Source: Blautia massiliensis (ex Durand et al. 2017) (lineage in GTDB: Bacteria; Bacillota; Clostridia; Lachnospirales; Lachnospiraceae). Taken from it: a stretch of DNA of 64,000 bases. Below the pieces are notes generated by a model. The model saw only the letters and a program-made list of their open reading frames with translations, did not search any database and was not told the origin of the DNA. Within the stretch, counting starts at the first letter, position 1, and each line of letters opens with the position of its first letter. The translations under genes were made by a program, and so were the position numbers. The stretch spans positions 1,239,293 to 1,303,292 of the forward strand of contig NZ_LN913006.1 in the NCBI RefSeq assembly GCF_001487165.1, in the 5' to 3' direction. Shown here piece by piece: positions 1 through 64,000 of the stretch.

Positions 1-254
1 ACGCAATAGTTAATCAGCAAAGGCTTTAGATTTGAATTTTCATCCGACTCCGGCCATACGGGAGCGTTTACAAAAATAAAAGCCAAAGTCAGCCCCGGAA
101 AGAGCGTATGGAATGTCATGCGTCCCTTGCCATCTGCCCGATCCAAAAGCAATGTGCTGCTATTTGGACTGTTTTTCAAGGTCACACCAGAAACGGCATC
201 GCTGTTTTCTAAAATGTTGTATATCATGTTACGCAACTGCTTCGCCCCTTTCAT
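1..254 (-). CDS. AraC-family transcriptional regulator, N-terminal part (runs off the left edge)
   Basis: This reverse-strand frame is open from position 254 to the window edge. It starts MKGAKQLRNMIYN and continues through FHTLFPGLTLAFIFVN and PLLINYC. That pattern (a ligand-sensing N-terminal domain leading into an LLINYC-type strand) is typical of AraC regulators encoded divergently from ECF/ABC transporter operons in Firmicutes. The DNA-binding C-terminus lies outside the window. A stop at 273-275 limits the start to ATG 254, GTG 257, or an internal TTG/ATG (MIYNILENS) behind an AAAGGGGCG site. A good promoter sits only about 20 bp upstream, so a start at 254 would leave almost no leader. 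By position it probably regulates the divergent transporter operon. The family call is from sequence feel; without the HTH domain it is not certain. Confidence 0.6.
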   Translation of the reverse strand, partial: MKGAKQLRNMIYNILENSDAVSGVTLKNSPNSSTLLLDRADGKGRMTFHTLFPGLTLAFIFVNAPVWPESDENSNLKPLLINYC

Positions 255-274
255 CACGCAAAATCGCTGATATT

Positions 275-303
275 ATTATACCTGCGAGAAAACTCCCGGT
301 CAA
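275..303 (-). promoter_or_regulatory. Sigma-70-type promoter of the AraC-like gene
   Basis: On the reverse strand TTGACC (298-303) and TATAAT (275-280) are separated by exactly 17 bp. The predicted transcription start falls just upstream of the regulator's start codon, so the mRNA leader would be very short. Confidence 0.65.
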
Positions 304-332
304 TGGATATTCTGGCAGAGCGAAAAAACTCC

Positions 333-361
333 TTGCTATACGGGCTTAAAATACCTATATG
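333..361 (+). promoter_or_regulatory. Candidate promoter of the ECF/ABC operon
   Basis: TTGCTA (333-338) and TATATG (356-361) are spaced by 17 bp, upstream of the first transporter gene. The -10 match is only moderate. This is the best forward promoter I could find in the divergent intergenic region. Confidence 0.35.
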
Positions 362-402
362 TGCATAGAAGCACAGCTGAATTTATGCTATCATTAGGGC
401 TA

Positions 403-418
403 GTTAGTAAGAACTAAC
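403..418 (+). promoter_or_regulatory. Perfect dyad GTTAGT-AAGA-ACTAAC, candidate regulator operator
   Basis: Six-base arms GTTAGT and ACTAAC are perfect inverted repeats around a 4-bp spacer. They lie between the candidate promoter and the ribosome binding site of the first transporter gene. TTAG/CTAA-rich dyads are typical of operators bound by DtxR/MntR-type metalloregulators, and such a regulator is encoded at the other end of this operon (6795). Binding by it is an inference; the AraC-like regulator is the alternative. Confidence 0.45.
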
Positions 419-452
419 AAAGACAAAAGTAATCATGTTAGGAGGTTTCGCA

Positions 453-1034
453 ATGAACAACAAATTGCAAGGAAAGGACTTAATCAACATCGGTATTTTT
501 ACGGCGATTTACTTTATCGTCATTTTCGCAGCGGCGTCTATCGGTTTTATCCCGATCTTTATTCCACTTATCAGCGTGATCGTGCCGCTTGTGGGCGGTA
601 TTCCGATGATGTTGTTCTTCTCCAAAATTAAGAAATTCGGTATGCTTACTATCTGCGGAGTGCTGCTGGGTATCATTATGCTGCTGACCGGCATGGGCTG
701 GTGGTGCATCCCTACCGGGCTGATCTTCGGGCTGATTTCCGATTTTATGATGAAAGCCTGTGACTACAAAAATGCCAAGCGCGAAGTGTTGATTCACGGC
801 GTTTTTTCCATGTGGGTAATCGGCGCCTTTATTCCCATCGTTGTGACGCGTGACGCTTACTACCAGAACCTGCTCCCCGGCTACGGTCAGGAATATGCCG
901 ACACGCTCATGGCTTATATGCCCGACTGGATTTTGCCGATACTGCTTATTGCTGCTTTCGTCAGCGGTCTTGTCGGCGGCCTGATCGGACGGAAGATTTT
1001 CAAAAAGCACTTTGAGCGGGCGGGAATTGTGTAA
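453..1034 (+). CDS. ECF transporter S component, MptD/Trep_Strep family
   Basis: A 193-residue, very hydrophobic protein with about six membrane segments. It resembles the Trep_Strep (TIGR02185, MptD-like) group of ECF transporter substrate-binding S components: short N-terminal KDLINIGIFTAIYF, a WWCIPTGLIFGL loop and a basic C-terminal tail after LVGGLIGRKIFKKH. S components bind the small-molecule substrate in the membrane and dock on the T and A components. The start at 453 is chosen because AGGAGG sits 8 bp upstream; the longer ATG at 435 lacks a site and would encode the ribosome binding site. The gene overlaps the next by one base (TAATG). The substrate cannot be deduced from sequence. 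The neighbouring exporter pair and DtxR-like regulator hint at a metal- or siderophore-linked nutrient, which is inference. Confidence 0.8.
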   Translation: MNNKLQGKDLINIGIFTAIYFIVIFAAASIGFIPIFIPLISVIVPLVGGIPMMLFFSKIKKFGMLTICGVLLGIIMLLTGMGWWCIPTGLIFGLISDFMMKACDYKNAKREVLIHGVFSMWVIGAFIPIVVTRDAYYQNLLPGYGQEYADTLMAYMPDWILPILLIAAFVSGLVGGLIGRKIFKKHFERAGIV

Positions 1035-1771
1035 TGAGCCGCGAACTTCTTGCAAGTCAAAAAAACAATAGCGGAATTTTATTAGACCCCCGGACAAAAC
1101 TGGCGGTACTGATTACCATAGCTGTCTTTATTTTAGGCGGTTCGTATGAAGGTATCATGCAGTATTACATCATCGTGTTGGCGGCGATCCCGCTGTTACT
1201 TTTGTCAGCGGCCAGAAAAGGGAAAGGCGCTGTTCTCTATATCCTTATTTTTGGAGGCAGTCTGTGCCTGGAAATGTTCGGTCTGTCACGACTGGCTGGC
1301 GTAGCAAACTACATTGCAGTAGCCATTGTTGGCATTCTGCTGAGGTTCACCCCCAGCGTGGTCATGGGATATTTTGTGGTAACGACAACCACGGTCAGCG
1401 AATTTGTTGCGGCGATGGAACGGCTCCACCTGCCGCAGCAGATCACCATTCCTATGTCTGTGATGTTTCGCTTCTTTCCCACGGTTGTGGAAGAATGGAG
1501 CGCTATTGGGGACGCCATGCGGATGCGTGGCGTCCGCTTTGGTGGTGGAAAAGTCGGTGCGATTTTAGAGTATCGGATTGTCCCCATGATGATCTGCTCC
1601 GTCAAAATCGGAGAGGAACTGTCCCAGGCAGCCCTTACGCGGGGATTGGGAGGCCCGGTAAAACGGACGAATATCTGTAAGCTGGGTTTTCATGTGCAGG
1701 ATGTTATTTTCCTGCTGATCTGTCTGGGAGCATTTGCAGCGCAAATCTATGTGCTTGCCGCAAGGGGGTGA
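1034..1771 (+). CDS. ECF transporter T component (EcfT/CbiQ-like transmembrane protein)
   Basis: A 245-residue membrane protein with an N-terminal DPRTKLAVLITIAVF segment, several hydrophobic helices and the A-R-G type coupling region MRMRGVRFGG. A second conserved ALTRGL lies near residue 205. These are the hallmarks of EcfT/CbiQ proteins, whose ARG motifs on long coupling helices contact the ATPases. Its length fits the family (about 230-270 residues). The start codon overlaps the S-component stop, and the stop overlaps the start region of the ATPase gene, so translation is probably coupled through the operon. Role: energy-coupling membrane scaffold of the importer. Confidence 0.85.
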   Translation: MSRELLASQKNNSGILLDPRTKLAVLITIAVFILGGSYEGIMQYYIIVLAAIPLLLLSAARKGKGAVLYILIFGGSLCLEMFGLSRLAGVANYIAVAIVGILLRFTPSVVMGYFVVTTTTVSEFVAAMERLHLPQQITIPMSVMFRFFPTVVEEWSAIGDAMRMRGVRFGGGKVGAILEYRIVPMMICSVKIGEELSQAALTRGLGGPVKRTNICKLGFHVQDVIFLLICLGAFAAQIYVLAARG

Positions 1772-1776
1772 AGGAA

Positions 1777-3291
1777 ATGATTGAATGTCAAGATGTGTCC
1801 TTTTCTTATCCTGCCAGTACCCTTCCCGACAGTGAGAGGCAGGCCGGTGGCGCTTTGAAACATATTTCCTGCACTATTGAGGACGGTTCTTTTGTCCTGC
1901 TCTGCGGGACTTCCGGCTGTGGGAAAACAACCATGACCCGGTTGTTTAACGGCTTGATCCCCCATTATCATGAGGGAACTTATACCGGCTCCGTCTATCT
2001 GGATGGAAAGGATACCCGTGACCTGTCACTGTTTGATATTTCTCTGAAAGTCGGTTCTGTATTTCAAAATCCGCGTTCTCAGTTTTTCAATGTGGACACG
2101 ACCAGCGAACTGGCTTTCGGCCCAGAGAATCACGGCATAGCGGAAGATCTTGTGCGTGACCGTGTAAAGCGTGTAGCTGCACAGCTAAAGTTGGAGCCGC
2201 TGCTTGATAGAAGTATTTTTTCTTTGTCCGGCGGTGAAAAGCAAAAAATCACCTGCGGATCGGCAGCGGCGATTGACCCGGATATTTATGTGCTTGATGA
2301 GCCATCATCCAACCTTGACGCATACGCTATCGCTGATTTCCGACAGCTACTCTTTACTTTGAAATCGCAGGGAAAGACCATCATCATCTCTGAACATCGG
2401 CTGTATTATCTGTCCGGCCTCTTTGACCGTGTTCTGTACCTGAAAGATGGAGAAATCGAAGGTGATTATACAGCAGAGGAATTTTGCGGCCTGTCGGCAA
2501 AACAGCGCGATGATATGGGATTGCGGCCCCTTGACCTTGCGGGGCTTTCAGAAGTTGAAGGCTCGCCGCAGAGAATGAACGAGGCGGTTTGGACGATAAA
2601 GAATGTGTCCTTCGCCTATAAGCATGAGCCGGAAACCTTGCATATAACGGAAACCTCTTTCCCATCCGGCAGCGCCACGGCCATCATCGGACATAATGGT
2701 GCGGGAAAATCCACCTTTGCCCGGTGCCTCTGCGGGTTGGAAAAGCACTTCAAGGGAACGGTGCAGGATCAAAGCAAGAACTATTCCAGAAAAGAACGAT
2801 TGAAACTCTGCTATATGGTCATGCAGGATGTAAACCACCAGCTCTTTACCGAAAGTGTTCTGGATGAAATTCTGCTCAGTATGAGAATCGAGGATAAACA
2901 GAAGGCAAGAGAAATCTTGCAGGAGATGGACTTGCATTCCTTTGAGGACTGCCACCCGATGGGGCTGTCCGGCGGCCAAAAGCAGCGTGTGGCGGTTGCC
3001 TCTGCGATTGCTTCGGGGCGGCCTCTGATTTTATTTGATGAACCGACCAGCGGCCTTGACCTGTTTCACATGAGGCAGGCCGCTAATGTTGTCAATCAGG
3101 TGGCAAATGCCGGAAGAACCGCGCTTGTGGTAACGCATGACCCGGAATTTATTCTACGCTGTTGCAATTATGTCCTTCACTTAGAAAATGGGCAAATTCA
3201 GGAAAGCTATTCCATAGAGGACAGCAATGGCCGAAAACGCCTGCTAAAGTTTTTCCTGAGTGATATGAAGAAGGAGGTGTCCACAGAATGA
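1777..3291 (+). CDS. ECF transporter ATPase, fused A and A' domains
   Basis: A 504-residue protein carrying two complete ABC ATPase domains in tandem, as in ECF modules where EcfA1 and EcfA2 are fused. Domain 1 has Walker A GTSGCGKTT, signature LSGGEKQK and Walker B VLDEPSSNLD. Domain 2 has Walker A GHNGAGKST, signature LSGGQKQR and Walker B LFDEPTSGLD followed by the switch histidine in VVTHD. The start MIECQDVSFSY at 1777 is preferred because AAGGGGGTGAAGGAA lies at proper distance. A GTG at 1768 overlapping the previous stop is also possible. It powers the importer with the two preceding membrane proteins and overlaps the next gene by ATGA. Confidence 0.9.
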   Translation: MIECQDVSFSYPASTLPDSERQAGGALKHISCTIEDGSFVLLCGTSGCGKTTMTRLFNGLIPHYHEGTYTGSVYLDGKDTRDLSLFDISLKVGSVFQNPRSQFFNVDTTSELAFGPENHGIAEDLVRDRVKRVAAQLKLEPLLDRSIFSLSGGEKQKITCGSAAAIDPDIYVLDEPSSNLDAYAIADFRQLLFTLKSQGKTIIISEHRLYYLSGLFDRVLYLKDGEIEGDYTAEEFCGLSAKQRDDMGLRPLDLAGLSEVEGSPQRMNEAVWTIKNVSFAYKHEPETLHITETSFPSGSATAIIGHNGAGKSTFARCLCGLEKHFKGTVQDQSKNYSRKERLKLCYMVMQDVNHQLFTESVLDEILLSMRIEDKQKAREILQEMDLHSFEDCHPMGLSGGQKQRVAVASAIASGRPLILFDEPTSGLDLFHMRQAANVVNQVANAGRTALVVTHDPEFILRCCNYVLHLENGQIQESYSIEDSNGRKRLLKFFLSDMKKEVSTE

Positions 3292-5033
3292 AGGAGGAAA
3301 AGAAAGAGTCGCCCATAGGCGTCTTATGGAGATGGGGCAAACTTTATCATGGAAAATTCATCGGCAGTATTATCCTTGCAGTATTAGGCGTGGCTTGCCA
3401 GATGGTGCCCTATTTCTCCGTGGCGCATATTGTCACAATGATGTTGTCTGGGGAACAGAATTTTTCCCGCTATGTGACCGCTGGCATTATTGCATTGTGC
3501 GGCTACTTTGGGAAAGTGCTGTTTTCCAGTCTTTCTACAACGATTTCCCACACGGCGACCTATTACACGCTGCGCGATCTGCGAGAGAATATCACCGCAA
3601 AGCTGGCCTGCGTCCCGATGGGGACGATTTTAGATACTCCGTCCGGCCAGTACAAAACGACGATTGTTGACCGGGTTGAAGGCATGGAATCGACCTTCGC
3701 ACACCTGCTCCCGGAAATGACCGCAAATGTGCTGGTGCCTTTGGTGATTGTCGTATATCTGTTCGTTATGGACTGGCGCATGGCGCTCCTGTCCCTTGTT
3801 ACGTTGGTGGTGGGCCTTGCTGTCATGTCCGCCGGTATGAAGAATTATCCCGTCAAATGGGAGGGCGCGGTTAAAGCGGGAAAGCAGATGGCAAACGCCA
3901 TTGTAGAATACATCAGCGGGATTGAGGTGGTAAAAGCGTTCAGCCAGTCCGCCGGTTCCTACAAAAAATATTCTGACGCGGTGAATTATAACGCCAACTA
4001 TTATGTGGACTGGATGCGTGAAAACCAGAAAACCATGAGCGCCTACAACGCCATCCTGCCCTCAGTGCTAATCTGCGTGCTGCCCTGCGGCTTCGCGTTC
4101 TGGCTCTCCGGCAGTCTGGAGCTTTCCACCTTCCTGTCCATTGTGATTTTCTCGCTGGGACTGATCGGGCCGATTATTGCGGCCTTTACCTTTACGGACG
4201 ATTTGGCCGTACTGGGGACAAATGTGGAAGAAATCAGCCAGCTTCTGAACGCCGAAGAACTGAACCATAAAGAAACGCCGATCAAGCTGGAAGATACCGG
4301 CATTTCTCTTAGGTCTGTGTCGTTTTCCTATGACGGGACAACAGAGGTTTTGCATGATGTGAATCTCGCCATCCACCCCGGAACCATGACCGCCCTTGTA
4401 GGGCCGTCCGGCTCCGGCAAGTCTACGGTGGCGAAGCTGATTGCCGGGTATTGGGATGTTACATCCGGCAGTATTACCCTCGGCGGCCATGAGCTGAAGG
4501 ATATGCCGCTGTCTGAAATTGCAAACCAGATTTCCTATGTATCTCAGGACAACTACCTGTTTAACCGCAGTATCCGGGAGAATATCCGCATGGGAAGACC
4601 CAGTGCCACGGACGCAGAGGTGGAGCAGGCAGCCAAACAAAGCGGCTGCGACGCCTTTATCCGCAAGATGGATAATGGTTATGATACGGTTGTCGGCAGT
4701 GCCGGTTCCCATCTTTCCGGCGGTGAACGCCAGCGGATTGCCATCGCACGCGCCATGCTGAAAAATGCGCCGGTTGTCATTTTGGACGAGGCAACTGCCT
4801 ATATCGACCCAGAGAATGAGGTGCTGGTGCAGAAAGCCATTTCCACTTTAACTGTCGGCAAGACCCTGATTGTGATCGCACACCGGCTGTCTACCATTGT
4901 TGGCGCAGATAACATCGTTGTGGTGAAGGATGGAACCATCCACGCACAGGGTACGCATGAGAAGCTGCTGGAAACCTGCCCCCTCTACCGGGATATGTGG
5001 CAGGCGCACATCGGCGCGAAAGACCAGATGTAA
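3288..5033 (+). CDS. ABC exporter-type half transporter (membrane domain plus ATPase), first of a pair
   Basis: 581 residues: a six-helix exporter-type membrane domain in roughly the first 320 residues, then an ATPase domain with Walker A GPSGSGKST, Q-loop YVSQDNYLFN, signature LSGGERQR, Walker B VVILDEATAYID and H-loop IAHRLST. The next gene has the same layout, so the two probably form a heterodimer. The arrangement next to an ECF importer and metalloregulator resembles IrtAB-like pairs, which can import siderophores despite their exporter fold. Here the transport direction and substrate are unknown. The D-loop reads AYIDPENE, slightly unlike the usual ATASVD. The start has a perfect AAGGAGGTG site and overlaps the previous gene by 4 bp. 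Confidence 0.85.
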   Translation: MKEEKKESPIGVLWRWGKLYHGKFIGSIILAVLGVACQMVPYFSVAHIVTMMLSGEQNFSRYVTAGIIALCGYFGKVLFSSLSTTISHTATYYTLRDLRENITAKLACVPMGTILDTPSGQYKTTIVDRVEGMESTFAHLLPEMTANVLVPLVIVVYLFVMDWRMALLSLVTLVVGLAVMSAGMKNYPVKWEGAVKAGKQMANAIVEYISGIEVVKAFSQSAGSYKKYSDAVNYNANYYVDWMRENQKTMSAYNAILPSVLICVLPCGFAFWLSGSLELSTFLSIVIFSLGLIGPIIAAFTFTDDLAVLGTNVEEISQLLNAEELNHKETPIKLEDTGISLRSVSFSYDGTTEVLHDVNLAIHPGTMTALVGPSGSGKSTVAKLIAGYWDVTSGSITLGGHELKDMPLSEIANQISYVSQDNYLFNRSIRENIRMGRPSATDAEVEQAAKQSGCDAFIRKMDNGYDTVVGSAGSHLSGGERQRIAIARAMLKNAPVVILDEATAYIDPENEVLVQKAISTLTVGKTLIVIAHRLSTIVGADNIVVVKDGTIHAQGTHEKLLETCPLYRDMWQAHIGAKDQM

Positions 5034-5047
5034 GGGGGTGTTGTCAG

Positions 5048-6784
5048 ATGTATGGAACATTGAAAAAAATCTTTGCTTTTGCAGGCAGCAAAAAGGGGCT
5101 TCTAAAAAAATCCCTGTTATTCTCATTCCTGTCCGGGCTGTTTTCAGCCATGCAGTTTGCCGCCCTCTTTGTAGTGATCGGCGCGTTAGTATCTGACAAC
5201 CGGGACGGAAAGTTTATCTGCATTTCGCTGGGAATTATGGCCGTTTCCCTCATTGGGCGTATCATCACGACCTATTTTTCCACGATGGAGCAGACGGAAA
5301 CCGGCTATTGCATGGTGGCGGAAAAGCGTATCCACATCGGAGATCGGCTGCGCTACATCCCGATGGGCTACTTCAACAAGAATAGTATCGGGAATATTAC
5401 CGCCATTGTCACAACAACTTTGGGTGATGTAGAGAACTCAGCAGCCCGTGTCCTGGTGTCAGTGCTGGGCGGTTTTTTCAACTCGGTTGCCCTCGTCATC
5501 GTCCTGTTGGTATTTGACTGGCGGATCGGTCTTGTGGCCACTGCCGGTGTCCTGATTTACCTTGCGGCGGCGGAACTGGCGCTTCGCAAATCAGCCGCGC
5601 TCAGCGGTGTACGCCAGCACACACAGGAGTCCCTTGTGGAGTCTGTGTTGGAGTACATTCAGGGGATGGGGATTGTTAAAGCATTTGGACTGGAACGGGA
5701 CAGCACGCAGTCTATCGGCAGTGCAATTAAGGCGAGCTGCCGGGATAACCTGAAATTGACAAAGGCCAGTGTTCCCTATGACGCTATCAAACAGGCTGTT
5801 GTCCGAGTGTTCAGCGTCCTGTTACTTTTGGCCTCGGTCTGGTTCTGGCTGGACGGCTCCCTGCCGCTGGCCTACGGTCTGATTTTGGTGATTGCTTCTT
5901 TCATGGTGTTCAACGATTTGGAGAACGCCGGGAATATAGCCTCTTTGCTGCAAATGCTGGCGGCCTCGATGGATACGGCAAACTCCATTGATGACACGCC
6001 GGTAATGGACGAGAAAGGTGCTGATATTACGCCGAAGTCCAGCGAGATCGTGTTTAACAAAGTGGATTTTTCCTACGCAGACCGTAAGATATTAGATCAG
6101 GTCAGCTTTACCATTACAGAAAAAACGACTACGGCCATTGTCGGCCCTTCCGGGGCAGGAAAGACAACGATGTGCAACCTGATTGCCCGTTTTTGGGATG
6201 TGAATGCCGGGAAGATTACCATAGGCGGTACGGATGTACGAGATTTCAAGCTGGATAGCCTGATGAAGAATATCTCGATGGTGTTCCAGAGCGTGTACCT
6301 ATTTGCAGATACGATTGAGAATAATATCAAGTTTGGCTGCCCGGATGCTACCCATGAACAAGTGGTTGAAGCGGCGAAAAAGGCTTGCTGCCATAACTTT
6401 ATTTCTGCCCTGCCGGATGGCTATGACACCGTGATTGGCGAGGGAGGCGGTACTTTGTCCGGCGGCGAGAAACAGCGGATTTCCATCGCCCGCGCCATGC
6501 TGAAGGACGCACCTATCATCATTTTGGACGAGGCAACAAGCAGCGTTGACCCGGAGAATGAGGATGAATTGCAGCGGGCTATCGAGGCATTGACCCATGA
6601 CAAGACCATCATCATGATTGCCCACCGTCTAAAAACCGTCCGCAACGCCGATCAGATCCTTGTACTGGACAACGCTCATATCGTCCAGCGCGGCACTCAT
6701 GCGGAGCTGATCCAGCAAAAGGGTCTGTATGCTGATTTTGTATCGGCCAGACAGGAGGCCATCGGCTGGAAGCTGGCTCAGTAA
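5048..6784 (+). CDS. ABC exporter-type half transporter, second of a pair
   Basis: 578 residues with the same domain order as its neighbour: hydrophobic helices up to about residue 310, then an ATPase with Walker A GPSGAGKTT, Q-loop MVFQSVYLF, signature LSGGEKQR, Walker B IIILDEATSSVD and H-loop IAHRLKT. The start MYGTLKKIF at 5048 follows AAGGGGGTG by 7 bp. A longer frame begins at 4997 inside the upstream gene and is not needed. Only 14 bp separate it from the upstream stop. Both NBD sites look catalytically complete, so the heterodimer is not obviously asymmetric. Confidence 0.85.
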   Translation: MYGTLKKIFAFAGSKKGLLKKSLLFSFLSGLFSAMQFAALFVVIGALVSDNRDGKFICISLGIMAVSLIGRIITTYFSTMEQTETGYCMVAEKRIHIGDRLRYIPMGYFNKNSIGNITAIVTTTLGDVENSAARVLVSVLGGFFNSVALVIVLLVFDWRIGLVATAGVLIYLAAAELALRKSAALSGVRQHTQESLVESVLEYIQGMGIVKAFGLERDSTQSIGSAIKASCRDNLKLTKASVPYDAIKQAVVRVFSVLLLLASVWFWLDGSLPLAYGLILVIASFMVFNDLENAGNIASLLQMLAASMDTANSIDDTPVMDEKGADITPKSSEIVFNKVDFSYADRKILDQVSFTITEKTTTAIVGPSGAGKTTMCNLIARFWDVNAGKITIGGTDVRDFKLDSLMKNISMVFQSVYLFADTIENNIKFGCPDATHEQVVEAAKKACCHNFISALPDGYDTVIGEGGGTLSGGEKQRISIARAMLKDAPIIILDEATSSVDPENEDELQRAIEALTHDKTIIMIAHRLKTVRNADQILVLDNAHIVQRGTHAELIQQKGLYADFVSARQEAIGWKLAQ

Positions 6785-6794
6785 AGGAGGACTT

Positions 6795-7313
6795 ATGAAC
6801 CTTTATACATCTGGAGAAGATTATTTAGAAGCAATTTTGGTTCTCTATAAAAAATTTGGAAGCGTCCGCTCGGTAGACATCGCTCGACATATGGAAGTAT
6901 CAAAGCCCAGCGTATGTCATGCGGTTAATATTTTAAAAGAAGGGTTTTTAACTATAGATGAGAATCACTTTTTGTACTTGACGAGTCAAGGGAAAGTGGT
7001 AGCTGAAAAAATTTATGAGCGACACCGCTTTTTTACGGAAGAACTAATAGAAGCTGGCGTGGATCCACGACAGGCAGAAACAGATGCCTGTAAAATGGAA
7101 CACGTAATTAGCGATCAGAGTTTCCCAAAATTGAAAGAACAGAAAGAAAAAAATAGATTATTACTGAATTTGTTTACGGCCTATGTCGTAAAGTCCGTAG
7201 AAGGGAAAAGGACGACTGAAATTCAAAACGCAATATCCAGACTGGTAAAAGGCAAGACGGTTCTTATTATCGTTACGAATGTTTATACAAAAAGAAAGAA
7301 CATGAATGCATAA
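6795..7313 (+). CDS. DtxR/MntR-family metalloregulator with an abnormal C-terminal tail
   Basis: Residues 1-115 look like a short DtxR/MntR-type regulator: SGEDYLEAILVLYKK, a winged helix with SKPSVCHAVNILK, TSQGKVVAEKIYERH, and the metal-site region DACKMEHVISDQSF. The start at 6795 has AAAGGAGGACTT. Family members normally end soon after the HVISD segment. Here the frame continues for about 55 residues, including TEIQNAISRLVKGKTVLII, which matches the segment after Walker B in ABC exporter ATPases (normally followed by AHRM). I read this as the regulator fused in frame to leftovers of a deleted ABC gene. The dimerization/metal core seems intact, so function is plausible. It probably controls the upstream operon through the 403-418 dyad (inference). 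Confidence 0.75.
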   Translation: MNLYTSGEDYLEAILVLYKKFGSVRSVDIARHMEVSKPSVCHAVNILKEGFLTIDENHFLYLTSQGKVVAEKIYERHRFFTEELIEAGVDPRQAETDACKMEHVISDQSFPKLKEQKEKNRLLLNLFTAYVVKSVEGKRTTEIQNAISRLVKGKTVLIIVTNVYTKRKNMNA

Positions 7314-7439
7314 ACAGAAGGAAACGGAGAAGCCGCATTCTGAATATGTGCAAAGGAAAGCTTTGTGCCAGCTGATTTGTAAAAAACTTGAGGATATAGG
7401 AACAATCACTGTAAAATAGTATCCGGAAGTATTAAAAAA

Positions 7440-7771
7440 TATCCTTTATTAAGTGAGCTGTATACATTAACCAAAGATTTTTGTAACGTTATATTCTCAA
7501 AAAATGCTGCAAAATTAGACGAATGGATCAATACAGCACAAAAATATGATATTCCTGAATTTCAAACATTTATAAACGGTGTAAAAAAGGACTTAACTGC
7601 TGTAAAAAACGGAATCATATATTCGTATAATAACGGCTTGCAGAAGGTAGTGTAAATAAAATCAAAGTTATAAAACGAATAATGTATGGCAGAAACAGTT
7701 TTGAATTATTGAAAGCGGAAGTGTTATGCAGAAGTGTTGGTATTCATTGGAATAATAATGGGGTATTTTAA
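7440..7771 (+). pseudogene. ISL3-family transposase, C-terminal remnant with frameshift
   Basis: Frame 1 (7440-7655) reads YPLLSELYTLTKDFCNVIF and ends near SYNNGL. The next frame continues AEGSVNKIKVIKRIMYGR and then NSFELLKAEVL. Together SYNNGL-AEGSVNKIKVIKR-MYGR-F-LLK is the conserved C-terminal end of ISL3/IS1167-type transposases. One base is missing around 7641-7647 (TTG-GCA became TTGCA). The N-terminal two thirds are absent, so this is a dead fragment. It marks a site of past insertion between the transporter block and the accessory element. Confidence 0.75.
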
Positions 7772-7865
7772 TCATCCATTATGGGAGCTTATATTTTCTA
7801 TATTAGGAAATTTAGCGGTATTAATTTGTTTTGTGATAGTGGTTCTATATAAGAAGAAACGTTGA
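7758..7865 (+). CDS. Possible 35-residue single-pass membrane peptide
   Basis: The frame starts MGYFNHPLWE, continues with a hydrophobic stretch of about 20 residues and ends YKKKR, giving one membrane helix with a positive tail. It overlaps the end of the transposase remnant. No good ribosome binding site precedes it, so it may be chance. Confidence 0.2.
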   Translation: MGYFNHPLWELIFSILGNLAVLICFVIVVLYKKKR

Positions 7866-7953
7866 CTCATCTTATAGAATACGAAAGGTGTTTTTGATGA
7901 ATAGATATCGTAAATCTTTGAATGATCCAAACACAAAATATAGCAAAGTGTGA

Positions 7954-7982
7954 TTGACGCCAACAATATCTTGTGTTAATAT
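7954..7982 (+). promoter_or_regulatory. Promoter of leader RNA unit 1
   Basis: TTGACG (7954-7959) and TAATAT (7977-7982) with a 17-bp spacer. The spacer contains CAATATCTTGTGTTA, nearly identical to the spacer of the unit 2 promoter at 44513, including the near-palindrome CAATATCTTG. Shared spacer sequence beyond the -35/-10 boxes suggests common regulation. Confidence 0.7.
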
Positions 7983-7988
7983 GATTGT

Positions 7989-8133
7989 GAGATTTGTATT
8001 TGTATCTGTAGACACAGATAAGAAACGCTGGTTCCGGATCTGACCGGGAGTAAAACATTAAGGAGCCAAAAGCCTCCTGCCTTTGTAATGAATAAGGTCA
8101 TTTAGAATGAAAATTTCTAAATGGCCTTTTTTT
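7989..8133 (+). ncRNA. Leader RNA unit 1 (structured, ends at an intrinsic terminator)
   Basis: A non-coding stretch of about 145 nt between a strong promoter and a strong terminator. In order it contains hairpin TATCTGT-AGAC-ACAGATA (about 8013-8030), hairpin TCCGG/CCGGG in the segment 8031-8050, an A-rich strand ending ACATTA, and a second hairpin AGGAG...CTCCT inside AAGG...CCTT. A second copy at 44548-44688 shares GTTCCGGAT, CCGGGAG, AACATT-AGG and AATA-GG in the same order. The terminator ends 96 nt before the first gene of the accessory operon, so it could act as an attenuator or as a free small RNA. No known RNA family was recognised. Confidence 0.6.
8096..8133 (+). terminator. Intrinsic terminator of leader RNA unit 1
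   Basis: Arms GGTCATTTAGAA (8096-8107) and TTCTAAATGGCC (8115-8126) pair over 12 bp with one G-U, and are followed by seven T. Confidence 0.85.
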
Positions 8134-8229
8134 GTTGCAAAAATATGGCAGACAACAAGTACAGATCAGCAAATAAGGAAAGGAGGATCATAAAAAACAC
8201 AAGAAAACTCAGAATGCAAGGAGGGCGTT

Positions 8230-8538
8230 ATGAAACGAAAAAAGATGGAAAAGGAGGTCGTGCACCTTCTTGAATGGATTATCGAATATCCAGGAGTATG
8301 GCAGATTGTATGTAATCCAGATGGAAAGGAAACTTCGCCTGAATCTTTTAAGATGGCATATGATATGCTGGTCAAAAAATCTCTGTTTTATCTGATACCG
8401 GTATTGTTTGCAACACATCCGGGAGAAGAATCACTGGAGATGGCGAAAAATTTATGTACGGCTGACTCTGCTGCCCGCGAGATCCGAAAAAATGGTATGG
8501 GAGCATTAGTCAAATGTATGCGGGAACATCTGGAATGA
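8230..8538 (+). CDS. Hypothetical protein, first gene of accessory operon
   Basis: A 102-residue, mostly helical protein with a basic start (MKRKKMEKEV) and no recognisable motif. It has an excellent site AAGGAGGG 5 bp upstream and lies about 100 bp after the terminator of leader RNA unit 1 and 36 bp before the SSB gene. Its position as first gene of the element operon suggests a small regulatory or replication-associated role, but nothing in the sequence shows one. Confidence 0.6.
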   Translation: MKRKKMEKEVVHLLEWIIEYPGVWQIVCNPDGKETSPESFKMAYDMLVKKSLFYLIPVLFATHPGEESLEMAKNLCTADSAAREIRKNGMGALVKCMREHLE

Positions 8539-8574
8539 AACTGGAAAACTTTATAAAGTTATGGGAGGACAATT

Positions 8575-9234
8575 ATGAACAAATCAATCATGATGGGACG
8601 AGTAGTAAATGAGCCTGATTTACGCTACACACAGACAGAGAATGGAGAACTTGCCATCGCAAACTTTCGCTTGGCGGTAAACCGGAAATTTGTACGAAGA
8701 GGAGATCCGGAAGCAGATTTCTTTAGCTGTACGGCTTTTGGCAGAAAAGCAGAGTTCGCGGAAAAATATCTGTTTAAGGGTATCAAGATTCTGGTAGAAG
8801 GTCGTATGCAGAATGACAACTACAAGAATCGGGCTGGTGAAAATGTCTACGGCATGCGGCTTATGATTGAAGAGATTTCTTTTGCAGAAAGTAAGAAAGC
8901 TTTAGAATCTGGAAATGACGAGCGGGAAGAGCCGGAAAGAGAAACAAGGGCATCTTCTAATCGAAACCGTTCTGACCGTGCAGAAAACCAGCGTTCAGCT
9001 TCCAGAAGCACTAGAAGTGAAAGAGCAGCAGAAATGGATGACCGTGACTATGACAGGGAACGTGAAAGTGGAAGATACAGAAACAATACCAGGACAGATG
9101 CATCAGATGATAGACGGAGATCAAATTCTGGCGGGACAAGATCCAGAGGAACTTCGGCAAGAAGCCGGGAGCGTAGTCAGGATATTGATGACCGGTACAT
9201 GGAAACAGATGATGAAAAACTGGATTTTGACTGA
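8575..9234 (+). CDS. ssb: Single-stranded DNA-binding protein
   Basis: 219 residues. The N-terminal 105 form an SSB OB-fold: MNKSIMMGRVVNEPDLRY, ANFRLAVNRKF, DFFSCTAFGRKAEF and ILVEGRMQNDNY. A long low-complexity Arg/Glu/Ser linker (about 115-205) follows, ending in an acidic tail DDEKLDFD. This tail replaces the usual DDDIPF-like tip that recruits SSB partners. Element-encoded SSBs protect single strands during transfer or replication of mobile DNA. The ribosome binding site is GGGAGGACAATT. Neighbouring RecD2-like helicase supports a DNA-processing role. Confidence 0.9.
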   Translation: MNKSIMMGRVVNEPDLRYTQTENGELAIANFRLAVNRKFVRRGDPEADFFSCTAFGRKAEFAEKYLFKGIKILVEGRMQNDNYKNRAGENVYGMRLMIEEISFAESKKALESGNDEREEPERETRASSNRNRSDRAENQRSASRSTRSERAAEMDDRDYDRERESGRYRNNTRTDASDDRRRSNSGGTRSRGTSARSRERSQDIDDRYMETDDEKLDFD

Positions 9235-9257
9235 GCAAATCATAGGAGGAAATGCTT

Positions 9258-9878
9258 ATGATAGAGAAAATGAACAAATGGTTGTCTGCACATAAACAGC
9301 TGTGCGTGATAACTGGAATTTTTGGTCTGTTAGTATCACCATTTTTATGGCCGGTATTTCTGGCAGTGATCATACAGTCCCTTTCATTAGTCATTCCGGT
9401 TGCAGCAGGATTGTTTTTCTATGAAAAATTTATTATGAAAAAGGACAAGGAGGAAACGAATGAGAATGATGATGACAATAAGCAGCAAAAAAAACATGCA
9501 GATGCCCGTAAAGTACATGCAGATGCTGAAAAGACCGAGGATTTACCGAAAAATCATGAGAAGGGATCGGAAACGGTAAATTTCGATAATCAGGAGAAGC
9601 AGGCAAGATGCAGGGCACAGGCTGCCATATGGTACGAAAAGGAAGGCTTTGAGCGGATCCAGGCGATTCGGAAAACTCTGGAATCTGAAAATCGAAACCG
9701 TTTTTCAGTAAACAGGGAAGGAATCTGCAGTATTTCCATTGGAAAAAGGAAATATCGAAGGATTGGAATTTTAAAAGGATATCCTTCCGGACAGACAGAG
9801 GTGATCCGGGAAAAACTAAAGAAGGATGGTTTCATCACCAGTATGGGATGCAATAATTATCTCTGGATCTCATGGTAG
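9258..9878 (+). CDS. Two-helix membrane protein with charged linker, unknown
   Basis: 206 residues. Two hydrophobic segments (about 15-34 and 36-55) are followed by a Lys/Glu/Asp-rich linker to about residue 120 and a soluble C-terminal domain of about 80 residues with GICSISIGKRKYRRIGILKG. The start at 9258 is chosen because AGGAGG is 8 bp upstream; the ATG at 9252 is too close. It is co-transcribed between ssb and the helicase gene. Family not recognised. Confidence 0.65.
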   Translation: MIEKMNKWLSAHKQLCVITGIFGLLVSPFLWPVFLAVIIQSLSLVIPVAAGLFFYEKFIMKKDKEETNENDDDNKQQKKHADARKVHADAEKTEDLPKNHEKGSETVNFDNQEKQARCRAQAAIWYEKEGFERIQAIRKTLESENRNRFSVNREGICSISIGKRKYRRIGILKGYPSGQTEVIREKLKKDGFITSMGCNNYLWISW

Positions 9879-9892
9879 AGAGGAGCTAGAAC

Positions 9893-12115
9893 ATGAGCAT
9901 TTGCTGTAAAGCCATCCGGCAGATCTATTATAATGCAGGAAGTGGATATACGGTAGCTTCCTACATGACCAATGAAGATTTACCGGAGGAAGTAAAAAAA
10001 CAGAAGAATGGAAATTATGGAATATTTCAGGCGTTTGGAACCGAACTTCCGACGAACGAAGGCCTGGATGTGGAACTGACGGGAGAATGGAAACCCACAA
10101 AATATGGAATGCAGTATAGCGTGAGTAATTTTTCAGTAACCATGCCAACCACAAAAGAAGGTATTCGGACTTATTTGTCGTCATCCCTGATCAAAGGGAT
10201 CGGACCGGCAATGGCAGCCCGCATCGTGGAAACGTTTGGGGAAGACACACTGAATGTTTTTAATGACAGCCCGGAGAAACTCCTTCAGGTAAAAGGAATT
10301 ACCCAGAAACGCTTAGATGATATTCTGGAAGGATATCAAAAAAGCAGTTCCATCCGGGAACTGATGATGTATTTGTCCCCTTTTGGCGTGACTCCTGCAA
10401 AAGTTTCAAAAATACAGGAAAAATTTGGTCCTGCTGCAGTTATGATCGTGAAAGAGGATCCTTTCCGGCTCTGTGAGATTCATGGATTTGGATTTATGAC
10501 AGTTGACCAGATTGCAGTAAAGGCAAAACATTTCCGTGCAGATGATCCCCTTCGTATCAAAGCTGCTATTCTGCATATTATGTCAGAAGCAGAAGGCGAA
10601 GGACATTTGTATTTAAAAAGAGAGGACATCATTGAACGTGTCGAAAAACTTTTAAATCATAACAAAGATGTTTCAACGGTCTCTGAACGGGCAATCCGGG
10701 ATGCAGGCAATGATATGATCCATACAGATGGGAGCCTGATCTGCCACGATGGAGGGTTTTATACACGCAAAAGCTTTCAGGCCGAACTGGGAGCTGCTGC
10801 CGCATTAGTCAGGCTTCATATGCAGACTGGAATGGCTGTAAATGTTGACCGTATTTTAAGAAAGATCCAGAAAGAACAGGATATTATTTTGAATGCGAAA
10901 CAGCAGGTGGCAGTAAAAAATGTCTTTGAAAACCCGGTATCCATCATTACAGGAGGACCCGGCAGAGGAAAGACTACGGTGATCCGTTTCATCATTGCTG
11001 TACAGGAAGCGTTGGATAAAAATGCGGTGATCCTTTTATGTGCACCTACAGGCATCGCCAGAAGACGAATGCGGGAATGTACAGAGTATCCAGCACTGAC
11101 GATTCATAAATCCATAGGGCTTACAGGCGAAGCTGGAGAGGAAGAATGGAAGAACGAGCAGCCAATTCCAGATGACCTGATCATAGCAGATGAGTTCAGC
11201 ATGGTCGATATGTATCTGGCGGATAAACTGTTTTCCAGTATTAAATCCGGTGCCAGACTGGTTCTGGTGGGTGATAAAGATCAGATCGAATCCGTAGGGC
11301 CTGGAAAAGTATTTCAGGAGATCATCGATTCCGGCGTATTTCCGGTAACTGTCTTAGATGAATGCTTCCGGCAGGAAGGGAATTCTACCATCAACCAGAA
11401 TGCCATTAAGATCAATAAGAATCAGCTGGATCTGGTGTTTGATGATACCTTTTGGTTTATTCCGGCGTCCACACCGGAGGAGGCTTCTCGAAAGATACAG
11501 CAGATCTATCGAAAAGAAGTGCTGCAGGGAAACGGTTCTCTGGAAGAAGTGCAGGTGATGTCACCGCTTCGGAAAGATACGGAAGCAGGTACGGATGCAT
11601 TGAATCTGGTATTGCGTGACATTGCGAATCCAAAGCGTTTCGGTTATCCGGAAATCACAAATGGCAGGAATACTTACCGGGAAGGTGACCGGGTCATGCA
11701 GACAAAAAACAACGATGAAGTAGCAAATGGCGACATTGGAGAAGTCGTAGGGATTTTTCGGAAAGATCAAAAAATGGTCATGCGTGTAGATTTTGGGGAT
11801 GGCCGGGTCATGGAATATCAGGAGGAAGACTATTGGCCGCTGACACTGGCATATGCGATTACGGTACATAAGGCTCAGGGCAGTGAGTATCCGATGGCGA
11901 TCCTTCCAATGCTTCCGTGTTTCCGGTGGATGCTCCGCAGAAACATTTTCTATACAGCAGTAACAAGAGCCAGAGAAAAGTTTATAATTGTGGGAAGCAA
12001 ACGTGCGATCGCCCAGGCTATCCGGACGGATTACATCAGCCGGCGCAATACCATGTTTGGGTATCGTATCCGAAAAATATATGAAGCAATTCTGGAACAG
12101 GAAAAGACCGCATAA
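9893..12115 (+). CDS. RecD2-like ATP-dependent DNA helicase
   Basis: 740 residues organised like RecD2: an N-terminal domain, a helix-hairpin-helix region (about 95-190, with IKGIGPAMAARIVETFG and KGITQKRLDDI), then a superfamily 1 5'-3' helicase. Walker A is GGPGRGKTT at about residue 353, Walker B is DLIIADEFSMVD, and motif VI-like YTAVTRAREKFIIVG with VHKAQGSEYP sits near the C-terminus. Most RecD2 proteins have GGPGTGKTT; the Arg in place of Thr is a small oddity at a non-catalytic position. In Clostridia such helicases are common on integrative elements. It likely unwinds element DNA together with the SSB (inference). Confidence 0.85.
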   Translation: MSICCKAIRQIYYNAGSGYTVASYMTNEDLPEEVKKQKNGNYGIFQAFGTELPTNEGLDVELTGEWKPTKYGMQYSVSNFSVTMPTTKEGIRTYLSSSLIKGIGPAMAARIVETFGEDTLNVFNDSPEKLLQVKGITQKRLDDILEGYQKSSSIRELMMYLSPFGVTPAKVSKIQEKFGPAAVMIVKEDPFRLCEIHGFGFMTVDQIAVKAKHFRADDPLRIKAAILHIMSEAEGEGHLYLKREDIIERVEKLLNHNKDVSTVSERAIRDAGNDMIHTDGSLICHDGGFYTRKSFQAELGAAAALVRLHMQTGMAVNVDRILRKIQKEQDIILNAKQQVAVKNVFENPVSIITGGPGRGKTTVIRFIIAVQEALDKNAVILLCAPTGIARRRMRECTEYPALTIHKSIGLTGEAGEEEWKNEQPIPDDLIIADEFSMVDMYLADKLFSSIKSGARLVLVGDKDQIESVGPGKVFQEIIDSGVFPVTVLDECFRQEGNSTINQNAIKINKNQLDLVFDDTFWFIPASTPEEASRKIQQIYRKEVLQGNGSLEEVQVMSPLRKDTEAGTDALNLVLRDIANPKRFGYPEITNGRNTYREGDRVMQTKNNDEVANGDIGEVVGIFRKDQKMVMRVDFGDGRVMEYQEEDYWPLTLAYAITVHKAQGSEYPMAILPMLPCFRWMLRRNIFYTAVTRAREKFIIVGSKRAIAQAIRTDYISRRNTMFGYRIRKIYEAILEQEKTA

Positions 12116-12125
12116 AGAATGAATG

Positions 12126-12168
12126 ACAGGCAGACGTTGGAAAAGTCCAATGTTCTGCCTGTTTCTTT
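12126..12168 (+). terminator. Hairpin between the helicase and AAA+ genes
   Basis: Arms ACAGGCAGA and TCTGCCTGT flank an inner CGTTGGA/TCCAATG pairing, giving a long stem with one bulge, followed by TTTCTTT. It may terminate, or only partly reduce, transcription into the AAA+ gene. Confidence 0.6.
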
Positions 12169-12213
12169 CCTTCGTATGCAGAAAATCACAAAAATAAAAG
12201 AGGAGGGAACAAG

Positions 12214-14004
12214 ATGCAATCTCTTTGTTTTTATGCACCATGGACTATGAAAGAACCCATTCCGGACCCATTTCGGATGATGTTGGCAAAAGCAGGGAAA
12301 AAACGGATCAGTTATGAGGAAGCGGATTGTTCCATGCAAAATATCAGGAAGCAGGGAAAAGTCTCCCGCCTTCATGGGCCTACGTTACATGCACTTCTGA
12401 CACTGATTCAGATTCGAAAAGGAAATGACTCTGGTGCTGCCGGTATACAAAGGGGCAGGGATACCATAAATTATTTCTGCATGGAATACCCTGGAAACCA
12501 GGGAAGGTATGTAATGACCTATAATTCGAAAAACGGACGTTTCAGTGGGATTTTAAAGACAGAAGAAAAAAACGAGAAGCTTCCGGGAATCCGGGAAGGC
12601 AAAAATACAGGGGAGCAGTATCTGGCTCTTTTGGCGTATGCAAATCTGGTCCCGGATAATCCTTTGTATAACGAAGAGTTCCAAAGAAATTTCCGAATAC
12701 TCGAAGAACAGGAAAAAAATGAATGGGAAGACAAGGAAGCTGCACTGCGGGCAGCATTTATCTGCTGCGATGCCATATACTGTGAAGTCATAGCAAATCC
12801 GGAGCGGGCGATCCCGTTGGAAAAGAGCCAGTTCCGTACAGAAGAACTGGAGGATGTGCTTCCGGAATATAAAATTGCGGCCGGGGTATATGCACCAAAT
12901 GATGAAATCTATGGAAAGTTTCATGTGCTTTTGCCTGCAAATGAAAAGACTAAAAGAACACTTTTTGAATTAAAACAGATCTACTTTGGCAGATGGGATG
13001 TAAATGAAAGGGCAAAAGAAAGGATCCCTTCGCTTCCGGAAGACTATCTGGTAAGTAAGGAAGCCGAAGAAATCCTGCAGATGGTAGATAAGACACCGGC
13101 AAGGCTGTTTATGATGACAGGAGATGCCGGTACTGGAAAGACAACGGATGCCAGAATGATCGCTCAGATCTTAGGGCTTCCATATTATGTGTTCACCTGT
13201 GGACCTGGAACGGATGAACTGGAACTTTTAGCGACCACCGTACCAAATATGGGAGGAACAGCGCACCTGGAAATGGAATTGCCATGTCTGGAAGACATTG
13301 AAATGGATCCCGCTTCAGCTCTTGCAACGGTAAATGGCATTTATGAAGAGGGGATCAGCCGGGAAAAAGCTTTTCAGGAGATCTTAAGAGCAGTCTATAA
13401 AAAAGGCTATGAAAAGTCGAAAAATGAAAAAGACTTCTTATTAAAAGAGTCAGAAATCGTAAAGGCATGCAGGGAACCATCTGTGATTGAAATTCAGGAG
13501 CCGGCCATGATTGAAAAACCTGGGACACTTACGAGATTAAACTCCCTGTTTGACGATGGAGCTGTAACCGATCTGGTAAATGGAGAACAGATACGGAGAA
13601 ATCCGGATACCATTGTGATCATGACTACCAATCTGGATTATGTTGGCTGCCAGAACTTCAACCAGTCGGTTCTTTCCCGAATGAACCTGATCCAGCCAAA
13701 GGCATCCCTGACAGAAGAGGAAATGGCAAAAAGGGCAATGAAAAGAACCGGGTTTAAAAACAAAGAACTTCTGTCCTTTATGGCTGCTACGGTCTGCAAG
13801 ATTCATGAGTATTTGATCGAACAGGACATTACGGATGGCGTATGTGGATACCGGGAATTGGAAAACTGGGTGTTAAGTTACATGGTTTCCAATGATCTCA
13901 GGAGGTCAGCATGGACAGCACTGCTCAGCAAAGCATCCATGGACAGGGAAGAACAGGAAACTATGGAACGGGTCTTTCTTCTTCCTCATTGTGATGTGAA
14001 TTAA
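12214..14004 (+). CDS. MoxR-like AAA+ ATPase
   Basis: 596 residues. The first 270 or so are not recognised. The C-terminal half is an AAA+ module: Walker A TGDAGTGKTT at about residue 303, a Walker B/sensor region TIVIMTTNLDY, and an arginine-finger region SVLSRMNLI. MoxR-type ATPases act as chaperones on vWA partners, and the next gene encodes one. The start follows GAGGAGGGAACAAG. The MoxR-vWA pair is a recurrent chaperone/conflict module; the function of this one is unknown. Confidence 0.8.
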   Translation: MQSLCFYAPWTMKEPIPDPFRMMLAKAGKKRISYEEADCSMQNIRKQGKVSRLHGPTLHALLTLIQIRKGNDSGAAGIQRGRDTINYFCMEYPGNQGRYVMTYNSKNGRFSGILKTEEKNEKLPGIREGKNTGEQYLALLAYANLVPDNPLYNEEFQRNFRILEEQEKNEWEDKEAALRAAFICCDAIYCEVIANPERAIPLEKSQFRTEELEDVLPEYKIAAGVYAPNDEIYGKFHVLLPANEKTKRTLFELKQIYFGRWDVNERAKERIPSLPEDYLVSKEAEEILQMVDKTPARLFMMTGDAGTGKTTDARMIAQILGLPYYVFTCGPGTDELELLATTVPNMGGTAHLEMELPCLEDIEMDPASALATVNGIYEEGISREKAFQEILRAVYKKGYEKSKNEKDFLLKESEIVKACREPSVIEIQEPAMIEKPGTLTRLNSLFDDGAVTDLVNGEQIRRNPDTIVIMTTNLDYVGCQNFNQSVLSRMNLIQPKASLTEEEMAKRAMKRTGFKNKELLSFMAATVCKIHEYLIEQDITDGVCGYRELENWVLSYMVSNDLRRSAWTALLSKASMDREEQETMERVFLLPHCDVN

Positions 14005-14023
14005 AAAGGAAAGGAGGAAACGA

Positions 14024-16180
14024 ATGAAAAAGGCTTTATACCGGAAACGGATATGTGCAGAGAAAGAAAAACTGACACCGGAAAAAGTATTTCATACGCC
14101 GCAGTATCGTGATCTTTTGACCTCGATCGGACGTGAGATCACAGGTGGAGAGTTGACTACATTACGGTTATACGACGATGAAAATTCAGGGATCGCAGGA
14201 TGGAACCGGGGAAAAACAGTTGCCGTAAATCTTGGGAACCAGATTACGTCAAGTTTTCTGACACTGGAATTAAAAAGTGACAGCCTGATCGGGATTCTGG
14301 GACATGAGTGCGGACATTACAGGTATACGGATTCAGCACTTAGAAAAAGGTATGCTGAGCATATGTTAAATGGCAGCTGGTATCCAAAGGAGCCAGTACC
14401 GGAAAATGCACAGGAAAAAGAGGCATTGGATGCAATGAATGTCTACTTTGAAAGAAAAGATAAAGCAATTCTTTCTATCTTTCTGCAGACAGCATCCTAT
14501 CTCAGCAATCTTTTGAATGATATGTACATAGAAGAGAAGATGTGCGCTCTTTTTCCGGGAAGCATCCGCAGGGGAATCCTTATGAATCGTGACCGAAATG
14601 TGGAATGGCTTCCAACGCTTAGGGAAATGCTGGAAACGGAGAAAGATAAGATATCTATTCTTATGAACCTGTGTGCACAGTATGCCCTGTCTTCAAGGGT
14701 GAATGCCTGGGATGGTGCGGATTATGAGCTTATTGATACATTAAAACTGCTTATGCCGGTCATTGATGAAGCGGGAAAGGCAGCAGATGACATGGAGAGA
14801 TATCTTGCTACCAACCATATCCTTCTGATGATCTGGAAATACTTTGCGGAAATCATAGAAGAAATAGAGAAGAACAGTACAGAAAATGAAGAGCAACAGC
14901 CAGAACAGGAAGAGCGTGAAGGGCAAAAGGAAAACCCGGAGGAATCCGAAAAAGAAGAATCGGAGGAAGAAAAGCAGGGTAACACCGGGGCGCAGACTGA
15001 GCAAAATGAAAATAAAACAGGAAAAGATGATACGGAACAGGGCACAGAAACAGAAGACAAAATGGAAGCAAATGGAAAGGAGCAGGAAGCGGAAGACCGT
15101 GAAAACGGGCGCGCTGCAGAGCTTCAGAAGTTTCTACAGCAGCTGTGTGAAAATCTTCCGAAATGTGTCAGGGAGTCTGGTGGCTTCGAAGACAAACAGA
15201 ATGAATGTGGCATCCCTGCCTCAGAAACGGAAGCATCCAGTGATAATGCCTTGCAAAAAATCCTTTATGAAATGGCGAAAGAGACGCTTGATGAGAAGAT
15301 ACAGAAAGAAATTTTCGAACATCTTCAAAAGGAATTGATGGAGATACCGTTTGAAGAAGGCCATGACCTAGTACTGAAAAAACTTTGCCGTAAGACCGAG
15401 ATATCAGATTTTTTAAAATTACAGACAGAAAAGTATGAGGAACAACTTAAACAGGTAAAAAAGAGACTTCGCCTGAAACTGCTTCCTATATTGAAAAATC
15501 AGAAAGAACGCACGGAACATAAGCTTTTTCTTGGACGTCGGGTAGATCTTCGAAACATAGCTGCACCGTCTGGGGCAGTATTTAAGAAACAACAGCCAGG
15601 AAAAAAGCTGGATATCTGTGTGGCTGTGCTGGTCGATAATTCTTTTTCCATGTGTGGGGAACGGATGGATTATGCCATTCTTGCAGCACTTTGCCTGTAT
15701 GATTTTTGTATGGAATCAGAAATACCGGTTTTGGTGTGCGGACATCATACAGATGGATACCGGCATGAGAACCTGAAAGACGAAACAGTGTATCTGCATT
15801 GCTGCGCAGATTTTGAAACGGATGAAAAGGATCGGTTCCGGATCGCTGGTATGCAGCCTTATGGAAGCAACCGGGATGGAACTGCATTGTGGTATGCTGG
15901 CAGCCGTCTTTTGGAACGACCGGAAAAGCAGAAACTGCTGTTTGTGATCAGTGATGGTGCACCTAATGCAAACCAGTATGGAGGCACAGGGGCAAAAAGG
16001 GACCTTCAGAAGATTCGGAAAAAACTGCTGCAGCAGGGAGTATTCTTTCAGGCGGCTGCAATCGGAAGCGACAAGGAAGCAATTCAGGAAATTTATGAGG
16101 AATCTTTTCTGGATATTACGGATCTTGAACAGCTTCCGGCTCTTCTGACAAAGAAACTGCTGCGTTTTATCAGGAGGTAA
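14024..16180 (+). CDS. vWA-domain protein with N-terminal HExxH motif (CobT/peptidase-like)
   Basis: 718 residues in three parts. The N-terminal part contains GHECGHYRYTDS, an HExxH zinc-site motif at residues 94-98. A middle region (about 285-360) is extremely Glu/Lys/Gln-rich. The C-terminal part is a von Willebrand A domain with MIDAS DNSFS at about residue 536 and later DGTALWYAG and VISDGAPN. This layout resembles CobT-type vWA proteins that pair with MoxR/CobS ATPases. The gene follows the AAA+ gene by 19 bp with site AAAGGAGG. Whether the HExxH site is an active protease is not shown. Confidence 0.8.
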   Translation: MKKALYRKRICAEKEKLTPEKVFHTPQYRDLLTSIGREITGGELTTLRLYDDENSGIAGWNRGKTVAVNLGNQITSSFLTLELKSDSLIGILGHECGHYRYTDSALRKRYAEHMLNGSWYPKEPVPENAQEKEALDAMNVYFERKDKAILSIFLQTASYLSNLLNDMYIEEKMCALFPGSIRRGILMNRDRNVEWLPTLREMLETEKDKISILMNLCAQYALSSRVNAWDGADYELIDTLKLLMPVIDEAGKAADDMERYLATNHILLMIWKYFAEIIEEIEKNSTENEEQQPEQEEREGQKENPEESEKEESEEEKQGNTGAQTEQNENKTGKDDTEQGTETEDKMEANGKEQEAEDRENGRAAELQKFLQQLCENLPKCVRESGGFEDKQNECGIPASETEASSDNALQKILYEMAKETLDEKIQKEIFEHLQKELMEIPFEEGHDLVLKKLCRKTEISDFLKLQTEKYEEQLKQVKKRLRLKLLPILKNQKERTEHKLFLGRRVDLRNIAAPSGAVFKKQQPGKKLDICVAVLVDNSFSMCGERMDYAILAALCLYDFCMESEIPVLVCGHHTDGYRHENLKDETVYLHCCADFETDEKDRFRIAGMQPYGSNRDGTALWYAGSRLLERPEKQKLLFVISDGAPNANQYGGTGAKRDLQKIRKKLLQQGVFFQAAAIGSDKEAIQEIYEESFLDITDLEQLPALLTKKLLRFIRR

Positions 16181-16182
16181 GG

Positions 16183-16863
16183 ATGAACAGGAAAAACAGG
16201 AAAGAAAAAGAACAGAATGCGGATGTATCAAAACAGATCTGTGTTCATAAGACACAGAACACGTTACTGGAATTTAATAGCTTTTTGCGGATGGCAGAAC
16301 CAAAGGAGTTCTGGCATCTTCACGAAGACTTTGCCAGCGATTATTCCCGGATCCGGGCGGTCATGGTTGACTACAGCAAAGAAGACAGCATCAGCGTTTA
16401 TGCAAATCTGAGTCCGGAAATCATAAAATACGTGTATTCCCGTATATGGAATAATGTGCAGGAATTTAAATTCTTCCAGCAAAAGATCTTTTGCGAGGAT
16501 AAAAATTCCAACATGGGAAGGGTTACAGTATTTTCCATACAGAGGAAGGTTCGCAACAACAAAGGAGAAGTTTTAAATTATCCGTGGGTTGTCAGGATAC
16601 AGAATGGCACCGGTGTAGCGATGCATAATGCCAATGGCGGGCAGTATTGTAAAAAAGACAGCTACCGGAAAGAAAAAGAGGTTACCATACAGCTGAAAGA
16701 TGAGGAAATCTTCACACTGTTTGCAAGAACTTCTGCTGTGATCCAGGCATTTGAACAGGATTGCATGACACGCCGCAGACAAGCTGGAAATTTCCGGAAC
16801 TTGTACAGAATGATAGAAAAACTCATTGTGGGAACTGAGGAGGAAAAAGATAATGCTGCGTAA
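16183..16863 (+). CDS. Unknown element protein
   Basis: 226 residues, starting 2 bp after the vWA stop behind an AGGAGG site that lies inside the vWA gene, so translation is coupled. N-terminus very basic (MNRKNRKEKE). The body is mixed alpha/beta with aromatic-rich segments (EFWHLHEDFASDY, SRIWNNVQEFKFF). No motif recognised. Tight coupling suggests it works with the MoxR-vWA pair. Confidence 0.6.
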   Translation: MNRKNRKEKEQNADVSKQICVHKTQNTLLEFNSFLRMAEPKEFWHLHEDFASDYSRIRAVMVDYSKEDSISVYANLSPEIIKYVYSRIWNNVQEFKFFQQKIFCEDKNSNMGRVTVFSIQRKVRNNKGEVLNYPWVVRIQNGTGVAMHNANGGQYCKKDSYRKEKEVTIQLKDEEIFTLFARTSAVIQAFEQDCMTRRRQAGNFRNLYRMIEKLIVGTEEEKDNAA

Positions 16864-17332
16864 AAGAATAAAGAAGAATACATTGAAATGGAAAAAAATC
16901 TATGCGGAACAGCTTCTTGATATGATGGACGAGGAAGAAAATGCTTTACAGAAGATTTATCTGACAGGGTATGTACTTGAACTGAAAAAGAACCGGTATT
17001 TTGCCGGATGGTACAAAGACCGGATCGTTTGCCGTTCCCTGGAGTATGCACGTTATTTTCCAAGTGCCGAGGCAGCGGAAGAGTATGTACATAAGTATCT
17101 GGGATTTGCAGGCATGACCTGTTATATCTGCCACGTAAACTGGACGCTGGCTTCCTGCGAGAGTGAAAATATGGAAGATAACGAAGAGAACTTGTTAGAG
17201 GAAAATGGTAAGATCCTTTCGTTTGCAAATTATGCAGATGTAAAGCAATACCAGAAACAGCGAGGCATGGAACATTCTACAATGGCAACCACTTATGCAA
17301 GCCGGAAAAAGAAGATTATCCTGGCAGCATAA
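16853..17332 (+). CDS. Unknown element protein
   Basis: 159 residues, start MLRKRIKKNT at 16853 preceded by GAGGAGGAAAAAGATA; a longer frame from 16826 lacks such a site. It overlaps the upstream gene by 11 bp. The middle part (KNRYFAGWYKDRIVCRSLEYARYF, split here for reading at residue 40-65) looks like a small alpha/beta domain. C-terminus has an acidic patch, then MATTYASRKKKIILAA. Family not recognised. Confidence 0.55.
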   Translation: MLRKRIKKNTLKWKKIYAEQLLDMMDEEENALQKIYLTGYVLELKKNRYFAGWYKDRIVCRSLEYARYFPSAEAAEEYVHKYLGFAGMTCYICHVNWTLASCESENMEDNEENLLEENGKILSFANYADVKQYQKQRGMEHSTMATTYASRKKKIILAA

Positions 17333-17343
17333 GAACAATTTTG

Positions 17344-17370
17344 GGGGACTGGCGAACAGTCCCCTTTTTA
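17344..17370 (+). terminator. Intrinsic terminator after the vWA gene group
   Basis: GGGGACTG (17344-17351), loop GCGAA, CAGTCCCC (17357-17364), then TTTTTA. An 8-bp perfect GC-rich stem with a T-run; it lies only 25 bp before the next ribosome binding site, so it may tune rather than end transcription. Confidence 0.8.
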
Positions 17371-17394
17371 TATGGGAAAACAGGAGGAAATTGG

Positions 17395-19533
17395 ATGGAA
17401 TGGAAGATTTATGAAGAATGGCTTGATATTACCCTGTACCGGCAGATGACGAACCTGATCTATAAGCTGTCATCTAATGAGGAAAAATATAAAATTTATA
17501 TGCAATTAAAAGAAAATGACATGTTTCTGGAAAAGCCGAAAGTAGACATGGAAACCGCTTATGGACTGCACTATCCGGGAGAAGTCCTGGAGCGCATTGG
17601 AGAACATCTGACCTTGACAAAGCAGACATACCGTGCCCTCGGACTTGCCCTGGCAAGGATGATGCCTTTACAGGAGACCTGTATGTTCAATGGGGCACAA
17701 AAGGATCTGTTTTGGAAAAAGATGAAACAGATTCTTGGAGAGAAAGACCTGTTTTTAATCAGTATCAATTATATCTGTGAGGAAAAGGAAAAGAATCGGT
17801 GGAAACAGGCCATGCATGCGTATCCATTTGAGCGAGCAGAAGAAATGCTGTTTGCCATGTCCATCCTCCCAGATGATGAAACACTGTGGGAAGGTATAAA
17901 ACAGAAACTTGCTGACAGCTTTTCAAAGAACCGGAAGATATCCGTATTTACTGAATGGAATCTTTTCGTGTGGATGGTAGGCAAAGTAATGAAAAAGCTT
18001 AAAGGGTATCGCAAAAAGGATCTGGATATCCTGAAACTGCTGGTAAAGTTAACAGGCATAAATGCTAAAAATGCGGATGCCGTTTTGGAAAAACGTATGT
18101 GTATGTTTGGATATTCCGACAAAGAGACCGCTTTTTTAAATTTTGTACTGATGTATTTTGTAGAGAGACCCGATCGGATAAGCCTTTCCGGGTTGACAGC
18201 AGAAAAAATTGGGCTGAATGTATTAGAGGCATTTTTGCCCGGAAAAGAGACATATCCAGAAGAAGCTTATGTACTTTGTTCACGGATTTTAAGAACATAT
18301 GGGAAACTTTCTGTCCGTATCGACGGTAAAGAACGGCTGGAAAAATGCATGAATGAAACGTTCAGGGTGGAAAATGTAAAAACGTTTCTTACGTTGTTTC
18401 CATTTAGAAGTAATGAACCGGAAGAGTGGCACTACATTGATCTGACAGAAGAAAAATGGGATACTCTGGTAAAAGAACTCTCTTCGGAAGAATTTGAAGC
18501 GTGTGTTACAGATACTCTGAAAGGCAAAACATACAGTACGAAAAGTTTGCTGAAGTATCTGGAACGTTATGAAAACCTTACAGGAAAAAGATACCAGGAT
18601 GTTTTCTGGAAAAAGAGTGAGCCGGAACTACATGTGGTTTTCAACCGGCTGATCCTGCATGGGATTTTGAATGGAAAAAAGTATCTGGAAGAGTTTGTAA
18701 AGGATTACAAAAATGAAGAGCCAGATTTGGAAAAGAAATGGGAATTTATGGCAGGATATTTAAAAAGTGAAATAAAGGGTCTTTGTAATGAGCATTCTTA
18801 TCCTATGCTGAAATTTCTGATCAATGAGATTGGAATGGATGGATGCGAATTCTTAAGCCCCTGGAGGATTTTAAAGGAAACTTTCTCCTTGGGATACTAT
18901 GCTATCCAACATAGAGAGTGCGAATTTTTTTCGCCAGTTCTGGGAAAAGAGGAACACCGGGAACTGTTTTCAATGGTAGAAAAGAAGTTTTTTTATGAAT
19001 ATCCGGATATTTATCCAGAATACCTGACGGCCTTACTTTTAAAGGAAAGTACAGCACTTTGGATGGAACAGTCAGAAGCATATGAGCTTTCCAAATTGCT
19101 TCTTCCATTTATAAGTGATTCTTATCGAAGAGAAACCCTGTATCAGAAATATATGACAGAAGAGGATCGGAAAAGATATCAGGAACGGAAAGAATGGCTA
19201 AAGGAACAGAAAAAACGGATAGATCACTGGAAAACTGAAAAAAACATCAAACAGCAGTTTAATCAGATATTACGGGAAAACAGAAAAACGGATAAGGAGA
19301 TTCAGTCTATTTATGAGTTTTACAAGAATGGTCGTTATTCATATGGCCATAAAAAGCTCTACTGTAAGATCGTTTCCTCGTATTTAAAAGATAATTTTGC
19401 AGGAACAGTGAAAAAGCTTATGGCAAAAAAGGAAGCTCTATATCTTCTTAAACTGGCAGAAAATATGTACCAGGACGAATGCATGGGGTTACCGGAGATT
19501 ACTGAATTAATAGAAAGGGCAGAGGTAGCGTGA
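17395..19533 (+). CDS. Large unknown helical protein A
   Basis: 712 residues from MEWKIYEEW at 17395, which has AGGAGG 7 bp upstream; the open frame begins earlier but would run through the terminator hairpin. The protein is rich in Lys, Glu and Leu, predicted almost entirely helical, with no signal peptide, membrane helix or nucleotide-binding motif that I can see. It overlaps the following gene (GCGTGATG). The pair of very large helical proteins directly downstream of the MoxR-vWA group looks like dedicated partners or clients, but this is only context. Confidence 0.6.
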   Translation: MEWKIYEEWLDITLYRQMTNLIYKLSSNEEKYKIYMQLKENDMFLEKPKVDMETAYGLHYPGEVLERIGEHLTLTKQTYRALGLALARMMPLQETCMFNGAQKDLFWKKMKQILGEKDLFLISINYICEEKEKNRWKQAMHAYPFERAEEMLFAMSILPDDETLWEGIKQKLADSFSKNRKISVFTEWNLFVWMVGKVMKKLKGYRKKDLDILKLLVKLTGINAKNADAVLEKRMCMFGYSDKETAFLNFVLMYFVERPDRISLSGLTAEKIGLNVLEAFLPGKETYPEEAYVLCSRILRTYGKLSVRIDGKERLEKCMNETFRVENVKTFLTLFPFRSNEPEEWHYIDLTEEKWDTLVKELSSEEFEACVTDTLKGKTYSTKSLLKYLERYENLTGKRYQDVFWKKSEPELHVVFNRLILHGILNGKKYLEEFVKDYKNEEPDLEKKWEFMAGYLKSEIKGLCNEHSYPMLKFLINEIGMDGCEFLSPWRILKETFSLGYYAIQHRECEFFSPVLGKEEHRELFSMVEKKFFYEYPDIYPEYLTALLLKESTALWMEQSEAYELSKLLLPFISDSYRRETLYQKYMTEEDRKRYQERKEWLKEQKKRIDHWKTEKNIKQQFNQILRENRKTDKEIQSIYEFYKNGRYSYGHKKLYCKIVSSYLKDNFAGTVKKLMAKKEALYLLKLAENMYQDECMGLPEITELIERAEVA

Positions 19534-21965
19534 TGATCGAAAGAATCTTAAAGCACATGAATATTTACAGGGAAATGAAAAATGCAGCAATTCCCCTGAA
19601 ACTGATAGGAAAGAAAGGGGAAGATTCCTGTATGAATGCGGCCAGACTGGTAAATCAGCAGGAACTTTCCAGTCTGATGGAGGGGTTAAATGAGGAGACG
19701 ATTTCTTCTTTGATGGACGATCCGGAAATACTCATCTCTTTAGGAAAAATGAACAAAAAGGATTTTTCTATTTTAGAACCAGACCGCATCAGAATGATCG
19801 TAGAATGTGCGGGAAATGAAAAGCTGTCCGAATTCCCCTATAAAAAGATTGAGAAAGTACTGGCAGATAAAGAAATCCCGGACCGGATCGTATATGTTTA
19901 TCTGAAATATTATGCTTTTCTGGAACCGAAAGAAGAGTTAAAGAAACAGCTTGTAGCAAGTCTTGAGACCTGCATTGGTGAGTTTGATGTTGCCCGTGCG
20001 GGAATAAAGATACGCATGCTTTTGATAAATCCGGCTTTTTCAACGGAGCTTCTTTATGAGCTGCTCAAGGATGAGGAATCATTGGCATCACTTTTGAAGC
20101 AGGATCTGATGGAACTTGTAAATTATTTATCCGAGTTTTGTGAAGAAACGGAAAGCTTAAATAAGAAACAGCTGGAAGAACTGAGCCGGCATCCAAAAGA
20201 AATTCGGAATGGACTGGAAGTGATTCTCACTCAGATTCCAAAAGAATGGCAGGCCTCTTTTCTTCACTTGTGGCTTTGGAACGAATCATTATATGCAGAC
20301 ATTCCAAAGCTGATAAGATTTTTGACAGGTCCGGATGCAGATTTTAAAAAGATTTCAAATGGAAAGGCAGCCTATGTGAACACTCTGTATGGAAATCCGC
20401 TTCCAGATATGGATCTTTATGAGCTGACTTTGGAAAAGACAGAGCTTATCCTGTATGCCATTACGAAACGGAAGAAACATTTCCTGGAACTTTTGCGAAA
20501 GAATGGAGACTGGCTCATAAACCTTGACAGGAATTCGTTGATTCTGGATGAAGAGGTTTATAAAAGATGCCTGAATCTTAATACTTTAAATGAGCAGAAT
20601 TTAAGGGATTGTGAATATATGGTAGTTCCCTGGAGAAAGAGTGAAGAATCACTGTTTTCGAAGCCTCGTGTATTTGAAGAATTGAAAATCCTGTACAATG
20701 TAAAAGCAGTATATATAGACCTGTATGATCGTTTAGCATACTCCAAAAGTGATGATCGTCTTCGGGTGATCCGTGAGTTGATAAAAAGAGACTGCCTGAC
20801 AGATGCATTAGAGGAAAATCAGGTTGAGCGATTGGCAGAAGCTTTGTCAAAAAAGCCGCTTTCCAGATGGATGCAGGAGGATTTTAAAAACATTCGAGAT
20901 CTTCGGCATGAAACAGCCATATGGATTCTGATATTTTTAATGGATTTTACTGAACTTTTAAAAGAGCTTACAAGGGATAATCAGGTTTACTTCCTTTTAC
21001 ATAATCAGAATCTTTTAAATGGCTGTTCCGGATTACCTGCATTGATGGACAAACTGCTGGCCCAGGATCCTTCCTGGAAGAATTTAAAGACAGAATTGAA
21101 TATTTCGGATGCTTTTGTCGTGGAAAATAAATCCAATATCCAGAAGTTCATTTATGAAGGTGGCGCTGAGATCATGACTTCCTTTCTGAACAGGCAGCCG
21201 AAAAAGAAGGAAGAGATCCGAAGAATCGTAAATGCTGAGTTATTAGGAAAATTCATGGAGCTGAAATACCATGGAGGAGATCTGGAACGGGAAATTGCTT
21301 TTCCAATAAAAAGAGATACAGAAGAAATCTGGAAAGAAAAGCTGTTGCGCGTGGATTGTGGATGGGAAATCTGGGAAGAGGACAGCCTGCTTCCGGTCAT
21401 GCAGATAGGAGAAGTACCGCTGCGCAGCTGCATTTCCTATCGGAATGGTCCAAATTGTGATTGTCTGTTATCCTGTTTTGATGCAAATAAAAAAATTATA
21501 TTTATCAAACACAATGGTAAAATTGTATTTCGTGCAATCCTCCGTCTGACAAAGGGATCTTTTGTAGCTGCGGATGAAAGGAAGACGATTGAGTTTGTTG
21601 ATGTGACTGTCAAAAGCGAACCACATGAAAATAAAGCAGAAGAACTGGTTTTGTTTTTGGAACGTTATTATCAAAGCGGACTTAGCGAACAGGAAATACG
21701 AAAAGCAGTAAATTTAACTGCTATGCTGGTAAAAGAAAAAGCAGAAAAACTTGGAGCAAGGCTTGTGCTTAGCAGCAGTTATAAGAATGTTCTGGAAAAT
21801 AAAAACTATGTTTTGACAAACTTTTATATGTATATTTCCGCATCTAAAAATGGAAGCCAGTATCTGGACAGCCTTGGAGGGGTCGCTGGTGTCAGTGCTT
21901 CCGGAAGCTATACCTGCAATACATTTTTGCTGGAAGCAGAAGAGAGGAGAGAAGAGAGCTTATGA
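19533..21965 (+). CDS. Large unknown helical protein B with compact C-terminal domain
   Basis: 810 residues from ATG 19533 (GTG 19530 also possible), overlapping the stop of the upstream gene. About 600 residues are helical repeats-like, with recurring LxxLL-type segments. The C-terminal 200 residues change character: RSCISYRNGPNCDCLLSC, then KIIFIKHNGKIVFRAILRL, then a helix and ASGSYTCNTFLL. This reads like a mixed alpha/beta domain with conserved Cys. No catalytic motif was recognised. An SD-rich GAGAGGAGAGAAG for the next gene lies at its 3' end. Confidence 0.6.
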   Translation: MIERILKHMNIYREMKNAAIPLKLIGKKGEDSCMNAARLVNQQELSSLMEGLNEETISSLMDDPEILISLGKMNKKDFSILEPDRIRMIVECAGNEKLSEFPYKKIEKVLADKEIPDRIVYVYLKYYAFLEPKEELKKQLVASLETCIGEFDVARAGIKIRMLLINPAFSTELLYELLKDEESLASLLKQDLMELVNYLSEFCEETESLNKKQLEELSRHPKEIRNGLEVILTQIPKEWQASFLHLWLWNESLYADIPKLIRFLTGPDADFKKISNGKAAYVNTLYGNPLPDMDLYELTLEKTELILYAITKRKKHFLELLRKNGDWLINLDRNSLILDEEVYKRCLNLNTLNEQNLRDCEYMVVPWRKSEESLFSKPRVFEELKILYNVKAVYIDLYDRLAYSKSDDRLRVIRELIKRDCLTDALEENQVERLAEALSKKPLSRWMQEDFKNIRDLRHETAIWILIFLMDFTELLKELTRDNQVYFLLHNQNLLNGCSGLPALMDKLLAQDPSWKNLKTELNISDAFVVENKSNIQKFIYEGGAEIMTSFLNRQPKKKEEIRRIVNAELLGKFMELKYHGGDLEREIAFPIKRDTEEIWKEKLLRVDCGWEIWEEDSLLPVMQIGEVPLRSCISYRNGPNCDCLLSCFDANKKIIFIKHNGKIVFRAILRLTKGSFVAADERKTIEFVDVTVKSEPHENKAEELVLFLERYYQSGLSEQEIRKAVNLTAMLVKEKAEKLGARLVLSSSYKNVLENKNYVLTNFYMYISASKNGSQYLDSLGGVAGVSASGSYTCNTFLLEAEERREESL

Positions 21966-22174
21966 ATATACGAAGAGCAGGAAGAAAAGTAGTAAAAAAC
22001 CTACATAAAGAGTATGGCATATATCGGATCGGTTTTGTAAATATTTATGGTGAAGAAGATGAAACAGAATTGGACGCCATGAACATCAATGATCTGGAAA
22101 GATTATGGCTGTCTCTTTGTCCGGAATTTGAGTGCAAGGGAAACAGTGTATGCTATGTGGAACGGGTAGGTTAA
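21962..22174 (+). CDS. Small unknown protein
   Basis: 70 residues starting MNIRRAGRKVV, overlapping the upstream stop by 4 bp (ATGA) with a GAGGAGAGAAGAG site. Basic N-terminus, acidic middle (GEEDETELDAMN), Cys-containing end. Last gene of the accessory operon; function unknown. Confidence 0.55.
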   Translation: MNIRRAGRKVVKNLHKEYGIYRIGFVNIYGEEDETELDAMNINDLERLWLSLCPEFECKGNSVCYVERVG

Positions 22175-22207
22175 AAAACACCCGATGCAACTCGGGGAAA
22201 AAGTGTC

Positions 22208-22236
22208 TTGTAAAGGTCATTCATTGATGCTAAGAT
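22208..22236 (+). promoter_or_regulatory. Candidate promoter of the Rpn-like nuclease gene
   Basis: TTGTAA (22208-22213), 17-bp spacer, TAAGAT (22231-22236), about 70 bp before the start. A small CCCGA/TCGGG hairpin at 22181-22196 just upstream may end the preceding operon, although it lacks a T-run. Confidence 0.4.
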
Positions 22237-22307
22237 AAAATAAACAAAAGCTTTTTCGAAAATTTCTTCATAACATAAAAAGAATAAAGTGGGAGGTGAC
22301 AGCGAAC

Positions 22308-23153
22308 GTGGCAGATGAAAAAATTGTGCCAGAGAACGGATTGGAAGTACGTTACGAAAGATATAAAGGTATTATTAAGAATTTTACACTCATGAGTGAC
22401 ATATTTATGAGAAATGTTTTCAAACAGAGAGAATGCCTGGAATATGTTCTGCAGGTCATTATGGAAAAACAGGATCTGAAAGTAATTGAGCAGATCATCC
22501 AGAAGGATTATAAGAATCTGCAGGGACGATCCGCAATCATGGACTGTGTTGCCAGAGATTCCGAAGGCAAACAGTTTGATGTGGAGATCCAGCAGGATAA
22601 TGAAGGTGCATCACCTAAGAGGGCACGTTACCATAGTGGTTTGATGGACATGAACACTCTAAATCCAGGTCAGGATTTTGATGAATTACCGGAAAGCTAT
22701 GTGATTTTTATTACCAGGGACGACATCCTTGGGTATGGTTTTCCTATTTACCATATTGACAGGCATATCAAAGAAGCCGATGATAGCTTTCAGGACGAAG
22801 CACATATTATATATGTGAATTCCAGAAAACAGGAAGACACAGAACTTGGGAGACTTATGCATGATCTGCATTGTAAGAATGCGGATGAAATGCACAGTCC
22901 AGTTCTTGCAAAGAGGGTACATGAATTAAAAGACACGCAGAAAGGGGTTGAGCTTATGTGCCATGAAATGGAAAAAATTTATAGCGAAGGAATGGAAAGC
23001 GGCGAAAAGCGCGGTGAATTAAAGGCTAAAAAGGAAACAGCCCTTTCACTTGCTGAAATGGGATTACCTGTTGAAAAAATCGCAAAAGCTGTAAACCATA
23101 ATGTGAAAGACGTCCAGAAGTGGATTGACGAAACTTTGTGTGTAACAAAATAA
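22308..23153 (+). CDS. Rpn-family PD-(D/E)XK nuclease / transposase-like protein
   Basis: 281 residues. The segment NFTLMSDIFMRNVFKQ, the core IMDCVARDSEGKQFDVEIQQ (D and E-x-Q of the PD-(D/E)XK fold) and YHSGLMDMNTL are typical of Rpn/PDDEXK_2 proteins, which are recombination-promoting nucleases related to YhgA-like transposase annotations. The C-terminus has a GELKAKKETALSLAEMGL helix and a helix-turn-helix-like KAVNHNVKDVQKWI. Start GTG 22308 is preferred because GGAGGTGA lies 7 bp upstream; GTG 22296 overlaps that site. A diverged copy of the last quarter occurs at 31053. Confidence 0.8.
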   Translation: MADEKIVPENGLEVRYERYKGIIKNFTLMSDIFMRNVFKQRECLEYVLQVIMEKQDLKVIEQIIQKDYKNLQGRSAIMDCVARDSEGKQFDVEIQQDNEGASPKRARYHSGLMDMNTLNPGQDFDELPESYVIFITRDDILGYGFPIYHIDRHIKEADDSFQDEAHIIYVNSRKQEDTELGRLMHDLHCKNADEMHSPVLAKRVHELKDTQKGVELMCHEMEKIYSEGMESGEKRGELKAKKETALSLAEMGLPVEKIAKAVNHNVKDVQKWIDETLCVTK

Positions 23154-23173
23154 TTGAAAAATCATTATAAAAG

Positions 23174-23200
23174 GGCAGGTCTGATTAGACTTGCCTTTTT
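23174..23200 (+). terminator. Terminator after the Rpn-like gene
   Basis: GGCAGGTCT (23174-23182), loop GATT, AGACTTGCC (23187-23195) with one G-U pair, then TTTTT. A diverged version follows the gene fragment at 31299-31321. Confidence 0.8.
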
Positions 23201-23405
23201 GCAATACAGTATATTTAGTTTTTTCAAAAAAGATGAAGGAGCAAATATGGGAAAAAGATTTGTTCGAATAAATACTTTCTTTGTCTATAATTTGTGATTT
23301 TTGTTGTTTTATTTCGTATTATTTTTAAGAGTTAAAATTGCGTATTTAAAATTCAAACTCTAATTGTAACAAAATAGTTCTAGCCCAAAATTAGAAGGAG
23401 AACAT

Positions 23406-23790
23406 ATGCATATGATCATCAAAAAAAGAAAAATGTCTATCTTTATTGCAAAGTCCTTACATTGCCCCATATTCAATCAAAAGTATAGATAATGAAGCGT
23501 TACATGAAGAAGAATTGGAAAAAATAGTTGTTTCAGCCAATGAACTCACAGTCCATTCCGTTGAAAAAAATTGCAACAATATCGTATTCGTTGCCATAAG
23601 AATGGTAATATAGCTGCTTTTACAATGAAAAATTTTACAAAAGATCAATTATTTTTAACTGAATACCTGCAAAATAAACTGCATTCATTTAATGAATTGA
23701 TATATTTCCCTAAAAATCAAGGTTTTTATAGGATTTTGAAACAAAAACAGGTAGTATTTGACACTACCTTTCAAAAATGGGAGGGGAACA
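23406..23790 (+). pseudogene. Broken small gene upstream of the MBL gene
   Basis: AGAAGGAG precedes ATG 23406. The reading that makes sense shifts frame: SPYIAPYSIKSIDNEALHEE, then ELEKIVVSANELTVHSVEK in one frame, and LQQYRIRCHKNGNIAAF, then KDQLFLTEYLQNKLHSF and FPKNQGFYRILKQKQ in the next. The switch falls in an A7 run near 23564-23570, consistent with loss of one A. A second shift is needed near the start. Protein not recognised. It was probably the first gene of the MBL-protease operon. The stretch 23201-23405 is AT-rich and holds no gene I can support. Confidence 0.45.
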
Positions 23791-24516
23791 ATGGAAATAA
23801 ACGGAGTTACCATACAGATGCTCCCTGCTGCTTCAGGAGACTGTATATATTTGGAATTTCCAGATTCCGATTTTAGAATGTTGATTGATGGAGGTTATGC
23901 CAAAACCTATCAAAAGTACTTGAAAAAATTTTTGCTCAAACTGGCTGCCGAAGGAAAACGATTAAATTTAATCGTAGTCACTCATATAGATGATGATCAT
24001 ATCAGTGGAATTAGGGCATTATTGAAAGAGAACGGGGATTCGAGAAACCCTAAAATCATAGAGATTGATGAAATCTGGTTTAACAGTTTGAATCAATGTA
24101 TTACGTCTCGAAACGCAGAACAAGGGATGTCCTTTGCAGTCAAAATCATTTTAAAAAGTATGTGTTCAACAGACATTGATTTTGAATGTGAATATAAAAA
24201 GCAAAATATAAGTTATACCAACGGAAAAAATCTCGCAGAGCTCATTCAAGCCGGAGGATACCGTTGGAATGCATCAGTTGTAAATAATTTAGTGAGTAAG
24301 GGACAAATTGTCCAATTTGGAGATCTAAAAATCACAATATTAAATCCAGGTATCGAAACATTAACTAAGATGGGTAAAAAATGGCTTTATCATTTAAAAC
24401 AAATAAACTCAAATAATATAGAAATCACTAGAGACCCATTGTTTGATGCTGCCTTTGAGGGGTTTTTATTAAATAATGAAAAAAATATAGAGTTTAAACA
24501 GGAAAATATTTCGTAA
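23791..24516 (+). pseudogene. MBL-fold hydrolase gene, 5' part, interrupted by IS66
   Basis: From MEINGVTIQMLPAASGD at 23791 (site GGGAGGGGAACA) the frame encodes a metallo-beta-lactamase fold: LIDGG, then THIDDDH at residues 64-70 with the HxDxDH metal-binding variant common in ComEC-like MBL proteins. Reading stops at TAA inside the left end of the inserted IS66 element. Removing the element and one 8-bp repeat joins it exactly in frame to 27067-27481, for a 378-residue protein. This kind of MBL gene next to a trypsin-like protease resembles phage-defence operons. As it stands the gene is disrupted. Confidence 0.8.
24505..24512 (+). repeat. IS66 target-site duplication, left copy
   Basis: AATATTTC directly before the left IS66 end; an identical copy is at 27059-27066. 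Eight bp is the usual length for IS66-family duplications. Confidence 0.95.
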
Positions 24517-24626
24517 GCGTCCAATAAGAGGGTGTATCGAAATTTCTGGCTGTTGCATGTAAACTATTGATTAGAGTTTTGGGAGTTGACTCTAAAAACT
24601 CTAAATCTAATCTAAGGAGCAGGCTT

Positions 24627-25025
24627 ATGAATCTTTCTTCTTTGACTCCAGACAAACAGGTGAAACTTCAATACTGGCTGGATGTAATACGGCAATGCAG
24701 GGCCTCAGGACTGACAAATCAGATCTGGTGTGAACAACACGATATCTCTTTGAAAAGTTATTATTACTGGCTTTCCAAAATTCGAAAGCTTGCCCTGGAA
24801 GAAGTGCCCCGTAAGAAAAACGGCATCCACATGTGTACAGACCAACAGTCAACTGCTTTAACGGAATCCCCGGCTGAGTTTGCGGAGCTTTCACTTCCGG
24901 ACAGAAACATTTCCCGTTCCACTCCTGCAGCCATACTTCATATCGGATCCATAACAGTGGAACTTTATGAAGGCACATCTGCCCAGATGCTGGAAAACAT
25001 TCTGAAAGCCGTGCAGTCATGTTAG
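24627..25025 (+). CDS. tnpA: IS66 transposition protein TnpA
   Basis: 132 residues starting MNLSSLTPDKQ behind TAAGGAG; the open frame begins earlier at 24567 but without a site. The N-terminus has the helix-turn-helix pattern of IS66 OrfA (RQCRASGLTNQIWCEQHDIS, then YYYWLSKIRKL), a DNA-binding accessory protein. It overlaps tnpB by 7 bp, as usual in the family. Confidence 0.85.
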   Translation: MNLSSLTPDKQVKLQYWLDVIRQCRASGLTNQIWCEQHDISLKSYYYWLSKIRKLALEEVPRKKNGIHMCTDQQSTALTESPAEFAELSLPDRNISRSTPAAILHIGSITVELYEGTSAQMLENILKAVQSC

Positions 25026-25390
25026 GAGATCTTTCCCATGTGGAGAAAATCTATATCCGATGCGGCTACACCGATATGAGGAAGCAGCTCAATGGCTTGC
25101 TGGATATCATCCAGTACAACTTCAAACTGGATCCTTACAGCAATTCCTTATTCCTGTTCTGTGGAAAGAGGGCTGACCGGATCAAAGCAGTCCATTACGA
25201 GGAAGACGGTTTCTGCCTTTTATACAAACGGTACGAAAACGGACGTCTCCAATGGCCGCGGACCGGCGAAGAAGCAAAACAGATTTCTGATCAGCAGCTG
25301 CGCTGGCTTCTGGAAGGTTTGAACCCGGAGCAGCCAAAGGCGGTTCAGAAATGGCTCCCGCATAAGTCTGAAAATACTGAAAATCCTTAG
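25019..25390 (+). CDS. tnpB: IS66 transposition protein TnpB
   Basis: 123 residues. The signature of the IS66 Orf2 family is clear: YIRCGYTDMRKQLNGL near the start, LFLFCGKRADRIKAVHYEEDG, then LLYKRYENGRLQWP. It is an accessory protein required for IS66 transposition. Full length and overlapping tnpA, preceded by a weak site inside tnpA. Confidence 0.9.
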   Translation: MLGDLSHVEKIYIRCGYTDMRKQLNGLLDIIQYNFKLDPYSNSLFLFCGKRADRIKAVHYEEDGFCLLYKRYENGRLQWPRTGEEAKQISDQQLRWLLEGLNPEQPKAVQKWLPHKSENTENP

Positions 25391-25456
25391 AAATGCTGGG
25401 AAATCTGACGATTCTATGTTATAATAATCCTATCGAAACGAAAGGGTTTTCAGGTT

Positions 25457-26992
25457 ATGTCAGCTACGGAACAGGAGTATAAAAATCATATCAAAGAACT
25501 GGAACAGCAGGTCCGGCTCCTGAAAGAGCAGGTTGATTTCCTGACCCGTAAACTTTATGGAACAAAATCCGAGAAGACATCTACTCTCGAAATCGAGGGG
25601 CAGATGTCTCTTTTTAATGAAATCGAAACCTGTGCGGATCCTGATGCACACGAACTGGAGCTTGTTGAGATAGAGAAGCACCTACGTAAAAGGAAGTACA
25701 CCGGTCAGCGGGAAGAACTGGTAAAAAATCTCCCTCACAGCAAAGTACTCCATACCATAGATGAAAGGGAACAGATATGCGATAACTGCGGGAGTACGAT
25801 GGTGAAAGTAGGGGAAGAATTCGTCCGCACAGAAGTACAGTTTATCCCTGCAAAACTCAAGGTGATTGACCATTACCGGGAAACGTATGAATGCAGGTCA
25901 TGCCGGAAAAACGGAACTCTTTATATGGAGAAGGCTCCGGTGCCATATCCTCCCGTCCTGCATTCTCTGGCATCTGCATCTACCATCACCTGGCTCATCC
26001 ACCAGAAGTTTGAATTAAGCATCCCGCTGTACAGACAGGAAAAAGAATGGGAGGCTTTGGGATTACGTTTAAGCAGAGCGACTATGTCAAACTGGCTTCT
26101 GGTTGTCTATCGGGACTGGCTTATACACATCGTCCACCGTCTGAAGCTGGAACTTCTGAAACAGAGATACCTTCATATCGATGAAACACATGTACAGGTG
26201 CTGAAAGAACCGGGACGGAAAAATACGTCCGATTCCTATATGTGGGTTTACTGCAGCATCAGAGATGCCGTAAATCCCATCCGCTACTTCGAGTACCAGC
26301 CGGGACGAAGCGGGAAATATCCGGAAGCGTTTCTGAGGGAATATGAAGGTTATATCCATACAGACGCTTACTCCGGATACAATGCAGTTTCAGGAGTAAA
26401 AAGATGTCTTTGCTATACGCATCTGCGCCGGGCTTTCGTGGATGCGCTCCCAAAAGACATCCATAATTCGGAAGCATCAAAAGCAGCGGAAGCAATCCTC
26501 CGTCTGAATCAACTCTTTAACATAGAGTCAGAGTTGGAGGCGCTCCCTCCTGATCAGAAGAAAAAAGAACGTCTTATCCGCGAGAAACCGCTTCTCGAGG
26601 CTTTTTGGTCATGGGCAGAAAAAAGTGCCATCGGAGAGCTGCCGAAATCCAAACTTTCAAAAGCTTTTCATTACGCCTTAAATAACCGCGAAGGTTTTTG
26701 GAATTATCTGGAAGACGGGAATTGTTCCATCAGTAATTCGCTTGCGGAAAACTGTATCCGTCCCTTTGTGATCGGCAGAAAGAACTGGCTGTTCTCCGGC
26801 AGTCCGAAAGGGGCGGAAGCCAGTGCAGGAATCTATACACTGGTAGAGACAGCGAAAGCGAATGGGCTTGCCCCGATGAAATATATAAAATATATCCTGT
26901 CCGACATGCCGGGGAGTGCTTTTCTTGAACATCCTGAATATCTGGATGATTATTTGCCTTGGAATCCTCTTGTAAAAGAATTCTGTCGATAA
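25457..26992 (+). CDS. tnpC: IS66 transposase TnpC (DDE)
   Basis: 511 residues. Leucine-zipper-like N-terminal coiled coil (HIKELEQQVRLLKEQVDFL), an internal zinc-finger CDNCG...CRSC (about 110-150), and a DDE nuclease core with YLHIDETHVQVL and HTDAYSGYN. The C-terminus carries the NCIRPFVIGRKNWLFSGSPK block. It also contains GQMSLFNE at about residue 48, a match to the beta-clamp binding motif, suggesting targeting to replication forks. Catalyses cut-and-paste/copy-paste movement of the element. Confidence 0.93.
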   Translation: MSATEQEYKNHIKELEQQVRLLKEQVDFLTRKLYGTKSEKTSTLEIEGQMSLFNEIETCADPDAHELELVEIEKHLRKRKYTGQREELVKNLPHSKVLHTIDEREQICDNCGSTMVKVGEEFVRTEVQFIPAKLKVIDHYRETYECRSCRKNGTLYMEKAPVPYPPVLHSLASASTITWLIHQKFELSIPLYRQEKEWEALGLRLSRATMSNWLLVVYRDWLIHIVHRLKLELLKQRYLHIDETHVQVLKEPGRKNTSDSYMWVYCSIRDAVNPIRYFEYQPGRSGKYPEAFLREYEGYIHTDAYSGYNAVSGVKRCLCYTHLRRAFVDALPKDIHNSEASKAAEAILRLNQLFNIESELEALPPDQKKKERLIREKPLLEAFWSWAEKSAIGELPKSKLSKAFHYALNNREGFWNYLEDGNCSISNSLAENCIRPFVIGRKNWLFSGSPKGAEASAGIYTLVETAKANGLAPMKYIKYILSDMPGSAFLEHPEYLDDYLPWNPLVKEFCR

Positions 26993-27031
26993 CCGTTGAC
27001 CTTTTAGTATAAAAGGCTGACGGTTATTTTT
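26990..27031 (+). terminator. Terminator at the right end of IS66
   Basis: TAACCGT (26990-26996) pairs with ACGGTTA (27020-27026), with an inner CCTTTT/AAAAGG stem, then TTTTT. Confidence 0.75.
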
Positions 27032-27066
27032 CTATACACTGTTTTATTTGACGCTTACAATATTTC

Positions 27067-27481
27067 GTATTCCAGCGAGGATTTGGATTGGTTGGATAAA
27101 TATGCGGAATATAAAGACATAGAAATGGATTCTAAAATAACAAACTGTTCCTCCATTGCAATTTTGATTGACTATAAAGATATAAAAATGCTTTTTCCGG
27201 GAGATAGTCCAATTCAGCTTTTTGAAAATGAATTGCCTAAGATACTTGATGTCATAAAACTTCCCCATCATGGTTCAGCTAAGAACATTTCCCTGGAATT
27301 TATAAAAAATACAAAGGTAAAATATTATTTGCTGTCAACTGATGGAAAGCGATATATTGATCATCCCGGAAAAGCAGTAATCGCAAATATAATAAAAAAT
27401 ACAGGCAATAATACAGAACTTATTAAAAACTACGAAATTAAATTTCTTAAAGGATTGGGAAAATTAGATGCAGAAGATTGA
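27067..27481 (+). pseudogene. MBL-fold hydrolase gene, 3' part after IS66
   Basis: Continues the frame of 23791-24512 once the IS is removed. It encodes SSIAILIDYKDIKMLFPGD, then KLPHHGSAKN, where the HHGS segment and the preceding PGD supply further metal ligands typical of MBL-fold proteins. The gene ends with a 14-bp overlap into the protease gene. The fragment itself has no convincing start, so it is probably not made on its own, and the downstream gene may be poorly translated. Confidence 0.8.
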
Positions 27482-30400
27482 TAGAGATAGATTAGATGAA
27501 AATACAGGTCAAATAGAATGTGGAGAAGAAATTGGAACCGTGTTCTTAATAGATAAAGAAACCGCAATAACAGTAAAACATTGTCTATTAATTGAAAAAC
27601 CTGAAACTTATGCAAAAAATGCTGTTTTACACTTCTCTGTAAAAGATGAGGAAAAAACAGTCAAAGCAACCGTAATTTCTGAGGACAATGACAGCTCAGA
27701 GGATTTGGTTGTATTACGATGCGAAGAGAGTATTGATGTTCAGCCTCTTTATTTGTTTAGTGCAGAACCAGATGTTTTTGACGAATTACAAATGGTTGGA
27801 TATGGTAAAAGTTTTGGCTTTGAAAAAAGGTGGATACAATTAAAAAATACTAATCTTTTAAAAAAAACTAATAAAAATATGATCTTAGATACAATAGATT
27901 CTGCTGCCATGGATTATGAAGGTTTTTCTGGAAGTCTCATAGCTGATTATAATAATTGTATTGTGGGAATTGCAAACATGCAAAATACGGAAAAAGGAAA
28001 AGCTAATTCTTTACTGAGAATTAGCGTAAAAAATCGAAAAAAGTTTTTTGAAAATAATAATATTCCAGTATATGATCGGGCAGCATTATTAAATGCACAT
28101 TGTAAGGCTACAAAAGCAAAAGCTTTTCAAAATGGTATTGATCAAAATGTATATTTAAAAAATAAACAACTAGAAAACGATACTAATTCAAGAAACATTG
28201 AAGAGAATACAAATCCTTTACTAAATATGAGTAATGTATATTCTGAAGATTATAATTGGAATATTAAATATACAAGGATAGAAGGGTTATTGGGAAATAC
28301 TAATAAACGTAGAAAAGAAAGAAAAGAGTTAACCAAGCAATGGGCCAAAGAATTTGAGCAGTATCCCGGATGGCTTATAGTTCCAGCAGATTTCAGGCAA
28401 CAGGTAAAAAGTTATACCAATGGAAAAGAACTTTTACAATGTAGCGAAAAAGAATTAGAATCTAATTTTGACTACTGTAATGAATTACTGGATTTTGCTT
28501 ATGAATATACAAGGAGATATAAAAAATCTTGTTTGCCTTTAGATAAAAATATTGAGAATAACTTATATAAAATATGGGATACTTTAAATTCTCACTCGGA
28601 TTGGAAAGAGAAAAACAAGAATAAATGGTTTACAGTAGGGTTATATTTACTTGAAAACTATAGACAAAATATGGATGAAGAAAAGTGGAACAGCATTTGT
28701 GACCAGCTTAAACCTTGCACAAATTTTATAGTTGATGGCAAATATTATTTGAAACTTGAAGAAATTCTTATGAATTTATTCAAAATGGATCTGGAAAAAG
28801 TTCAGCTAGAACTGGTATCATGCTCTTTAGAAGAAATGCCTTATGAGGTACGCTTAAGATTCATTGGCGTAATGACTGAATGTGGTCTTAATGAGGAAGC
28901 ACTGAAAGCAGTAGAAGAACTTACCAACGATATACAAAAGAATAATAATGAAATAGCAGAGAGCAGCCCCCAAAACGTATATTTGAAGTCTCTGCTGGTA
29001 TGTGCATTGTATTTAAAAGAACATTTACTATTTTGTATGAATCCATATAAGGAAGAAACCAGAAAAAAATGCAATGAAATTAATAATGAGATTTCTAAAT
29101 ATAAAAAGTATTATAACTGGGATAAAGAAAAAATTCTGTTTACAGACGGTGCATTAACCTGGTTAAAAAAGGAATCTCCAGAACCGGAATTTGAGTTAAA
29201 TCGGGAATCCATTACTTTGGTTAGATCTGAGAACAATTGTTGGGAGGCATATTCTGTTTTTAAAAGCATTGAATATAGTGGATTTCCATTATATCTTCGA
29301 AGTAAAAGTTTACTGAATAATCAGCAGGATATTTTAGTAAAAAGCTTGCTATCTTACTATCCTCAATATACATGGCAGCTTTTACTTCGTCTTGGAAAAA
29401 CAGATGTGGTAAAAAAATGTATTACAAGAGGATATTTACGATCCGAGAATAGAAAAGAAATCGATGAACTTTTTGAATATGTATATAATGCGATAATGAA
29501 TAATATAGGAAAATTTCAGAAATATGATCCATGGTATGATCAAAATGTTTATACCTCTATTGTAGCATCCGGAATTCCGATATTAGAAAGAATGTGTGCC
29601 GTATTGGATTCTGTGCAGCAGGGAAAAATGATAGACTTGATGATCCGATTGATCGAAGAAAATGCGGTGAAAGATCAAAGATTATTAAATAAATTCATTT
29701 CCTCTGTTATGAATCAAACCGCAGATTATATTAAAAGAACTAAAATAAATGCATTATTAACCTGCTCAATGAAAGAGAGAGAAAATATACTTGGAGTAGT
29801 ACAGCTTGATCCTTTTGATGTGTTTACAGAGTATGAATTATCAAATCCATTATATAGAAAAGCTCATCTTGAACCCAAAATTATTAAAGCAATATTTAAT
29901 ATAGGAAAACAACAGAAAATAAATCGAACCTCCGTATTGGCCAGAATGGGGCAGTTATATACATGGGGAAAATTAACCAAAGAACAAGAAGTTGCCTTTG
30001 GAGAATTATTATGGAGTAAACTTAATGAAGATACGCAGTTGCCAGATCTAGAGCAATATTATTTTTTTGTATTTATGAAATGGCCACATCCAAAAGAAAT
30101 AGATCCCTTAGAAAGAATAAAAAAGAGTTTTATCAGTGAAAAAGTATCTTCAAAATGGAAAGAGGATATAAGAGGCAGGAATTTTACTGAAATATCATAT
30201 TGGGAACAACTGGCGGTTTGGAATAGGTACTATGTAGATGAATGGTCTGCGAAAGAAAAAGAATGGTTTTTGGAACTGTTCATCGGCTGTTGTTCAGATA
30301 TGGTAAAATATTGGAAAGAAAGCAAATTCGATTTTCAATTTACTTTTTCAAAATGGCATATGAAAATGATGATTCGTGCGATTGCATCTTTTGGCAGAAA

Positions 30401-31028
30401 TGGATGGAAGGGAGTTAATCCGGTTCAGTCAAAAAAACTATGTACTCTGCTAAAAGAATTCTATGACGAAGGAATTTATTCATGGGAAGTGGAAGCAATG
30501 TTTCTTGCAGATGAAAAAGTTCCAGCCTTTATGAACGAAATGTTGGAACTAATGTATGAAACTGAATCAGATATGGTATTTTCAGCTACAATGGCAGTTG
30601 AAAAGTGTCTGGAAACAATTATGGATCAGCAATTAAAAGAAAATACCCTGCTGGAATTGTTTAATTTAATTAAAGCACGAAAAGAACCCGGATTGGAGTA
30701 TTTCTTGATGATTATACATAATATTTTTTACCGAACAAATTCGCGTTTTCCATCCAAAATCATGAAAGGAGTTTCACAAGTACTTAGGTTAGTAGAAAAA
30801 TATACGCGAATCAATTTTCAAATTTCGACGCAAGAAGAGTTTAAAGAAAATATTAAAGTTAGAAAGCAATGTGCTACTCTTGCATTCTTGGTATATCGTT
30901 TTGAAAATACATTTTATGAAGGCCAACATTGCCCCGAAGTAGAAGAATGGAAAAATATATGCACTGGTGAGAAAGCAGAAAATGAATTTGCTGAAGTAAA
31001 AAATTGTTGGTTACTTCCTGAACTGTAA
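27468..31028 (+). CDS. Trypsin-like serine protease fused to a long helical region
   Basis: 1186 residues. The first 190 form a chymotrypsin-like fold with a full catalytic triad: His38 in TAITVKHC, Asp79 in EDLVVLR and Ser154 in EGFSGSLI. The remaining roughly 950 residues are helical and AT-rich in coding, with no P-loop or membrane segment; they probably form a solenoid sensor. The gene overlaps the MBL gene by 14 bp, so the two were translationally coupled. MBL plus trypsin-like partner genes occur in anti-phage conflict systems (AVAST type 1 is one I recall). No STAND NTPase is present here. Function as defence is inference. The gene itself looks intact despite the upstream IS66. Confidence 0.75.
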   Translation: MQKIDRDRLDENTGQIECGEEIGTVFLIDKETAITVKHCLLIEKPETYAKNAVLHFSVKDEEKTVKATVISEDNDSSEDLVVLRCEESIDVQPLYLFSAEPDVFDELQMVGYGKSFGFEKRWIQLKNTNLLKKTNKNMILDTIDSAAMDYEGFSGSLIADYNNCIVGIANMQNTEKGKANSLLRISVKNRKKFFENNNIPVYDRAALLNAHCKATKAKAFQNGIDQNVYLKNKQLENDTNSRNIEENTNPLLNMSNVYSEDYNWNIKYTRIEGLLGNTNKRRKERKELTKQWAKEFEQYPGWLIVPADFRQQVKSYTNGKELLQCSEKELESNFDYCNELLDFAYEYTRRYKKSCLPLDKNIENNLYKIWDTLNSHSDWKEKNKNKWFTVGLYLLENYRQNMDEEKWNSICDQLKPCTNFIVDGKYYLKLEEILMNLFKMDLEKVQLELVSCSLEEMPYEVRLRFIGVMTECGLNEEALKAVEELTNDIQKNNNEIAESSPQNVYLKSLLVCALYLKEHLLFCMNPYKEETRKKCNEINNEISKYKKYYNWDKEKILFTDGALTWLKKESPEPEFELNRESITLVRSENNCWEAYSVFKSIEYSGFPLYLRSKSLLNNQQDILVKSLLSYYPQYTWQLLLRLGKTDVVKKCITRGYLRSENRKEIDELFEYVYNAIMNNIGKFQKYDPWYDQNVYTSIVASGIPILERMCAVLDSVQQGKMIDLMIRLIEENAVKDQRLLNKFISSVMNQTADYIKRTKINALLTCSMKERENILGVVQLDPFDVFTEYELSNPLYRKAHLEPKIIKAIFNIGKQQKINRTSVLARMGQLYTWGKLTKEQEVAFGELLWSKLNEDTQLPDLEQYYFFVFMKWPHPKEIDPLERIKKSFISEKVSSKWKEDIRGRNFTEISYWEQLAVWNRYYVDEWSAKEKEWFLELFIGCCSDMVKYWKESKFDFQFTFSKWHMKMMIRAIASFGRNGWKGVNPVQSKKLCTLLKEFYDEGIYSWEVEAMFLADEKVPAFMNEMLELMYETESDMVFSATMAVEKCLETIMDQQLKENTLLELFNLIKARKEPGLEYFLMIIHNIFYRTNSRFPSKIMKGVSQVLRLVEKYTRINFQISTQEEFKENIKVRKQCATLAFLVYRFENTFYEGQHCPEVEEWKNICTGEKAENEFAEVKNCWLLPEL

Positions 31029-31052
31029 ATATGTAAATGAATTGTCGGGAAA

Positions 31053-31281
31053 AGGGTACATGAATTGAAAGAGACACAGAAAGGGGCCACCGCTTATGTG
31101 CCATGAAATGGAAAAAATTTATAGCGAAGGAATGGAAAGTGGGGAATTAAAGGCCAAAAAAGAAACAGCTCTTTCTCTTGCAGAAATGGGTCTGCCTGTT
31201 GAAAAAATTGCAAAAGCTGTAAATCATGATGTGAATGAAGTCCAAAAATGGATTGATGAAAATCTATGTGCAATAAAATAA
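31053..31281 (+). pseudogene. 3' fragment of an Rpn-like nuclease gene
   Basis: Aligns with the end of the gene at 22308 (from its AGGGTACATGAATT region through the stop) at roughly 85 percent by eye. One extra base (GCCACCGCTT against GTTGAGCTT) breaks the frame before the ATG at 31096. The remaining 61-codon frame MCHEMEKIYSEGMESGE to NLCAIK is open but lacks the nuclease core. Its terminator is also conserved (31299-31321). Confidence 0.75.
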
Positions 31282-31410
31282 GGAACGCATTTATAAATGG
31301 GCAGGTCTGTTGGGCTTGCCCTGATTTATATAATATCGTGCTTAAGAGTAAATATCCAGTTATAATAGAGCAGTTATTCTGTATCAGAGTTGTAGAGACA
31401 TCAGCCATAA

Positions 31411-31587
31411 ATATATTGTATTAGATGAATCAACAAATATCTTGATACAGAAGAAAAGAAAACGGAAAAAATCATATAGTTGCCAAGTCATAATAAGAAC
31501 GAAATAGATATATTATGTGATAAGGTATTTGTGATGGAAAATGGAGTCCTGATAAAAAAAGGAGGGGCGAAGGATTCCCGGTTGTAA
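31411..31587 (+). pseudogene. Remnant of an ABC transporter ATPase
   Basis: One frame reads YIVLDESTNIL, like a decayed Walker B plus D-loop. A shifted frame reads KNEIDILCDKVFVMENGVLIKKG, like the C-terminal end of an ABC ATPase. No start or Walker A remains. The stretch 31588-31960 holds only a terminator and no gene I can support. Confidence 0.5.
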
Positions 31588-31697
31588 TGGATACATACTG
31601 CCACGAAAGTAATTGATTTTCACTGACAATTATCCTAACACACAGGGGGAATTCTGGCTTTAGAGGCAAACTTGAGATTTGGTGTCGATGTAGAACA

Positions 31698-31745
31698 AAA
31701 TAGGATTAATCAGTTTTCTAACAGCTGATTAATCCTATTTCATTT
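31698..31745. terminator. Strong (bidirectional) hairpin terminator
   Basis: AAATAGGATTAATCAG (31698-31713) and CTGATTAATCCTATTT (31725-31740) are a perfect 16-bp inverted repeat with an 11-nt loop, followed by CATTTTTATTATT on the plus strand. It insulates the two-component operon from upstream. Confidence 0.8.
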
Positions 31746-31963
31746 TTATTATTCTTTTTGTATGTGATTGTTTTTACGAAAACTGAGTTCTCGCATAAAA
31801 ACATTTCTGTTTTCGTATTGATTGATTCAGCAGGTCGCACCGGTGTGGTACTGTTCTGCTGTGGGATAAGCATACGAAAATCGGAGGAAAAAGACATTGA
31901 GGGGAAATTAAGCTGGAATTGAGAGAAAAGATATATTGTGCTTACGTTCTTCATGTACTCTTG

Positions 31964-31993
31964 TTGTGATTTCATTGTTTTTTATCGTATAAT
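31964..31993 (+). promoter_or_regulatory. Promoter of the two-component operon
   Basis: TTGTGA (31964-31969), 18-bp spacer, perfect TATAAT (31988-31993). The response regulator start is 23 bp downstream. Confidence 0.6.
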
Positions 31994-32015
31994 ATGGATA
32001 CTGGAGGTGGTTTGG

Positions 32016-32690
32016 ATGAAATACAAGATTTTAGTTGTCGATGATGATAAAGAATTGGTGAAAATGCTTTGTAGTTATTTTAATATGAAACAATATGAAA
32101 CCATTACGGCTACAGACGGAATGGAAGCATTAAATAAAATAAAAATGAAACCGGATATTATTTTGTTGGATATCAATATGCCACGCATGGATGGGATTGA
32201 AGTATGTCGTCTGATACGCAGTAAAGTGTTATGTCCAATTTTATTTCTGACAGCAAGAGTTGATGAAGATGATAAAATTAATGGGTTGCTTTCAGGTGGG
32301 GATGATTATATTACGAAACCATTTAGTCTTCGGGAGTTGGAAGCGAGGATTGTCACAAACATAAAGAGAGAAGAAAGGCATCAACAAAAAACAGAATACC
32401 GCTTCATGGATGAAATGCTGATTGATTATTCTGAAAAAATAGTAGCTATAGCTGGACACAAGATGGAGTTCACAAAAATTGAATATCAGATTATAGAATT
32501 CTTATCCATGCATCCGGGGCAGGTGTTTGATAAAGAACGTATATATGAACAAGTCTGTGGATATGATGCGGAAGGGGACAGTAGAACGATAACGGAGTTA
32601 GTACGGCGTATAAGGAAAAAAATAGCGGATTGTTCAGAAAAAGAATACATAGAAACTGTATGGGGGATTGGATACCGATGGAAAAAATAA
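32016..32690 (+). CDS. OmpR/VanR-family response regulator
   Basis: 224 residues. Receiver domain with acidic pocket VVDDDKE, phosphoacceptor Asp in ILLDINMPRMDG, switch residues FLTAR and conserved lysine in YITKPFS. The C-terminal winged helix ends VWGIGYRWKK as in the OmpR/PhoB group. The start MKYKILVVDD at 32016 follows GGAGGTGG by 6 bp; an upstream extension in the same frame covers the promoter and is rejected. It overlaps the kinase gene by 13 bp. Likely controls the ABC genes at 33973-36578. Confidence 0.9.
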   Translation: MKYKILVVDDDKELVKMLCSYFNMKQYETITATDGMEALNKIKMKPDIILLDINMPRMDGIEVCRLIRSKVLCPILFLTARVDEDDKINGLLSGGDDYITKPFSLRELEARIVTNIKREERHQQKTEYRFMDEMLIDYSEKIVAIAGHKMEFTKIEYQIIEFLSMHPGQVFDKERIYEQVCGYDAEGDSRTITELVRRIRKKIADCSEKEYIETVWGIGYRWKK

Positions 32691-33856
32691 GAAACTTGTC
32701 ACTGAAAAAAACAATTCTGTTTTATTTTGTGATCAGCTTGACGGCAGCATTTCTGTTATCTGCATTTACAGTTCATTTTGCAAGAAATATGCAGAATGAA
32801 ATATGGGAAAAATATATTGATTATGCAGATTATACGGACGTGTTTCAGCAACATGGAAAGAAATACGAGATTGAGATATCAAGACCTAATCAATCGCAGA
32901 TGAATCGTTTGGACTATCATCTTTCGGAAATGTGTGACTTTATAGAAACATATTCGGTACTGATTTTTTCGATTGTTGGGAGTGTTGCTGCGGTTTTCTT
33001 TTTTTATAAAAACAAGTTAAAGACGCCTCTACAGGAATTAAAAGATGCCTCACAAATGATTGCAGATAATGAACTGGATTTTCATGTGTCCTATGAAAAT
33101 AAAGATGAGATGGGAACGTTGTGTAAAGAATTTGAAATGATGCGAAGTGCTTTAGCAGATAACAACAGAAAGATGTGGCGAATGATTGATGACGAGAAGG
33201 TCTTGCGGAATGCAATTGCACATGACATACGTTCTCCACTTTCCATATTGCGAGGGTATCAGGAAATGCTCTTAGAGTTTGTTTCTGCTGAGAGTATAAA
33301 AACAGAGGATATTATGGATATCTTGCAAACAGGCATGTATCAGATTGACCGAATAGAACATTTCACGGAAAACATGAGAAAAATGTCCCATTTAGAACAG
33401 AGGGAACTGCAATGTTCAGAGATAGTATTATCGGAGCTGGCAAAAAAGATTGAGACAGAAGCTGTCATGCTGTCCAAGAAAGAAAGTAAACTATGTAAGG
33501 TAGAAAGCGTACAGGAACAAAACGTTGTGAAAGTGGATGAGGAACTTGTCATGGAAGTGACAGACAACTTACTGGAAAATGCGGTTCGATATGCGCAAAA
33601 AAGTATTGCTCTGCAGATAAGGAAAAAAAATGGTTTTCTTATAATTTCTGTTGAAGATGATGGAATAGGTTTTGTGGATACTGAGGAAAAAGTAACAGAG
33701 CCGTTTTATCATAAGAATCCACAAGATGATTTAAAGCATTTTGGTCTTGGCATGTATATTTCTCGTATTTTCTGTGAAAAGCATGGAGGAAATTTGAAAA
33801 TATATAATGTCAGACAGGGCGGTGCTCATGTAGAAGCTCTTTTCAAAGCTGAATAA
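32678..33856 (+). CDS. Sensor histidine kinase
   Basis: 392 residues from MEKIRNLSLKK. Two membrane helices (about 12-32 and 90-110) flank a short extracellular loop of about 60 residues, then HAMP, H-box NAIAHDIRSPLS, N-box DNLLENAVRYA and G-boxes VEDDGIGF and HFGLGMYISR. Small-loop kinases next to ABC transporters often sense cell-envelope stress or peptide antibiotics, which is the likely but unproven stimulus here. Start overlaps the regulator gene. Confidence 0.9.
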   Translation: MEKIRNLSLKKTILFYFVISLTAAFLLSAFTVHFARNMQNEIWEKYIDYADYTDVFQQHGKKYEIEISRPNQSQMNRLDYHLSEMCDFIETYSVLIFSIVGSVAAVFFFYKNKLKTPLQELKDASQMIADNELDFHVSYENKDEMGTLCKEFEMMRSALADNNRKMWRMIDDEKVLRNAIAHDIRSPLSILRGYQEMLLEFVSAESIKTEDIMDILQTGMYQIDRIEHFTENMRKMSHLEQRELQCSEIVLSELAKKIETEAVMLSKKESKLCKVESVQEQNVVKVDEELVMEVTDNLLENAVRYAQKSIALQIRKKNGFLIISVEDDGIGFVDTEEKVTEPFYHKNPQDDLKHFGLGMYISRIFCEKHGGNLKIYNVRQGGAHVEALFKAE

Positions 33857-33869
33857 AAATACGTTAGAA

Positions 33870-33906
33870 GGCTGAAATCACAAATAAAGTGGTTTTAGTC
33901 TTTTTT
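33870..33906 (+). terminator. Terminator between kinase and ABC genes
   Basis: GGCTGAAATCAC (33870-33881) and GTGGTTTTAGTC (33889-33900) pair with several G-U, followed by TTTTTT. It separates the two-component genes from the transporter genes. Confidence 0.7.
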
Positions 33907-33972
33907 GTTGTGAATTTATTGAGAATTGATTTGTATGATGTTGTTAAAGAAATAAAGAAAGGAAGAGATACA

Positions 33973-35043
33973 ATGAAAACAATCATAAAAAGAAGTATAC
34001 TTGATTATTTAAAGAACCCTGTTTTGTGGATTGGCTTGATTATTATAGTCGCCAGTATATATCAATGTCTGTCATCGTATTTGCAAATTCATTATATCAA
34101 ACCGAATGAACAGGTTACACAAAATGATGTAGCATTGGGAGAGGCCGATGTCATGGATGGCTACATTCCTACATCTGATGATAAGGAAAGAAGAAGGGAG
34201 TGGGAAGATACGATCAGAGAGACTCTAATGGACACCTCCAAAAATGGTTTTGGATTTAGCAGGCAAGAAGCGGATGATGTAGTGAAAAAAATTCAGAATA
34301 TGGATGTAAAGACTGCTTCTGAGTTCCTGGAATCCCAATATGGCTATTATAACGCAATATATGCTTATGAAGACCTTGAAATTCATAAGGGGACAACAGA
34401 GGAAATCAATCATTATATCGAACAGAAATTATCCGAACATTCTTTTTCCTGGTACTTTGCAAAAAAATTTACGGATTTTGCAGGATTGCATATGGCCTTT
34501 TTTGCAACAGTCTTGCTATCATTTTTATTTATTCAAGATACACGAAAAAGTACCTATGAATTATTACATACAAAGCCTGTTACGGCAATCCAATATATAT
34601 GTGGGAAAGTAATAAGCGGATTCACTAGTATGCTGGGAGTATTAGTGATTTTGAATGTTATATTCTTTATGCTGTGTTTGAAAACGTCTTTAGAATCGGG
34701 CTTTCCAGTAACACTAATTGATTTTTGCGTGAATTCTCTGATCTATATTGTTCCAAATTTTTTGATGATATGTTGTGTCTATACAATTACAGCAGTAATA
34801 TTTAAAAATCCGCTTCCGGCAGCACCAATCTTGTTTTTACACATTATATATTCAAATATGCTGACCATGAAAAATGATATTTATTATATGAGACCGTTCT
34901 CTATTATGGTGCGATTCCCTGGCAGATTTTTTGAAACACACGCAGCCCAAATGTCAAACATAAATCAGATTATTCTTGTAATTTCATCAGTTATATTAGT
35001 ATGTATTTCTGTTACAATCTGGAAAAGGAGGAGGGTTCATTGA
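33973..35043 (+). CDS. ABC-2-type permease subunit 1
   Basis: 356 residues from MKTIIKRSILDYLKN at 33973 (GGAAGAGATACA upstream). First membrane helix at about 15-35, a long extracellular loop of about 130 residues, then five to six helices. The KSTYELLHTKPVT segment on the cytoplasmic side is typical of ABC-2 permeases. Partner of the two following genes. The longer frame from 33889 is not supported. Confidence 0.75.
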   Translation: MKTIIKRSILDYLKNPVLWIGLIIIVASIYQCLSSYLQIHYIKPNEQVTQNDVALGEADVMDGYIPTSDDKERRREWEDTIRETLMDTSKNGFGFSRQEADDVVKKIQNMDVKTASEFLESQYGYYNAIYAYEDLEIHKGTTEEINHYIEQKLSEHSFSWYFAKKFTDFAGLHMAFFATVLLSFLFIQDTRKSTYELLHTKPVTAIQYICGKVISGFTSMLGVLVILNVIFFMLCLKTSLESGFPVTLIDFCVNSLIYIVPNFLMICCVYTITAVIFKNPLPAAPILFLHIIYSNMLTMKNDIYYMRPFSIMVRFPGRFFETHAAQMSNINQIILVISSVILVCISVTIWKRRRVH

Positions 35044-35696
35044 AAACGGAACTAAAAAACTGCCTGCCGTTATATAAGATTTTTTATTCATGTGCATTTA
35101 TACTGATATTGTGTGCTATTCATCCGATTATATACTATGAAGAAATCGGTTCAGCAATTCAGTCGCCAATAGCATTTTTAACAATTATTTTTTGTAGTGA
35201 CACATATTTGATGGAAGTAAAAAGTAAGCGTGCCGATGTATTTCATTTGTATGATCAAAAAAAGCAGTTAAAAGTAATATCACAGAGAGTGTGCGTTCAA
35301 ATATTATATTTATTAATACTTTCCTGTGTTGGATATGTTTTGTTTTTCTGGCAAAAACCGGGCAGTGTAAACGAAGGCGTTTCGGGCACTTTGATATTCC
35401 TTTTATTTTTCATTGCAATGTTCGGAACCATCTGGCTTTGGAGTATATGCTCTGTGATTTTGTGTACATTGCTTGGAAATATGTGGGCAGGTATAGGATG
35501 TTTATTTGGAATTGTCATTGGTCTTATATCGAAAGCGGGCAGTTCATTTTTCGGGAATCTGGGATTGTTTTCTTTCAGCTCTTGTGAACTTAATCAATTA
35601 ATGTCCGAGAGTTGGATTTATGGAACGCTTATGTCTTTTATAGTGGGTATGCTTTTATTTGCAGTATTACCAATGGCTTTAAAGAAAAGGGGATAG
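35040..35696 (+). CDS. ABC-2-type permease subunit 2
   Basis: 218 residues starting at TTG 35040 (LKTELKNCLPLYK) behind AGGAGGAGGG, overlapping the previous stop by 4 bp. Five to six membrane helices and no soluble domain; spacing to the ATPase gene is 3 bp. Together with the preceding permease and the ATPase it forms one transporter. Substrate unknown. Confidence 0.7.
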   Translation: MKTELKNCLPLYKIFYSCAFILILCAIHPIIYYEEIGSAIQSPIAFLTIIFCSDTYLMEVKSKRADVFHLYDQKKQLKVISQRVCVQILYLLILSCVGYVLFFWQKPGSVNEGVSGTLIFLLFFIAMFGTIWLWSICSVILCTLLGNMWAGIGCLFGIVIGLISKAGSSFFGNLGLFSFSSCELNQLMSESWIYGTLMSFIVGMLLFAVLPMALKKRG

Positions 35697-35699
35697 ATT

Positions 35700-36578
35700 A
35701 TGAGTATTAGAATAAATGATTTAACAGTTAGATTTAAAAATGGTGTAGTTGCAGTAAATAAGGCATCTCTTGAAATACCTAATGGAATTTACGGACTTTT
35801 GGGAGAGAATGGTGCGGGAAAAACCACGCTGATGAGGGTTCTTACAACCGTTTTAAAACAAACGGAAGGAATGGTTTCGCTTGATGGAATTCTGTATAAC
35901 GAGGGAAATTATGAAAAAATACAGAAAAAGATTGGTTATCTTCCACAGGAAATCGACTTATATCCGAATCTTACGGTGAAAGAATGCCTTGTATATATGG
36001 GAGGACTATCAGGAGTATCCACAAATGACCTCAAACAAAGAATTACCTATTATCTGGAAAAGACTTCTCTTACAGAGCATCAGAATAAAAAAATGCGGCA
36101 ATTATCTGGCGGTATGAAGAGACGTGTCGGACTCATACAGGCACTTCTTAATAATCCGGATTTTTTGATTATTGATGAACCTACCACCGGGTTAGATCCG
36201 GAAGAAAGAATCAGGATCCGCAATCTTTTGGTTGATTTTTCAAAGAATAGAACTGTGCTGTTTTCCACTCATGTAGTAGAAGATTTAGCAGCAACCTGTA
36301 CACAGCTTGCCATTATGAAAAAGGGAAGTTTTTTATATTCTGGAAGCGTGAGTGGGTTGCTGGAAAATGCAAAGGGCTGTGTTTGGAATTGTACGGTACA
36401 AAATGCAGAAGAAGCCCGTTTGTTAGAAGCCAATTATTCTATATCATCTAAGCAGTATGTAGAAAATGGAATTCATATGAAAGTATTAAGCAAAGAAAAG
36501 CCAAATGAGAATTGTGTCCCGGATAATGATATCACTTTGGAAGATGCATATATTTATTTGACGAATAATCGAGAATAA
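35700..36578 (+). CDS. ABC transporter ATP-binding protein
   Basis: 292 residues. Walker A GENGAGKTT, Q-loop YLPQEIDLYPNL, signature LSGGMKRR, Walker B LIIDEPTTGLD and H-loop FSTHVVED. The C-terminal 70 residues resemble the tail found in bacitracin/lantibiotic-type efflux ATPases. Controlled by the adjacent two-component system, probably as a resistance or signalling transporter (inference). Confidence 0.88.
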   Translation: MSIRINDLTVRFKNGVVAVNKASLEIPNGIYGLLGENGAGKTTLMRVLTTVLKQTEGMVSLDGILYNEGNYEKIQKKIGYLPQEIDLYPNLTVKECLVYMGGLSGVSTNDLKQRITYYLEKTSLTEHQNKKMRQLSGGMKRRVGLIQALLNNPDFLIIDEPTTGLDPEERIRIRNLLVDFSKNRTVLFSTHVVEDLAATCTQLAIMKKGSFLYSGSVSGLLENAKGCVWNCTVQNAEEARLLEANYSISSKQYVENGIHMKVLSKEKPNENCVPDNDITLEDAYIYLTNNRE

Positions 36579-36588
36579 AAGATATTAG

Positions 36589-36873
36589 TGTAGGGAAACA
36601 GTAACGGAAGTAAACTTTGATGAAAGCTTCTATACGGAAACGGAAATGACAACAAATCTGTATGTGGATGAAGAGACGGATTCGGACTTTTTTGATGAGG
36701 AGACAATGTACGATGATGATTCTTCGTATACAGATATAGGAAGTGGACAGTATGTGTATGAATATGACATGGCAGATGGCTCACATTTGTACCTATGTGG
36801 TTCTGAACTGTCCGTACCGCAAACAACTATCTATATAGTAGATGCAGATGGAAAGACAACGCAAATTAAATAA
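36589..36873 (+). pseudogene. Acidic protein fragment, probably lacking its N-terminus
   Basis: Open from 36589 without a good start; codes VTEVNFDESFYTETEM, then an Asp/Glu/Tyr-rich stretch and TTIYIVDADGKTTQIK. ATG 36646 could give 75 residues but has no ribosome binding site. It looks like the tail of a secreted or surface protein whose front was lost. Confidence 0.35.
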
Positions 36874-36978
36874 TTTATGGAGAATATAATGGGCTATCGT
36901 GATGATATGCTCCTTTTTCATGCTATAATTTAAAAAAAATATAAATTTTTTGAGACGATCCTCAAAAAAACACGACTT

Positions 36979-36984
36979 TATAAT
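36979..36984 (+). promoter_or_regulatory. Probable -10 of the sigma factor promoter, now separated by an IS
   Basis: TATAAT lies directly at the left IS junction, overlapping the left direct repeat. Without the IS it would sit about 27 bp before the AGGAGGTG site of the sigma gene. No clear -35 box was found, as might be expected for an alternative sigma promoter. Confidence 0.35.
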
Positions 36985-36994
36985 TGAGAACACT
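36983..36994 (+). repeat. 12-bp direct repeat flanking the IS1182-like element, left copy
   Basis: ATTGAGAACACT, repeated exactly at 38550-38561 on the other side of the element; best explained as the target duplication. Confidence 0.8.
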
Positions 36995-37134
36995 AGAGAT
37001 GAGCAAAACACATTAATTCAAAAGTAGGACGTGGCAGTTAGTTTCCATAAAGTTTGAGGTTACGATTTTATGGCATAGCAAAGCTAACGTAAGTCCAAAA
37101 CTTACGAAATCATAAGACTATGAGAAATTTTTAA

Positions 37135-38436
37135 TCAAGCAATTCGTTTTATTGTTTTTAGTTTGCGATAAGACTGACCGGAATGGCTAGTGATTGCGGC
37201 AACGGCAACTGCCAGTAAACTGATATGGGCAAGTGTGTTTAAGTTTGTAACAGACGCTTTATTTCTCACCCACATCCGCTCCTGACCAGTATTTTTAAAA
37301 CGCGAATTATAGCGTTCACATTCTGTGCGGAGTGAATAATTACTTTCAAAATATTTGCTGTCCCTATCAATGGAAAGTCTTAAATCATCAGGAATGGTGA
37401 GATATTTCGTACAGCCACGATGCTTTTTACCATTATAGAAATTTTTGTGGTGGCATGGGCAAACGGTATCTTTACTTGATTTTAGAGGACAACAAAACTT
37501 TTGACGGGTACGACCACAATCGGAAAACTTACCATCCTTCCACATGGCAAGCCCTGCTTCGCAAATGGGATTCCCTTGAGGAAGAAGTTTCGGATTTTTG
37601 GAATTACGTTTGTTTAATGGAATGATACATTCTCCATTGTAAAGATCCTTAACCTGATTGTAGATATTTTTGACATCGTAACCTTTGTCGGCAAGGAATG
37701 TGCAGTCCGTTATTGGTTGAAAGGAATGGGTAGCAGCAAGGATATCTAAAGCGACGGTAGCATCATGAACTTCCGCGGTTGTGGTCATTTCATAAATAGG
37801 AAGACCTGAAATACAGTCTACAAGGACATGATTTTTATAGCCCCAATAGAATTCATATTTTTTCTCGTTCGTTTGATTGGATGCAGTGTGGACGCCGAGT
37901 TTACAATCCGAATCCGCCCTTGGTTGATTTCTGGGTTTAAACTTATTTGAGAGAAAAGATTTCGGATTATTCTGTGAAGTATTTGCAGAGACAGGGGTTG
38001 AATCTAAGCCAATAAAAGAAGTGTCTACAATACCTTCTTTAGAAAGGAATAACACCTGAGTTTTCATGATTTCAGAGAGAACTTTGTTATCGAAATTTTT
38101 CAGGAAGCGATCAAAAGTCCAATAAGAAGGAAGTGGACGAGAAATATCAAAGCCACAAAAATACGCAATCAGAAGATTATTGTGAAGATAATCGACAAGA
38201 TCGGAAATCATGGAGAAGCCTTCGCATTTCATGACAATAAAGGAACAAATCATAGCGTGATTTGAAAAGCCTTTCCTTCCTGTCTTGGGGAATTCCGGAA
38301 CAAAGGATAAATCAAGATTCAAAAAAAGAGAATCATAAAACTTTGCAACTGGTTGTGAAGTGAAAAGACGAATGTCTTTCAAAATTTCTTGACGATAGAT
38401 AACAATCAGCTCCTTTCGGTGAATTGATTTTGACAA
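37135..38436 (-). CDS. IS1182-like DDE transposase
   Basis: 433 residues. N-terminal DUF772-like domain (FSNHAMICSFIVMKCEGFSMISDLVD split over residues 57-84), then a DDE core: GLDSTPVSANTS (first Asp), TFLADKGYD (second Asp) and the late Glu in RTECERYNSRFK. A Cys-rich insert with CCPLK and CPCHH is typical of the IS1182 group. Full length and apparently intact. The open frame starts at TTG 38436, but an AAAGGAG site lies 21-30 bp further in with no normal start codon after it, so the true start is unclear. Translation may be controlled by the inverted repeat at 38401-38465. Confidence 0.85.
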   Translation of the reverse strand: MSKSIHRKELIVIYRQEILKDIRLFTSQPVAKFYDSLFLNLDLSFVPEFPKTGRKGFSNHAMICSFIVMKCEGFSMISDLVDYLHNNLLIAYFCGFDISRPLPSYWTFDRFLKNFDNKVLSEIMKTQVLFLSKEGIVDTSFIGLDSTPVSANTSQNNPKSFLSNKFKPRNQPRADSDCKLGVHTASNQTNEKKYEFYWGYKNHVLVDCISGLPIYEMTTTAEVHDATVALDILAATHSFQPITDCTFLADKGYDVKNIYNQVKDLYNGECIIPLNKRNSKNPKLLPQGNPICEAGLAMWKDGKFSDCGRTRQKFCCPLKSSKDTVCPCHHKNFYNGKKHRGCTKYLTIPDDLRLSIDRDSKYFESNYSLRTECERYNSRFKNTGQERMWVRNKASVTNLNTLAHISLLAVAVAAITSHSGQSYRKLKTIKRIA

Positions 38437-38465
38437 CTTAATTATATCATTTGGAGCTGATTGTT
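38401..38465 (-). promoter_or_regulatory. 13-bp inverted repeat that can sequester the transposase ribosome binding site
   Basis: AACAATCAGCTCC (38401-38413) and GGAGCTGATTGTT (38453-38465) are perfect complements. On the minus strand the downstream arm contains the GGAG of the transposase ribosome binding site. A TATAAT (38441-38446, minus strand) lies between the arms, so native transcripts would lack the upstream arm, while read-through transcripts would fold and hide the site. Confidence 0.5.
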
Positions 38466-38543
38466 GCTATAAATTTGAAGTGATTAATGAGGTTGCCATG
38501 CCTCGCAAACCCGCATAAATACTGAATGTGTGGAGTTTTGCTC

Positions 38544-39134
38544 ATGGCTATTGAGAACACTTTTGAGGAGGTGAACATCATAGACGATATAAAAATCATA
38601 GAGCTTTATTTTGAAAGAAATGAGCGGGCGATTAAGGAAACAGATATAAAATATGGAAAACTTTGTCATAAAATTGCCTATAATGTCCTGAATAATCGCC
38701 AGGATTCGGAAGAGTGTGTAAATACCACTTATTTAGAAGTGTGGAATAGAATCCCACCGACAAGGCCTGCAAAATTTAAAGCCTATATTTCTATAATTGT
38801 CAGAGATATTTCCATAGATAAATTAAGACATCTGACAGCTAAAAAGAGGTCGGCTGATATGGTTATGGCATTGGATGAACTTACAGAGGTACTACCGGAT
38901 GAAAGGCATGCTCCTGGAAGGAACGATGAAGAGATTGGAAAATTGATCCGTATTTTTCTTCGTAAACAAAAAGAAGAGGTTCAGAGGGTGTTTGTTCTAA
39001 AGTATTTTTATTTCGAATCTAACAGGGCTATTGCGGAAAAATATGGTTTTACTGAACGCAAAGTAACGAATATGTTGGCCCGTACCAGAAATAAATTAAA
39101 AAAATATCTGATTGAGGAGGGAATCTACATATGA
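38544..39134 (+). CDS. ECF-type RNA polymerase sigma factor
   Basis: Region 2 (IIELYFERNERAIKETDIKYG, split around residue 20, then NVLNNRQDSEECVNTTYLEVW) and region 4 (VFVLKYFYFESNRAIAEKYG, then TERKVTNMLARTRNKLKKYL) define a sigma-70 family ECF factor. The best ribosome binding site, GAGGAGGTG at 38565-38573, is followed 6 bp later by ATA (38580), where relatives have ATG in a MDD-KIIELYF start. Usable codons are GTG 38571 or ATG 38544/38526; the last two lie in or before IS-derived DNA. The coordinate given is the first ATG inside the IS end. It is coupled to a membrane anti-sigma-like gene by a 4-bp overlap. Confidence 0.8.
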   Translation: MAIENTFEEVNIIDDIKIIELYFERNERAIKETDIKYGKLCHKIAYNVLNNRQDSEECVNTTYLEVWNRIPPTRPAKFKAYISIIVRDISIDKLRHLTAKKRSADMVMALDELTEVLPDERHAPGRNDEEIGKLIRIFLRKQKEEVQRVFVLKYFYFESNRAIAEKYGFTERKVTNMLARTRNKLKKYLIEEGIYI

Positions 39135-40306
39135 ATATACCAAGAATTGTAAATGCTATCGGTTATATTGATGATGACCTTATCACGGCAGCACTGGAAG
39201 ATCCGCCGAGGAAAAGGCATAATCCTATGATCAAATGGATGCCGGTTGCTTCCTGTTTGGTGCTGGTTATGATTGCAAGCATTCTTGTTCCACATTTTTT
39301 TAGGAAAGATGCAGTCATTGAAGATAAATATAAATATCATATTGCTGAAACAGAACGAGCCATAGAATGGCCATGGAAATACAAGACTCCTGCTGAAAAG
39401 TATCCTGTTGTTAAATTTAATGGAAAACAGTTTACTGCGAAAAGTCAGAATTCTATTCATACAGAGGTAATGGGGGAGGTAATTGGCTCCTGTGTGGCAG
39501 AAGGGCTTGATCCTGATACAGGAAAGGCATACACGGAAACATTTGAGGTGCAGAAGATTAAGGGCATATCAGAGGAACTGATGATTGCCGTAGGCAATGA
39601 GGATGGATTTTATGTTTATGCAGTTGATGAGAAGTCGGCTCCAGATACGTTAGGTAAGTTACTGGAACTTTATGAGCTTTCGCAAAACATAGAATTAAAC
39701 TATGTAACAAAATGTGAAGGTTATGAGGAAAAAGGGGAGCTTTTGCTGGATAATGATGAAAAGATCTGGTGGATCCTTTATGGCTGTGGCGATGCAAAGC
39801 TTGATGATACAATTGACTTCTTTGAAAGAGAGAATCGAAGATGTCTGGCTTTTACGGCAACTTCTGAAGCATTGGGTGTCTATAACCGGGGGATCTACAT
39901 TTCTGAGGATGGTTACTTTGCTACCAATATTTTTGATTATGAATATAGTTATTTTATTGGAAAAGAGGCAGCAGGACAGATCATCAGTTATGTACAAAAA
40001 CATTCCACGGAAACAAAGTCCAGTACCAGTCTGCCAACCATATCCGGAACTGTTACAGAAATTGGAAATGGATATATTATGGTTGATGACACCGTTTTAT
40101 GTAAGAAATCAAAAGCAGGAAAGAAATATAAGGTATATACAGATGATATAAAAATAAGAAGATGGATTGAAAGCGGAGAACTTAAAGAAGGGGATCTTGT
40201 AGTTGTTGAATATGAAGGTGAAATTTCCAGTAACTATGAAGTAAAGGGAGCGTATTCCATATTTACAGGAACTCTTGAAGAAAATGGTATTTTAAACCAG
40301 GAATAA
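39131..40306 (+). CDS. Membrane-anchored anti-sigma-like protein
   Basis: 391 residues: a cytoplasmic N-terminus of about 35 residues with YIDDDLITAALED, one membrane helix (about 36-56, WMPVASCLVLVMIASIL) and a large extracellular part. This architecture, directly after and overlapping an ECF sigma gene, is the standard pair in Lachnospiraceae, where the N-terminus holds the sigma factor and the outer part senses a signal. The C-terminal 95 residues look like a beta-rich OB-like domain (TISGTVTEIGNGYIMVDD). No peptidase site seen. Confidence 0.75.
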   Translation: MNIPRIVNAIGYIDDDLITAALEDPPRKRHNPMIKWMPVASCLVLVMIASILVPHFFRKDAVIEDKYKYHIAETERAIEWPWKYKTPAEKYPVVKFNGKQFTAKSQNSIHTEVMGEVIGSCVAEGLDPDTGKAYTETFEVQKIKGISEELMIAVGNEDGFYVYAVDEKSAPDTLGKLLELYELSQNIELNYVTKCEGYEEKGELLLDNDEKIWWILYGCGDAKLDDTIDFFERENRRCLAFTATSEALGVYNRGIYISEDGYFATNIFDYEYSYFIGKEAAGQIISYVQKHSTETKSSTSLPTISGTVTEIGNGYIMVDDTVLCKKSKAGKKYKVYTDDIKIRRWIESGELKEGDLVVVEYEGEISSNYEVKGAYSIFTGTLEENGILNQE

Positions 40307-40334
40307 CAAAAACAGGAAAGAGAAGGTTACAGAT

Positions 40335-42581
40335 GTGAAGATAAAACGAAATTATTTGATAAAGCTTGCACCGGCTGTTTTATTAGTAGTTGGTGCTTAC
40401 TGGCTCCTCGGTTCTGATTTTTTTACATTTCTGACCTGGTGGGAAATGATATGCCTGCTAGGTCTGGTATTTATGCCGGTAACATCCCGTATATTCAGGG
40501 GCTTTGATGATAATGGCTGGATGTTTTCTAAAGTACTGGCAGTCGCTGTATGCGGATATGTGCAGTGGCTGCTGGCCTGTTTAAAAATCACTCCGTTTAC
40601 GGGAATGACCTGTGTTATCATCACGGTTATTTGTTGTCTGGGCAGTATTTTGTATGGAATAAAATGTAAGAACAGAATCACGAATTCTCTTCCCTGGGAA
40701 CAGACAACCCTGGTTTGCCGGGAAGAAATTCTGTTTTTTCTGGTGTTTCTTTTCTGGACATATCTGGCGGGATTTCATCCGGCGGCTCATGGAACGGAAA
40801 AATATATGGATTTTGGTTTTATGCAGTCCATGATGAGAAGTACAACCTTACCAGCCCAGGATATGTGGTTTGCCGGAAAGTCTTTTAATTATTATTACGG
40901 TGGACAGTATCTTGCCGTATTCCTTACGAAGCTGACCGGGACAAGCGTGGAGATCACTTATAATCTGATGAGGACTATGGTCGCCGCTTTTGCCTTTGTT
41001 CTTCCCTTTAGTCTGGTACGCCAGATGCTGAAGGACAAATTAAGGACTGGGAGAAAATGGTCTTTAGATCTTGGTGGTATCCTGGCAGGGATGGCGGTGT
41101 CTATGAGTGGGAATCTCCACTATATTATTTATGGAATCATCCTTAGACTGCTGAAAATAAAAACAGATTACTGGTTTCCAAGCTCTACCCGTTATATTGG
41201 TTTCGATCCGGCTGTAACCGGGGATGAGACGATCCATGAGTTTCCGTCTTATTCGTTTGTACTGGGAGATCTTCATGCTCATGTAATAAATGTCTTTCTG
41301 GTCCTGACGGTACTGGGAATCCTATATTCATGGATGAAGACAAATTCAGGAAAAAGCTGGAGACAGAGAGAAATCGGATTTCTCGGACTGTTTCTGGGAA
41401 TGTTCCTTTTTTCTAATACCTGGGATTTTATGATCTATTACGTTGTGAGTTGCGGAGTATTGCTTTTCGGAAATCTGAAACGTTATTCCTCTGATTCTTT
41501 TATAAGTTCAGCATTGAAATGGAGTGTGATACAGTGGGGGGAACTGCTGGCGGTTGCTTTTCTTGCATCACTTCCGTTTCATTTGACTTTTCAAAATGTG
41601 ATGGTTCAGGGAATCGGAGTAGTAAAAATACATACTGCTTTTTACCAGTTCTGTGTATTATGGGCATTTCCGCTTCTGGTTTGCACGCCATTTGTTATTG
41701 TAGTTCTGAAAAAAATACGAACATTCCCAGATAAAAAGATACGAAGTTTTTTTAGCAATGTAAAGTATCCTGATTTGTATGGGCTGGTTCTTGTACTTTG
41801 TGCTATGGGACTGATCTTTATTCCTGAAATTGTTTATGTACGGGACATTTATGAAAAAACAGCTCCAAGAGCCAATACCATGTTCAAGCTGACTTATCAG
41901 GCATATATCATGTTTGGAATTATGATGGCATATATATTGGTTTCATTTACAGCAACCAGAATAAAAAGATGTAATGGTACTGACAATGCTATAATATGTA
42001 AAGGATTACTGAGGTGTCCAAGATGTCAGACCCTGTCAGGGATCATTGCGATCCTGCTTCTGATTTCAACTTGCGGATACCTGGAAAATGCAATTATTCA
42101 TTGGTTTGGCGGATTCCCGAAAAGAAGTGCATACCAGACACTAAACGCAACGAACTATTTGGAAAATGCTATTCCGGATGATGCCGCTGGAATCCGCTGG
42201 CTGAATGCTAATGTTAATGGACAACCTGTTGTTCTTGAAACCAGTGGTGACAGTTATAAGAATTATGATAACCGTGTTTCAGCAATGACAGGACTGCCAA
42301 CGGTTTTAGGCTGGTATGTGCATGAATGGCTGTGGAGAAATAATCTGGAAGAGGAAAATCAACGAAAAGAAGATGTGCAGACCATATACACTTCAAGCAG
42401 CGCTGAGCAAATAAAAGCCTTGATAGAAAAGTATAAGATTTCCTATTTATTCATCGGCAGTTGTGAAGCTGAGAAGTATGGAGAGATCAATAGCGAATTA
42501 TTAACTTCGCTTGGAAAAGTTGTTTTTCGACAGGGTGAGACGATGATAATTGAGGTTTCCGATGGGGAGAGGGCTGATTGA
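40335..42581 (+). CDS. DUF2298 multi-pass membrane protein
   Basis: 748 residues from GTG 40335 (site AGAAGG). About 12-14 membrane helices. The conserved DUF2298 block is clear: MDFGFMQSMMRSTTLPAQD, then WFAGKSFNYYYGGQ, and EFPSYSFVLGDLHAHV further on. A short CPRC pair (LLRCPRCQTLSG) occurs at about residue 560. DUF2298 proteins resemble GT-C-type glycosyltransferases or polymerases, so a role in cell-envelope glycan assembly is plausible; the substrate is unknown. It lies 28 bp after the anti-sigma gene and may belong to its operon. Confidence 0.75.
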   Translation: MKIKRNYLIKLAPAVLLVVGAYWLLGSDFFTFLTWWEMICLLGLVFMPVTSRIFRGFDDNGWMFSKVLAVAVCGYVQWLLACLKITPFTGMTCVIITVICCLGSILYGIKCKNRITNSLPWEQTTLVCREEILFFLVFLFWTYLAGFHPAAHGTEKYMDFGFMQSMMRSTTLPAQDMWFAGKSFNYYYGGQYLAVFLTKLTGTSVEITYNLMRTMVAAFAFVLPFSLVRQMLKDKLRTGRKWSLDLGGILAGMAVSMSGNLHYIIYGIILRLLKIKTDYWFPSSTRYIGFDPAVTGDETIHEFPSYSFVLGDLHAHVINVFLVLTVLGILYSWMKTNSGKSWRQREIGFLGLFLGMFLFSNTWDFMIYYVVSCGVLLFGNLKRYSSDSFISSALKWSVIQWGELLAVAFLASLPFHLTFQNVMVQGIGVVKIHTAFYQFCVLWAFPLLVCTPFVIVVLKKIRTFPDKKIRSFFSNVKYPDLYGLVLVLCAMGLIFIPEIVYVRDIYEKTAPRANTMFKLTYQAYIMFGIMMAYILVSFTATRIKRCNGTDNAIICKGLLRCPRCQTLSGIIAILLLISTCGYLENAIIHWFGGFPKRSAYQTLNATNYLENAIPDDAAGIRWLNANVNGQPVVLETSGDSYKNYDNRVSAMTGLPTVLGWYVHEWLWRNNLEEENQRKEDVQTIYTSSSAEQIKALIEKYKISYLFIGSCEAEKYGEINSELLTSLGKVVFRQGETMIIEVSDGERAD

Positions 42582-42675
42582 TATAAAAGAGATAAAATTT
42601 TATAAAATGTGTTACCTTATGCAAAAAAATACGATTAATTATATAGATGGCAAATTTTGGCAAAGGAGGTTATGC

Positions 42676-42705
42676 ATGATTGTTTATCAGCCATATAGAA
42701 AATGA
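42676..42705 (+). CDS. Possible 9-residue leader peptide
   Basis: AAAGGAGG followed 6 bp later by ATG and the frame MIVYQPYRK ending at 42705, where the next ribosome binding site AAAGGAG begins. A perfect site on so short a frame suggests translation coupling or a leader; it may also be chance. Confidence 0.3.
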   Translation: MIVYQPYRK

Positions 42706-42720
42706 AAGGAGTCTAATCAT

Positions 42721-42888
42721 ATGAAACATAAGGTAAAGATTATAATACTCAGTGCTTTAGGAGTTTTGCTTGTGGGATCATCGGTGGTATATGCCTACTC
42801 GCAAAAAGGCACTCTGATCTCACAGAAAACGGAGGAGCTGCCTGACGGAAATATTTATGTCGAAGAATTATATGAAATAGACCAGTAA
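42721..42888 (+). CDS. Small secreted peptide
   Basis: 55 residues starting MKHKVKIIILSALGVLLVG with a signal-peptide-like N-terminus (basic start, hydrophobic core, SSVVYAYS cleavage region) and an acidic mature part ending YVEELYEIDQ. Site AAAGGAG is 9 bp upstream. It follows the DUF2298 gene. It may be a small exported peptide or signal. Confidence 0.55.
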   Translation: MKHKVKIIILSALGVLLVGSSVVYAYSQKGTLISQKTEELPDGNIYVEELYEIDQ

Positions 42889-42899
42889 GACAGAAAAAG

Positions 42900-42934
42900 C
42901 GGGGATGGCGTATTGATACGACATCCCCCTTTAT
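42900..42934 (+). terminator. Terminator after the small secreted peptide
   Basis: GGGGATGGCGTAT (42901-42913) pairs with ATACGACATCCCC (42916-42928) with one mismatch, then CTTT. The T-run is short. Confidence 0.6.
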
Positions 42935-42999
42935 GTGGACGGAAGTTGTTAATACTTCTAAAAGTAAGTTAAACAAATGGAAAGTTAACTGAATATGCA

Positions 43000-44133
43000 T
43001 TATATAAGCAAAAATGTTTTTTTCGAAGAACGAATAATGTTAAACTCAATTCGCCATTCAGTGTCGTCTGATACTGGTTTGAAGTGTAAAGCGGAACAAG
43101 CAACATGGAGATTTGCCTGATTGCTGTCGCCACATAAAATTATGGTTGGCTCGTCTGCACCACCGATAACGCCAATACAAGCAAAATCATTTTGTATTTC
43201 AGGAGAAAAGGAATCTGTTGTAGGAGCAATTTCTACAGGTTTATCGCTATCAGCACAATCATGAATCGAAATATCATTGTCCGGTTCAGGAGAAAGTGTA
43301 TAGCTCATAGTGGTAAAATGTGTGGGATAAAACCAAAGGTCAGAGCCCACGCAGTTTTGAGAAAGTGTCTGCTGTTCCAATTTTTGCACAGTTAATATAT
43401 ATTCTATTTCACTGATCGGATGGGAGAAAGCAAACTGGTCACCGGGAGCGTGTATCTTAAAATGCGGTCCAGGTATACGGAATGGTTGTTGCTCCATTGT
43501 AAGCGAAAAAGATTTTATTTCAGGACGGCGTTTACCTGGCCACAGAAATGCCGCCCTAAAAATCATCCATCCATAGGAGATATCCAATTCGTAGTGTTTC
43601 ACCGCCCATTTTGCTTCCAGTTCATTGTTTGTTTCGTCTGATAAGCAGGGATTAAAGACCACCGAACAGCTGTGAGAGGCCTGCATTGTTTTTCCATTTA
43701 ATTTTAAACAAGGAATAATATCAAGGCAAAGAGGGTTGTCTAAATCTATTTGCAGTTGTTGTTCTTGCGTAAAATTTAAACAAGAGTCATTTTCGGGGCT
43801 TAAATCCCACTTTTTCATAAATTCGCGAATATCTTCTGCCGGAGTACACATACAAAAATCCAAGACAAGACCTTTGTTGCAAGAATACACCGCAGGAATA
43901 ATCCAATGATGCCCAGCCCATTCGAATTGCTTATTTAATCGAAGTTCTGTTCCGGCATGGCCTTTTCCTGAAGGCTCCCAGAAGTTTCCGTCAAAATAAA
44001 CCTTCCATTCAGGGATGGGCACTTCTGCATCCGGGTTCATATCAATATCATGTGTATTATCTTCACGGCACTTTGCTCCCACAGAGGAAAGGTCAATTAC
44101 GCTTTGCAAAAATTTCTGAAATATTCTGTTCAT
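43000..44133 (-). CDS. Unknown protein with an IGVIGGADEPT motif
   Basis: 377 residues from ATG 44133 (MNRIFQKFLQSV), preceded by GGAG at 6 bp; a longer frame to 44229 lacks a good site. Rich in aromatic residues (WKVYFDGNFWEPSGKGHAG), no membrane helix or signal peptide. Near the C-terminus it carries CIGVIGGADEPTIILCGD, a version of the IG-IGGADGPT motif that recurs in unrelated clostridial proteins. It is the only non-IS reverse-strand gene in the accessory region. Family not recognised. Confidence 0.55.
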   Translation of the reverse strand: MNRIFQKFLQSVIDLSSVGAKCREDNTHDIDMNPDAEVPIPEWKVYFDGNFWEPSGKGHAGTELRLNKQFEWAGHHWIIPAVYSCNKGLVLDFCMCTPAEDIREFMKKWDLSPENDSCLNFTQEQQLQIDLDNPLCLDIIPCLKLNGKTMQASHSCSVVFNPCLSDETNNELEAKWAVKHYELDISYGWMIFRAAFLWPGKRRPEIKSFSLTMEQQPFRIPGPHFKIHAPGDQFAFSHPISEIEYILTVQKLEQQTLSQNCVGSDLWFYPTHFTTMSYTLSPEPDNDISIHDCADSDKPVEIAPTTDSFSPEIQNDFACIGVIGGADEPTIILCGDSNQANLHVACSALHFKPVSDDTEWRIEFNIIRSSKKTFLLI

Positions 44134-44512
44134 AATGGTCTCCATAATTCTGATTTTCTGAGTTACTTCAATTATGATTAATGATATCATAAAAATGTTT
44201 TGCTTTATATTTTTATTTGTTCTCTTCATTTTGTGTTCCGAAAGGAAATTTTCTACTCATACTATATATCGTAAAAAATTCCGGATGGTAACAAAAACTT
44301 TAAAATTCTTTTAAAGTCAAAAAAGAAGTCCACTATTCAGACAATGGATTTTTTACGTTGATGATTTGTCAAATATATATTACAGGAGAGATCAGCATAT
44401 TATAAGGATTTATCGGCATGCTGGACATGAAAATAGAAGAAAAGTAAAGATGGTAAGTGCACTCAAAAAATGATGTAACAACAAGATATGGTGTTTTATT
44501 TACTGTATTTTA

Positions 44513-44541
44513 TTGACGAATGCAATATATTGTGTTACCAT
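44513..44541 (+). promoter_or_regulatory. Promoter of leader RNA unit 2
   Basis: TTGACG (44513-44518), 17-bp spacer, TACCAT (44536-44541). The spacer contains CAATATATTG, a perfect 10-bp palindrome, within CAATATATTGTGTTA, which differs by one base from the spacer of unit 1 at 7954. The palindrome is a candidate repressor site inside the promoter. Confidence 0.65.
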
Positions 44542-44547
44542 ATAAAT

Positions 44548-44688
44548 GGATTATTTTTTATGTATGGTTTGCCACGCAGCAAAGTTTTTTGTTCCGGATA
44601 TGCTGTTCCGGGAGCAACATTTAGGCGAAGGCCTTTTATCAATAGGAAGACATCAAAAATCAAAAGAAGATTTTTGGTGTCTTTTTTT
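44548..44688 (+). ncRNA. Leader RNA unit 2 (homologous to unit 1)
   Basis: About 140 nt from promoter to terminator. The segment 44591-44646 shares with unit 1, in order, GTTCCGGAT, CCGGGAG, AACATT-AGG, GCC, TTT and AATAGG; differences are short insertions in loops. The first hairpin (TCCGG/CCGGG) and the second (AGGC-GAAG-GCCT) are kept as structure. The terminator ends about 100 nt before the first gene of the second accessory operon, the same arrangement as unit 1. Open frames across this region (for example 44488-44763) cross the hairpins and look accidental. Confidence 0.6.
44648..44688 (+). terminator. Intrinsic terminator of leader RNA unit 2
   Basis: AGACATCAAAAATC (44648-44661) and GATTTTTGGTGTCT (44669-44682) pair over 14 bp with one G-U, followed by seven T. 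Confidence 0.88.
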
Positions 44689-44791
44689 GTTGTCCAAAAA
44701 CGAAATGTGAAGTGTGCAAAAAAACAGGAAGGGAGGAAATGTAAAATAATCCACAAAAGATGAACAGGAAAATCAAAAAAGGAGGCAGAAT

Positions 44792-45211
44792 ATGGGACAG
44801 GCTATATGTATTCGAAAAGATGAAAAACCATTGGGATATGACTGGGAATGTGGACATGAGGAATTATATGTCAGAGTGAATATGTACTACAACGGATCTT
44901 TGTATGTCGGATTATGGCAAAAGCAAGAGGAATGTGAGGAAAAACTGGAATTATTCGGAGATCTTACAATTGGAGTTATGGGATTTCTAAGGCCAGGGCA
45001 GGCAATAATCTCGGATTGCGGAGCAAAAGCAAAGGTTGCGTTTATTGAAAAGTATAAACTCGGAAAAGTTATAGGTAAGAGGAAAATCAATTATGGCAGC
45101 TATTATGTCGTAGAGTTTAATCTTGCACGACTTGCACAGCTCGATCCAGAAGGTACGGAAAGATATCTGCTCGAAAATGGTCTTGATCAAAAAGAATTTA
45201 AAGCAGATTAG
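44792..45211 (+). CDS. Unknown element protein, first gene of second accessory operon
   Basis: 139 residues, start MGQAICIRKDEK behind AAAAGGAGG. It looks like a compact alpha/beta domain (ELYVRVNMYYNGSLYVGLW, then GVMGFLRPGQAIISDCG). I associate this type with small DUF4313-like proteins of integrative elements, with low certainty. Lies downstream of leader RNA unit 2. Confidence 0.55.
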   Translation: MGQAICIRKDEKPLGYDWECGHEELYVRVNMYYNGSLYVGLWQKQEECEEKLELFGDLTIGVMGFLRPGQAIISDCGAKAKVAFIEKYKLGKVIGKRKINYGSYYVVEFNLARLAQLDPEGTERYLLENGLDQKEFKAD

Positions 45212-45256
45212 GGTAAAGAGGTACATTTGAAAACCAGGCAATAAAGGTGGTGCGGC

Positions 45257-45592
45257 ATGAAAGACGACGAATATAAGGGATATTACTGTCTGCTGATTGC
45301 AATCTTGTGCAATTTGAATGCAGCGGAAGCCAGCACAATGTACGAATACGGACCAGATCATCCGCTTTGCCGGAAAATCCTGAAAAAGAAAGTTCGAAAA
45401 CCGTCCATAAGAAAGCTCAAGGAAACGGAACAGGCAGCGGCTATGAAGGCTCTTCTTGATCAGGGATACAGCCAGGATGCAGTATCGGAAGCATTTCAGT
45501 GTTTTCCATCTACGGTCAGGCGCAGAGTAAGAAAATTAACAGAAAGGAAGGAAACGAATGACAGATCAGAAATTGATTGCAGGAATATTTAA
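45257..45592 (+). CDS. Small protein with C-terminal helix-turn-helix-like segment
   Basis: 111 residues, site AAAGGTGG. The C-terminal half, ALLDQGYSQDAVSEAFQCFP then STVRRRVRKL, resembles a helix-turn-helix (GYSQDAVSEAF-x-STVRRR). N-terminal part hydrophobic with Cys. May be a regulator of the element operon. Overlaps the next gene by 35 bp. Confidence 0.55.
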   Translation: MKDDEYKGYYCLLIAILCNLNAAEASTMYEYGPDHPLCRKILKKKVRKPSIRKLKETEQAAAMKALLDQGYSQDAVSEAFQCFPSTVRRRVRKLTERKETNDRSEIDCRNI

Positions 45593-45971
45593 TGATTTTT
45601 TAGGACTTTATACGGGTAAAATACAGACCGGTATCCGTCCTTTGATTGAAAAATATAAAAACCATCCCATGCTGATGGGGCTCCTCTCCAATTTGGATGA
45701 AGCGGCAAAGATTCAGACACCGAAAGCCATGAAAGAAATCTATTCTTTCTATAAAGAATATCGTGGCAGGGATCTGGATGATGCTGACTGGAAGGAACTG
45801 ACGGAAAAAGCCCGTCAGATCAGTGCAGGATGGGAGGAAAATGAATGGGTTCGCCGTATTGTACTGGAAATGATCAGCCTTTTGGATTCTGATGATGCTG
45901 AGAGACGCAGGATTGCATTGGAAGTAGAAAAAGAAATGGAAGCGGCTGAACAGAAAATGAATGCGGCATAA
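45558..45971 (+). CDS. Unknown helical element protein
   Basis: 137 residues, fully helical by composition, start behind AAGGAAGGAAACGA and overlapping the previous gene. Segments DDADWKELTEKARQIS and WVRRIVLEMISLLDS suggest a coiled, soluble protein. Family not recognised; small proteins like it often precede pcfK/pcfJ on clostridial elements. Confidence 0.6.
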   Translation: MTDQKLIAGIFNDFLGLYTGKIQTGIRPLIEKYKNHPMLMGLLSNLDEAAKIQTPKAMKEIYSFYKEYRGRDLDDADWKELTEKARQISAGWEENEWVRRIVLEMISLLDSDDAERRRIALEVEKEMEAAEQKMNAA

Positions 45972-45981
45972 AAAGCAGGCA

Positions 45982-46015
45982 GAGGCAGGAGATTTTTTCT
46001 TCTGCCTCATGTTTT
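45982..46015 (+). terminator. Hairpin upstream of pcfK-like gene
   Basis: GAGGCAGGAGA (45982-45992), loop TTTTT, TCTTCTGCCTC (45998-46008) with one G-U, followed by ATGTTTTTA. A terminator or processing stem between operon parts. Confidence 0.6.
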
Positions 46016-46038
46016 TATCAGGAAAGAAGGGACCGATT

Positions 46039-46758
46039 ATGTTAAATGAGATCATAAAAACTGCAGAAGAATTAAATACAGCAGCATTGTATTACCGCCA
46101 GAGCGGGAATATGGATGGTGTGCGGGAACTTGCCAAAGCACATGCAGTTTCCAAAAAACAGACAGAGGAATTTATTCAGGGCAGCCGCTACCGGCTGGTT
46201 GATATACCGATTGAGGAAAGAAAGTTTGCGAATGCGTCTGAAAAACTGCGTGCAGAAATGTTTGCCTTAAAGGATGCAGGCTTTGCAGACATCATAGGAC
46301 AGTATCTCGTAAATCTTGCCAAAACGGATTCTGCTTTAGATGCACAGGTGTTAAAAAAACATAAGATGCTTCAGAGATGTTTGGATTACGTGACGCAAAA
46401 AGCCTACAACATTGCACTGGAGGGAACGAAAAAAAAGGGAGAGAACGGCATTCGAGCCAATACAGGCCTGGCACTCTCCGGCGACCAGGTTTTTCCTTGG
46501 GTACTTGAATATTATGCGAAAGATGATGAAAAAGAAATAGCAGAAAAAGAGCAGGAAGAAAAGAAAAAGATTCAAAAGGAATGGGATTCGGTAAATAAGA
46601 GAACGAAAACAATACCGAAAAACCCGGGGACAAAGAAAGATTCCGAGGTGCATCCCAAAGAAGCAGCGAAGCAGGAAGAAAAGTATATCAGCAAGAAAAA
46701 ATCAAAAGATTCCGGGCAGATGTCCTTGTTTGACATGATGCAGCCGAAAGAGAGTTAA
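46039..46758 (+). CDS. PcfK-like / AcrIIA9-family protein with beta-clamp motif
   Basis: 239 residues from MLNEIIKTAEELN at 46039 (site AGAAGGGA). Residues 85-165 (MLQRCLDYVTQKAYNIAL, then GDQVFPWVLEYYAKDDE) match the PcfK fold known from pCF10-type and other Firmicutes elements, the family that includes the Cas9 inhibitor AcrIIA9. A long charged tail follows and ends SGQMSLFDMMQP, a clear beta-clamp binding motif. This argues for a role at replication forks. Anti-Cas9 activity is a family property of some members, not shown here. Two PcfJ-like genes follow, as in typical pcfK-pcfJ pairs. Confidence 0.75.
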   Translation: MLNEIIKTAEELNTAALYYRQSGNMDGVRELAKAHAVSKKQTEEFIQGSRYRLVDIPIEERKFANASEKLRAEMFALKDAGFADIIGQYLVNLAKTDSALDAQVLKKHKMLQRCLDYVTQKAYNIALEGTKKKGENGIRANTGLALSGDQVFPWVLEYYAKDDEKEIAEKEQEEKKKIQKEWDSVNKRTKTIPKNPGTKKDSEVHPKEAAKQEEKYISKKKSKDSGQMSLFDMMQPKES

Positions 46759-46769
46759 AGGAGAAGGAT

Positions 46770-47312
46770 ATGATCGCATATAAAGGATTTCAAAAGGATT
46801 TGAAATGTCGGGGCTTTCAGTTTCAGGAGTATGGCATAAATGAAACGGAAAAAGCAAACTGTAGACAAAATGGATTTCATTGTGCAGAAAACCCACTGGA
46901 TTGTCTCTGCTATTATCCGAATTGGAAAAATTCCGTGTATTACATAGTAGATGCATCAGGGGATTTGGATGAAGATGGAGAAGATTCAAAAATCTCCTGC
47001 ACAAAGATGCGCCTGTTAAAGAAAATTGAATTGAGAAGCCTGTTATTACATGGAGCTGCCTACATGGCGAAATATCCAAACCGGAAATGGAACTCCCATG
47101 TTGCAAAAGAAAACGGGACCAGCTGCAACGGATTTTGCATTGTACGTGGAAAAGACCCCAAAGCCAAAGGACAAAAGGGCGATTTACTGTTACTTTTAAA
47201 GGAGCAGCCTGGTAACAGCCAGATACTGGAAATTGGGGTCATCTGTATCGATGGTCAGAAATATCCGGAGAAAGCATGGATTGATGTGACTGGAAAGCTG
47301 GTGGAGTTATGA
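46770..47312 (+). CDS. DUF7666-like protein
   Basis: 180 residues, start MIAYKGFQKDLKCRGFQFQ behind AAAGGAGAAGG. The pattern YKGF-K-LKCRGFQF, then C-NGFHCAENPLDCLCYY is that of the DUF7666-type domain often found on phages and integrative elements; role unknown. Overlaps the PcfJ-like gene by 4 bp (ATGA). Confidence 0.6.
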   Translation: MIAYKGFQKDLKCRGFQFQEYGINETEKANCRQNGFHCAENPLDCLCYYPNWKNSVYYIVDASGDLDEDGEDSKISCTKMRLLKKIELRSLLLHGAAYMAKYPNRKWNSHVAKENGTSCNGFCIVRGKDPKAKGQKGDLLLLLKEQPGNSQILEIGVICIDGQKYPEKAWIDVTGKLVEL

Positions 47313-49501
47313 GAAAAAAGAGGTTGATGGAATTAAAACCATTAAAAGTGATGAACAGACATATCGCCGATGCAAAGAAAACTGAAATATCTTTGAGTCC
47401 ATTGGAGAAAAAAAGGGGTGAACCCGGAAAATATCGGATGTATTGTCGGGCAGCAGTAGAAAAAGGAATTTTAAAAGTGTATCTGTTTGCCGTAACGGAT
47501 ATTGAGGAGAATATAAACTTTCCAAGGTACCGTCTGTTTATCAGCAGAAAAGAGAGACGGTTTATAACCTATGATGAAAAATTAAAAAAATGGAGAAAGG
47601 CACTTCTTGAAAGTATCTTATGGGATGTAAGGATTAATCTTGGCAACATCTATGTAAATGACTGTGATACAAAGGTCATCCAAAAATATTTAAAGACAAT
47701 GCAACCTGCAATCCGGGCACTGGAAGAGTTTCAGGCGAATATCCGTAAAGAACAAAGGATACGTCATGATAAAAAACTTACAGATTCATGGGACCAAGTG
47801 ATGAAAACTATATCTGGACTGCCTAAGAACTGGATCGGATGGGTTTCAAAATATGGAATTACGGAACACTATATCTTCTACAAGTATCAGAAAAATGGTG
47901 CTACAGAAGGATACTGTACATATTGCAAAAAGCATGTTCCAATCCGTTCACCCAAATATAACCAGAAAGGACATTGTAACGTGTGTGGACAACCGATTAC
48001 TTTTCGTTCCGTGGGAAAGTCTGGAAGATTTTGTACAAAGTGGTACAGAGTCTATCTTATCCAGAGGAGACGCAAGACTTCTGGTTTTGTGCTCCGGATC
48101 TTTCATGCCAGAACGTGGTATAAAAAGGGCGGCTATACAGATTGCGAAACTACCTGCCATGAAGAGCAGAGAAGAATCTTCTCTGCAAATGGAAAGGAAA
48201 TTTCCAATTTCGTTTATGATCTGTTCAAACAACGGGAAATGCGTTGGATTTCGTGTAGAAGTTCTTGGTATTATACTTGCTGTGACAGTCAATATAAAGG
48301 AATGGTTTATCCATATACCCTGTCGGATCTGTCCAGGCATGAATTAAAAGAAACAGGTCTGCGTGAGTACGCCCTTGGTCAGAAAAAGATAGATCCTGGA
48401 AAATATCTTTACCTGTGGAAAACGTATCCGGTACTGGAACAGATTGTAAAAGCGGGGCTTTTCCAGTTAGTTGATGATGTACTGGACCACAGGGCAGCAG
48501 ATGCAATAAAAAGAAAAGGCAGAAAACCAACAGAATTCCTGTCCGTAGATAAGAAAGAGTTTCGAAGACTCCGAGATATGAATGGCGGGGTAAAAGAACT
48601 TAAATGGCTGCAACTTGAAAAGAGTACAGGAAAAACAATCGGGGATGAAGAAATATGCTGGATGGTAAAAGAAGGATTTGAACCAAACGACCTGAAGTTT
48701 GTTCTGGATCAGATGAGCATCTGCCAGATTCGACATTATCTTGTGAAACAATCAGAAAAATCCGGGGATGATATCAGCCATGTGCTGCAGGTGTGGAACG
48801 ATTATCTTTCTATGGCAAAAAGACTGGGAATGGATATACATGATTCCATTATTTACCGTACCAGAGATCTTCAACTGCGCCATAAAGAGGCGGTTTTGAA
48901 GATAGAAGAAATGAAACGCGGAATCCGACGCAGGGAGCTGGAAGAAAAGTATGTCGGATTTCAGAAACATCTCATTGATTTGAAAGAAAAATATGAGTTC
49001 AGTGACGGTGAATATCAGGTCATTGCGCCAAAGAATATCGATGACATCCTATATGAAGGTGATACTCTTCATCACTGTGTAAATAAGACGGATACTTATT
49101 TTGACCGGATCGTTTCAAAGGAAAGCTATATCCTGTTTTTGCGGGAAAAAGAGAATCCGAAAGTACCGTTTTATACACTGGAAGTTGAACCAGATGGAAC
49201 CATCCGGCAAAAACGTGCGGAATTTAACCGTCAAAATAAGGACATTGATAAGGTGACTTCTTTTTTAACATTGTGGCAGAAGGAAATTCAGAAGCGATTA
49301 ACCAAAAAAGATCGTAAGAGCACAGAAGAAAGCAGGAAGCTCAGGCAGCAGAACTATCAGGAGATACGTGATAAGCATGTAGTTGTCCATGGCGGAGCAT
49401 TTGCTGGGGAACTTCTGGCTGATCTTTTAGAGAAAGACTTAATGGACCTACCAGTGGAATCGGCAGAAAACGAAGAAAGCCCTACTGAAATAGCGGCGTA
49501 A
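47309..49501 (+). CDS. PcfJ-like protein 1
   Basis: 730 residues. A zinc-ribbon-like CTYCKKHVPIRSPKY then GHCNVCG lies at about residue 200. The C-terminal PcfJ region at about 575-650 has DDILYEGDTLHHCVNKTDTY, then SYILFLRE and FYTLEVEPDGTIRQ. PcfJ proteins are co-encoded with PcfK on conjugative plasmids and integrative elements; their biochemical role is unknown. The HHCV-N and YILFLR blocks are strongly conserved between the two copies here. Overlaps the upstream gene; followed by a GC-rich hairpin. Confidence 0.75.
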   Translation: MRKKRLMELKPLKVMNRHIADAKKTEISLSPLEKKRGEPGKYRMYCRAAVEKGILKVYLFAVTDIEENINFPRYRLFISRKERRFITYDEKLKKWRKALLESILWDVRINLGNIYVNDCDTKVIQKYLKTMQPAIRALEEFQANIRKEQRIRHDKKLTDSWDQVMKTISGLPKNWIGWVSKYGITEHYIFYKYQKNGATEGYCTYCKKHVPIRSPKYNQKGHCNVCGQPITFRSVGKSGRFCTKWYRVYLIQRRRKTSGFVLRIFHARTWYKKGGYTDCETTCHEEQRRIFSANGKEISNFVYDLFKQREMRWISCRSSWYYTCCDSQYKGMVYPYTLSDLSRHELKETGLREYALGQKKIDPGKYLYLWKTYPVLEQIVKAGLFQLVDDVLDHRAADAIKRKGRKPTEFLSVDKKEFRRLRDMNGGVKELKWLQLEKSTGKTIGDEEICWMVKEGFEPNDLKFVLDQMSICQIRHYLVKQSEKSGDDISHVLQVWNDYLSMAKRLGMDIHDSIIYRTRDLQLRHKEAVLKIEEMKRGIRRRELEEKYVGFQKHLIDLKEKYEFSDGEYQVIAPKNIDDILYEGDTLHHCVNKTDTYFDRIVSKESYILFLREKENPKVPFYTLEVEPDGTIRQKRAEFNRQNKDIDKVTSFLTLWQKEIQKRLTKKDRKSTEESRKLRQQNYQEIRDKHVVVHGGAFAGELLADLLEKDLMDLPVESAENEESPTEIAA

Positions 49502-49518
49502 ATAAAAGGATAAAGTGG

Positions 49519-49545
49519 ATGCGGCAGGGAGTTCCCCTGCTGCAT
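49519..49545 (+). terminator. Hairpin between the two PcfJ-like genes
   Basis: ATGCGGCAGGG (49519-49529) and CCCTGCTGCAT (49535-49545) pair over 11 bp with one G-U. Only TTT follows, so it may be an mRNA-stability or partial termination stem. Confidence 0.55.
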
Positions 49546-49603
49546 TTGAGCAGAAAAGAGAAAATGACATTATATGCAGCAGAAAATGAAGGAGAGGACG
49601 GAT

Positions 49604-51793
49604 ATGAATAAAAAAGAATTGCGTAACATGAAATTGCTGGAAGCTACGGATGAACTGATAAAACTTGCAAAAGAAGATGTGCCAGTAAGAGATGAAGGAT
49701 ACTATACGGAGCAGCTGATTTATCAGAGGGGGCTATATTTACGTGCAGAAGTAGAAAACAATATTTTAAAGGTAGCATTTTATCTGGCAGAATATCTTTC
49801 CATGGACTGTCGGAAACCTGTATATACATTATATATTGATAAAAAGAACGATGTTTTTAAAGGGTATGATTACCGGACAAAGAAATGGTCAGATAGTATG
49901 CTGGATAAGACCATTTTCTCAAAATGGTTATATCAGGAAAATTCTTATATGAAAGAGGCGGATACAGCGTTGATCCAAAAGTATCTTGAAAGTGAATATG
50001 ACGATGCTTTTTATGCACTGTATGTATATCAACGTGAGCAGAGACACCGGAGGCTGGGAATGAAATATGAAAAAATTCTGACAAGCTGGGATCAGTGTAT
50101 GGATAGACTTCCAAAAATTCCGAAAGACTGGCTGAGATGGCAGAAAAAAGTTGGAGTTACCCAGAATTTTATCTTTTATCATTACAGCCGCAGGAAAGAT
50201 CAGACAGGATATTGTAGCTGGTGTGAAAGCGAAGTTCCAATCAGCCATCCTCACCATAATGCAGTGGGGCATTGCCCAAAATGCAGACATCAGATTCAAT
50301 ATAAAGCATTAGGCCGGGCCAAAAATATAGAAACCCCAAAAGAGACTGCATACCTGCTTCAGACCTGTGGAGATAATGTGTTTGTTTTGAGAGAATTCCA
50401 GCTTCAGATGCTCATAGTAAGCAGCTCATATAAAAAACCAGTATATTCTTTCTTTGAGCGCCGGAGAATCCTGTATGATGAAAAATTAAATACAAAAGAA
50501 TATTATTTTGGCCGTCATCATTGGACAAAAGAAAGCCGATGGATCCAGGGTAAATTACAGGTTCCACTGTATCCAGGTTACGGTGGCTATATGACATATG
50601 AAAAATATAATATGGGAAATATTTATGGAAAATCACTGTATGGCATTAAAAACAGGACATTCCGTAGGACAGGATTCTACGAATATGCAAAAGCCAAAAA
50701 GTATTTAGATCCGGTAAGTTTTTTTGAAATGGTTAAAGAAAGACCTTATCTGGAACGGCTCATTAAAGCAGGACTTTATCATCTCGTAGAAGACATTATG
50801 GATAATAAAGCACAGATTTATTGTAAAGATTCCGGAAACCTTGGAAAAGCACTGGGAATTGACAGGTTCCGCTTGAAAAGGTTACGTACAAACAATGGGG
50901 GAGAGATTTTTCTTCAATGGCTGTTGCTTGAAAAAACCCAAAACAAGTTGATCTGTGACGATGTGATTTCATGGATGTGCCTGGAAAAACTTAAACCAGC
51001 GGCTCTTATGTTCATTATGGATCGTATGGCTCCTTTACAGATTAAAAATTATCTGGAAAAGCAGGCAGCAGAAAGTGGGGAATCCGTGAAAAACCTGATC
51101 AAAACATGGAAGGATTATCTCAATATGGCAATTCGGGTCGGAGTGAATGTGCAGGATTCTGTTATCTACCGTGCACGAAAGCTCATGCAGAGACATAATG
51201 AAATGATAAAAGAGATAGAAGCAAAAGATTTGATTTTAAGAGCCGGAGAGCTGGAAAAGAAATATCCAGGTCTGAATCGTATATGCAGGGATTTGAAAAA
51301 ATATGAATATGCGGACAAAGAGTATCGGATCGTTGTGCCGGAAAAAGTGGATGATATTTTGTATGAAGCAAAACTGATGCATCACTGCGTAAATAATACA
51401 GAAACCTATTATGAACGAATGAGCCAGCAGGAATCCTATATCCTGTTTTTGAGAACGGCAGAACAACCAACGGAGGCATACTATACGCTTGAAGTGGAAC
51501 CGGATGGAACCATAAGGCAGACACGCACTTTTTATAACCAGCAGAATGAAGATATCGAGCTTGCAAGGGATTTTCTTGTAAAATGGCAGAAACAATTAAA
51601 AAAGAAACTGGCAAAAGAAGATTATAAACTGGCTGTAAAAAGTCAGAGTCTTAGGAAAAAAGAGATTGACGAGCTCCGCAGCAAAGGCGTTCGTGTAAAC
51701 GGTGTTGGGTATTGCAACAAATTGCTTGCTGAAATTCTGGAGGAAGATTTAATGGAGGCAGGGAATCAGGAACTGGAAGAACAGGCCGCATAA
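49604..51793 (+). CDS. PcfJ-like protein 2 (tandem paralogue)
   Basis: 729 residues from MNKKELRNMKLLEA at 49604, with AAGGAGAGGACGG upstream; the frame opens earlier at 49574. It matches its neighbour along the whole length: zinc-ribbon-like GYCSWCESEVPISHPHH then GHCPKCRH at about residue 200, and the C-terminal DDILYEAKLMHHCVNNTETYY, SYILFLRTAE and YTLEVEPDGTIRQTR blocks. Clear tandem duplication followed by divergence. Last gene of the second accessory operon. Confidence 0.75.
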   Translation: MNKKELRNMKLLEATDELIKLAKEDVPVRDEGYYTEQLIYQRGLYLRAEVENNILKVAFYLAEYLSMDCRKPVYTLYIDKKNDVFKGYDYRTKKWSDSMLDKTIFSKWLYQENSYMKEADTALIQKYLESEYDDAFYALYVYQREQRHRRLGMKYEKILTSWDQCMDRLPKIPKDWLRWQKKVGVTQNFIFYHYSRRKDQTGYCSWCESEVPISHPHHNAVGHCPKCRHQIQYKALGRAKNIETPKETAYLLQTCGDNVFVLREFQLQMLIVSSSYKKPVYSFFERRRILYDEKLNTKEYYFGRHHWTKESRWIQGKLQVPLYPGYGGYMTYEKYNMGNIYGKSLYGIKNRTFRRTGFYEYAKAKKYLDPVSFFEMVKERPYLERLIKAGLYHLVEDIMDNKAQIYCKDSGNLGKALGIDRFRLKRLRTNNGGEIFLQWLLLEKTQNKLICDDVISWMCLEKLKPAALMFIMDRMAPLQIKNYLEKQAAESGESVKNLIKTWKDYLNMAIRVGVNVQDSVIYRARKLMQRHNEMIKEIEAKDLILRAGELEKKYPGLNRICRDLKKYEYADKEYRIVVPEKVDDILYEAKLMHHCVNNTETYYERMSQQESYILFLRTAEQPTEAYYTLEVEPDGTIRQTRTFYNQQNEDIELARDFLVKWQKQLKKKLAKEDYKLAVKSQSLRKKEIDELRSKGVRVNGVGYCNKLLAEILEEDLMEAGNQELEEQAA

Positions 51794-51951
51794 TAGCAGA
51801 TTGATATATCACAAAAGTAACTTTAACAGTAAAAATGAAATTCCTGTGAAAATTCTGGGATATTTACGGAAACCGCTCTGAAATTCTCTTTTATTTAAGT
51901 ATAAGGGATTTTATGTAATTTCTTAAATATACTCGAAACGGAGGATGAGCT

Positions 51952-52053
51952 TTGGAGGAAAAATTAAAGTTGCTTTGGCTGGTATTGATCTTTGTTGATT
52001 TTGGGCTTATGTTTATTTCATTTCCAATTCTGATGTATGTAATTTTTGTCTGA
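51952..52053 (+). CDS. Possible 33-residue membrane peptide
   Basis: TTG start 7 bp after CGGAGG; codes MEEKLKLLWLVLIFVDFGLM then FISFPILMYVIFV, almost entirely hydrophobic. Good ribosome binding site spacing but non-ATG start. Could be a small membrane peptide or toxin-like product. Confidence 0.35.
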   Translation: MEEKLKLLWLVLIFVDFGLMFISFPILMYVIFV

Positions 52054-52073
52054 GCTGAATATAAAAAGCTTAT

Positions 52074-52119
52074 TGTAAATGTCCTGTTTTCCGGTGAAAA
52101 GACCGGAGGGGCATTTACA
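52074..52119. repeat. Long imperfect inverted repeat (hairpin)
   Basis: Outer arms TGTAAATGTCC (52074-52084) and GGCATTTACA (52110-52119) with an inner stem TCCGGT-GAAAAG-ACCGGA. No T-run. It could be a terminator for the small membrane peptide or a recombination/transfer site. Confidence 0.5.
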
Positions 52120-52199
52120 TTATGCAACAGCTAATGTATATGTTTCCAGAGATGCGAGTAAAATACTACTCTGTTGAAACTATCTAAAGACGTTCATGA

Positions 52200-52228
52200 A
52201 ATTGACATTAAGAATCTGGAATGATACG
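52200..52228 (+). promoter_or_regulatory. Promoter of leader RNA unit 3
   Basis: TTGACA (52200-52205), 17-bp spacer, TACGAT (52223-52228). The spacer does not share the palindromic sequence of units 1 and 2. Confidence 0.6.
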
Positions 52229-52234
52229 ATAAAA

Positions 52235-52370
52235 TTAAACATTTTGCAAAACAGATTGCACAAAATTTTATTCTGATACGGGGTCAGAATTTTATACTTT
52301 ATACCGCGTCTGCGGATCAACCGATAAAGACACAAAAAGAGTAAAATGGACTCTTGGAGTGTCTTTTTTT
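52235..52370 (+). ncRNA. Leader RNA unit 3 upstream of the nine-repeat gene
   Basis: About 135 nt between promoter and terminator with no reading frame of note. Contains hairpin ATTCTGA-TACGGGG-TCAGAAT (about 52270-52291) and a small CCGC-GTCT-GCGG stem near 52309. The core differs from units 1 and 2, but the layout (promoter, structured RNA, strong terminator, gene about 65 nt later) is the same. Likely an attenuator-type leader for the repeat protein gene. Confidence 0.45.
52327..52370 (+). terminator. Intrinsic terminator of leader RNA unit 3
   Basis: AAGACAC (52327-52333) with GTGTCTT (52359-52365) outside and AAGAGT (52337-52342) with ACTCTT (52350-52355) inside, then a run of T to 52370. 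Very similar in outline to the unit 2 terminator. Confidence 0.8.
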
Positions 52371-52433
52371 GTTTAGCAAAATGTTTTAACATGTATCAGA
52401 TCCAATCACGATAAAAGGAGGAAAGAAGTTTTT

Positions 52434-53981
52434 ATGCCACGTAAAATCAGATCAAATTACATGGAGAAATTCAAATTTGTGTACAATGGCAGAACTTTTG
52501 AAAGTAAGCATAAATGCTGTAACTTTTATGGAATATGTTACCGTAGTGTAATGGCGTATCAGAATCAATATAAATGTAGAACTGAAGAAGCGATTACACA
52601 TTTTATTGAATTGAAAAAAAGTAAAGAGATCATATTCCGAAATCGAAAATGGGCCAGCATTAAGACTTGTTGTGAATTTTATGATATAAACGAAGCTTCC
52701 GTTAAAACAGATATTTGGAATCGAAAGTGCACACCACAGGAAGCAATTGAACGGGCAATAGAATGGAAAAAGGCACATGAAATCACATATCATGGAGTGA
52801 AGTATCCATCACTTCCTCAATGCTGTGAAGAATTGGGAATAAATCCTATATCCGTACGTTTGTATATGGAAAAGAATGGAGTTTCTTCTACACGTGCGAT
52901 TACACATTACATTAAATCTAAAAAACAAAGAATCTTTGCATTCCGGGGAAAAGAATACAATAGTTTCACGGAATGTTGTCTCGCGTATGGCCTGAACCCC
53001 AAAATTGTAAGAAGTGCTGCCTATAGAACCAAAAGCTCCTTGCCAGAGACGTTGGAAAAAAATGTTTCTCATATGGAAGGTTGCGTGCCACAGGAATCCA
53101 CCGAAAATGATGAGAATTCTGGAAACAAGGTAATATCAAAAAAAAGGCACCGCGCAAAAGAACCATTCTTTTATGAAGGGGAAAAATATGTTTCCCTTGG
53201 ACAGTGTTGTGAGATATACGGAATTAATGAAACCAGTGTACGGGCCAGAGCATGGCGGATTCATTGCACCTGGGAAGAGGCTGTAAAACATTTTATAGAA
53301 AAAAGCAATGCGGATGAACTAAAAAAGATATTTGTATATAAGGGAAAAGAATATCAAAGTGTTGCTGAATGCTGCAGAAAGTATGATGTTCGTGCCGCCA
53401 GTGTCCGTAACCGGGCTTCCTCGACTGGATGTAGTATAGAAGAGGCCCTGGATCATTTCATAAAGAAAAAAATAGTGACAAAGAAAAATGAATTTGTATT
53501 CCGAAATAAAAGCTATGAAACGTTGGAAGAATGCTGTGAGGTTTATGGTGTGAATGCAAACAGCGTATCTTCAAGAAAGTATAGATTAGGGTGCAGCACA
53601 GATGAATCGTTGGAACATTTTATTGCAAACAAAGAGATAATAGAAGAAAGGATACAGAAGTTTACATTTAAGGGGATGGAATACCCCAGCCTCCGAGCAT
53701 GCTGCAAAAAATATGGCATTGAGGATGCGTGTGTAAGGCAGAGAGCCAGAGATAAAAATTGTTCCATAGAAGAATCATTTGAGCATTTTATGACAAGAAA
53801 AAGAAAAAAGATGCTGGATAATCCTGAATTTGATTATCATGGAACCCTTTATCCATCGCTTAAGGAATGCTGCGAAAAATTAAAGATAAGTAAAAATAGT
53901 GTAGTAAGCAAAAGTCGTCGGAGCGGATGCAGCTTACAGGAAGCGGTAGAATATTATGTAAAAAAGCAGCACAATAAATAA
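52434..53981 (+). CDS. Nine-repeat CC protein, DNA-binding-like (IENR1/NUMOD-like repeats)
   Basis: 515 residues made almost wholly of nine repeats of about 51-56 residues. A CC pair marks each: residues 28, 79, 130, 181, 258, 313, 367, 423 and 479. The consensus is F-Y-G-Y-SL-ECC-YGIN-SVR-RA-GCS-EEA-HFI, with a short beta hairpin, then helix-turn-helix-like YGIN-SVR and a final helix. A 26-residue linker interrupts repeats 4 and 5. The pattern resembles intron-encoded-nuclease repeat (IENR1/NUMOD1) DNA-binding units, but no nuclease domain is attached. The gene has its own promoter, leader RNA unit 3 and AAAGGAGGAAAG site, and sits next to xis and int. A modular DNA-binding role is inferred. 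Confidence 0.7.
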   Translation: MPRKIRSNYMEKFKFVYNGRTFESKHKCCNFYGICYRSVMAYQNQYKCRTEEAITHFIELKKSKEIIFRNRKWASIKTCCEFYDINEASVKTDIWNRKCTPQEAIERAIEWKKAHEITYHGVKYPSLPQCCEELGINPISVRLYMEKNGVSSTRAITHYIKSKKQRIFAFRGKEYNSFTECCLAYGLNPKIVRSAAYRTKSSLPETLEKNVSHMEGCVPQESTENDENSGNKVISKKRHRAKEPFFYEGEKYVSLGQCCEIYGINETSVRARAWRIHCTWEEAVKHFIEKSNADELKKIFVYKGKEYQSVAECCRKYDVRAASVRNRASSTGCSIEEALDHFIKKKIVTKKNEFVFRNKSYETLEECCEVYGVNANSVSSRKYRLGCSTDESLEHFIANKEIIEERIQKFTFKGMEYPSLRACCKKYGIEDACVRQRARDKNCSIEESFEHFMTRKRKKMLDNPEFDYHGTLYPSLKECCEKLKISKNSVVSKSRRSGCSLQEAVEYYVKKQHNK

Positions 53982-54038
53982 AACAAAATCACAGGGACTC
54001 GCAGGAAGTCCGTTTGTAGAATCCATAGGAGAGGAGGA

Positions 54039-54073
54039 ACAGCCAATATCATCTGCCTGCAGATATTGGCTGT
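54039..54073. repeat. 12-bp perfect inverted repeat before the excisionase gene
   Basis: ACAGCCAATATC (54039-54050) and GATATTGGCTGT (54062-54073), loop ATCTGCCTGCA. A GAGGAGGAAC ribosome-binding-like sequence lies just in front. No T-run. Could be a terminator for the repeat gene, a binding site for Xis, or an mRNA control stem for xis. Confidence 0.55.
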
Positions 54074-54081
54074 AATTATAT

Positions 54082-54279
54082 ATGATACATAAAAAGAAAC
54101 AACCGGCAGCAGATAACGATAAGATTCTTATATCAGTTAAGGAAGCCTGTGAACTGACAGGGCTTTCTGAGAAAACAATGCGAACACTTATGAACAATAA
54201 TACCTTCATGGTACGAATTGGGCGAAGAACCCTGATTGATAAGAAAAAATTTCAGAAATGGATAGATCGGCAGTCTTGA
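54082..54279 (+). CDS. xis: Excisionase-like DNA-binding protein
   Basis: 65 residues with a MerR/excisionase-type winged helix: ISVKEACELTGLSEKTMRTL, then FMVRIGRRTLIDKKKFQKWI. This is the standard excisionase-family pattern; such proteins steer a tyrosine integrase toward excision. No good ribosome binding site directly precedes the ATG, so translation is probably weak or controlled by the hairpin just upstream. The integrase gene starts 81 bp downstream. Confidence 0.85.
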   Translation: MIHKKKQPAADNDKILISVKEACELTGLSEKTMRTLMNNNTFMVRIGRRTLIDKKKFQKWIDRQS

Positions 54280-54360
54280 AAGGTTTTTGGGGTTGTGTTA
54301 AAATTAAGTCCAGTGCCATGCATGATCATCTATTGTTATTAGAAAAAGGATGGTAATGTT

Positions 54361-55644
54361 ATGGGAAAAAATCTAAAAGGAAAAGAAATAGGTAAGGGAA
54401 TCCGACAAAGAAAAGATGGGCGGTATGAAGCCAGAATCACAATTAAGGGTTCTGGCAAACCGCCTTTTTCTATCTATGGAACAAATCTTCAGCAAGTGAG
54501 AAAGCAAAGAAGCATGTATTTAGCGGAGGTTCTCCCAGGTGTTCCAGGCTTTGATTCGAGTATGTCCGTTTCAAAATGGTATGAGAAATGGATGGAACTT
54601 TATAAGGTTCGGAATCTTAAAGCAACCACGATAAGAAATTATGAAGATGGTTTTAGAAGAACGGAAGAATACATCGGTTACATGAAACTGGTAGATATCA
54701 AACCGGAACATATTCTTGACATGATTAAAAAATTGGAGGATGAAGGATACGCTCCTACATCAATCAAGCAATCATTAAGTGTCGTGCATCAAATGTTTGA
54801 GAGGGCAGCAGCCAGTAAAATGATTCCATCGGATCCTACAGCAGAAGTTAAGCTTTCCGTTGAGGCACCGGGAGAAGTGTTGGCAGAACCTACAGAAGAA
54901 GCTTTGGATGTAAAAGAGAATTGTCTTAGTACAGACGAAAGCCATCGCTTTTTGGAAACCATTAAAGGAGACCGTTATGAGGAACTTTTCTTGATTTTGA
55001 TGCATACGGGAATGCGTATAGGCGAAGTGCTTGCCTTACAATGGAGAGATGTCAATTTCGATGAAAAATATCTTCGTGTATACAAAACGCTAAACAGAGT
55101 CAAATTGTATTATGACAAGCAGGGAAAGAAACTTGCTGAGCCGTATTATGTTACACAGATTACATCACCGAAAAAAAAGAAAAGTGTCAGAATAATTCCG
55201 CTGCCAGATATTGCAATTGAAGCCTTTTTGAGCTGGAAAGAAAAACAGAATCAGGACAAAAAAGTGTTAGGCAAGAAATGGGGAACTGGAAATGATCTTC
55301 TAAAAAAATATCCTGGACTGATATTTACAACATCAACAGGAATGAGTTATCTTCCTGGCAATGCTGAAGATGAATGTGAGCGAATCAAAAATATTGTAAA
55401 TAAGCAAGAAGCATTAGAGGCTGAAAAAGAAGGTCGAGAAGCAGAAATGTTAGATGTAACTCCACATAGCTTTCGTCATACTTTTGTAACAAGATGTGTA
55501 CAATCTGGAATGAAACCGGCTACGGTAGGTAAAATCAGCGGTCATTCTACTCAGAAAATGACAGAGTATTATACGCATCTTGAACAGGGGTATGTAAAAG
55601 ATGAATACAAACGGTATGATGAAAAGTATGGAAAAGAAAGCTGA
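54361..55644 (+). CDS. int: Tyrosine recombinase / integrase
   Basis: 427 residues: an N-terminal AP2-like arm-binding region (IRQRKDGRYEARITIKGSG), a SAM-like core-binding domain (about 60-165) and a C-terminal catalytic domain. Catalytic residues visible: Arg in HTGMRIGEV, HxxR in PHSFRHTF, His in SGHSTQKM and nucleophile Tyr in MTEYYTHLE. Full length for Tn916/phage-type integrases of Firmicutes. Site AAAGGATGG. The gene ends 41 bp before the mutS frame, which places an element end there. Confidence 0.93.
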   Translation: MGKNLKGKEIGKGIRQRKDGRYEARITIKGSGKPPFSIYGTNLQQVRKQRSMYLAEVLPGVPGFDSSMSVSKWYEKWMELYKVRNLKATTIRNYEDGFRRTEEYIGYMKLVDIKPEHILDMIKKLEDEGYAPTSIKQSLSVVHQMFERAAASKMIPSDPTAEVKLSVEAPGEVLAEPTEEALDVKENCLSTDESHRFLETIKGDRYEELFLILMHTGMRIGEVLALQWRDVNFDEKYLRVYKTLNRVKLYYDKQGKKLAEPYYVTQITSPKKKKSVRIIPLPDIAIEAFLSWKEKQNQDKKVLGKKWGTGNDLLKKYPGLIFTTSTGMSYLPGNAEDECERIKNIVNKQEALEAEKEGREAEMLDVTPHSFRHTFVTRCVQSGMKPATVGKISGHSTQKMTEYYTHLEQGYVKDEYKRYDEKYGKES

Positions 55645-55685
55645 TTTTGCTGATGAAATGAGATTTTAGGAAGAGGTTTAAATAT

Positions 55686-58430
55686 TTGGAAAAAACAAGA
55701 AACACTGAAGAAGAAAAAAAAATGGGTCAAAAGTGGGTCAAAGAGGAACATAAAGCATCTACAAGCCGCGTAAATACAGGGTTTCCAGTTAACACAGGGA
55801 AATTATCACCGATGATGAAAGAATACGTAAAGACCAAAGAAGAGTACAGCGACTGTATCCTTTTTTACCGTCTGGGCGATTTTTATGAAATGTTCTTTGA
55901 GGATGCACTGACTGCATCCAGGGAACTGGAAATTACACTTACAGGAAAAGACTGCGGACTGGAAGAGAGAGCGCCCATGTGTGGCGTTCCTTTTCATGCT
56001 GCGGAAACTTATATCAACCGGCTGATCGAAAAGGGCTATAAGGTTGCCATCTGCGAACAGGTAGAAGATCCGAAAAAAGCCAAGGGTCTTGTTAAACGAG
56101 AGGTTGTCCGCATTGTCACACCGGGAACTACTCTGGATACCATGTCACTTGACGAGTCCAAAAACAATTATCTGATGTCCATTGTCTCCATTGGAGAGAA
56201 TTTTGGCTGTGCAATTGCAGATATCACAACCGGTGACTGTTTTCTCACAGAACTGGATAAACCACAGAAGCTTCTGGATGAGATCAATAAATTCACACCT
56301 GCCGAGATCATCTGCAACGACGCCTTTCTTTTAAGCGGTGTGGATGTAGCGGATCTGAAGGGGCGTCTTGGGATCTGTGTATTTGCTCTGGATCCCTGGT
56401 ACTTTGACGACCAGCTGTGCCAGAAAACCCTGAAAGAGCATTTTCACGTCGGAAATCTGGAAGGTCTCGGGATCGGAGATTATGACAGCGGGATCATTGC
56501 TTCCGGTGCACTGTTCCTGTATCTGAAGGAAACACAGAAAACAGCACTTTCCCATATGGCAAGCATCCGCCCTTACTCTGCTGAAAAATATATGCTCATC
56601 GACAGCTCCAGCCGTCGTAACCTGGAGCTTGTGGAAACCATGCGCGAAAAGCAGAAAAGAGGTTCTCTTCTCTGGGTTCTGGATAAAACCAAAACTGCCA
56701 TGGGTGCAAGAACCCTTCGTTCTTATGTGGAGCAGCCTCTGATCGATGCAGAGGAAATCGAAAAAAGACTTGGTGCCCTGGAAGAACTGAACGCAAAACC
56801 TATGGATCGTGATGAGATCCGGGAATACTTAAATCCGATCTACGATCTGGAACGTCTGATAAGCCGTATCAGCTACAAATCTGCCAACCCAAGAGATCTG
56901 GTTTCCTTTGCCTCTTCCCTGGAAATGCTGCCTTATATAAAGCAGATCCTTGCAGAATTTAACTCTCCGCTGCTTACGCAGATCAATGAAGACATGGATC
57001 CACTGTCAGACATTACCACTCTGATCCGTAATTCCATTGCTGATGATCCGCCCCTTGCCCAGAAGGACGGTGGTATCATTCGGGAAGGTTATAATGAAGA
57101 TGTGGATAAATTCCGCCGCTCCCGGACAGATGGAAAGAAGTGGTTATCTGAGTTGGAAGCAAGAGAGCGGGAACGCACCGGTATTAAGAGCCTGAAGATC
57201 AAATATAACCGTGTATTCGGCTATTCCCTGGAAGTTACCAACACCTTCAAGGATCTCGTGCCGGAGGACTATATCCGCAAACAGACCCTTACCAACGCAG
57301 AGCGTTACATCACCCAGGAGCTGAAGGATCTGGAGGATCTGATCCTTGGAGCGGAAGATAAGCTTTATGCATTGGAATTTGAACTGTTTTCAGATATCCG
57401 TGATCAGGTTGGAGCTGAGGTTGTCCGTATCCAGCGTACTGCAAAGGCAGTAGCTGCTCTGGATGTTTTTGCTTCCCTTGCACTGGTTGCACAGAGGAAT
57501 AACTTTGTCCGGCCCAAGATCAATGAGACCGGCCTCATTGATATCCGAAATGGCCGCCACCCGGTTGTGGAACAGATGATCGAAAACGATATGTTTATTC
57601 CAAATGATACGTATCTTGACAACCACAAAAAACGTATCTCCATTATCACAGGACCGAATATGGCCGGAAAATCCACATACATGCGCCAGACAGCATTGAT
57701 CGTACTAATGGCACAGATCGGAAGCTTTGTTCCTGCGGACAGTGCGAATATCGGTGTGGTTGACCGGATCTTCACCCGTGTGGGAGCATCCGATGACCTT
57801 GCAAGCGGACAGAGTACCTTTATGGTGGAGATGACAGAGGTTGCCAACATTCTTCGTAATGCCACTTCCCGAAGTCTTCTGATCCTGGATGAGATCGGAC
57901 GTGGAACCAGTACCTTTGACGGCCTTTCCATTGCCTGGGCAGTGATCGAACACATCAGCAACACCAAACTCTGCGGCGCCAAGACCTTATTTGCGACCCA
58001 TTATCATGAGCTTACCGAACTGGAAGGCAAGCTTTCCGGTGTCAACAACTACTGTATCGCTGTCAAGGAAAAAGGCGACGATATCGTATTCCTGCGTAAG
58101 ATCGTAAAAGGCGGAGCAGATAAAAGCTATGGTATCCAGGTAGCCAAGCTTGCCGGTGTTCCGGATTCCGTGATCCAGCGTGCCAAGGAGCTGGTAGAGG
58201 AGCTCAGTGATGCAGATATCACTGCAGCTGTAAAAGATCTGACTGCTCCAAAGAAAAAGCAGAAGATCACCTATGATCAGTTAGATATGGCACAGATGTC
58301 ACTGTTTGACACGGTACAGGACAATGATATCATTGAAGAGATCAAAAACCTGGAGATCGGGAATCTGACACCAATGGAAGCTTTGAATATTCTCTATAAC
58401 CTGCAGAACAAAATTAAGAACCGGTGGTGA
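55686..58430 (+). CDS. mutS: DNA mismatch repair protein MutS (with atypical N-terminal extension)
   Basis: Residues from LSPMMKEYVKTKEEYSDCIL on are a complete MutS: FYRLGDFYEMFFEDA with the mismatch-reading Phe-x-Glu, clamp and lever domains, Walker A GPNMAGKST, Walker B LLILDEIGRGTS and DGLSIAW. The C-terminal AQMSLFDTV is a beta-clamp motif. MutS detects mismatches and recruits MutL. The first 40 or so residues (TTG start at 55686) do not resemble the family and are encoded by DNA directly after the integrase, including two TGGGTCAAA repeats. Possible starts are TTG 55686 (AGGAAGAGG upstream), ATG 55722 and ATG 55812 (MMKEY). Normal promoter context has probably been replaced by element DNA. 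Confidence 0.93.
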   Translation: MEKTRNTEEEKKMGQKWVKEEHKASTSRVNTGFPVNTGKLSPMMKEYVKTKEEYSDCILFYRLGDFYEMFFEDALTASRELEITLTGKDCGLEERAPMCGVPFHAAETYINRLIEKGYKVAICEQVEDPKKAKGLVKREVVRIVTPGTTLDTMSLDESKNNYLMSIVSIGENFGCAIADITTGDCFLTELDKPQKLLDEINKFTPAEIICNDAFLLSGVDVADLKGRLGICVFALDPWYFDDQLCQKTLKEHFHVGNLEGLGIGDYDSGIIASGALFLYLKETQKTALSHMASIRPYSAEKYMLIDSSSRRNLELVETMREKQKRGSLLWVLDKTKTAMGARTLRSYVEQPLIDAEEIEKRLGALEELNAKPMDRDEIREYLNPIYDLERLISRISYKSANPRDLVSFASSLEMLPYIKQILAEFNSPLLTQINEDMDPLSDITTLIRNSIADDPPLAQKDGGIIREGYNEDVDKFRRSRTDGKKWLSELEARERERTGIKSLKIKYNRVFGYSLEVTNTFKDLVPEDYIRKQTLTNAERYITQELKDLEDLILGAEDKLYALEFELFSDIRDQVGAEVVRIQRTAKAVAALDVFASLALVAQRNNFVRPKINETGLIDIRNGRHPVVEQMIENDMFIPNDTYLDNHKKRISIITGPNMAGKSTYMRQTALIVLMAQIGSFVPADSANIGVVDRIFTRVGASDDLASGQSTFMVEMTEVANILRNATSRSLLILDEIGRGTSTFDGLSIAWAVIEHISNTKLCGAKTLFATHYHELTELEGKLSGVNNYCIAVKEKGDDIVFLRKIVKGGADKSYGIQVAKLAGVPDSVIQRAKELVEELSDADITAAVKDLTAPKKKQKITYDQLDMAQMSLFDTVQDNDIIEEIKNLEIGNLTPMEALNILYNLQNKIKNRW
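55723..55742 (+). repeat. Tandem TGGGTCAAA repeat at the element-mutS junction
   Basis: TGGGTCAAA at 55723-55731 and again at 55734-55742, 11 bp apart (one helical turn). Short direct repeats one turn apart next to an integrase gene are typical of recombinase arm or core sites. Candidate part of the attachment site (attR). Confidence 0.5.
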
Positions 58431-58435
58431 TCCCC

Positions 58436-60550
58436 TTGAAAAAAATTGCAGTTTTAGACCAGAATACCATTGATAAGATTGCAGCAGGAGAGGTCGTAGA
58501 GCGCCCCTCCTCTGTTGTAAAAGAGCTTGTGGAAAATGCCATTGACGCAGGTGCTACCGCTATTACTGTAGAGATCACAGACGGCGGAAAAAAGCTGATC
58601 CGTATCACGGACAATGGCTCCGGAATGGATGCAGAGCAGGTTCCGCTTGCTTTTCTCCGCCATGCCACAAGTAAAATTGAAAAAGTAGAAGACCTGACCC
58701 ACATTGCCTCTCTTGGCTTCCGTGGTGAAGCACTTTCCAGTATTGCCGCCGTCTCCCAGGTGGAGCTGATCACAAAGACTCCTTCCGGGATCAGTGGTAC
58801 CCGTTATGTGATCGAAGGTGGAAAAGAACAGTCTCTGGAGGAAATGGGGGCACCGGAGGGAACAACATTTCTGATCCGAAACCTCTTTTACAATACACCT
58901 GCAAGGAGCAAATTCCTAAAATCCGATATGACAGAAGCCGGTTACATCAATACTCTGATGGAGCAGCTGGCGCTTTCCCATCCGGAAATCTCCTTTAAAT
59001 ATATCCAGAACCGTCAGGTAAAGCTTTCCAGTTCCGGAAACTACAGCGTAAAAGATGTGATCTACAGTGTCTACGGCCGGGAGATTGCCAAGGCGCTTCT
59101 GGATGTTTCCTACGAAAATGATTTCATGAAGATCGAGGGCTTTGTGGGGAAACCGGAGATTTCCAGAGGAAACCGTACTTTTGAGAATTATTATATCAAT
59201 GGCCGATATGTAAAAAACAAGATCATTACCAAGGCCATTGAGGACGGATATAAAGGACTTGTCATGCAGCATAAATTTCCGTTTGTCTCACTTCGGATCG
59301 AAATGGACGGCAATGACCTGGATGTTAATGTGCATCCCGCAAAGAGAGAAGTGCGTTTTGCCAGAGAAACCGAAGTTTATGCGGCCATTTATGAAACTGT
59401 CCGCAAGGTATTGACCCACAGAGAACTGATCCCTCAGGTATCTGTTGGAAAAGACGAACCGACACCCCGCACAGAACAGATAAAGCCAGGAAGTATTCCG
59501 GAGCCTTTTGAAGTAAAACGGCGGCAGGAGATGTACGGTCACCCGAATCGGACGGCAAATATAGCTTCCCATGCTGCACCGACAGCTTCTGAAGTACGTA
59601 GTACAGCGCCGGTTCCATCGATACCTTATAATAAGCCAACAAATGGTACCGCCTCCTATGGTTCAGCTGAAACAGCTCACAATTCTTCAGCTTCTTCTGC
59701 AGATAAATACAAACGTGTGGATTCTCTGCGGGAAAATCCCGTATATGAAGCGCAGCCTTTCACAAAAGAAGAAGAGGAAATGTTTTCCGGAACATTAAAA
59801 GACGGAAGAAATGAAAATTCCGCTGCAGAAACAGCAGATTATGAAGTGATTTCTGAAAAGCCTGCTGAATCGGCACCTCCTGAGGTAGACAACGAGCCGA
59901 TCAAATCGCAGGAACAGGAACCGCCAAAACAGCTGGAACTGTTCGAAGAACGGCTTCTTGCTCCTGAATCCAGAAGCCGCCACAGACTGATCGGACAGCT
60001 GTTTGATACCTACTGGCTGGTACAGTTTGAGGATAATTTTTATATCATTGACCAGCATGCTGCCCATGAAAAAGTATATTATGAGCGATTCGTAAAGCAG
60101 TTTCAGTCCCAGAACATCCAGTCCCAGTATGTAAGTCCCCCACTGATCGTTTCACTCAGCCTTGAGGAGGAGAATCTGCTGAAGGCAAACAAAAAGTATT
60201 TCCGGGATTTCGGCTTTGAGATCGAACCCTTTGGCGGAAGGGAGTACAGTATCAGTGCGGTTCCCTCCAGCCTTCTGGGAATGACAGAAGAAGAGCTGTT
60301 TCTGGAAATGCTGGACCATCTCACTGCAGACGGTTCCAAGGATGCCTTTGAAATTTTTGCCTCAAGGCTTGCGACCATGGCCTGTAAGGCTGCTGTAAAA
60401 GGCAATCATTCCATGTCACCTCAGGAAGCTGATAAGCTGATCGATGAATTATTGACACTGGAAAATCCTTATAACTGTCCTCATGGAAGACCAACGATCA
60501 TTGCCATGAGTAAGACAGAAATCGAAAAAAAATTCAAGCGTATCGTATAA
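58436..60550 (+). CDS. mutL: DNA mismatch repair protein MutL
   Basis: 704 residues from TTG 58436 (MKKIAVLDQNTIDKIAAGEV), site GGTGGTGA, 5 bp after mutS. GHKL ATPase motifs ELVENAIDAG, DNGSGM and GFRGEALSSI at the N-terminus. The C-terminal domain has the metal-dependent nicking motif IIDQHAAHEKVYYERF (DQHA-x2-E-x4-E) and CPHGRP, as in endonuclease-type MutL of bacteria lacking MutH. A PKQLELFEERLL segment in between is a beta-clamp motif. A long Ser/Pro/Glu-rich linker (about 350-490) separates the domains. Works with MutS. Confidence 0.95.
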   Translation: MKKIAVLDQNTIDKIAAGEVVERPSSVVKELVENAIDAGATAITVEITDGGKKLIRITDNGSGMDAEQVPLAFLRHATSKIEKVEDLTHIASLGFRGEALSSIAAVSQVELITKTPSGISGTRYVIEGGKEQSLEEMGAPEGTTFLIRNLFYNTPARSKFLKSDMTEAGYINTLMEQLALSHPEISFKYIQNRQVKLSSSGNYSVKDVIYSVYGREIAKALLDVSYENDFMKIEGFVGKPEISRGNRTFENYYINGRYVKNKIITKAIEDGYKGLVMQHKFPFVSLRIEMDGNDLDVNVHPAKREVRFARETEVYAAIYETVRKVLTHRELIPQVSVGKDEPTPRTEQIKPGSIPEPFEVKRRQEMYGHPNRTANIASHAAPTASEVRSTAPVPSIPYNKPTNGTASYGSAETAHNSSASSADKYKRVDSLRENPVYEAQPFTKEEEEMFSGTLKDGRNENSAAETADYEVISEKPAESAPPEVDNEPIKSQEQEPPKQLELFEERLLAPESRSRHRLIGQLFDTYWLVQFEDNFYIIDQHAAHEKVYYERFVKQFQSQNIQSQYVSPPLIVSLSLEEENLLKANKKYFRDFGFEIEPFGGREYSISAVPSSLLGMTEEELFLEMLDHLTADGSKDAFEIFASRLATMACKAAVKGNHSMSPQEADKLIDELLTLENPYNCPHGRPTIIAMSKTEIEKKFKRIV

Positions 60551-60577
60551 GATACTTAACATAAACGGAGGAAATAT

Positions 60578-61531
60578 ATGAAAAAACCTCTTATCGTGCT
60601 TACCGGGCCTACTGCCGTGGGAAAAACAAAGCTTTCCATTGCCCTTGCAAAAGCAGTAAACGGAGAGATCATTTCCGCGGATTCCATGCAGGTTTACCGC
60701 CATATGGATATCGGTTCCGCCAAGATCACGCCGGAAGAAATGGATGGCGTCCCACATCATCTGGTGGATGTACTGGAGCCAACAGAAGATTTCAACATTG
60801 TCCTTTTTCAGCAGATGGCAAAAGATGCCATGGACAAAATTTATGACAAAGGCCGGATTCCGATCCTGGTAGGCGGCACAGGATTTTATATTCAGTCTGT
60901 GACCAGAGATATTGATTTTACCAGCTCCGACCAGGATGAACATTACCGCAGGGAGCTGGAAGAGCTGGCAGAGCAGAAGGGGCCTGCATTTCTCCATGAC
61001 ATGCTTGCCAAGGTCGATCCCAAGTCAGCCGAAGATATCCATGAGAACAATGTCAAGCGGGTGATACGTGCCCTGGAATTTTATAAACAGAACGGTACCA
61101 GGATCTCCGAACATAATGAAGAACAGAAGGAGCATACCAGTCCCTATGCACTGGCTTATTTCGTCCTGAACGCACCACGCCCACTTCTCTATGAACGCAT
61201 TGACACAAGAGTGGACGAAATGCTGAAAAACGGTCTGACAGAAGAAGTTAAAAAGCTTCGGGAGATGGGCTGCCACAGGGGAATGGTTTCCATGCAGGGG
61301 CTTGGCTATAAGGAAATCCTGGACTGGATGGACGGAAACTATTCTTATGAGGAAGCCGTAAGGGTCCTGAAACGTGACACCAGACACTTTGCCAAACGTC
61401 AGCTTACCTGGTTCCGCAGAGAAGGCGAAGTAACCTGGGTAGATAAAGATAACTTTGATTACGATGACAGCAGGATCCTTTCCTACATGCTTTCTGTATG
61501 CAGGGAAAAGGGAATCCTCCCTGCCAAATAA
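60578..61531 (+). CDS. miaA: tRNA dimethylallyltransferase
   Basis: 317 residues. P-loop GPTAVGKTKLSIALA, substrate region ISADSMQVYRHMDIGSAK, VDVLEPTEDFN, GGTGFYI and the MQGLGYKEI block define MiaA. It adds the isopentenyl group to A37 of tRNAs reading UNN codons. mutS-mutL-miaA order is the usual one in Clostridia. Site CGGAGGAAATAT, 27 bp after mutL. Confidence 0.95.
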   Translation: MKKPLIVLTGPTAVGKTKLSIALAKAVNGEIISADSMQVYRHMDIGSAKITPEEMDGVPHHLVDVLEPTEDFNIVLFQQMAKDAMDKIYDKGRIPILVGGTGFYIQSVTRDIDFTSSDQDEHYRRELEELAEQKGPAFLHDMLAKVDPKSAEDIHENNVKRVIRALEFYKQNGTRISEHNEEQKEHTSPYALAYFVLNAPRPLLYERIDTRVDEMLKNGLTEEVKKLREMGCHRGMVSMQGLGYKEILDWMDGNYSYEEAVRVLKRDTRHFAKRQLTWFRREGEVTWVDKDNFDYDDSRILSYMLSVCREKGILPAK

Positions 61532-61552
61532 AATAAAAAAGGAAAAATGATC

Positions 61553-62827
61553 ATGAAAGAATTATATGCACAGCTTGGAATCTCTTCTGAAGTTTACGAT
61601 TTCGGTAAATCTGTGGAAGATTCCCTGAAAGAACGTTTTGAGAAATTTGATAAGACTGCAGAATACAACCAGATGAAGGTTATCCGCGCCATGCAGAAGA
61701 ACCGTGTCAGTGAGGCCTGTTTCGGAGCTTCCTCCGGTTATGGCTACAACGACCTTGGCCGCGAAACTCTGGAGCAGGTTTATGCCGATACCTTCCACAC
61801 AGAAGCCTGCCTGGTACGCCCGCAGATCACCTGTGGAACTCATGCACTTGCCATTGCTCTCTTCGGAAACCTGCGCCCCGGTGACGAGCTTCTTTCCCCT
61901 GTAGGAAAGCCTTACGATACCCTGGAAGAAGTGATCGGTATCCGCCCGTCCAATGGTTCCCTTGCGGAATATGGCGTAAAATATCGTCAGGTGGATCTTC
62001 TCGAGGATGGTACCTTTGATTATGAAAACATCAGAAAAGCAGTCAATGAAAAAACAAAGCTGGTAACCATCCAGCGTTCCAAAGGCTATCAGACTCGTCC
62101 TTCCTTCTCTGTAAAACAGATCGGTGAGCTGATCGCTTTTGTAAAGAAGATCAAACCGGATGTGATCTGCATGGTAGATAACTGCTACGGTGAGTTCGTA
62201 GATACCATAGAGCCAAGTGATGTAGGTGCAGATATCATGGTGGGTTCCCTGATCAAAAATCCAGGCGGCGGTCTTGCCCCTATCGGCGGATATATCGCCG
62301 GAAGAAAAGACTGTGTGGAAAACGCTTCCTACCGTATGACCTGCCCGGGACTGGGCATGGAAGTGGGGGCAACCCTTGGTGTAAACCGTTCTCTGTACCA
62401 GGGATTTTTCCTTGCACCGATGGTTACCAAAGGAGCTTTAAAAGGCGCCGTTTTTGCAGCAAACATTTACGAAAAACTTGGTTTCCCGGTGGTACCGAAC
62501 AGCACAGAACCACGTCAGGATATCATCCAGGCGGTCACTCTCGGAACACCGGAGGGTCTTGTAGCATTCTGCCAGGGTATCCAGGCTGCTGCACCGGTAG
62601 ACAGCTTTGTAACACCGGAGCCGTGGGATATGCCGGGATATGACAGCCAGGTGATCATGGCAGCAGGGGCTTTCATCCAGGGTTCTTCCATCGAGCTTTC
62701 TGCCGATGGTCCTATGAAACCGCCTTATGCAGTTTATTTCCAGGGTGGTCTCACCTGGGAGCATGCAAAGCTGGGAATCCTGAAATCTCTTCAGTATATG
62801 GTTGATAAGGAACTTGTGAGATTATGA
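61553..62827 (+). CDS. PLP-dependent methionine gamma-lyase-family protein (YnbB / aluminium-resistance type)
   Basis: 424 residues from MKELYAQLGISSEVYDFG at 61553 (AAAAAGGA at 9 bp; ATG 61547 is too close to it). Fold-type I PLP enzyme: SGYGYNDLGRETLE, AAL-type GTHALAIALFG, DNCYGEFVDTIEPSDVG and the lysine in MVGSLIKNPGGGLAPIGGY. This family is annotated as aluminium-resistance protein or methionine gamma-lyase-like; true substrate not known. Commonly found after miaA in Lachnospiraceae. Overlaps the next gene by 4 bp. Confidence 0.88.
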   Translation: MKELYAQLGISSEVYDFGKSVEDSLKERFEKFDKTAEYNQMKVIRAMQKNRVSEACFGASSGYGYNDLGRETLEQVYADTFHTEACLVRPQITCGTHALAIALFGNLRPGDELLSPVGKPYDTLEEVIGIRPSNGSLAEYGVKYRQVDLLEDGTFDYENIRKAVNEKTKLVTIQRSKGYQTRPSFSVKQIGELIAFVKKIKPDVICMVDNCYGEFVDTIEPSDVGADIMVGSLIKNPGGGLAPIGGYIAGRKDCVENASYRMTCPGLGMEVGATLGVNRSLYQGFFLAPMVTKGALKGAVFAANIYEKLGFPVVPNSTEPRQDIIQAVTLGTPEGLVAFCQGIQAAAPVDSFVTPEPWDMPGYDSQVIMAAGAFIQGSSIELSADGPMKPPYAVYFQGGLTWEHAKLGILKSLQYMVDKELVRL

Positions 62828-64000
62828 AAAAATCCGAAGGACCGGACTTAAAAAAACAGATCTTTGTCATAGGAGCCGGGGCTTCCGGTCTTATGGCAGC
62901 TATTCAGGCTGCTGTATACGGAGCTGCAGTTACGGTTCTGGAACAAAATGACCGTCCCGGCAAAAAAATCTGTGCTACGGGAAACGGCCGTTGTAATATG
63001 ACGAACCTGAATCAGGATGAAAACGCTTACCGGGGATCTCATCCTGAATTTGCCAAAGATGCCCTGGCACAGTTTCCTGTGGAAAAAACTCTGAAATTCT
63101 TTCAGGAACTGGGAATCTGTACCACAGACCGCAGCGGATGGATCTATCCCCGAAGCAACCAGGCACAGAGTGTGGTAGATGTTCTTGTCATGAAGGCACG
63201 CAGCCTGAAGGTAAAGCTGAAAACCAATCAGACCGTTACCGGCGTGTCTTTTGCAGACGGACAGTGGAAGATCCATACGGACGGATGGACCTACAGTGGT
63301 GATGCCGTGATCCTTGCAAATGGTTCCCGTGCGTCTTCCGTTGCAGGTTCCTGCGAAAGCGGATATGAAATTGCAAAAAGTCTCGGACATCATCTGATCG
63401 AACCCCTTCCAGCTTTGACAGCTCTGAAATGTAAGGGAAATTCTTTTTCCGGCTGGAGTGGTGTACGGACAGAAGGTAAGATAACACTTTATATAGACGG
63501 CACACCGACAGTTTCCCAGCAGGGAGAACTGCAGCTTACCGATTACGGTGTATCCGGGATCCCGGTATTCCAGATTTCCCGCTATGCTATCCGTGCCGTC
63601 CATGAAAACAAAAATGTGGAGCTTTCCATAAATTTTTTTCCGGAACTGAACCGGAAAGAGCTGGAAGAATACCTGGAACAGAGAAAAACAGCCTGTCCTT
63701 ACAAAACAGAAAAAGAACTTCTCATCGGACTTTTTCCTGAAAAACTGATCCGTGTTTTATGTGCACAGAAGGATCTTATCCGCGGGATCACCGATTTTCG
63801 TCTCACGGTAAAAAACGGCCTTTCCTTCGAACAGGCACAGGTTTGTTCCGGTGGAGTGGATACGTCTGAAGTTCACAGCAAAACCATGGAGTCCAGACTT
63901 CATAAAGGTCTTTATTTTGCCGGAGAGCTCCTTGACATTGACGGTACCTGCGGAGGTTATAACCTGCAGTGGGCATGGTCAAGCGGAGCTGCCGCCGGTA
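62824..64000 (+). CDS. HI0933-family NAD(P)/FAD-dependent oxidoreductase (runs off the right edge)
   Basis: Open from ATG 62824 to the window end, 392 codons visible. Dinucleotide-binding motif VIGAGASGLMAAIQAA near the start, then RPGKKICATGNGRCNMTN, the hallmark of the HI0933/BaiN-like flavoprotein group. A second FAD-contact region GLYFAGELLDIDGTCGGYNL and QWAWSSG lies near the edge, so only a short C-terminal piece is missing. Start overlaps the previous stop (ATGA). Substrate unknown; members include bile-acid-related reductases. Confidence 0.9.
   Translation, partial: MKKSEGPDLKKQIFVIGAGASGLMAAIQAAVYGAAVTVLEQNDRPGKKICATGNGRCNMTNLNQDENAYRGSHPEFAKDALAQFPVEKTLKFFQELGICTTDRSGWIYPRSNQAQSVVDVLVMKARSLKVKLKTNQTVTGVSFADGQWKIHTDGWTYSGDAVILANGSRASSVAGSCESGYEIAKSLGHHLIEPLPALTALKCKGNSFSGWSGVRTEGKITLYIDGTPTVSQQGELQLTDYGVSGIPVFQISRYAIRAVHENKNVELSINFFPELNRKELEEYLEQRKTACPYKTEKELLIGLFPEKLIRVLCAQKDLIRGITDFRLTVKNGLSFEQAQVCSGGVDTSEVHSKTMESRLHKGLYFAGELLDIDGTCGGYNLQWAWSSGAAAG

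Follow-up and report, generated by a model that had tools for sequence, protein, structure and literature searches.

The open reading frame at 52434-53981 (+), taken from the ORF list of a 64-kb stretch of Blautia massiliensis DNA (64,000 nucleotides, referred to here as the window), encodes a 515-aa protein. We found that this protein is a nuclease-free array of helix-turn-helix (HTH) modules of the homing-endonuclease type (I-HmuI NUMOD-like, IENR1-like or PVL_ORF50-like). The modules are present in nine tandem units, and the gene lies in a mobile element next to xis and int. On balance, the array protein is probably a nuclease-free DNA-binding regulator of its element. Its ability to bind DNA is well supported by inference, and the exact role we assign to it is a guess.

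Homing-endonuclease modules are known as aiming devices of nucleases, and here, as in scattered plasmid and phage proteins, they are multiplied into arrays, often without a detected nuclease. Such arrays point to a second life of the modules as long-site DNA binders in mobile elements. With one gene, nine units and defined neighbours, the array protein is testable for serial module binding, and a possible function can be offered for a group of large "hypothetical" plasmid and phage proteins.

Layout and predicted fold of the nine units

The nine units of 51 residues account for 459 of the 515 residues and occupy residues 12-513; the first 11 residues, the last 2 and the linkers lie outside them. 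The CC pairs start at residues 28, 79, 130, 181, 258, 313, 367, 423 and 479, corresponding to CC-to-CC spacings of 51, 51, 51, 77, 55, 54, 56 and 56 residues. A sequence-only reading of this DNA had described nine tandem CC-containing units repeated every 51-56 residues. The nine units were confirmed by the CC positions, the repeat profile and shuffling, and the step holds in seven of the eight cases; the R4-R5 step is 77 residues because a 26-residue linker separates these two units.

52434-53981, + strand: array protein, nine HTH repeats, no nuclease domain found (ORF, repeats, Pfam/NCBIfam/PHROG, models)
52467-52619, + strand: repeat 1, aa 12-62 (repeat profile)
52620-52772, + strand: repeat 2, aa 63-113 (repeat profile, two-unit model)
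52773-52925, + strand: repeat 3, aa 114-164 (repeat profile, two-unit model)
52926-53078, + strand: repeat 4, aa 165-215, the least similar to its counterparts (57% identity to B. luti R4, 61% to G364 R4)
53079-53156, + strand: R4-R5 linker, 26 residues, low model confidence (model, repeat profile)
53157-53309, + strand: repeat 5, aa 242-292 (repeat profile)
53322-53474, + strand: repeat 6, aa 297-347 (repeat profile)
53484-53636, + strand: repeat 7, aa 351-401 (repeat profile)
53652-53804, + strand: repeat 8, aa 407-457 (repeat profile)
53820-53972, + strand: repeat 9, aa 463-513 (repeat profile)

Nine CC pairs were observed in the protein, compared with a mean of 1.5 and a maximum of 7 in 5000 shuffles. 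For a non-circular chance test, a profile was built from the eight repeats of a relative in another genus (G232, 34% identical) without use of the window repeats. This G232-only profile recovered all nine window units with 371 bits, against at most 11.7 bits in composition shuffles; 677 of the 1000 composition shuffles were reported by the profile, and the maximum of 11.7 bits is among those 677. The consensus over 22 units (window, B. luti and G232) includes F, G, Y, SL, CC, YGIN, SV, R, CS, EA and I. Any two window units share 10-23 of 51 residues, and the protein is basic (pI 9.2).

The AlphaFold2 model of the whole protein showed a nine-fold pattern of two short strands, a CC-bearing helix, a turn, a second helix and a third helix (mean pLDDT 73, pTM 0.27). 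Individual units are thus modelled with fair confidence, but the model does not define the shape of the array as a whole. A two-unit model of R2-R3, computed with 15 rows of repeat pairs as the alignment, reached a pLDDT of 91 and a pTM of 0.66; the mutual arrangement of the two units is defined in it, and the third helix runs almost straight into the strand of the next unit. Each unit is predicted to consist of a beta-hairpin and three helices with an HTH.

Positive charge is concentrated on the second helix. The window protein has a net charge of +18 over the 99 second-helix residues (p = 0.006); B. luti has +16 (p = 0.011), G364 has +17 (p = 0.022), and G232 has +23 over 88 residues (p = 0.0002). 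All p values are uncorrected, and five regions were examined. Helices 1 and 3 were near neutral or negative. The beta-hairpin carried a mild positive charge in the proteins from Blautia (+7 to +9 net over 72 residues) but not in G232 (-1 over 64 residues). What the models show is an HTH with a positive second helix, rather than repeats without an HTH or a nucleic-acid surface.

Binding of a metal or an Fe-S cluster by the CC pairs was considered and rejected, as the pair lies inside helix 1, and related HTH repeats carry M-C, W-S or other non-CC pairs there (compared by eye). The pair is likelier to serve packing. A third Cys, at +20, occurs in seven of the nine window repeats and in two of eight in G232.

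Kinship with homing-endonuclease modules and distribution of related arrays

The whole array protein matched the Pfam family PF22083 (I-HmuI_NUMOD-like) with 40.9 bits against a cut-off of 27 (E 1.6e-10). No stretch of the protein was significant alone, and the whole score sums weak repeats. Searches with single repeats bore out the proposed IENR1/NUMOD-type kinship in part: 6 of 22 repeats gave weak matches to PF22083 at E up to 1 (best 0.004), and the window protein gave no PF07453 (NUMOD1) match at E up to 1. A related array on an Alteromonas plasmid passed the PF07453 cut-off (46.3 against 22.8). PVL_ORF50 (PF07768) was likewise not reported for the window protein; it passed its cut-off in three of the related arrays scanned, those of a S. 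equinus plasmid, the Butyrivibrio plasmid pCY360 and the genome G159.

Among phage families, phrog_1065 matched the array protein in four stretches (E 4e-21) and, in the HNH endonuclease of Moonbeam, the region of the repeats (E 7.3e-13). Phage proteins of phrog_1065, a family without known function, thus share a profile match with the window array. The Moonbeam protein (YP_009151692.1) has two C-terminal units. A search with these units found 94 phage records; among the matches listed (40), at least 14 were annotated as HNH endonuclease and most others as hypothetical. Two C-terminal units were present in each of the five phage HNH proteins examined. HNH homing endonucleases of Bacillus, Enterococcus and Staphylococcus phages, such as Moonbeam, carry the same module as the window array, but combine an N-terminal nuclease with two modules, whereas the window array has nine modules and no nuclease was found in it.

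The two kinds of unit were compared directly by hhalign, with a nuclease-attached profile made from 8 of the 10 units of the five phage HNH proteins. They aligned over 44 columns with a probability of 96.6% and an E value, for this single profile pair, of 6.4e-10, compared with 39.7% over 31 columns for a control with a shallow alignment of the xis HTH. By HMMER, the CC-type profile matched four of the five HNH proteins marginally (E 0.001-0.33 at Z = 20000), and Moonbeam was not reported. At the sequence level, the link between the array units and the endonuclease repeats is remote but consistent.

Among viral predicted structures (BFVD), six matches were obtained at E up to 0.001. The top match was "Nuclease-associated modular DNA-binding 1" (E 1.3e-6), the other two named matches were endonucleases, one of GIY-YIG type and one intron-associated, and an I-TevI-like endonuclease followed at E 1.8e-3. 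In the PDB structure comparison, designed helical proteins ranked first, above I-HmuI (1u3e), whose similarity to an array unit was weak (Foldseek E 7.6; overlay Z 2.8, rmsd 2.8 over 42 residues). This overlay is below the levels of a common arrangement, and the NUMOD-like domain of I-HmuI, unlike the window array, is part of an endonuclease. In the PDB fold libraries, no natural repeat array of this kind was among the matches listed, and the PDB searched by sequence gave weak or designed-protein matches only.

No nuclease domain (HNH, GIY-YIG, EDxHD or LAGLIDADG) was detected in the array protein by Pfam, NCBIfam or PHROGs, and PADLOC gave no match to it. The proposal of IENR1/NUMOD-type repeats without a nuclease is upheld by PF22083, phrog_1065, the hhalign comparison, the BFVD match and the absence of a detectable nuclease domain. 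In phage homing endonucleases, according to one report, loosely tethered NUMODs touch up to 30 bp (PMC3943268).

Array proteins with 76%, 77% and 83% identity to that of the window are encoded in B. luti and in two further Blautia loci, G299 and G364, respectively, each with nine units. The G232 array has eight units, and a second array copy in G232 is broken by an in-frame TAA; no match to the window int was found in the 16 kb surrounding this broken copy. In another family, G506 encodes two small proteins with one strong CC-type unit each (52 bits), directly 5' of a tyrosine recombinase. With G232 and G506, two further genera have CC-type relatives in which no nuclease was detected.

Array matches were found in 4 of 299 family genomes, 3 of 61 relatives, 4 of 392 order genomes and 1 of 398 phylum genomes (own genome counted in), as well as at one locus in genome contigs, one in viral contigs and in two plasmid records. 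Phage records gave one match at E up to 1e-5 and eight at E up to 5. A whole-genome search with phrog_1065 gave no match in 120 genomes, and none in 14 controls as well, which makes this negative uninformative.

The arrays of G159, G284, MT840022 and the two plasmids are more distant and have a different residue in place of the first Cys. Among others, the arrays of Butyrivibrio pCY360, the S. equinus plasmid, the Alteromonas plasmid and Vpf497 of the Vibrio filamentous phage VfO3K6 have tandem units like those of the window, but M, W, A or another residue replaces the first C, and the CC pair is absent as a rule. In pCY360, six array-like genes lie within ~9 kb. Fifteen related proteins had 3-11 units each, the 11 being those of the Alteromonas plasmid; units were counted with an iterated profile at a score floor of 4 bits, so that single marginal units are uncertain. 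The earlier statement that the normal number of IENR1-type repeats is one to a few needs widening, since arrays of 3-11 units are present on plasmids, phages and chromosomes.

Two of nine related arrays scanned had a C-terminal nuclease-like stretch. One is Vpf497 (phrog_681 endonuclease, E 1e-8); the other is the G159 protein, with a C-terminal DUF2726 just below its cut-off (E 5.8e-5), which we take to be nuclease-like. Several others had a C-terminal part without a domain match, which may hide a further domain. The window array is therefore not unique: related arrays exist elsewhere, and most of those checked have no detected nuclease. In the literature covered, which lay mostly outside subscription journals, we found no description of nuclease-free module arrays, and we do not claim that none is in print.

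The surrounding element and its putative leader RNAs

The element is inserted in the 5' end of mutS. At its right end the gene order is leader-array-xis-int, and the window shares with B. luti, G299 and G364 the placement of the array gene immediately 5' of xis-int. The position of the array beside xis and int, as read earlier from the sequence, was verified by Pfam and NCBIfam matches for both genes.

44473-51793, + strand: rest of the shared element with DUF4313, PcfK, DUF7666 and two PcfJ genes (93-100% DNA identity per 150-bp segment to G299, to B. luti from 46.0 kb)
44560-44791, + strand: second putative leader, 5' of the DUF4313 gene, which shares the terminator end of the array leader (GTGTCTTTTTTTGTT at 44677-44691) (motif count, fold z)
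52202-52230, + strand: sigma-70-like promoter TTGACA-17-TACGAT with TG, 5' of the array (consensus match only)
52238-52433, + strand: putative leader RNA with small hairpins, a terminator-like stem (~52326-52372) and an enclosing stem (fold z, 4-locus alignment)
54039-54073, no strand assigned: perfect 12-bp inverted repeat between array and xis, candidate operator or RNA hairpin (repeat search)
54082-54279, + strand: xis, Tn916-Xis/HTH_17-type excisionase, 65 aa (Pfam, NCBIfam)
54361-55644, + strand: int, tyrosine recombinase, 427 aa (Pfam, NCBIfam)
55686-58430, + strand: mutS, first codons from the element (ORF, homologues in all 22 loci compared)
55803-55817, + strand: TTATCACCGATGATG, presumed core of the crossover at the right attachment site, within the 5' end of mutS (junction comparison with B. 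luti and G299)

The gene at 55686-58430, which we take to be mutS, was named from the sequence of its protein. On the element side, B. luti and G299 are nearly the same up to TTATCACCRATGATG, after which each continues with its own mutS; the crossover was therefore placed there. The left attachment site was not found: a 22-base core with up to 3 mismatches had one match in the window. The 15-base core had one exact match in the genome of the window and seven with one mismatch, none of the seven inside the window. We compared 22 mutS loci from the genus, of which at least three are truncated at contig ends. Three of the 22 had the array with xis and int. The mutS locus of G263 had xis and int without an array match, with transposase-like sequence just upstream (by eye), and its int is 99.8% DNA-identical to that of B. 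luti. A fifth mutS locus gave an xis-like match only.

The sequence common to the window, G299 and B. luti starts near 42,721. From 44.5 kb (B. luti from 46.0) to 51.9 kb, the window DNA was 93-100% identical to both per 150-bp segment. At 52.0-52.3 kb, in the gap, identity fell to 83-85%; it was 89-97% over R1-R3 and 57-79% from R4 through int, except for 84-85% at the start of xis. Likewise, dS between the window and B. luti was 0.05 in PcfJ1, 0.32 in R1-R3 and 2.2 in R4-R9. The pattern was reversed for G364, which was 85-88% identical in R1-R3 (below G299 and B. luti) and 79-92% from R5 through int (above them). R4 is about equally distant from all (68-70%) and close to neither element type, and the part of the array right of ~52.9 kb shares its similarity pattern with xis and int. 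The simplest reading of these identities is that the window element has a mosaic origin, its parts being joined near 52.9 kb within the array gene.

In the region scanned, 15 promoter-consensus sites were found where 9.9 were expected; the hexamers of the site at 52202-52230 are kept in four aligned loci. The fold of 52238-52436 had a z of -2.94 against shuffles, and the mean column identity of the leader over the four loci was 97%. Its terminator-like stem carries a T run, and the terminator scan did not list the stem. In the consensus fold of the four sequences, 0 of 50 pairs had both sides changed. The leader had no Rfam match at the gathering threshold; a match to IRES_Tobamo was rejected as chance (38.9 bits, 50 needed). 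The leader RNA proposed earlier for the array gene is thus plausible from the promoter-like site and the fold z, but gains nothing from covariation or Rfam. The leader core was found in no viral stretch and in 1 of 200 family genomes, the window's own (the 200 exclude the three other known carriers).

The GTGTCTTTTTTTGTT end occurs twice in the window against 0.07 expected, and the second leader has a fold z of -3.17. The common leader ends hint that transcription of the element operons may be under shared control. A search for operators in the 641 bp upstream of the array gave two-copy families only and no many-fold repeated site.

Possible roles of the array protein

The array gene is under purifying selection and maintained, as judged from pairwise dN/dS. 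Against G299, B. luti and G364, the window values were 0.12, 0.13 and 0.10 for the array, 0.12, 0.11 and 0.04 for xis, and 0.19, 0.18 and 0.10 for int; these are rough, as dS is near or above 1 for several pairs. Between G299 and B. luti, which have hardly diverged, the array value was 0.21. The window units R1-R4 pair in order with R1-R4 of G232: 2 of 1680 pairings score as high, the true order included. Thus, at least R1-R4 are an old fixed array and not near-identical interchangeable units. The later units gave no clear order match to G232.

The sequence-only reading had pointed to variable residues at the same helix positions and had taken the array for a modular DNA-recognition protein. 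Second-helix residues do vary among the repeats, but they are not special: the mean divergence between orthologues was 0.26 in the nine variable columns of the second helix and 0.28 in the 21 other variable columns (p = 0.40). As the second-helix columns are kept no better between orthologues, recognition in the sense of a readable modular code is not supported. In TALE-like code proteins, residues at set repeat positions specify bases and are conserved among orthologues. Such proteins have near-identical repeats and a changing copy number, whereas the window units share 10-23 of 51 residues and number nine in all four Blautia loci and eight in G232.

Other roles were weighed against that of a regulator. 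The array could be a recombination accessory that wraps or bridges DNA near the attachment sites, similar to IHF or Xis, and steers integration or excision, which we regard as possible, if unlikely. It adjoins xis-int in four loci, its right-hand part shares the similarity pattern of xis and int, and many HTH units per chain would suit bending or bridging of a long site. However, G263 has no array match beside its xis and nearly identical int, and therefore integration alone may not need the array; near the right attachment site the repeat search reported one 11-bp direct-repeat pair only (55718-55739), and the left site was not found. Excisionases, or recombination directionality factors, are small single-domain winged-helix proteins; the window array protein differs from them with its 515 aa and nine HTH units, and a separate xis is adjacent. 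Low-specificity coating of DNA, by which the protein would protect a target site or, like a nucleoid protein, shield or silence the element, is very improbable. A basic protein of many units without a specificity signal in the second helix, and the clustering of arrays seen in pCY360, would agree with such a coat, but the R1-R4 order kept in another genus would be needless for purely non-specific binding.

Tandem helical repeats serve RNA- or protein-binding roles in other proteins, and the best PDB matches of the array are designed helical proteins. A solenoid that binds RNA or protein, for instance the highly conserved leader RNA, or acts as a scaffold or counter-defence factor, is nevertheless quite unlikely, as the profile kinship is with DNA-binding parts of endonucleases, PADLOC gave no match, and the second helix of the HTH is positively charged as expected for DNA. 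Hardly credible is a homing-endonuclease remnant that has lost its nuclease and function and is now decaying. Modules of the homing-endonuclease type, the nuclease-like C-terminal stretches kept by some related arrays (Vpf497, and G159 below cut-off) and the broken G232 copy would fit it. Decay needs relaxed selection, but dN/dS is ~0.1, in the range of xis and int, the gene is open and its nine units are kept in four of four Blautia loci, and the CC-type relatives in G232 and G506 also have no detected nuclease; we rejected a remnant in decay for its dN/dS.

As a regulator, the array protein would bind control DNA of its own element and switch or structure the expression of the array-xis-int genes. 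The units would follow one another on a single long DNA site, each placing its second helix in the next groove. The protein may act like the DNA-binding part of I-TevI, which serves as a repressor of the I-TevI promoter and does not cut there. When I-TevI represses its transcription by binding to an operator, the DNA-binding domain works independently (PMC2988022). We propose a likeness between the window array and this autorepressor, in which DNA-binding modules of an endonuclease serve transcription control without cutting; I-TevI keeps a GIY-YIG nuclease, unlike the array, and we do not claim membership. On the same transcript, the leader and its terminator-like stem would add a second layer of control.

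In a further reading, which is unlikely, the nine HTH modules would wind along the DNA as one unbroken superhelix and together read a single very long operator or att-arm site. Every module would touch a different part of this site, which would extend over tens of base pairs up to ~90. If true, the protein would be a natural long-site DNA reader built from homing-endonuclease parts. Its modules could possibly be re-assorted by recombination between them, as the similarity break next to repeat 4 hints.

Leaders and small features around the array

Two leaders lie within the element, each upstream of the gene that opens a block of genes, and in both the terminator end GTGTCTTTTTTTGTT comes after a run of predicted hairpins. 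Two smaller features flank the array gene, one on either side.

44560-44791 and 52238-52433, leaders sharing the terminator end
51952-52053, hydrophobic reading frame of 33 codons with a TTG start, within the gap of 640 bp upstream of the array
54039-54073, inverted repeat whose perfect 12-bp arms enclose an 11-nt loop, just upstream of xis

The inverted repeat was also present, with small changes, in G263, a genome whose mutS locus contains xis and int and gave no array match. It is possibly an operator or a translational hairpin. The TTG start of the hydrophobic frame is preceded by a GGAGG-rich stretch, and the frame, judged by eye, resembles a small membrane peptide.

The mutS start and the right end

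The start of mutS is contained in element-derived DNA (55686-55817). N-terminal extensions of MutS similar to that of the window were also found in two further loci of the genus (L052 and L056), both without an int match, as if a departed element had left behind part of its right end.

Related arrays on plasmids, phages and chromosomes

A region of approximately 9 kb on the Butyrivibrio plasmid pCY360 (L078:7175-15880), which lies downstream of a cas12a gene, contains six annotated genes for related repeat arrays, with 3-8 units per array. Further loci are listed below.

L085:2297-3790, Vpf497 of Vibrio phage VfO3K6, seven units of the array's repeat superfamily
L043:4086-4466 and L044:3507-3893, nearly identical small genes, one behind each of the two arrays of G232, a genome of another genus

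The small genes of G232 look ParE/RelE-like by eye. The C-terminal stretch of Vpf497 matched the endonuclease family phrog_681 (E 1e-8) and, weakly, MUG113/T5orf172. A phage f237 record (AY196694) gave nearly the same match as Vpf497, whose gene we take to correspond to the f237 'ORF8', which is used as a marker for the pandemic strain. These HTH-repeat proteins also bear a phage family label, 'Panton-Valentine leukocicin' (phrog_201), which seems to go back to PVL ORF-50 as an ORF name rather than to resemblance to any toxin.
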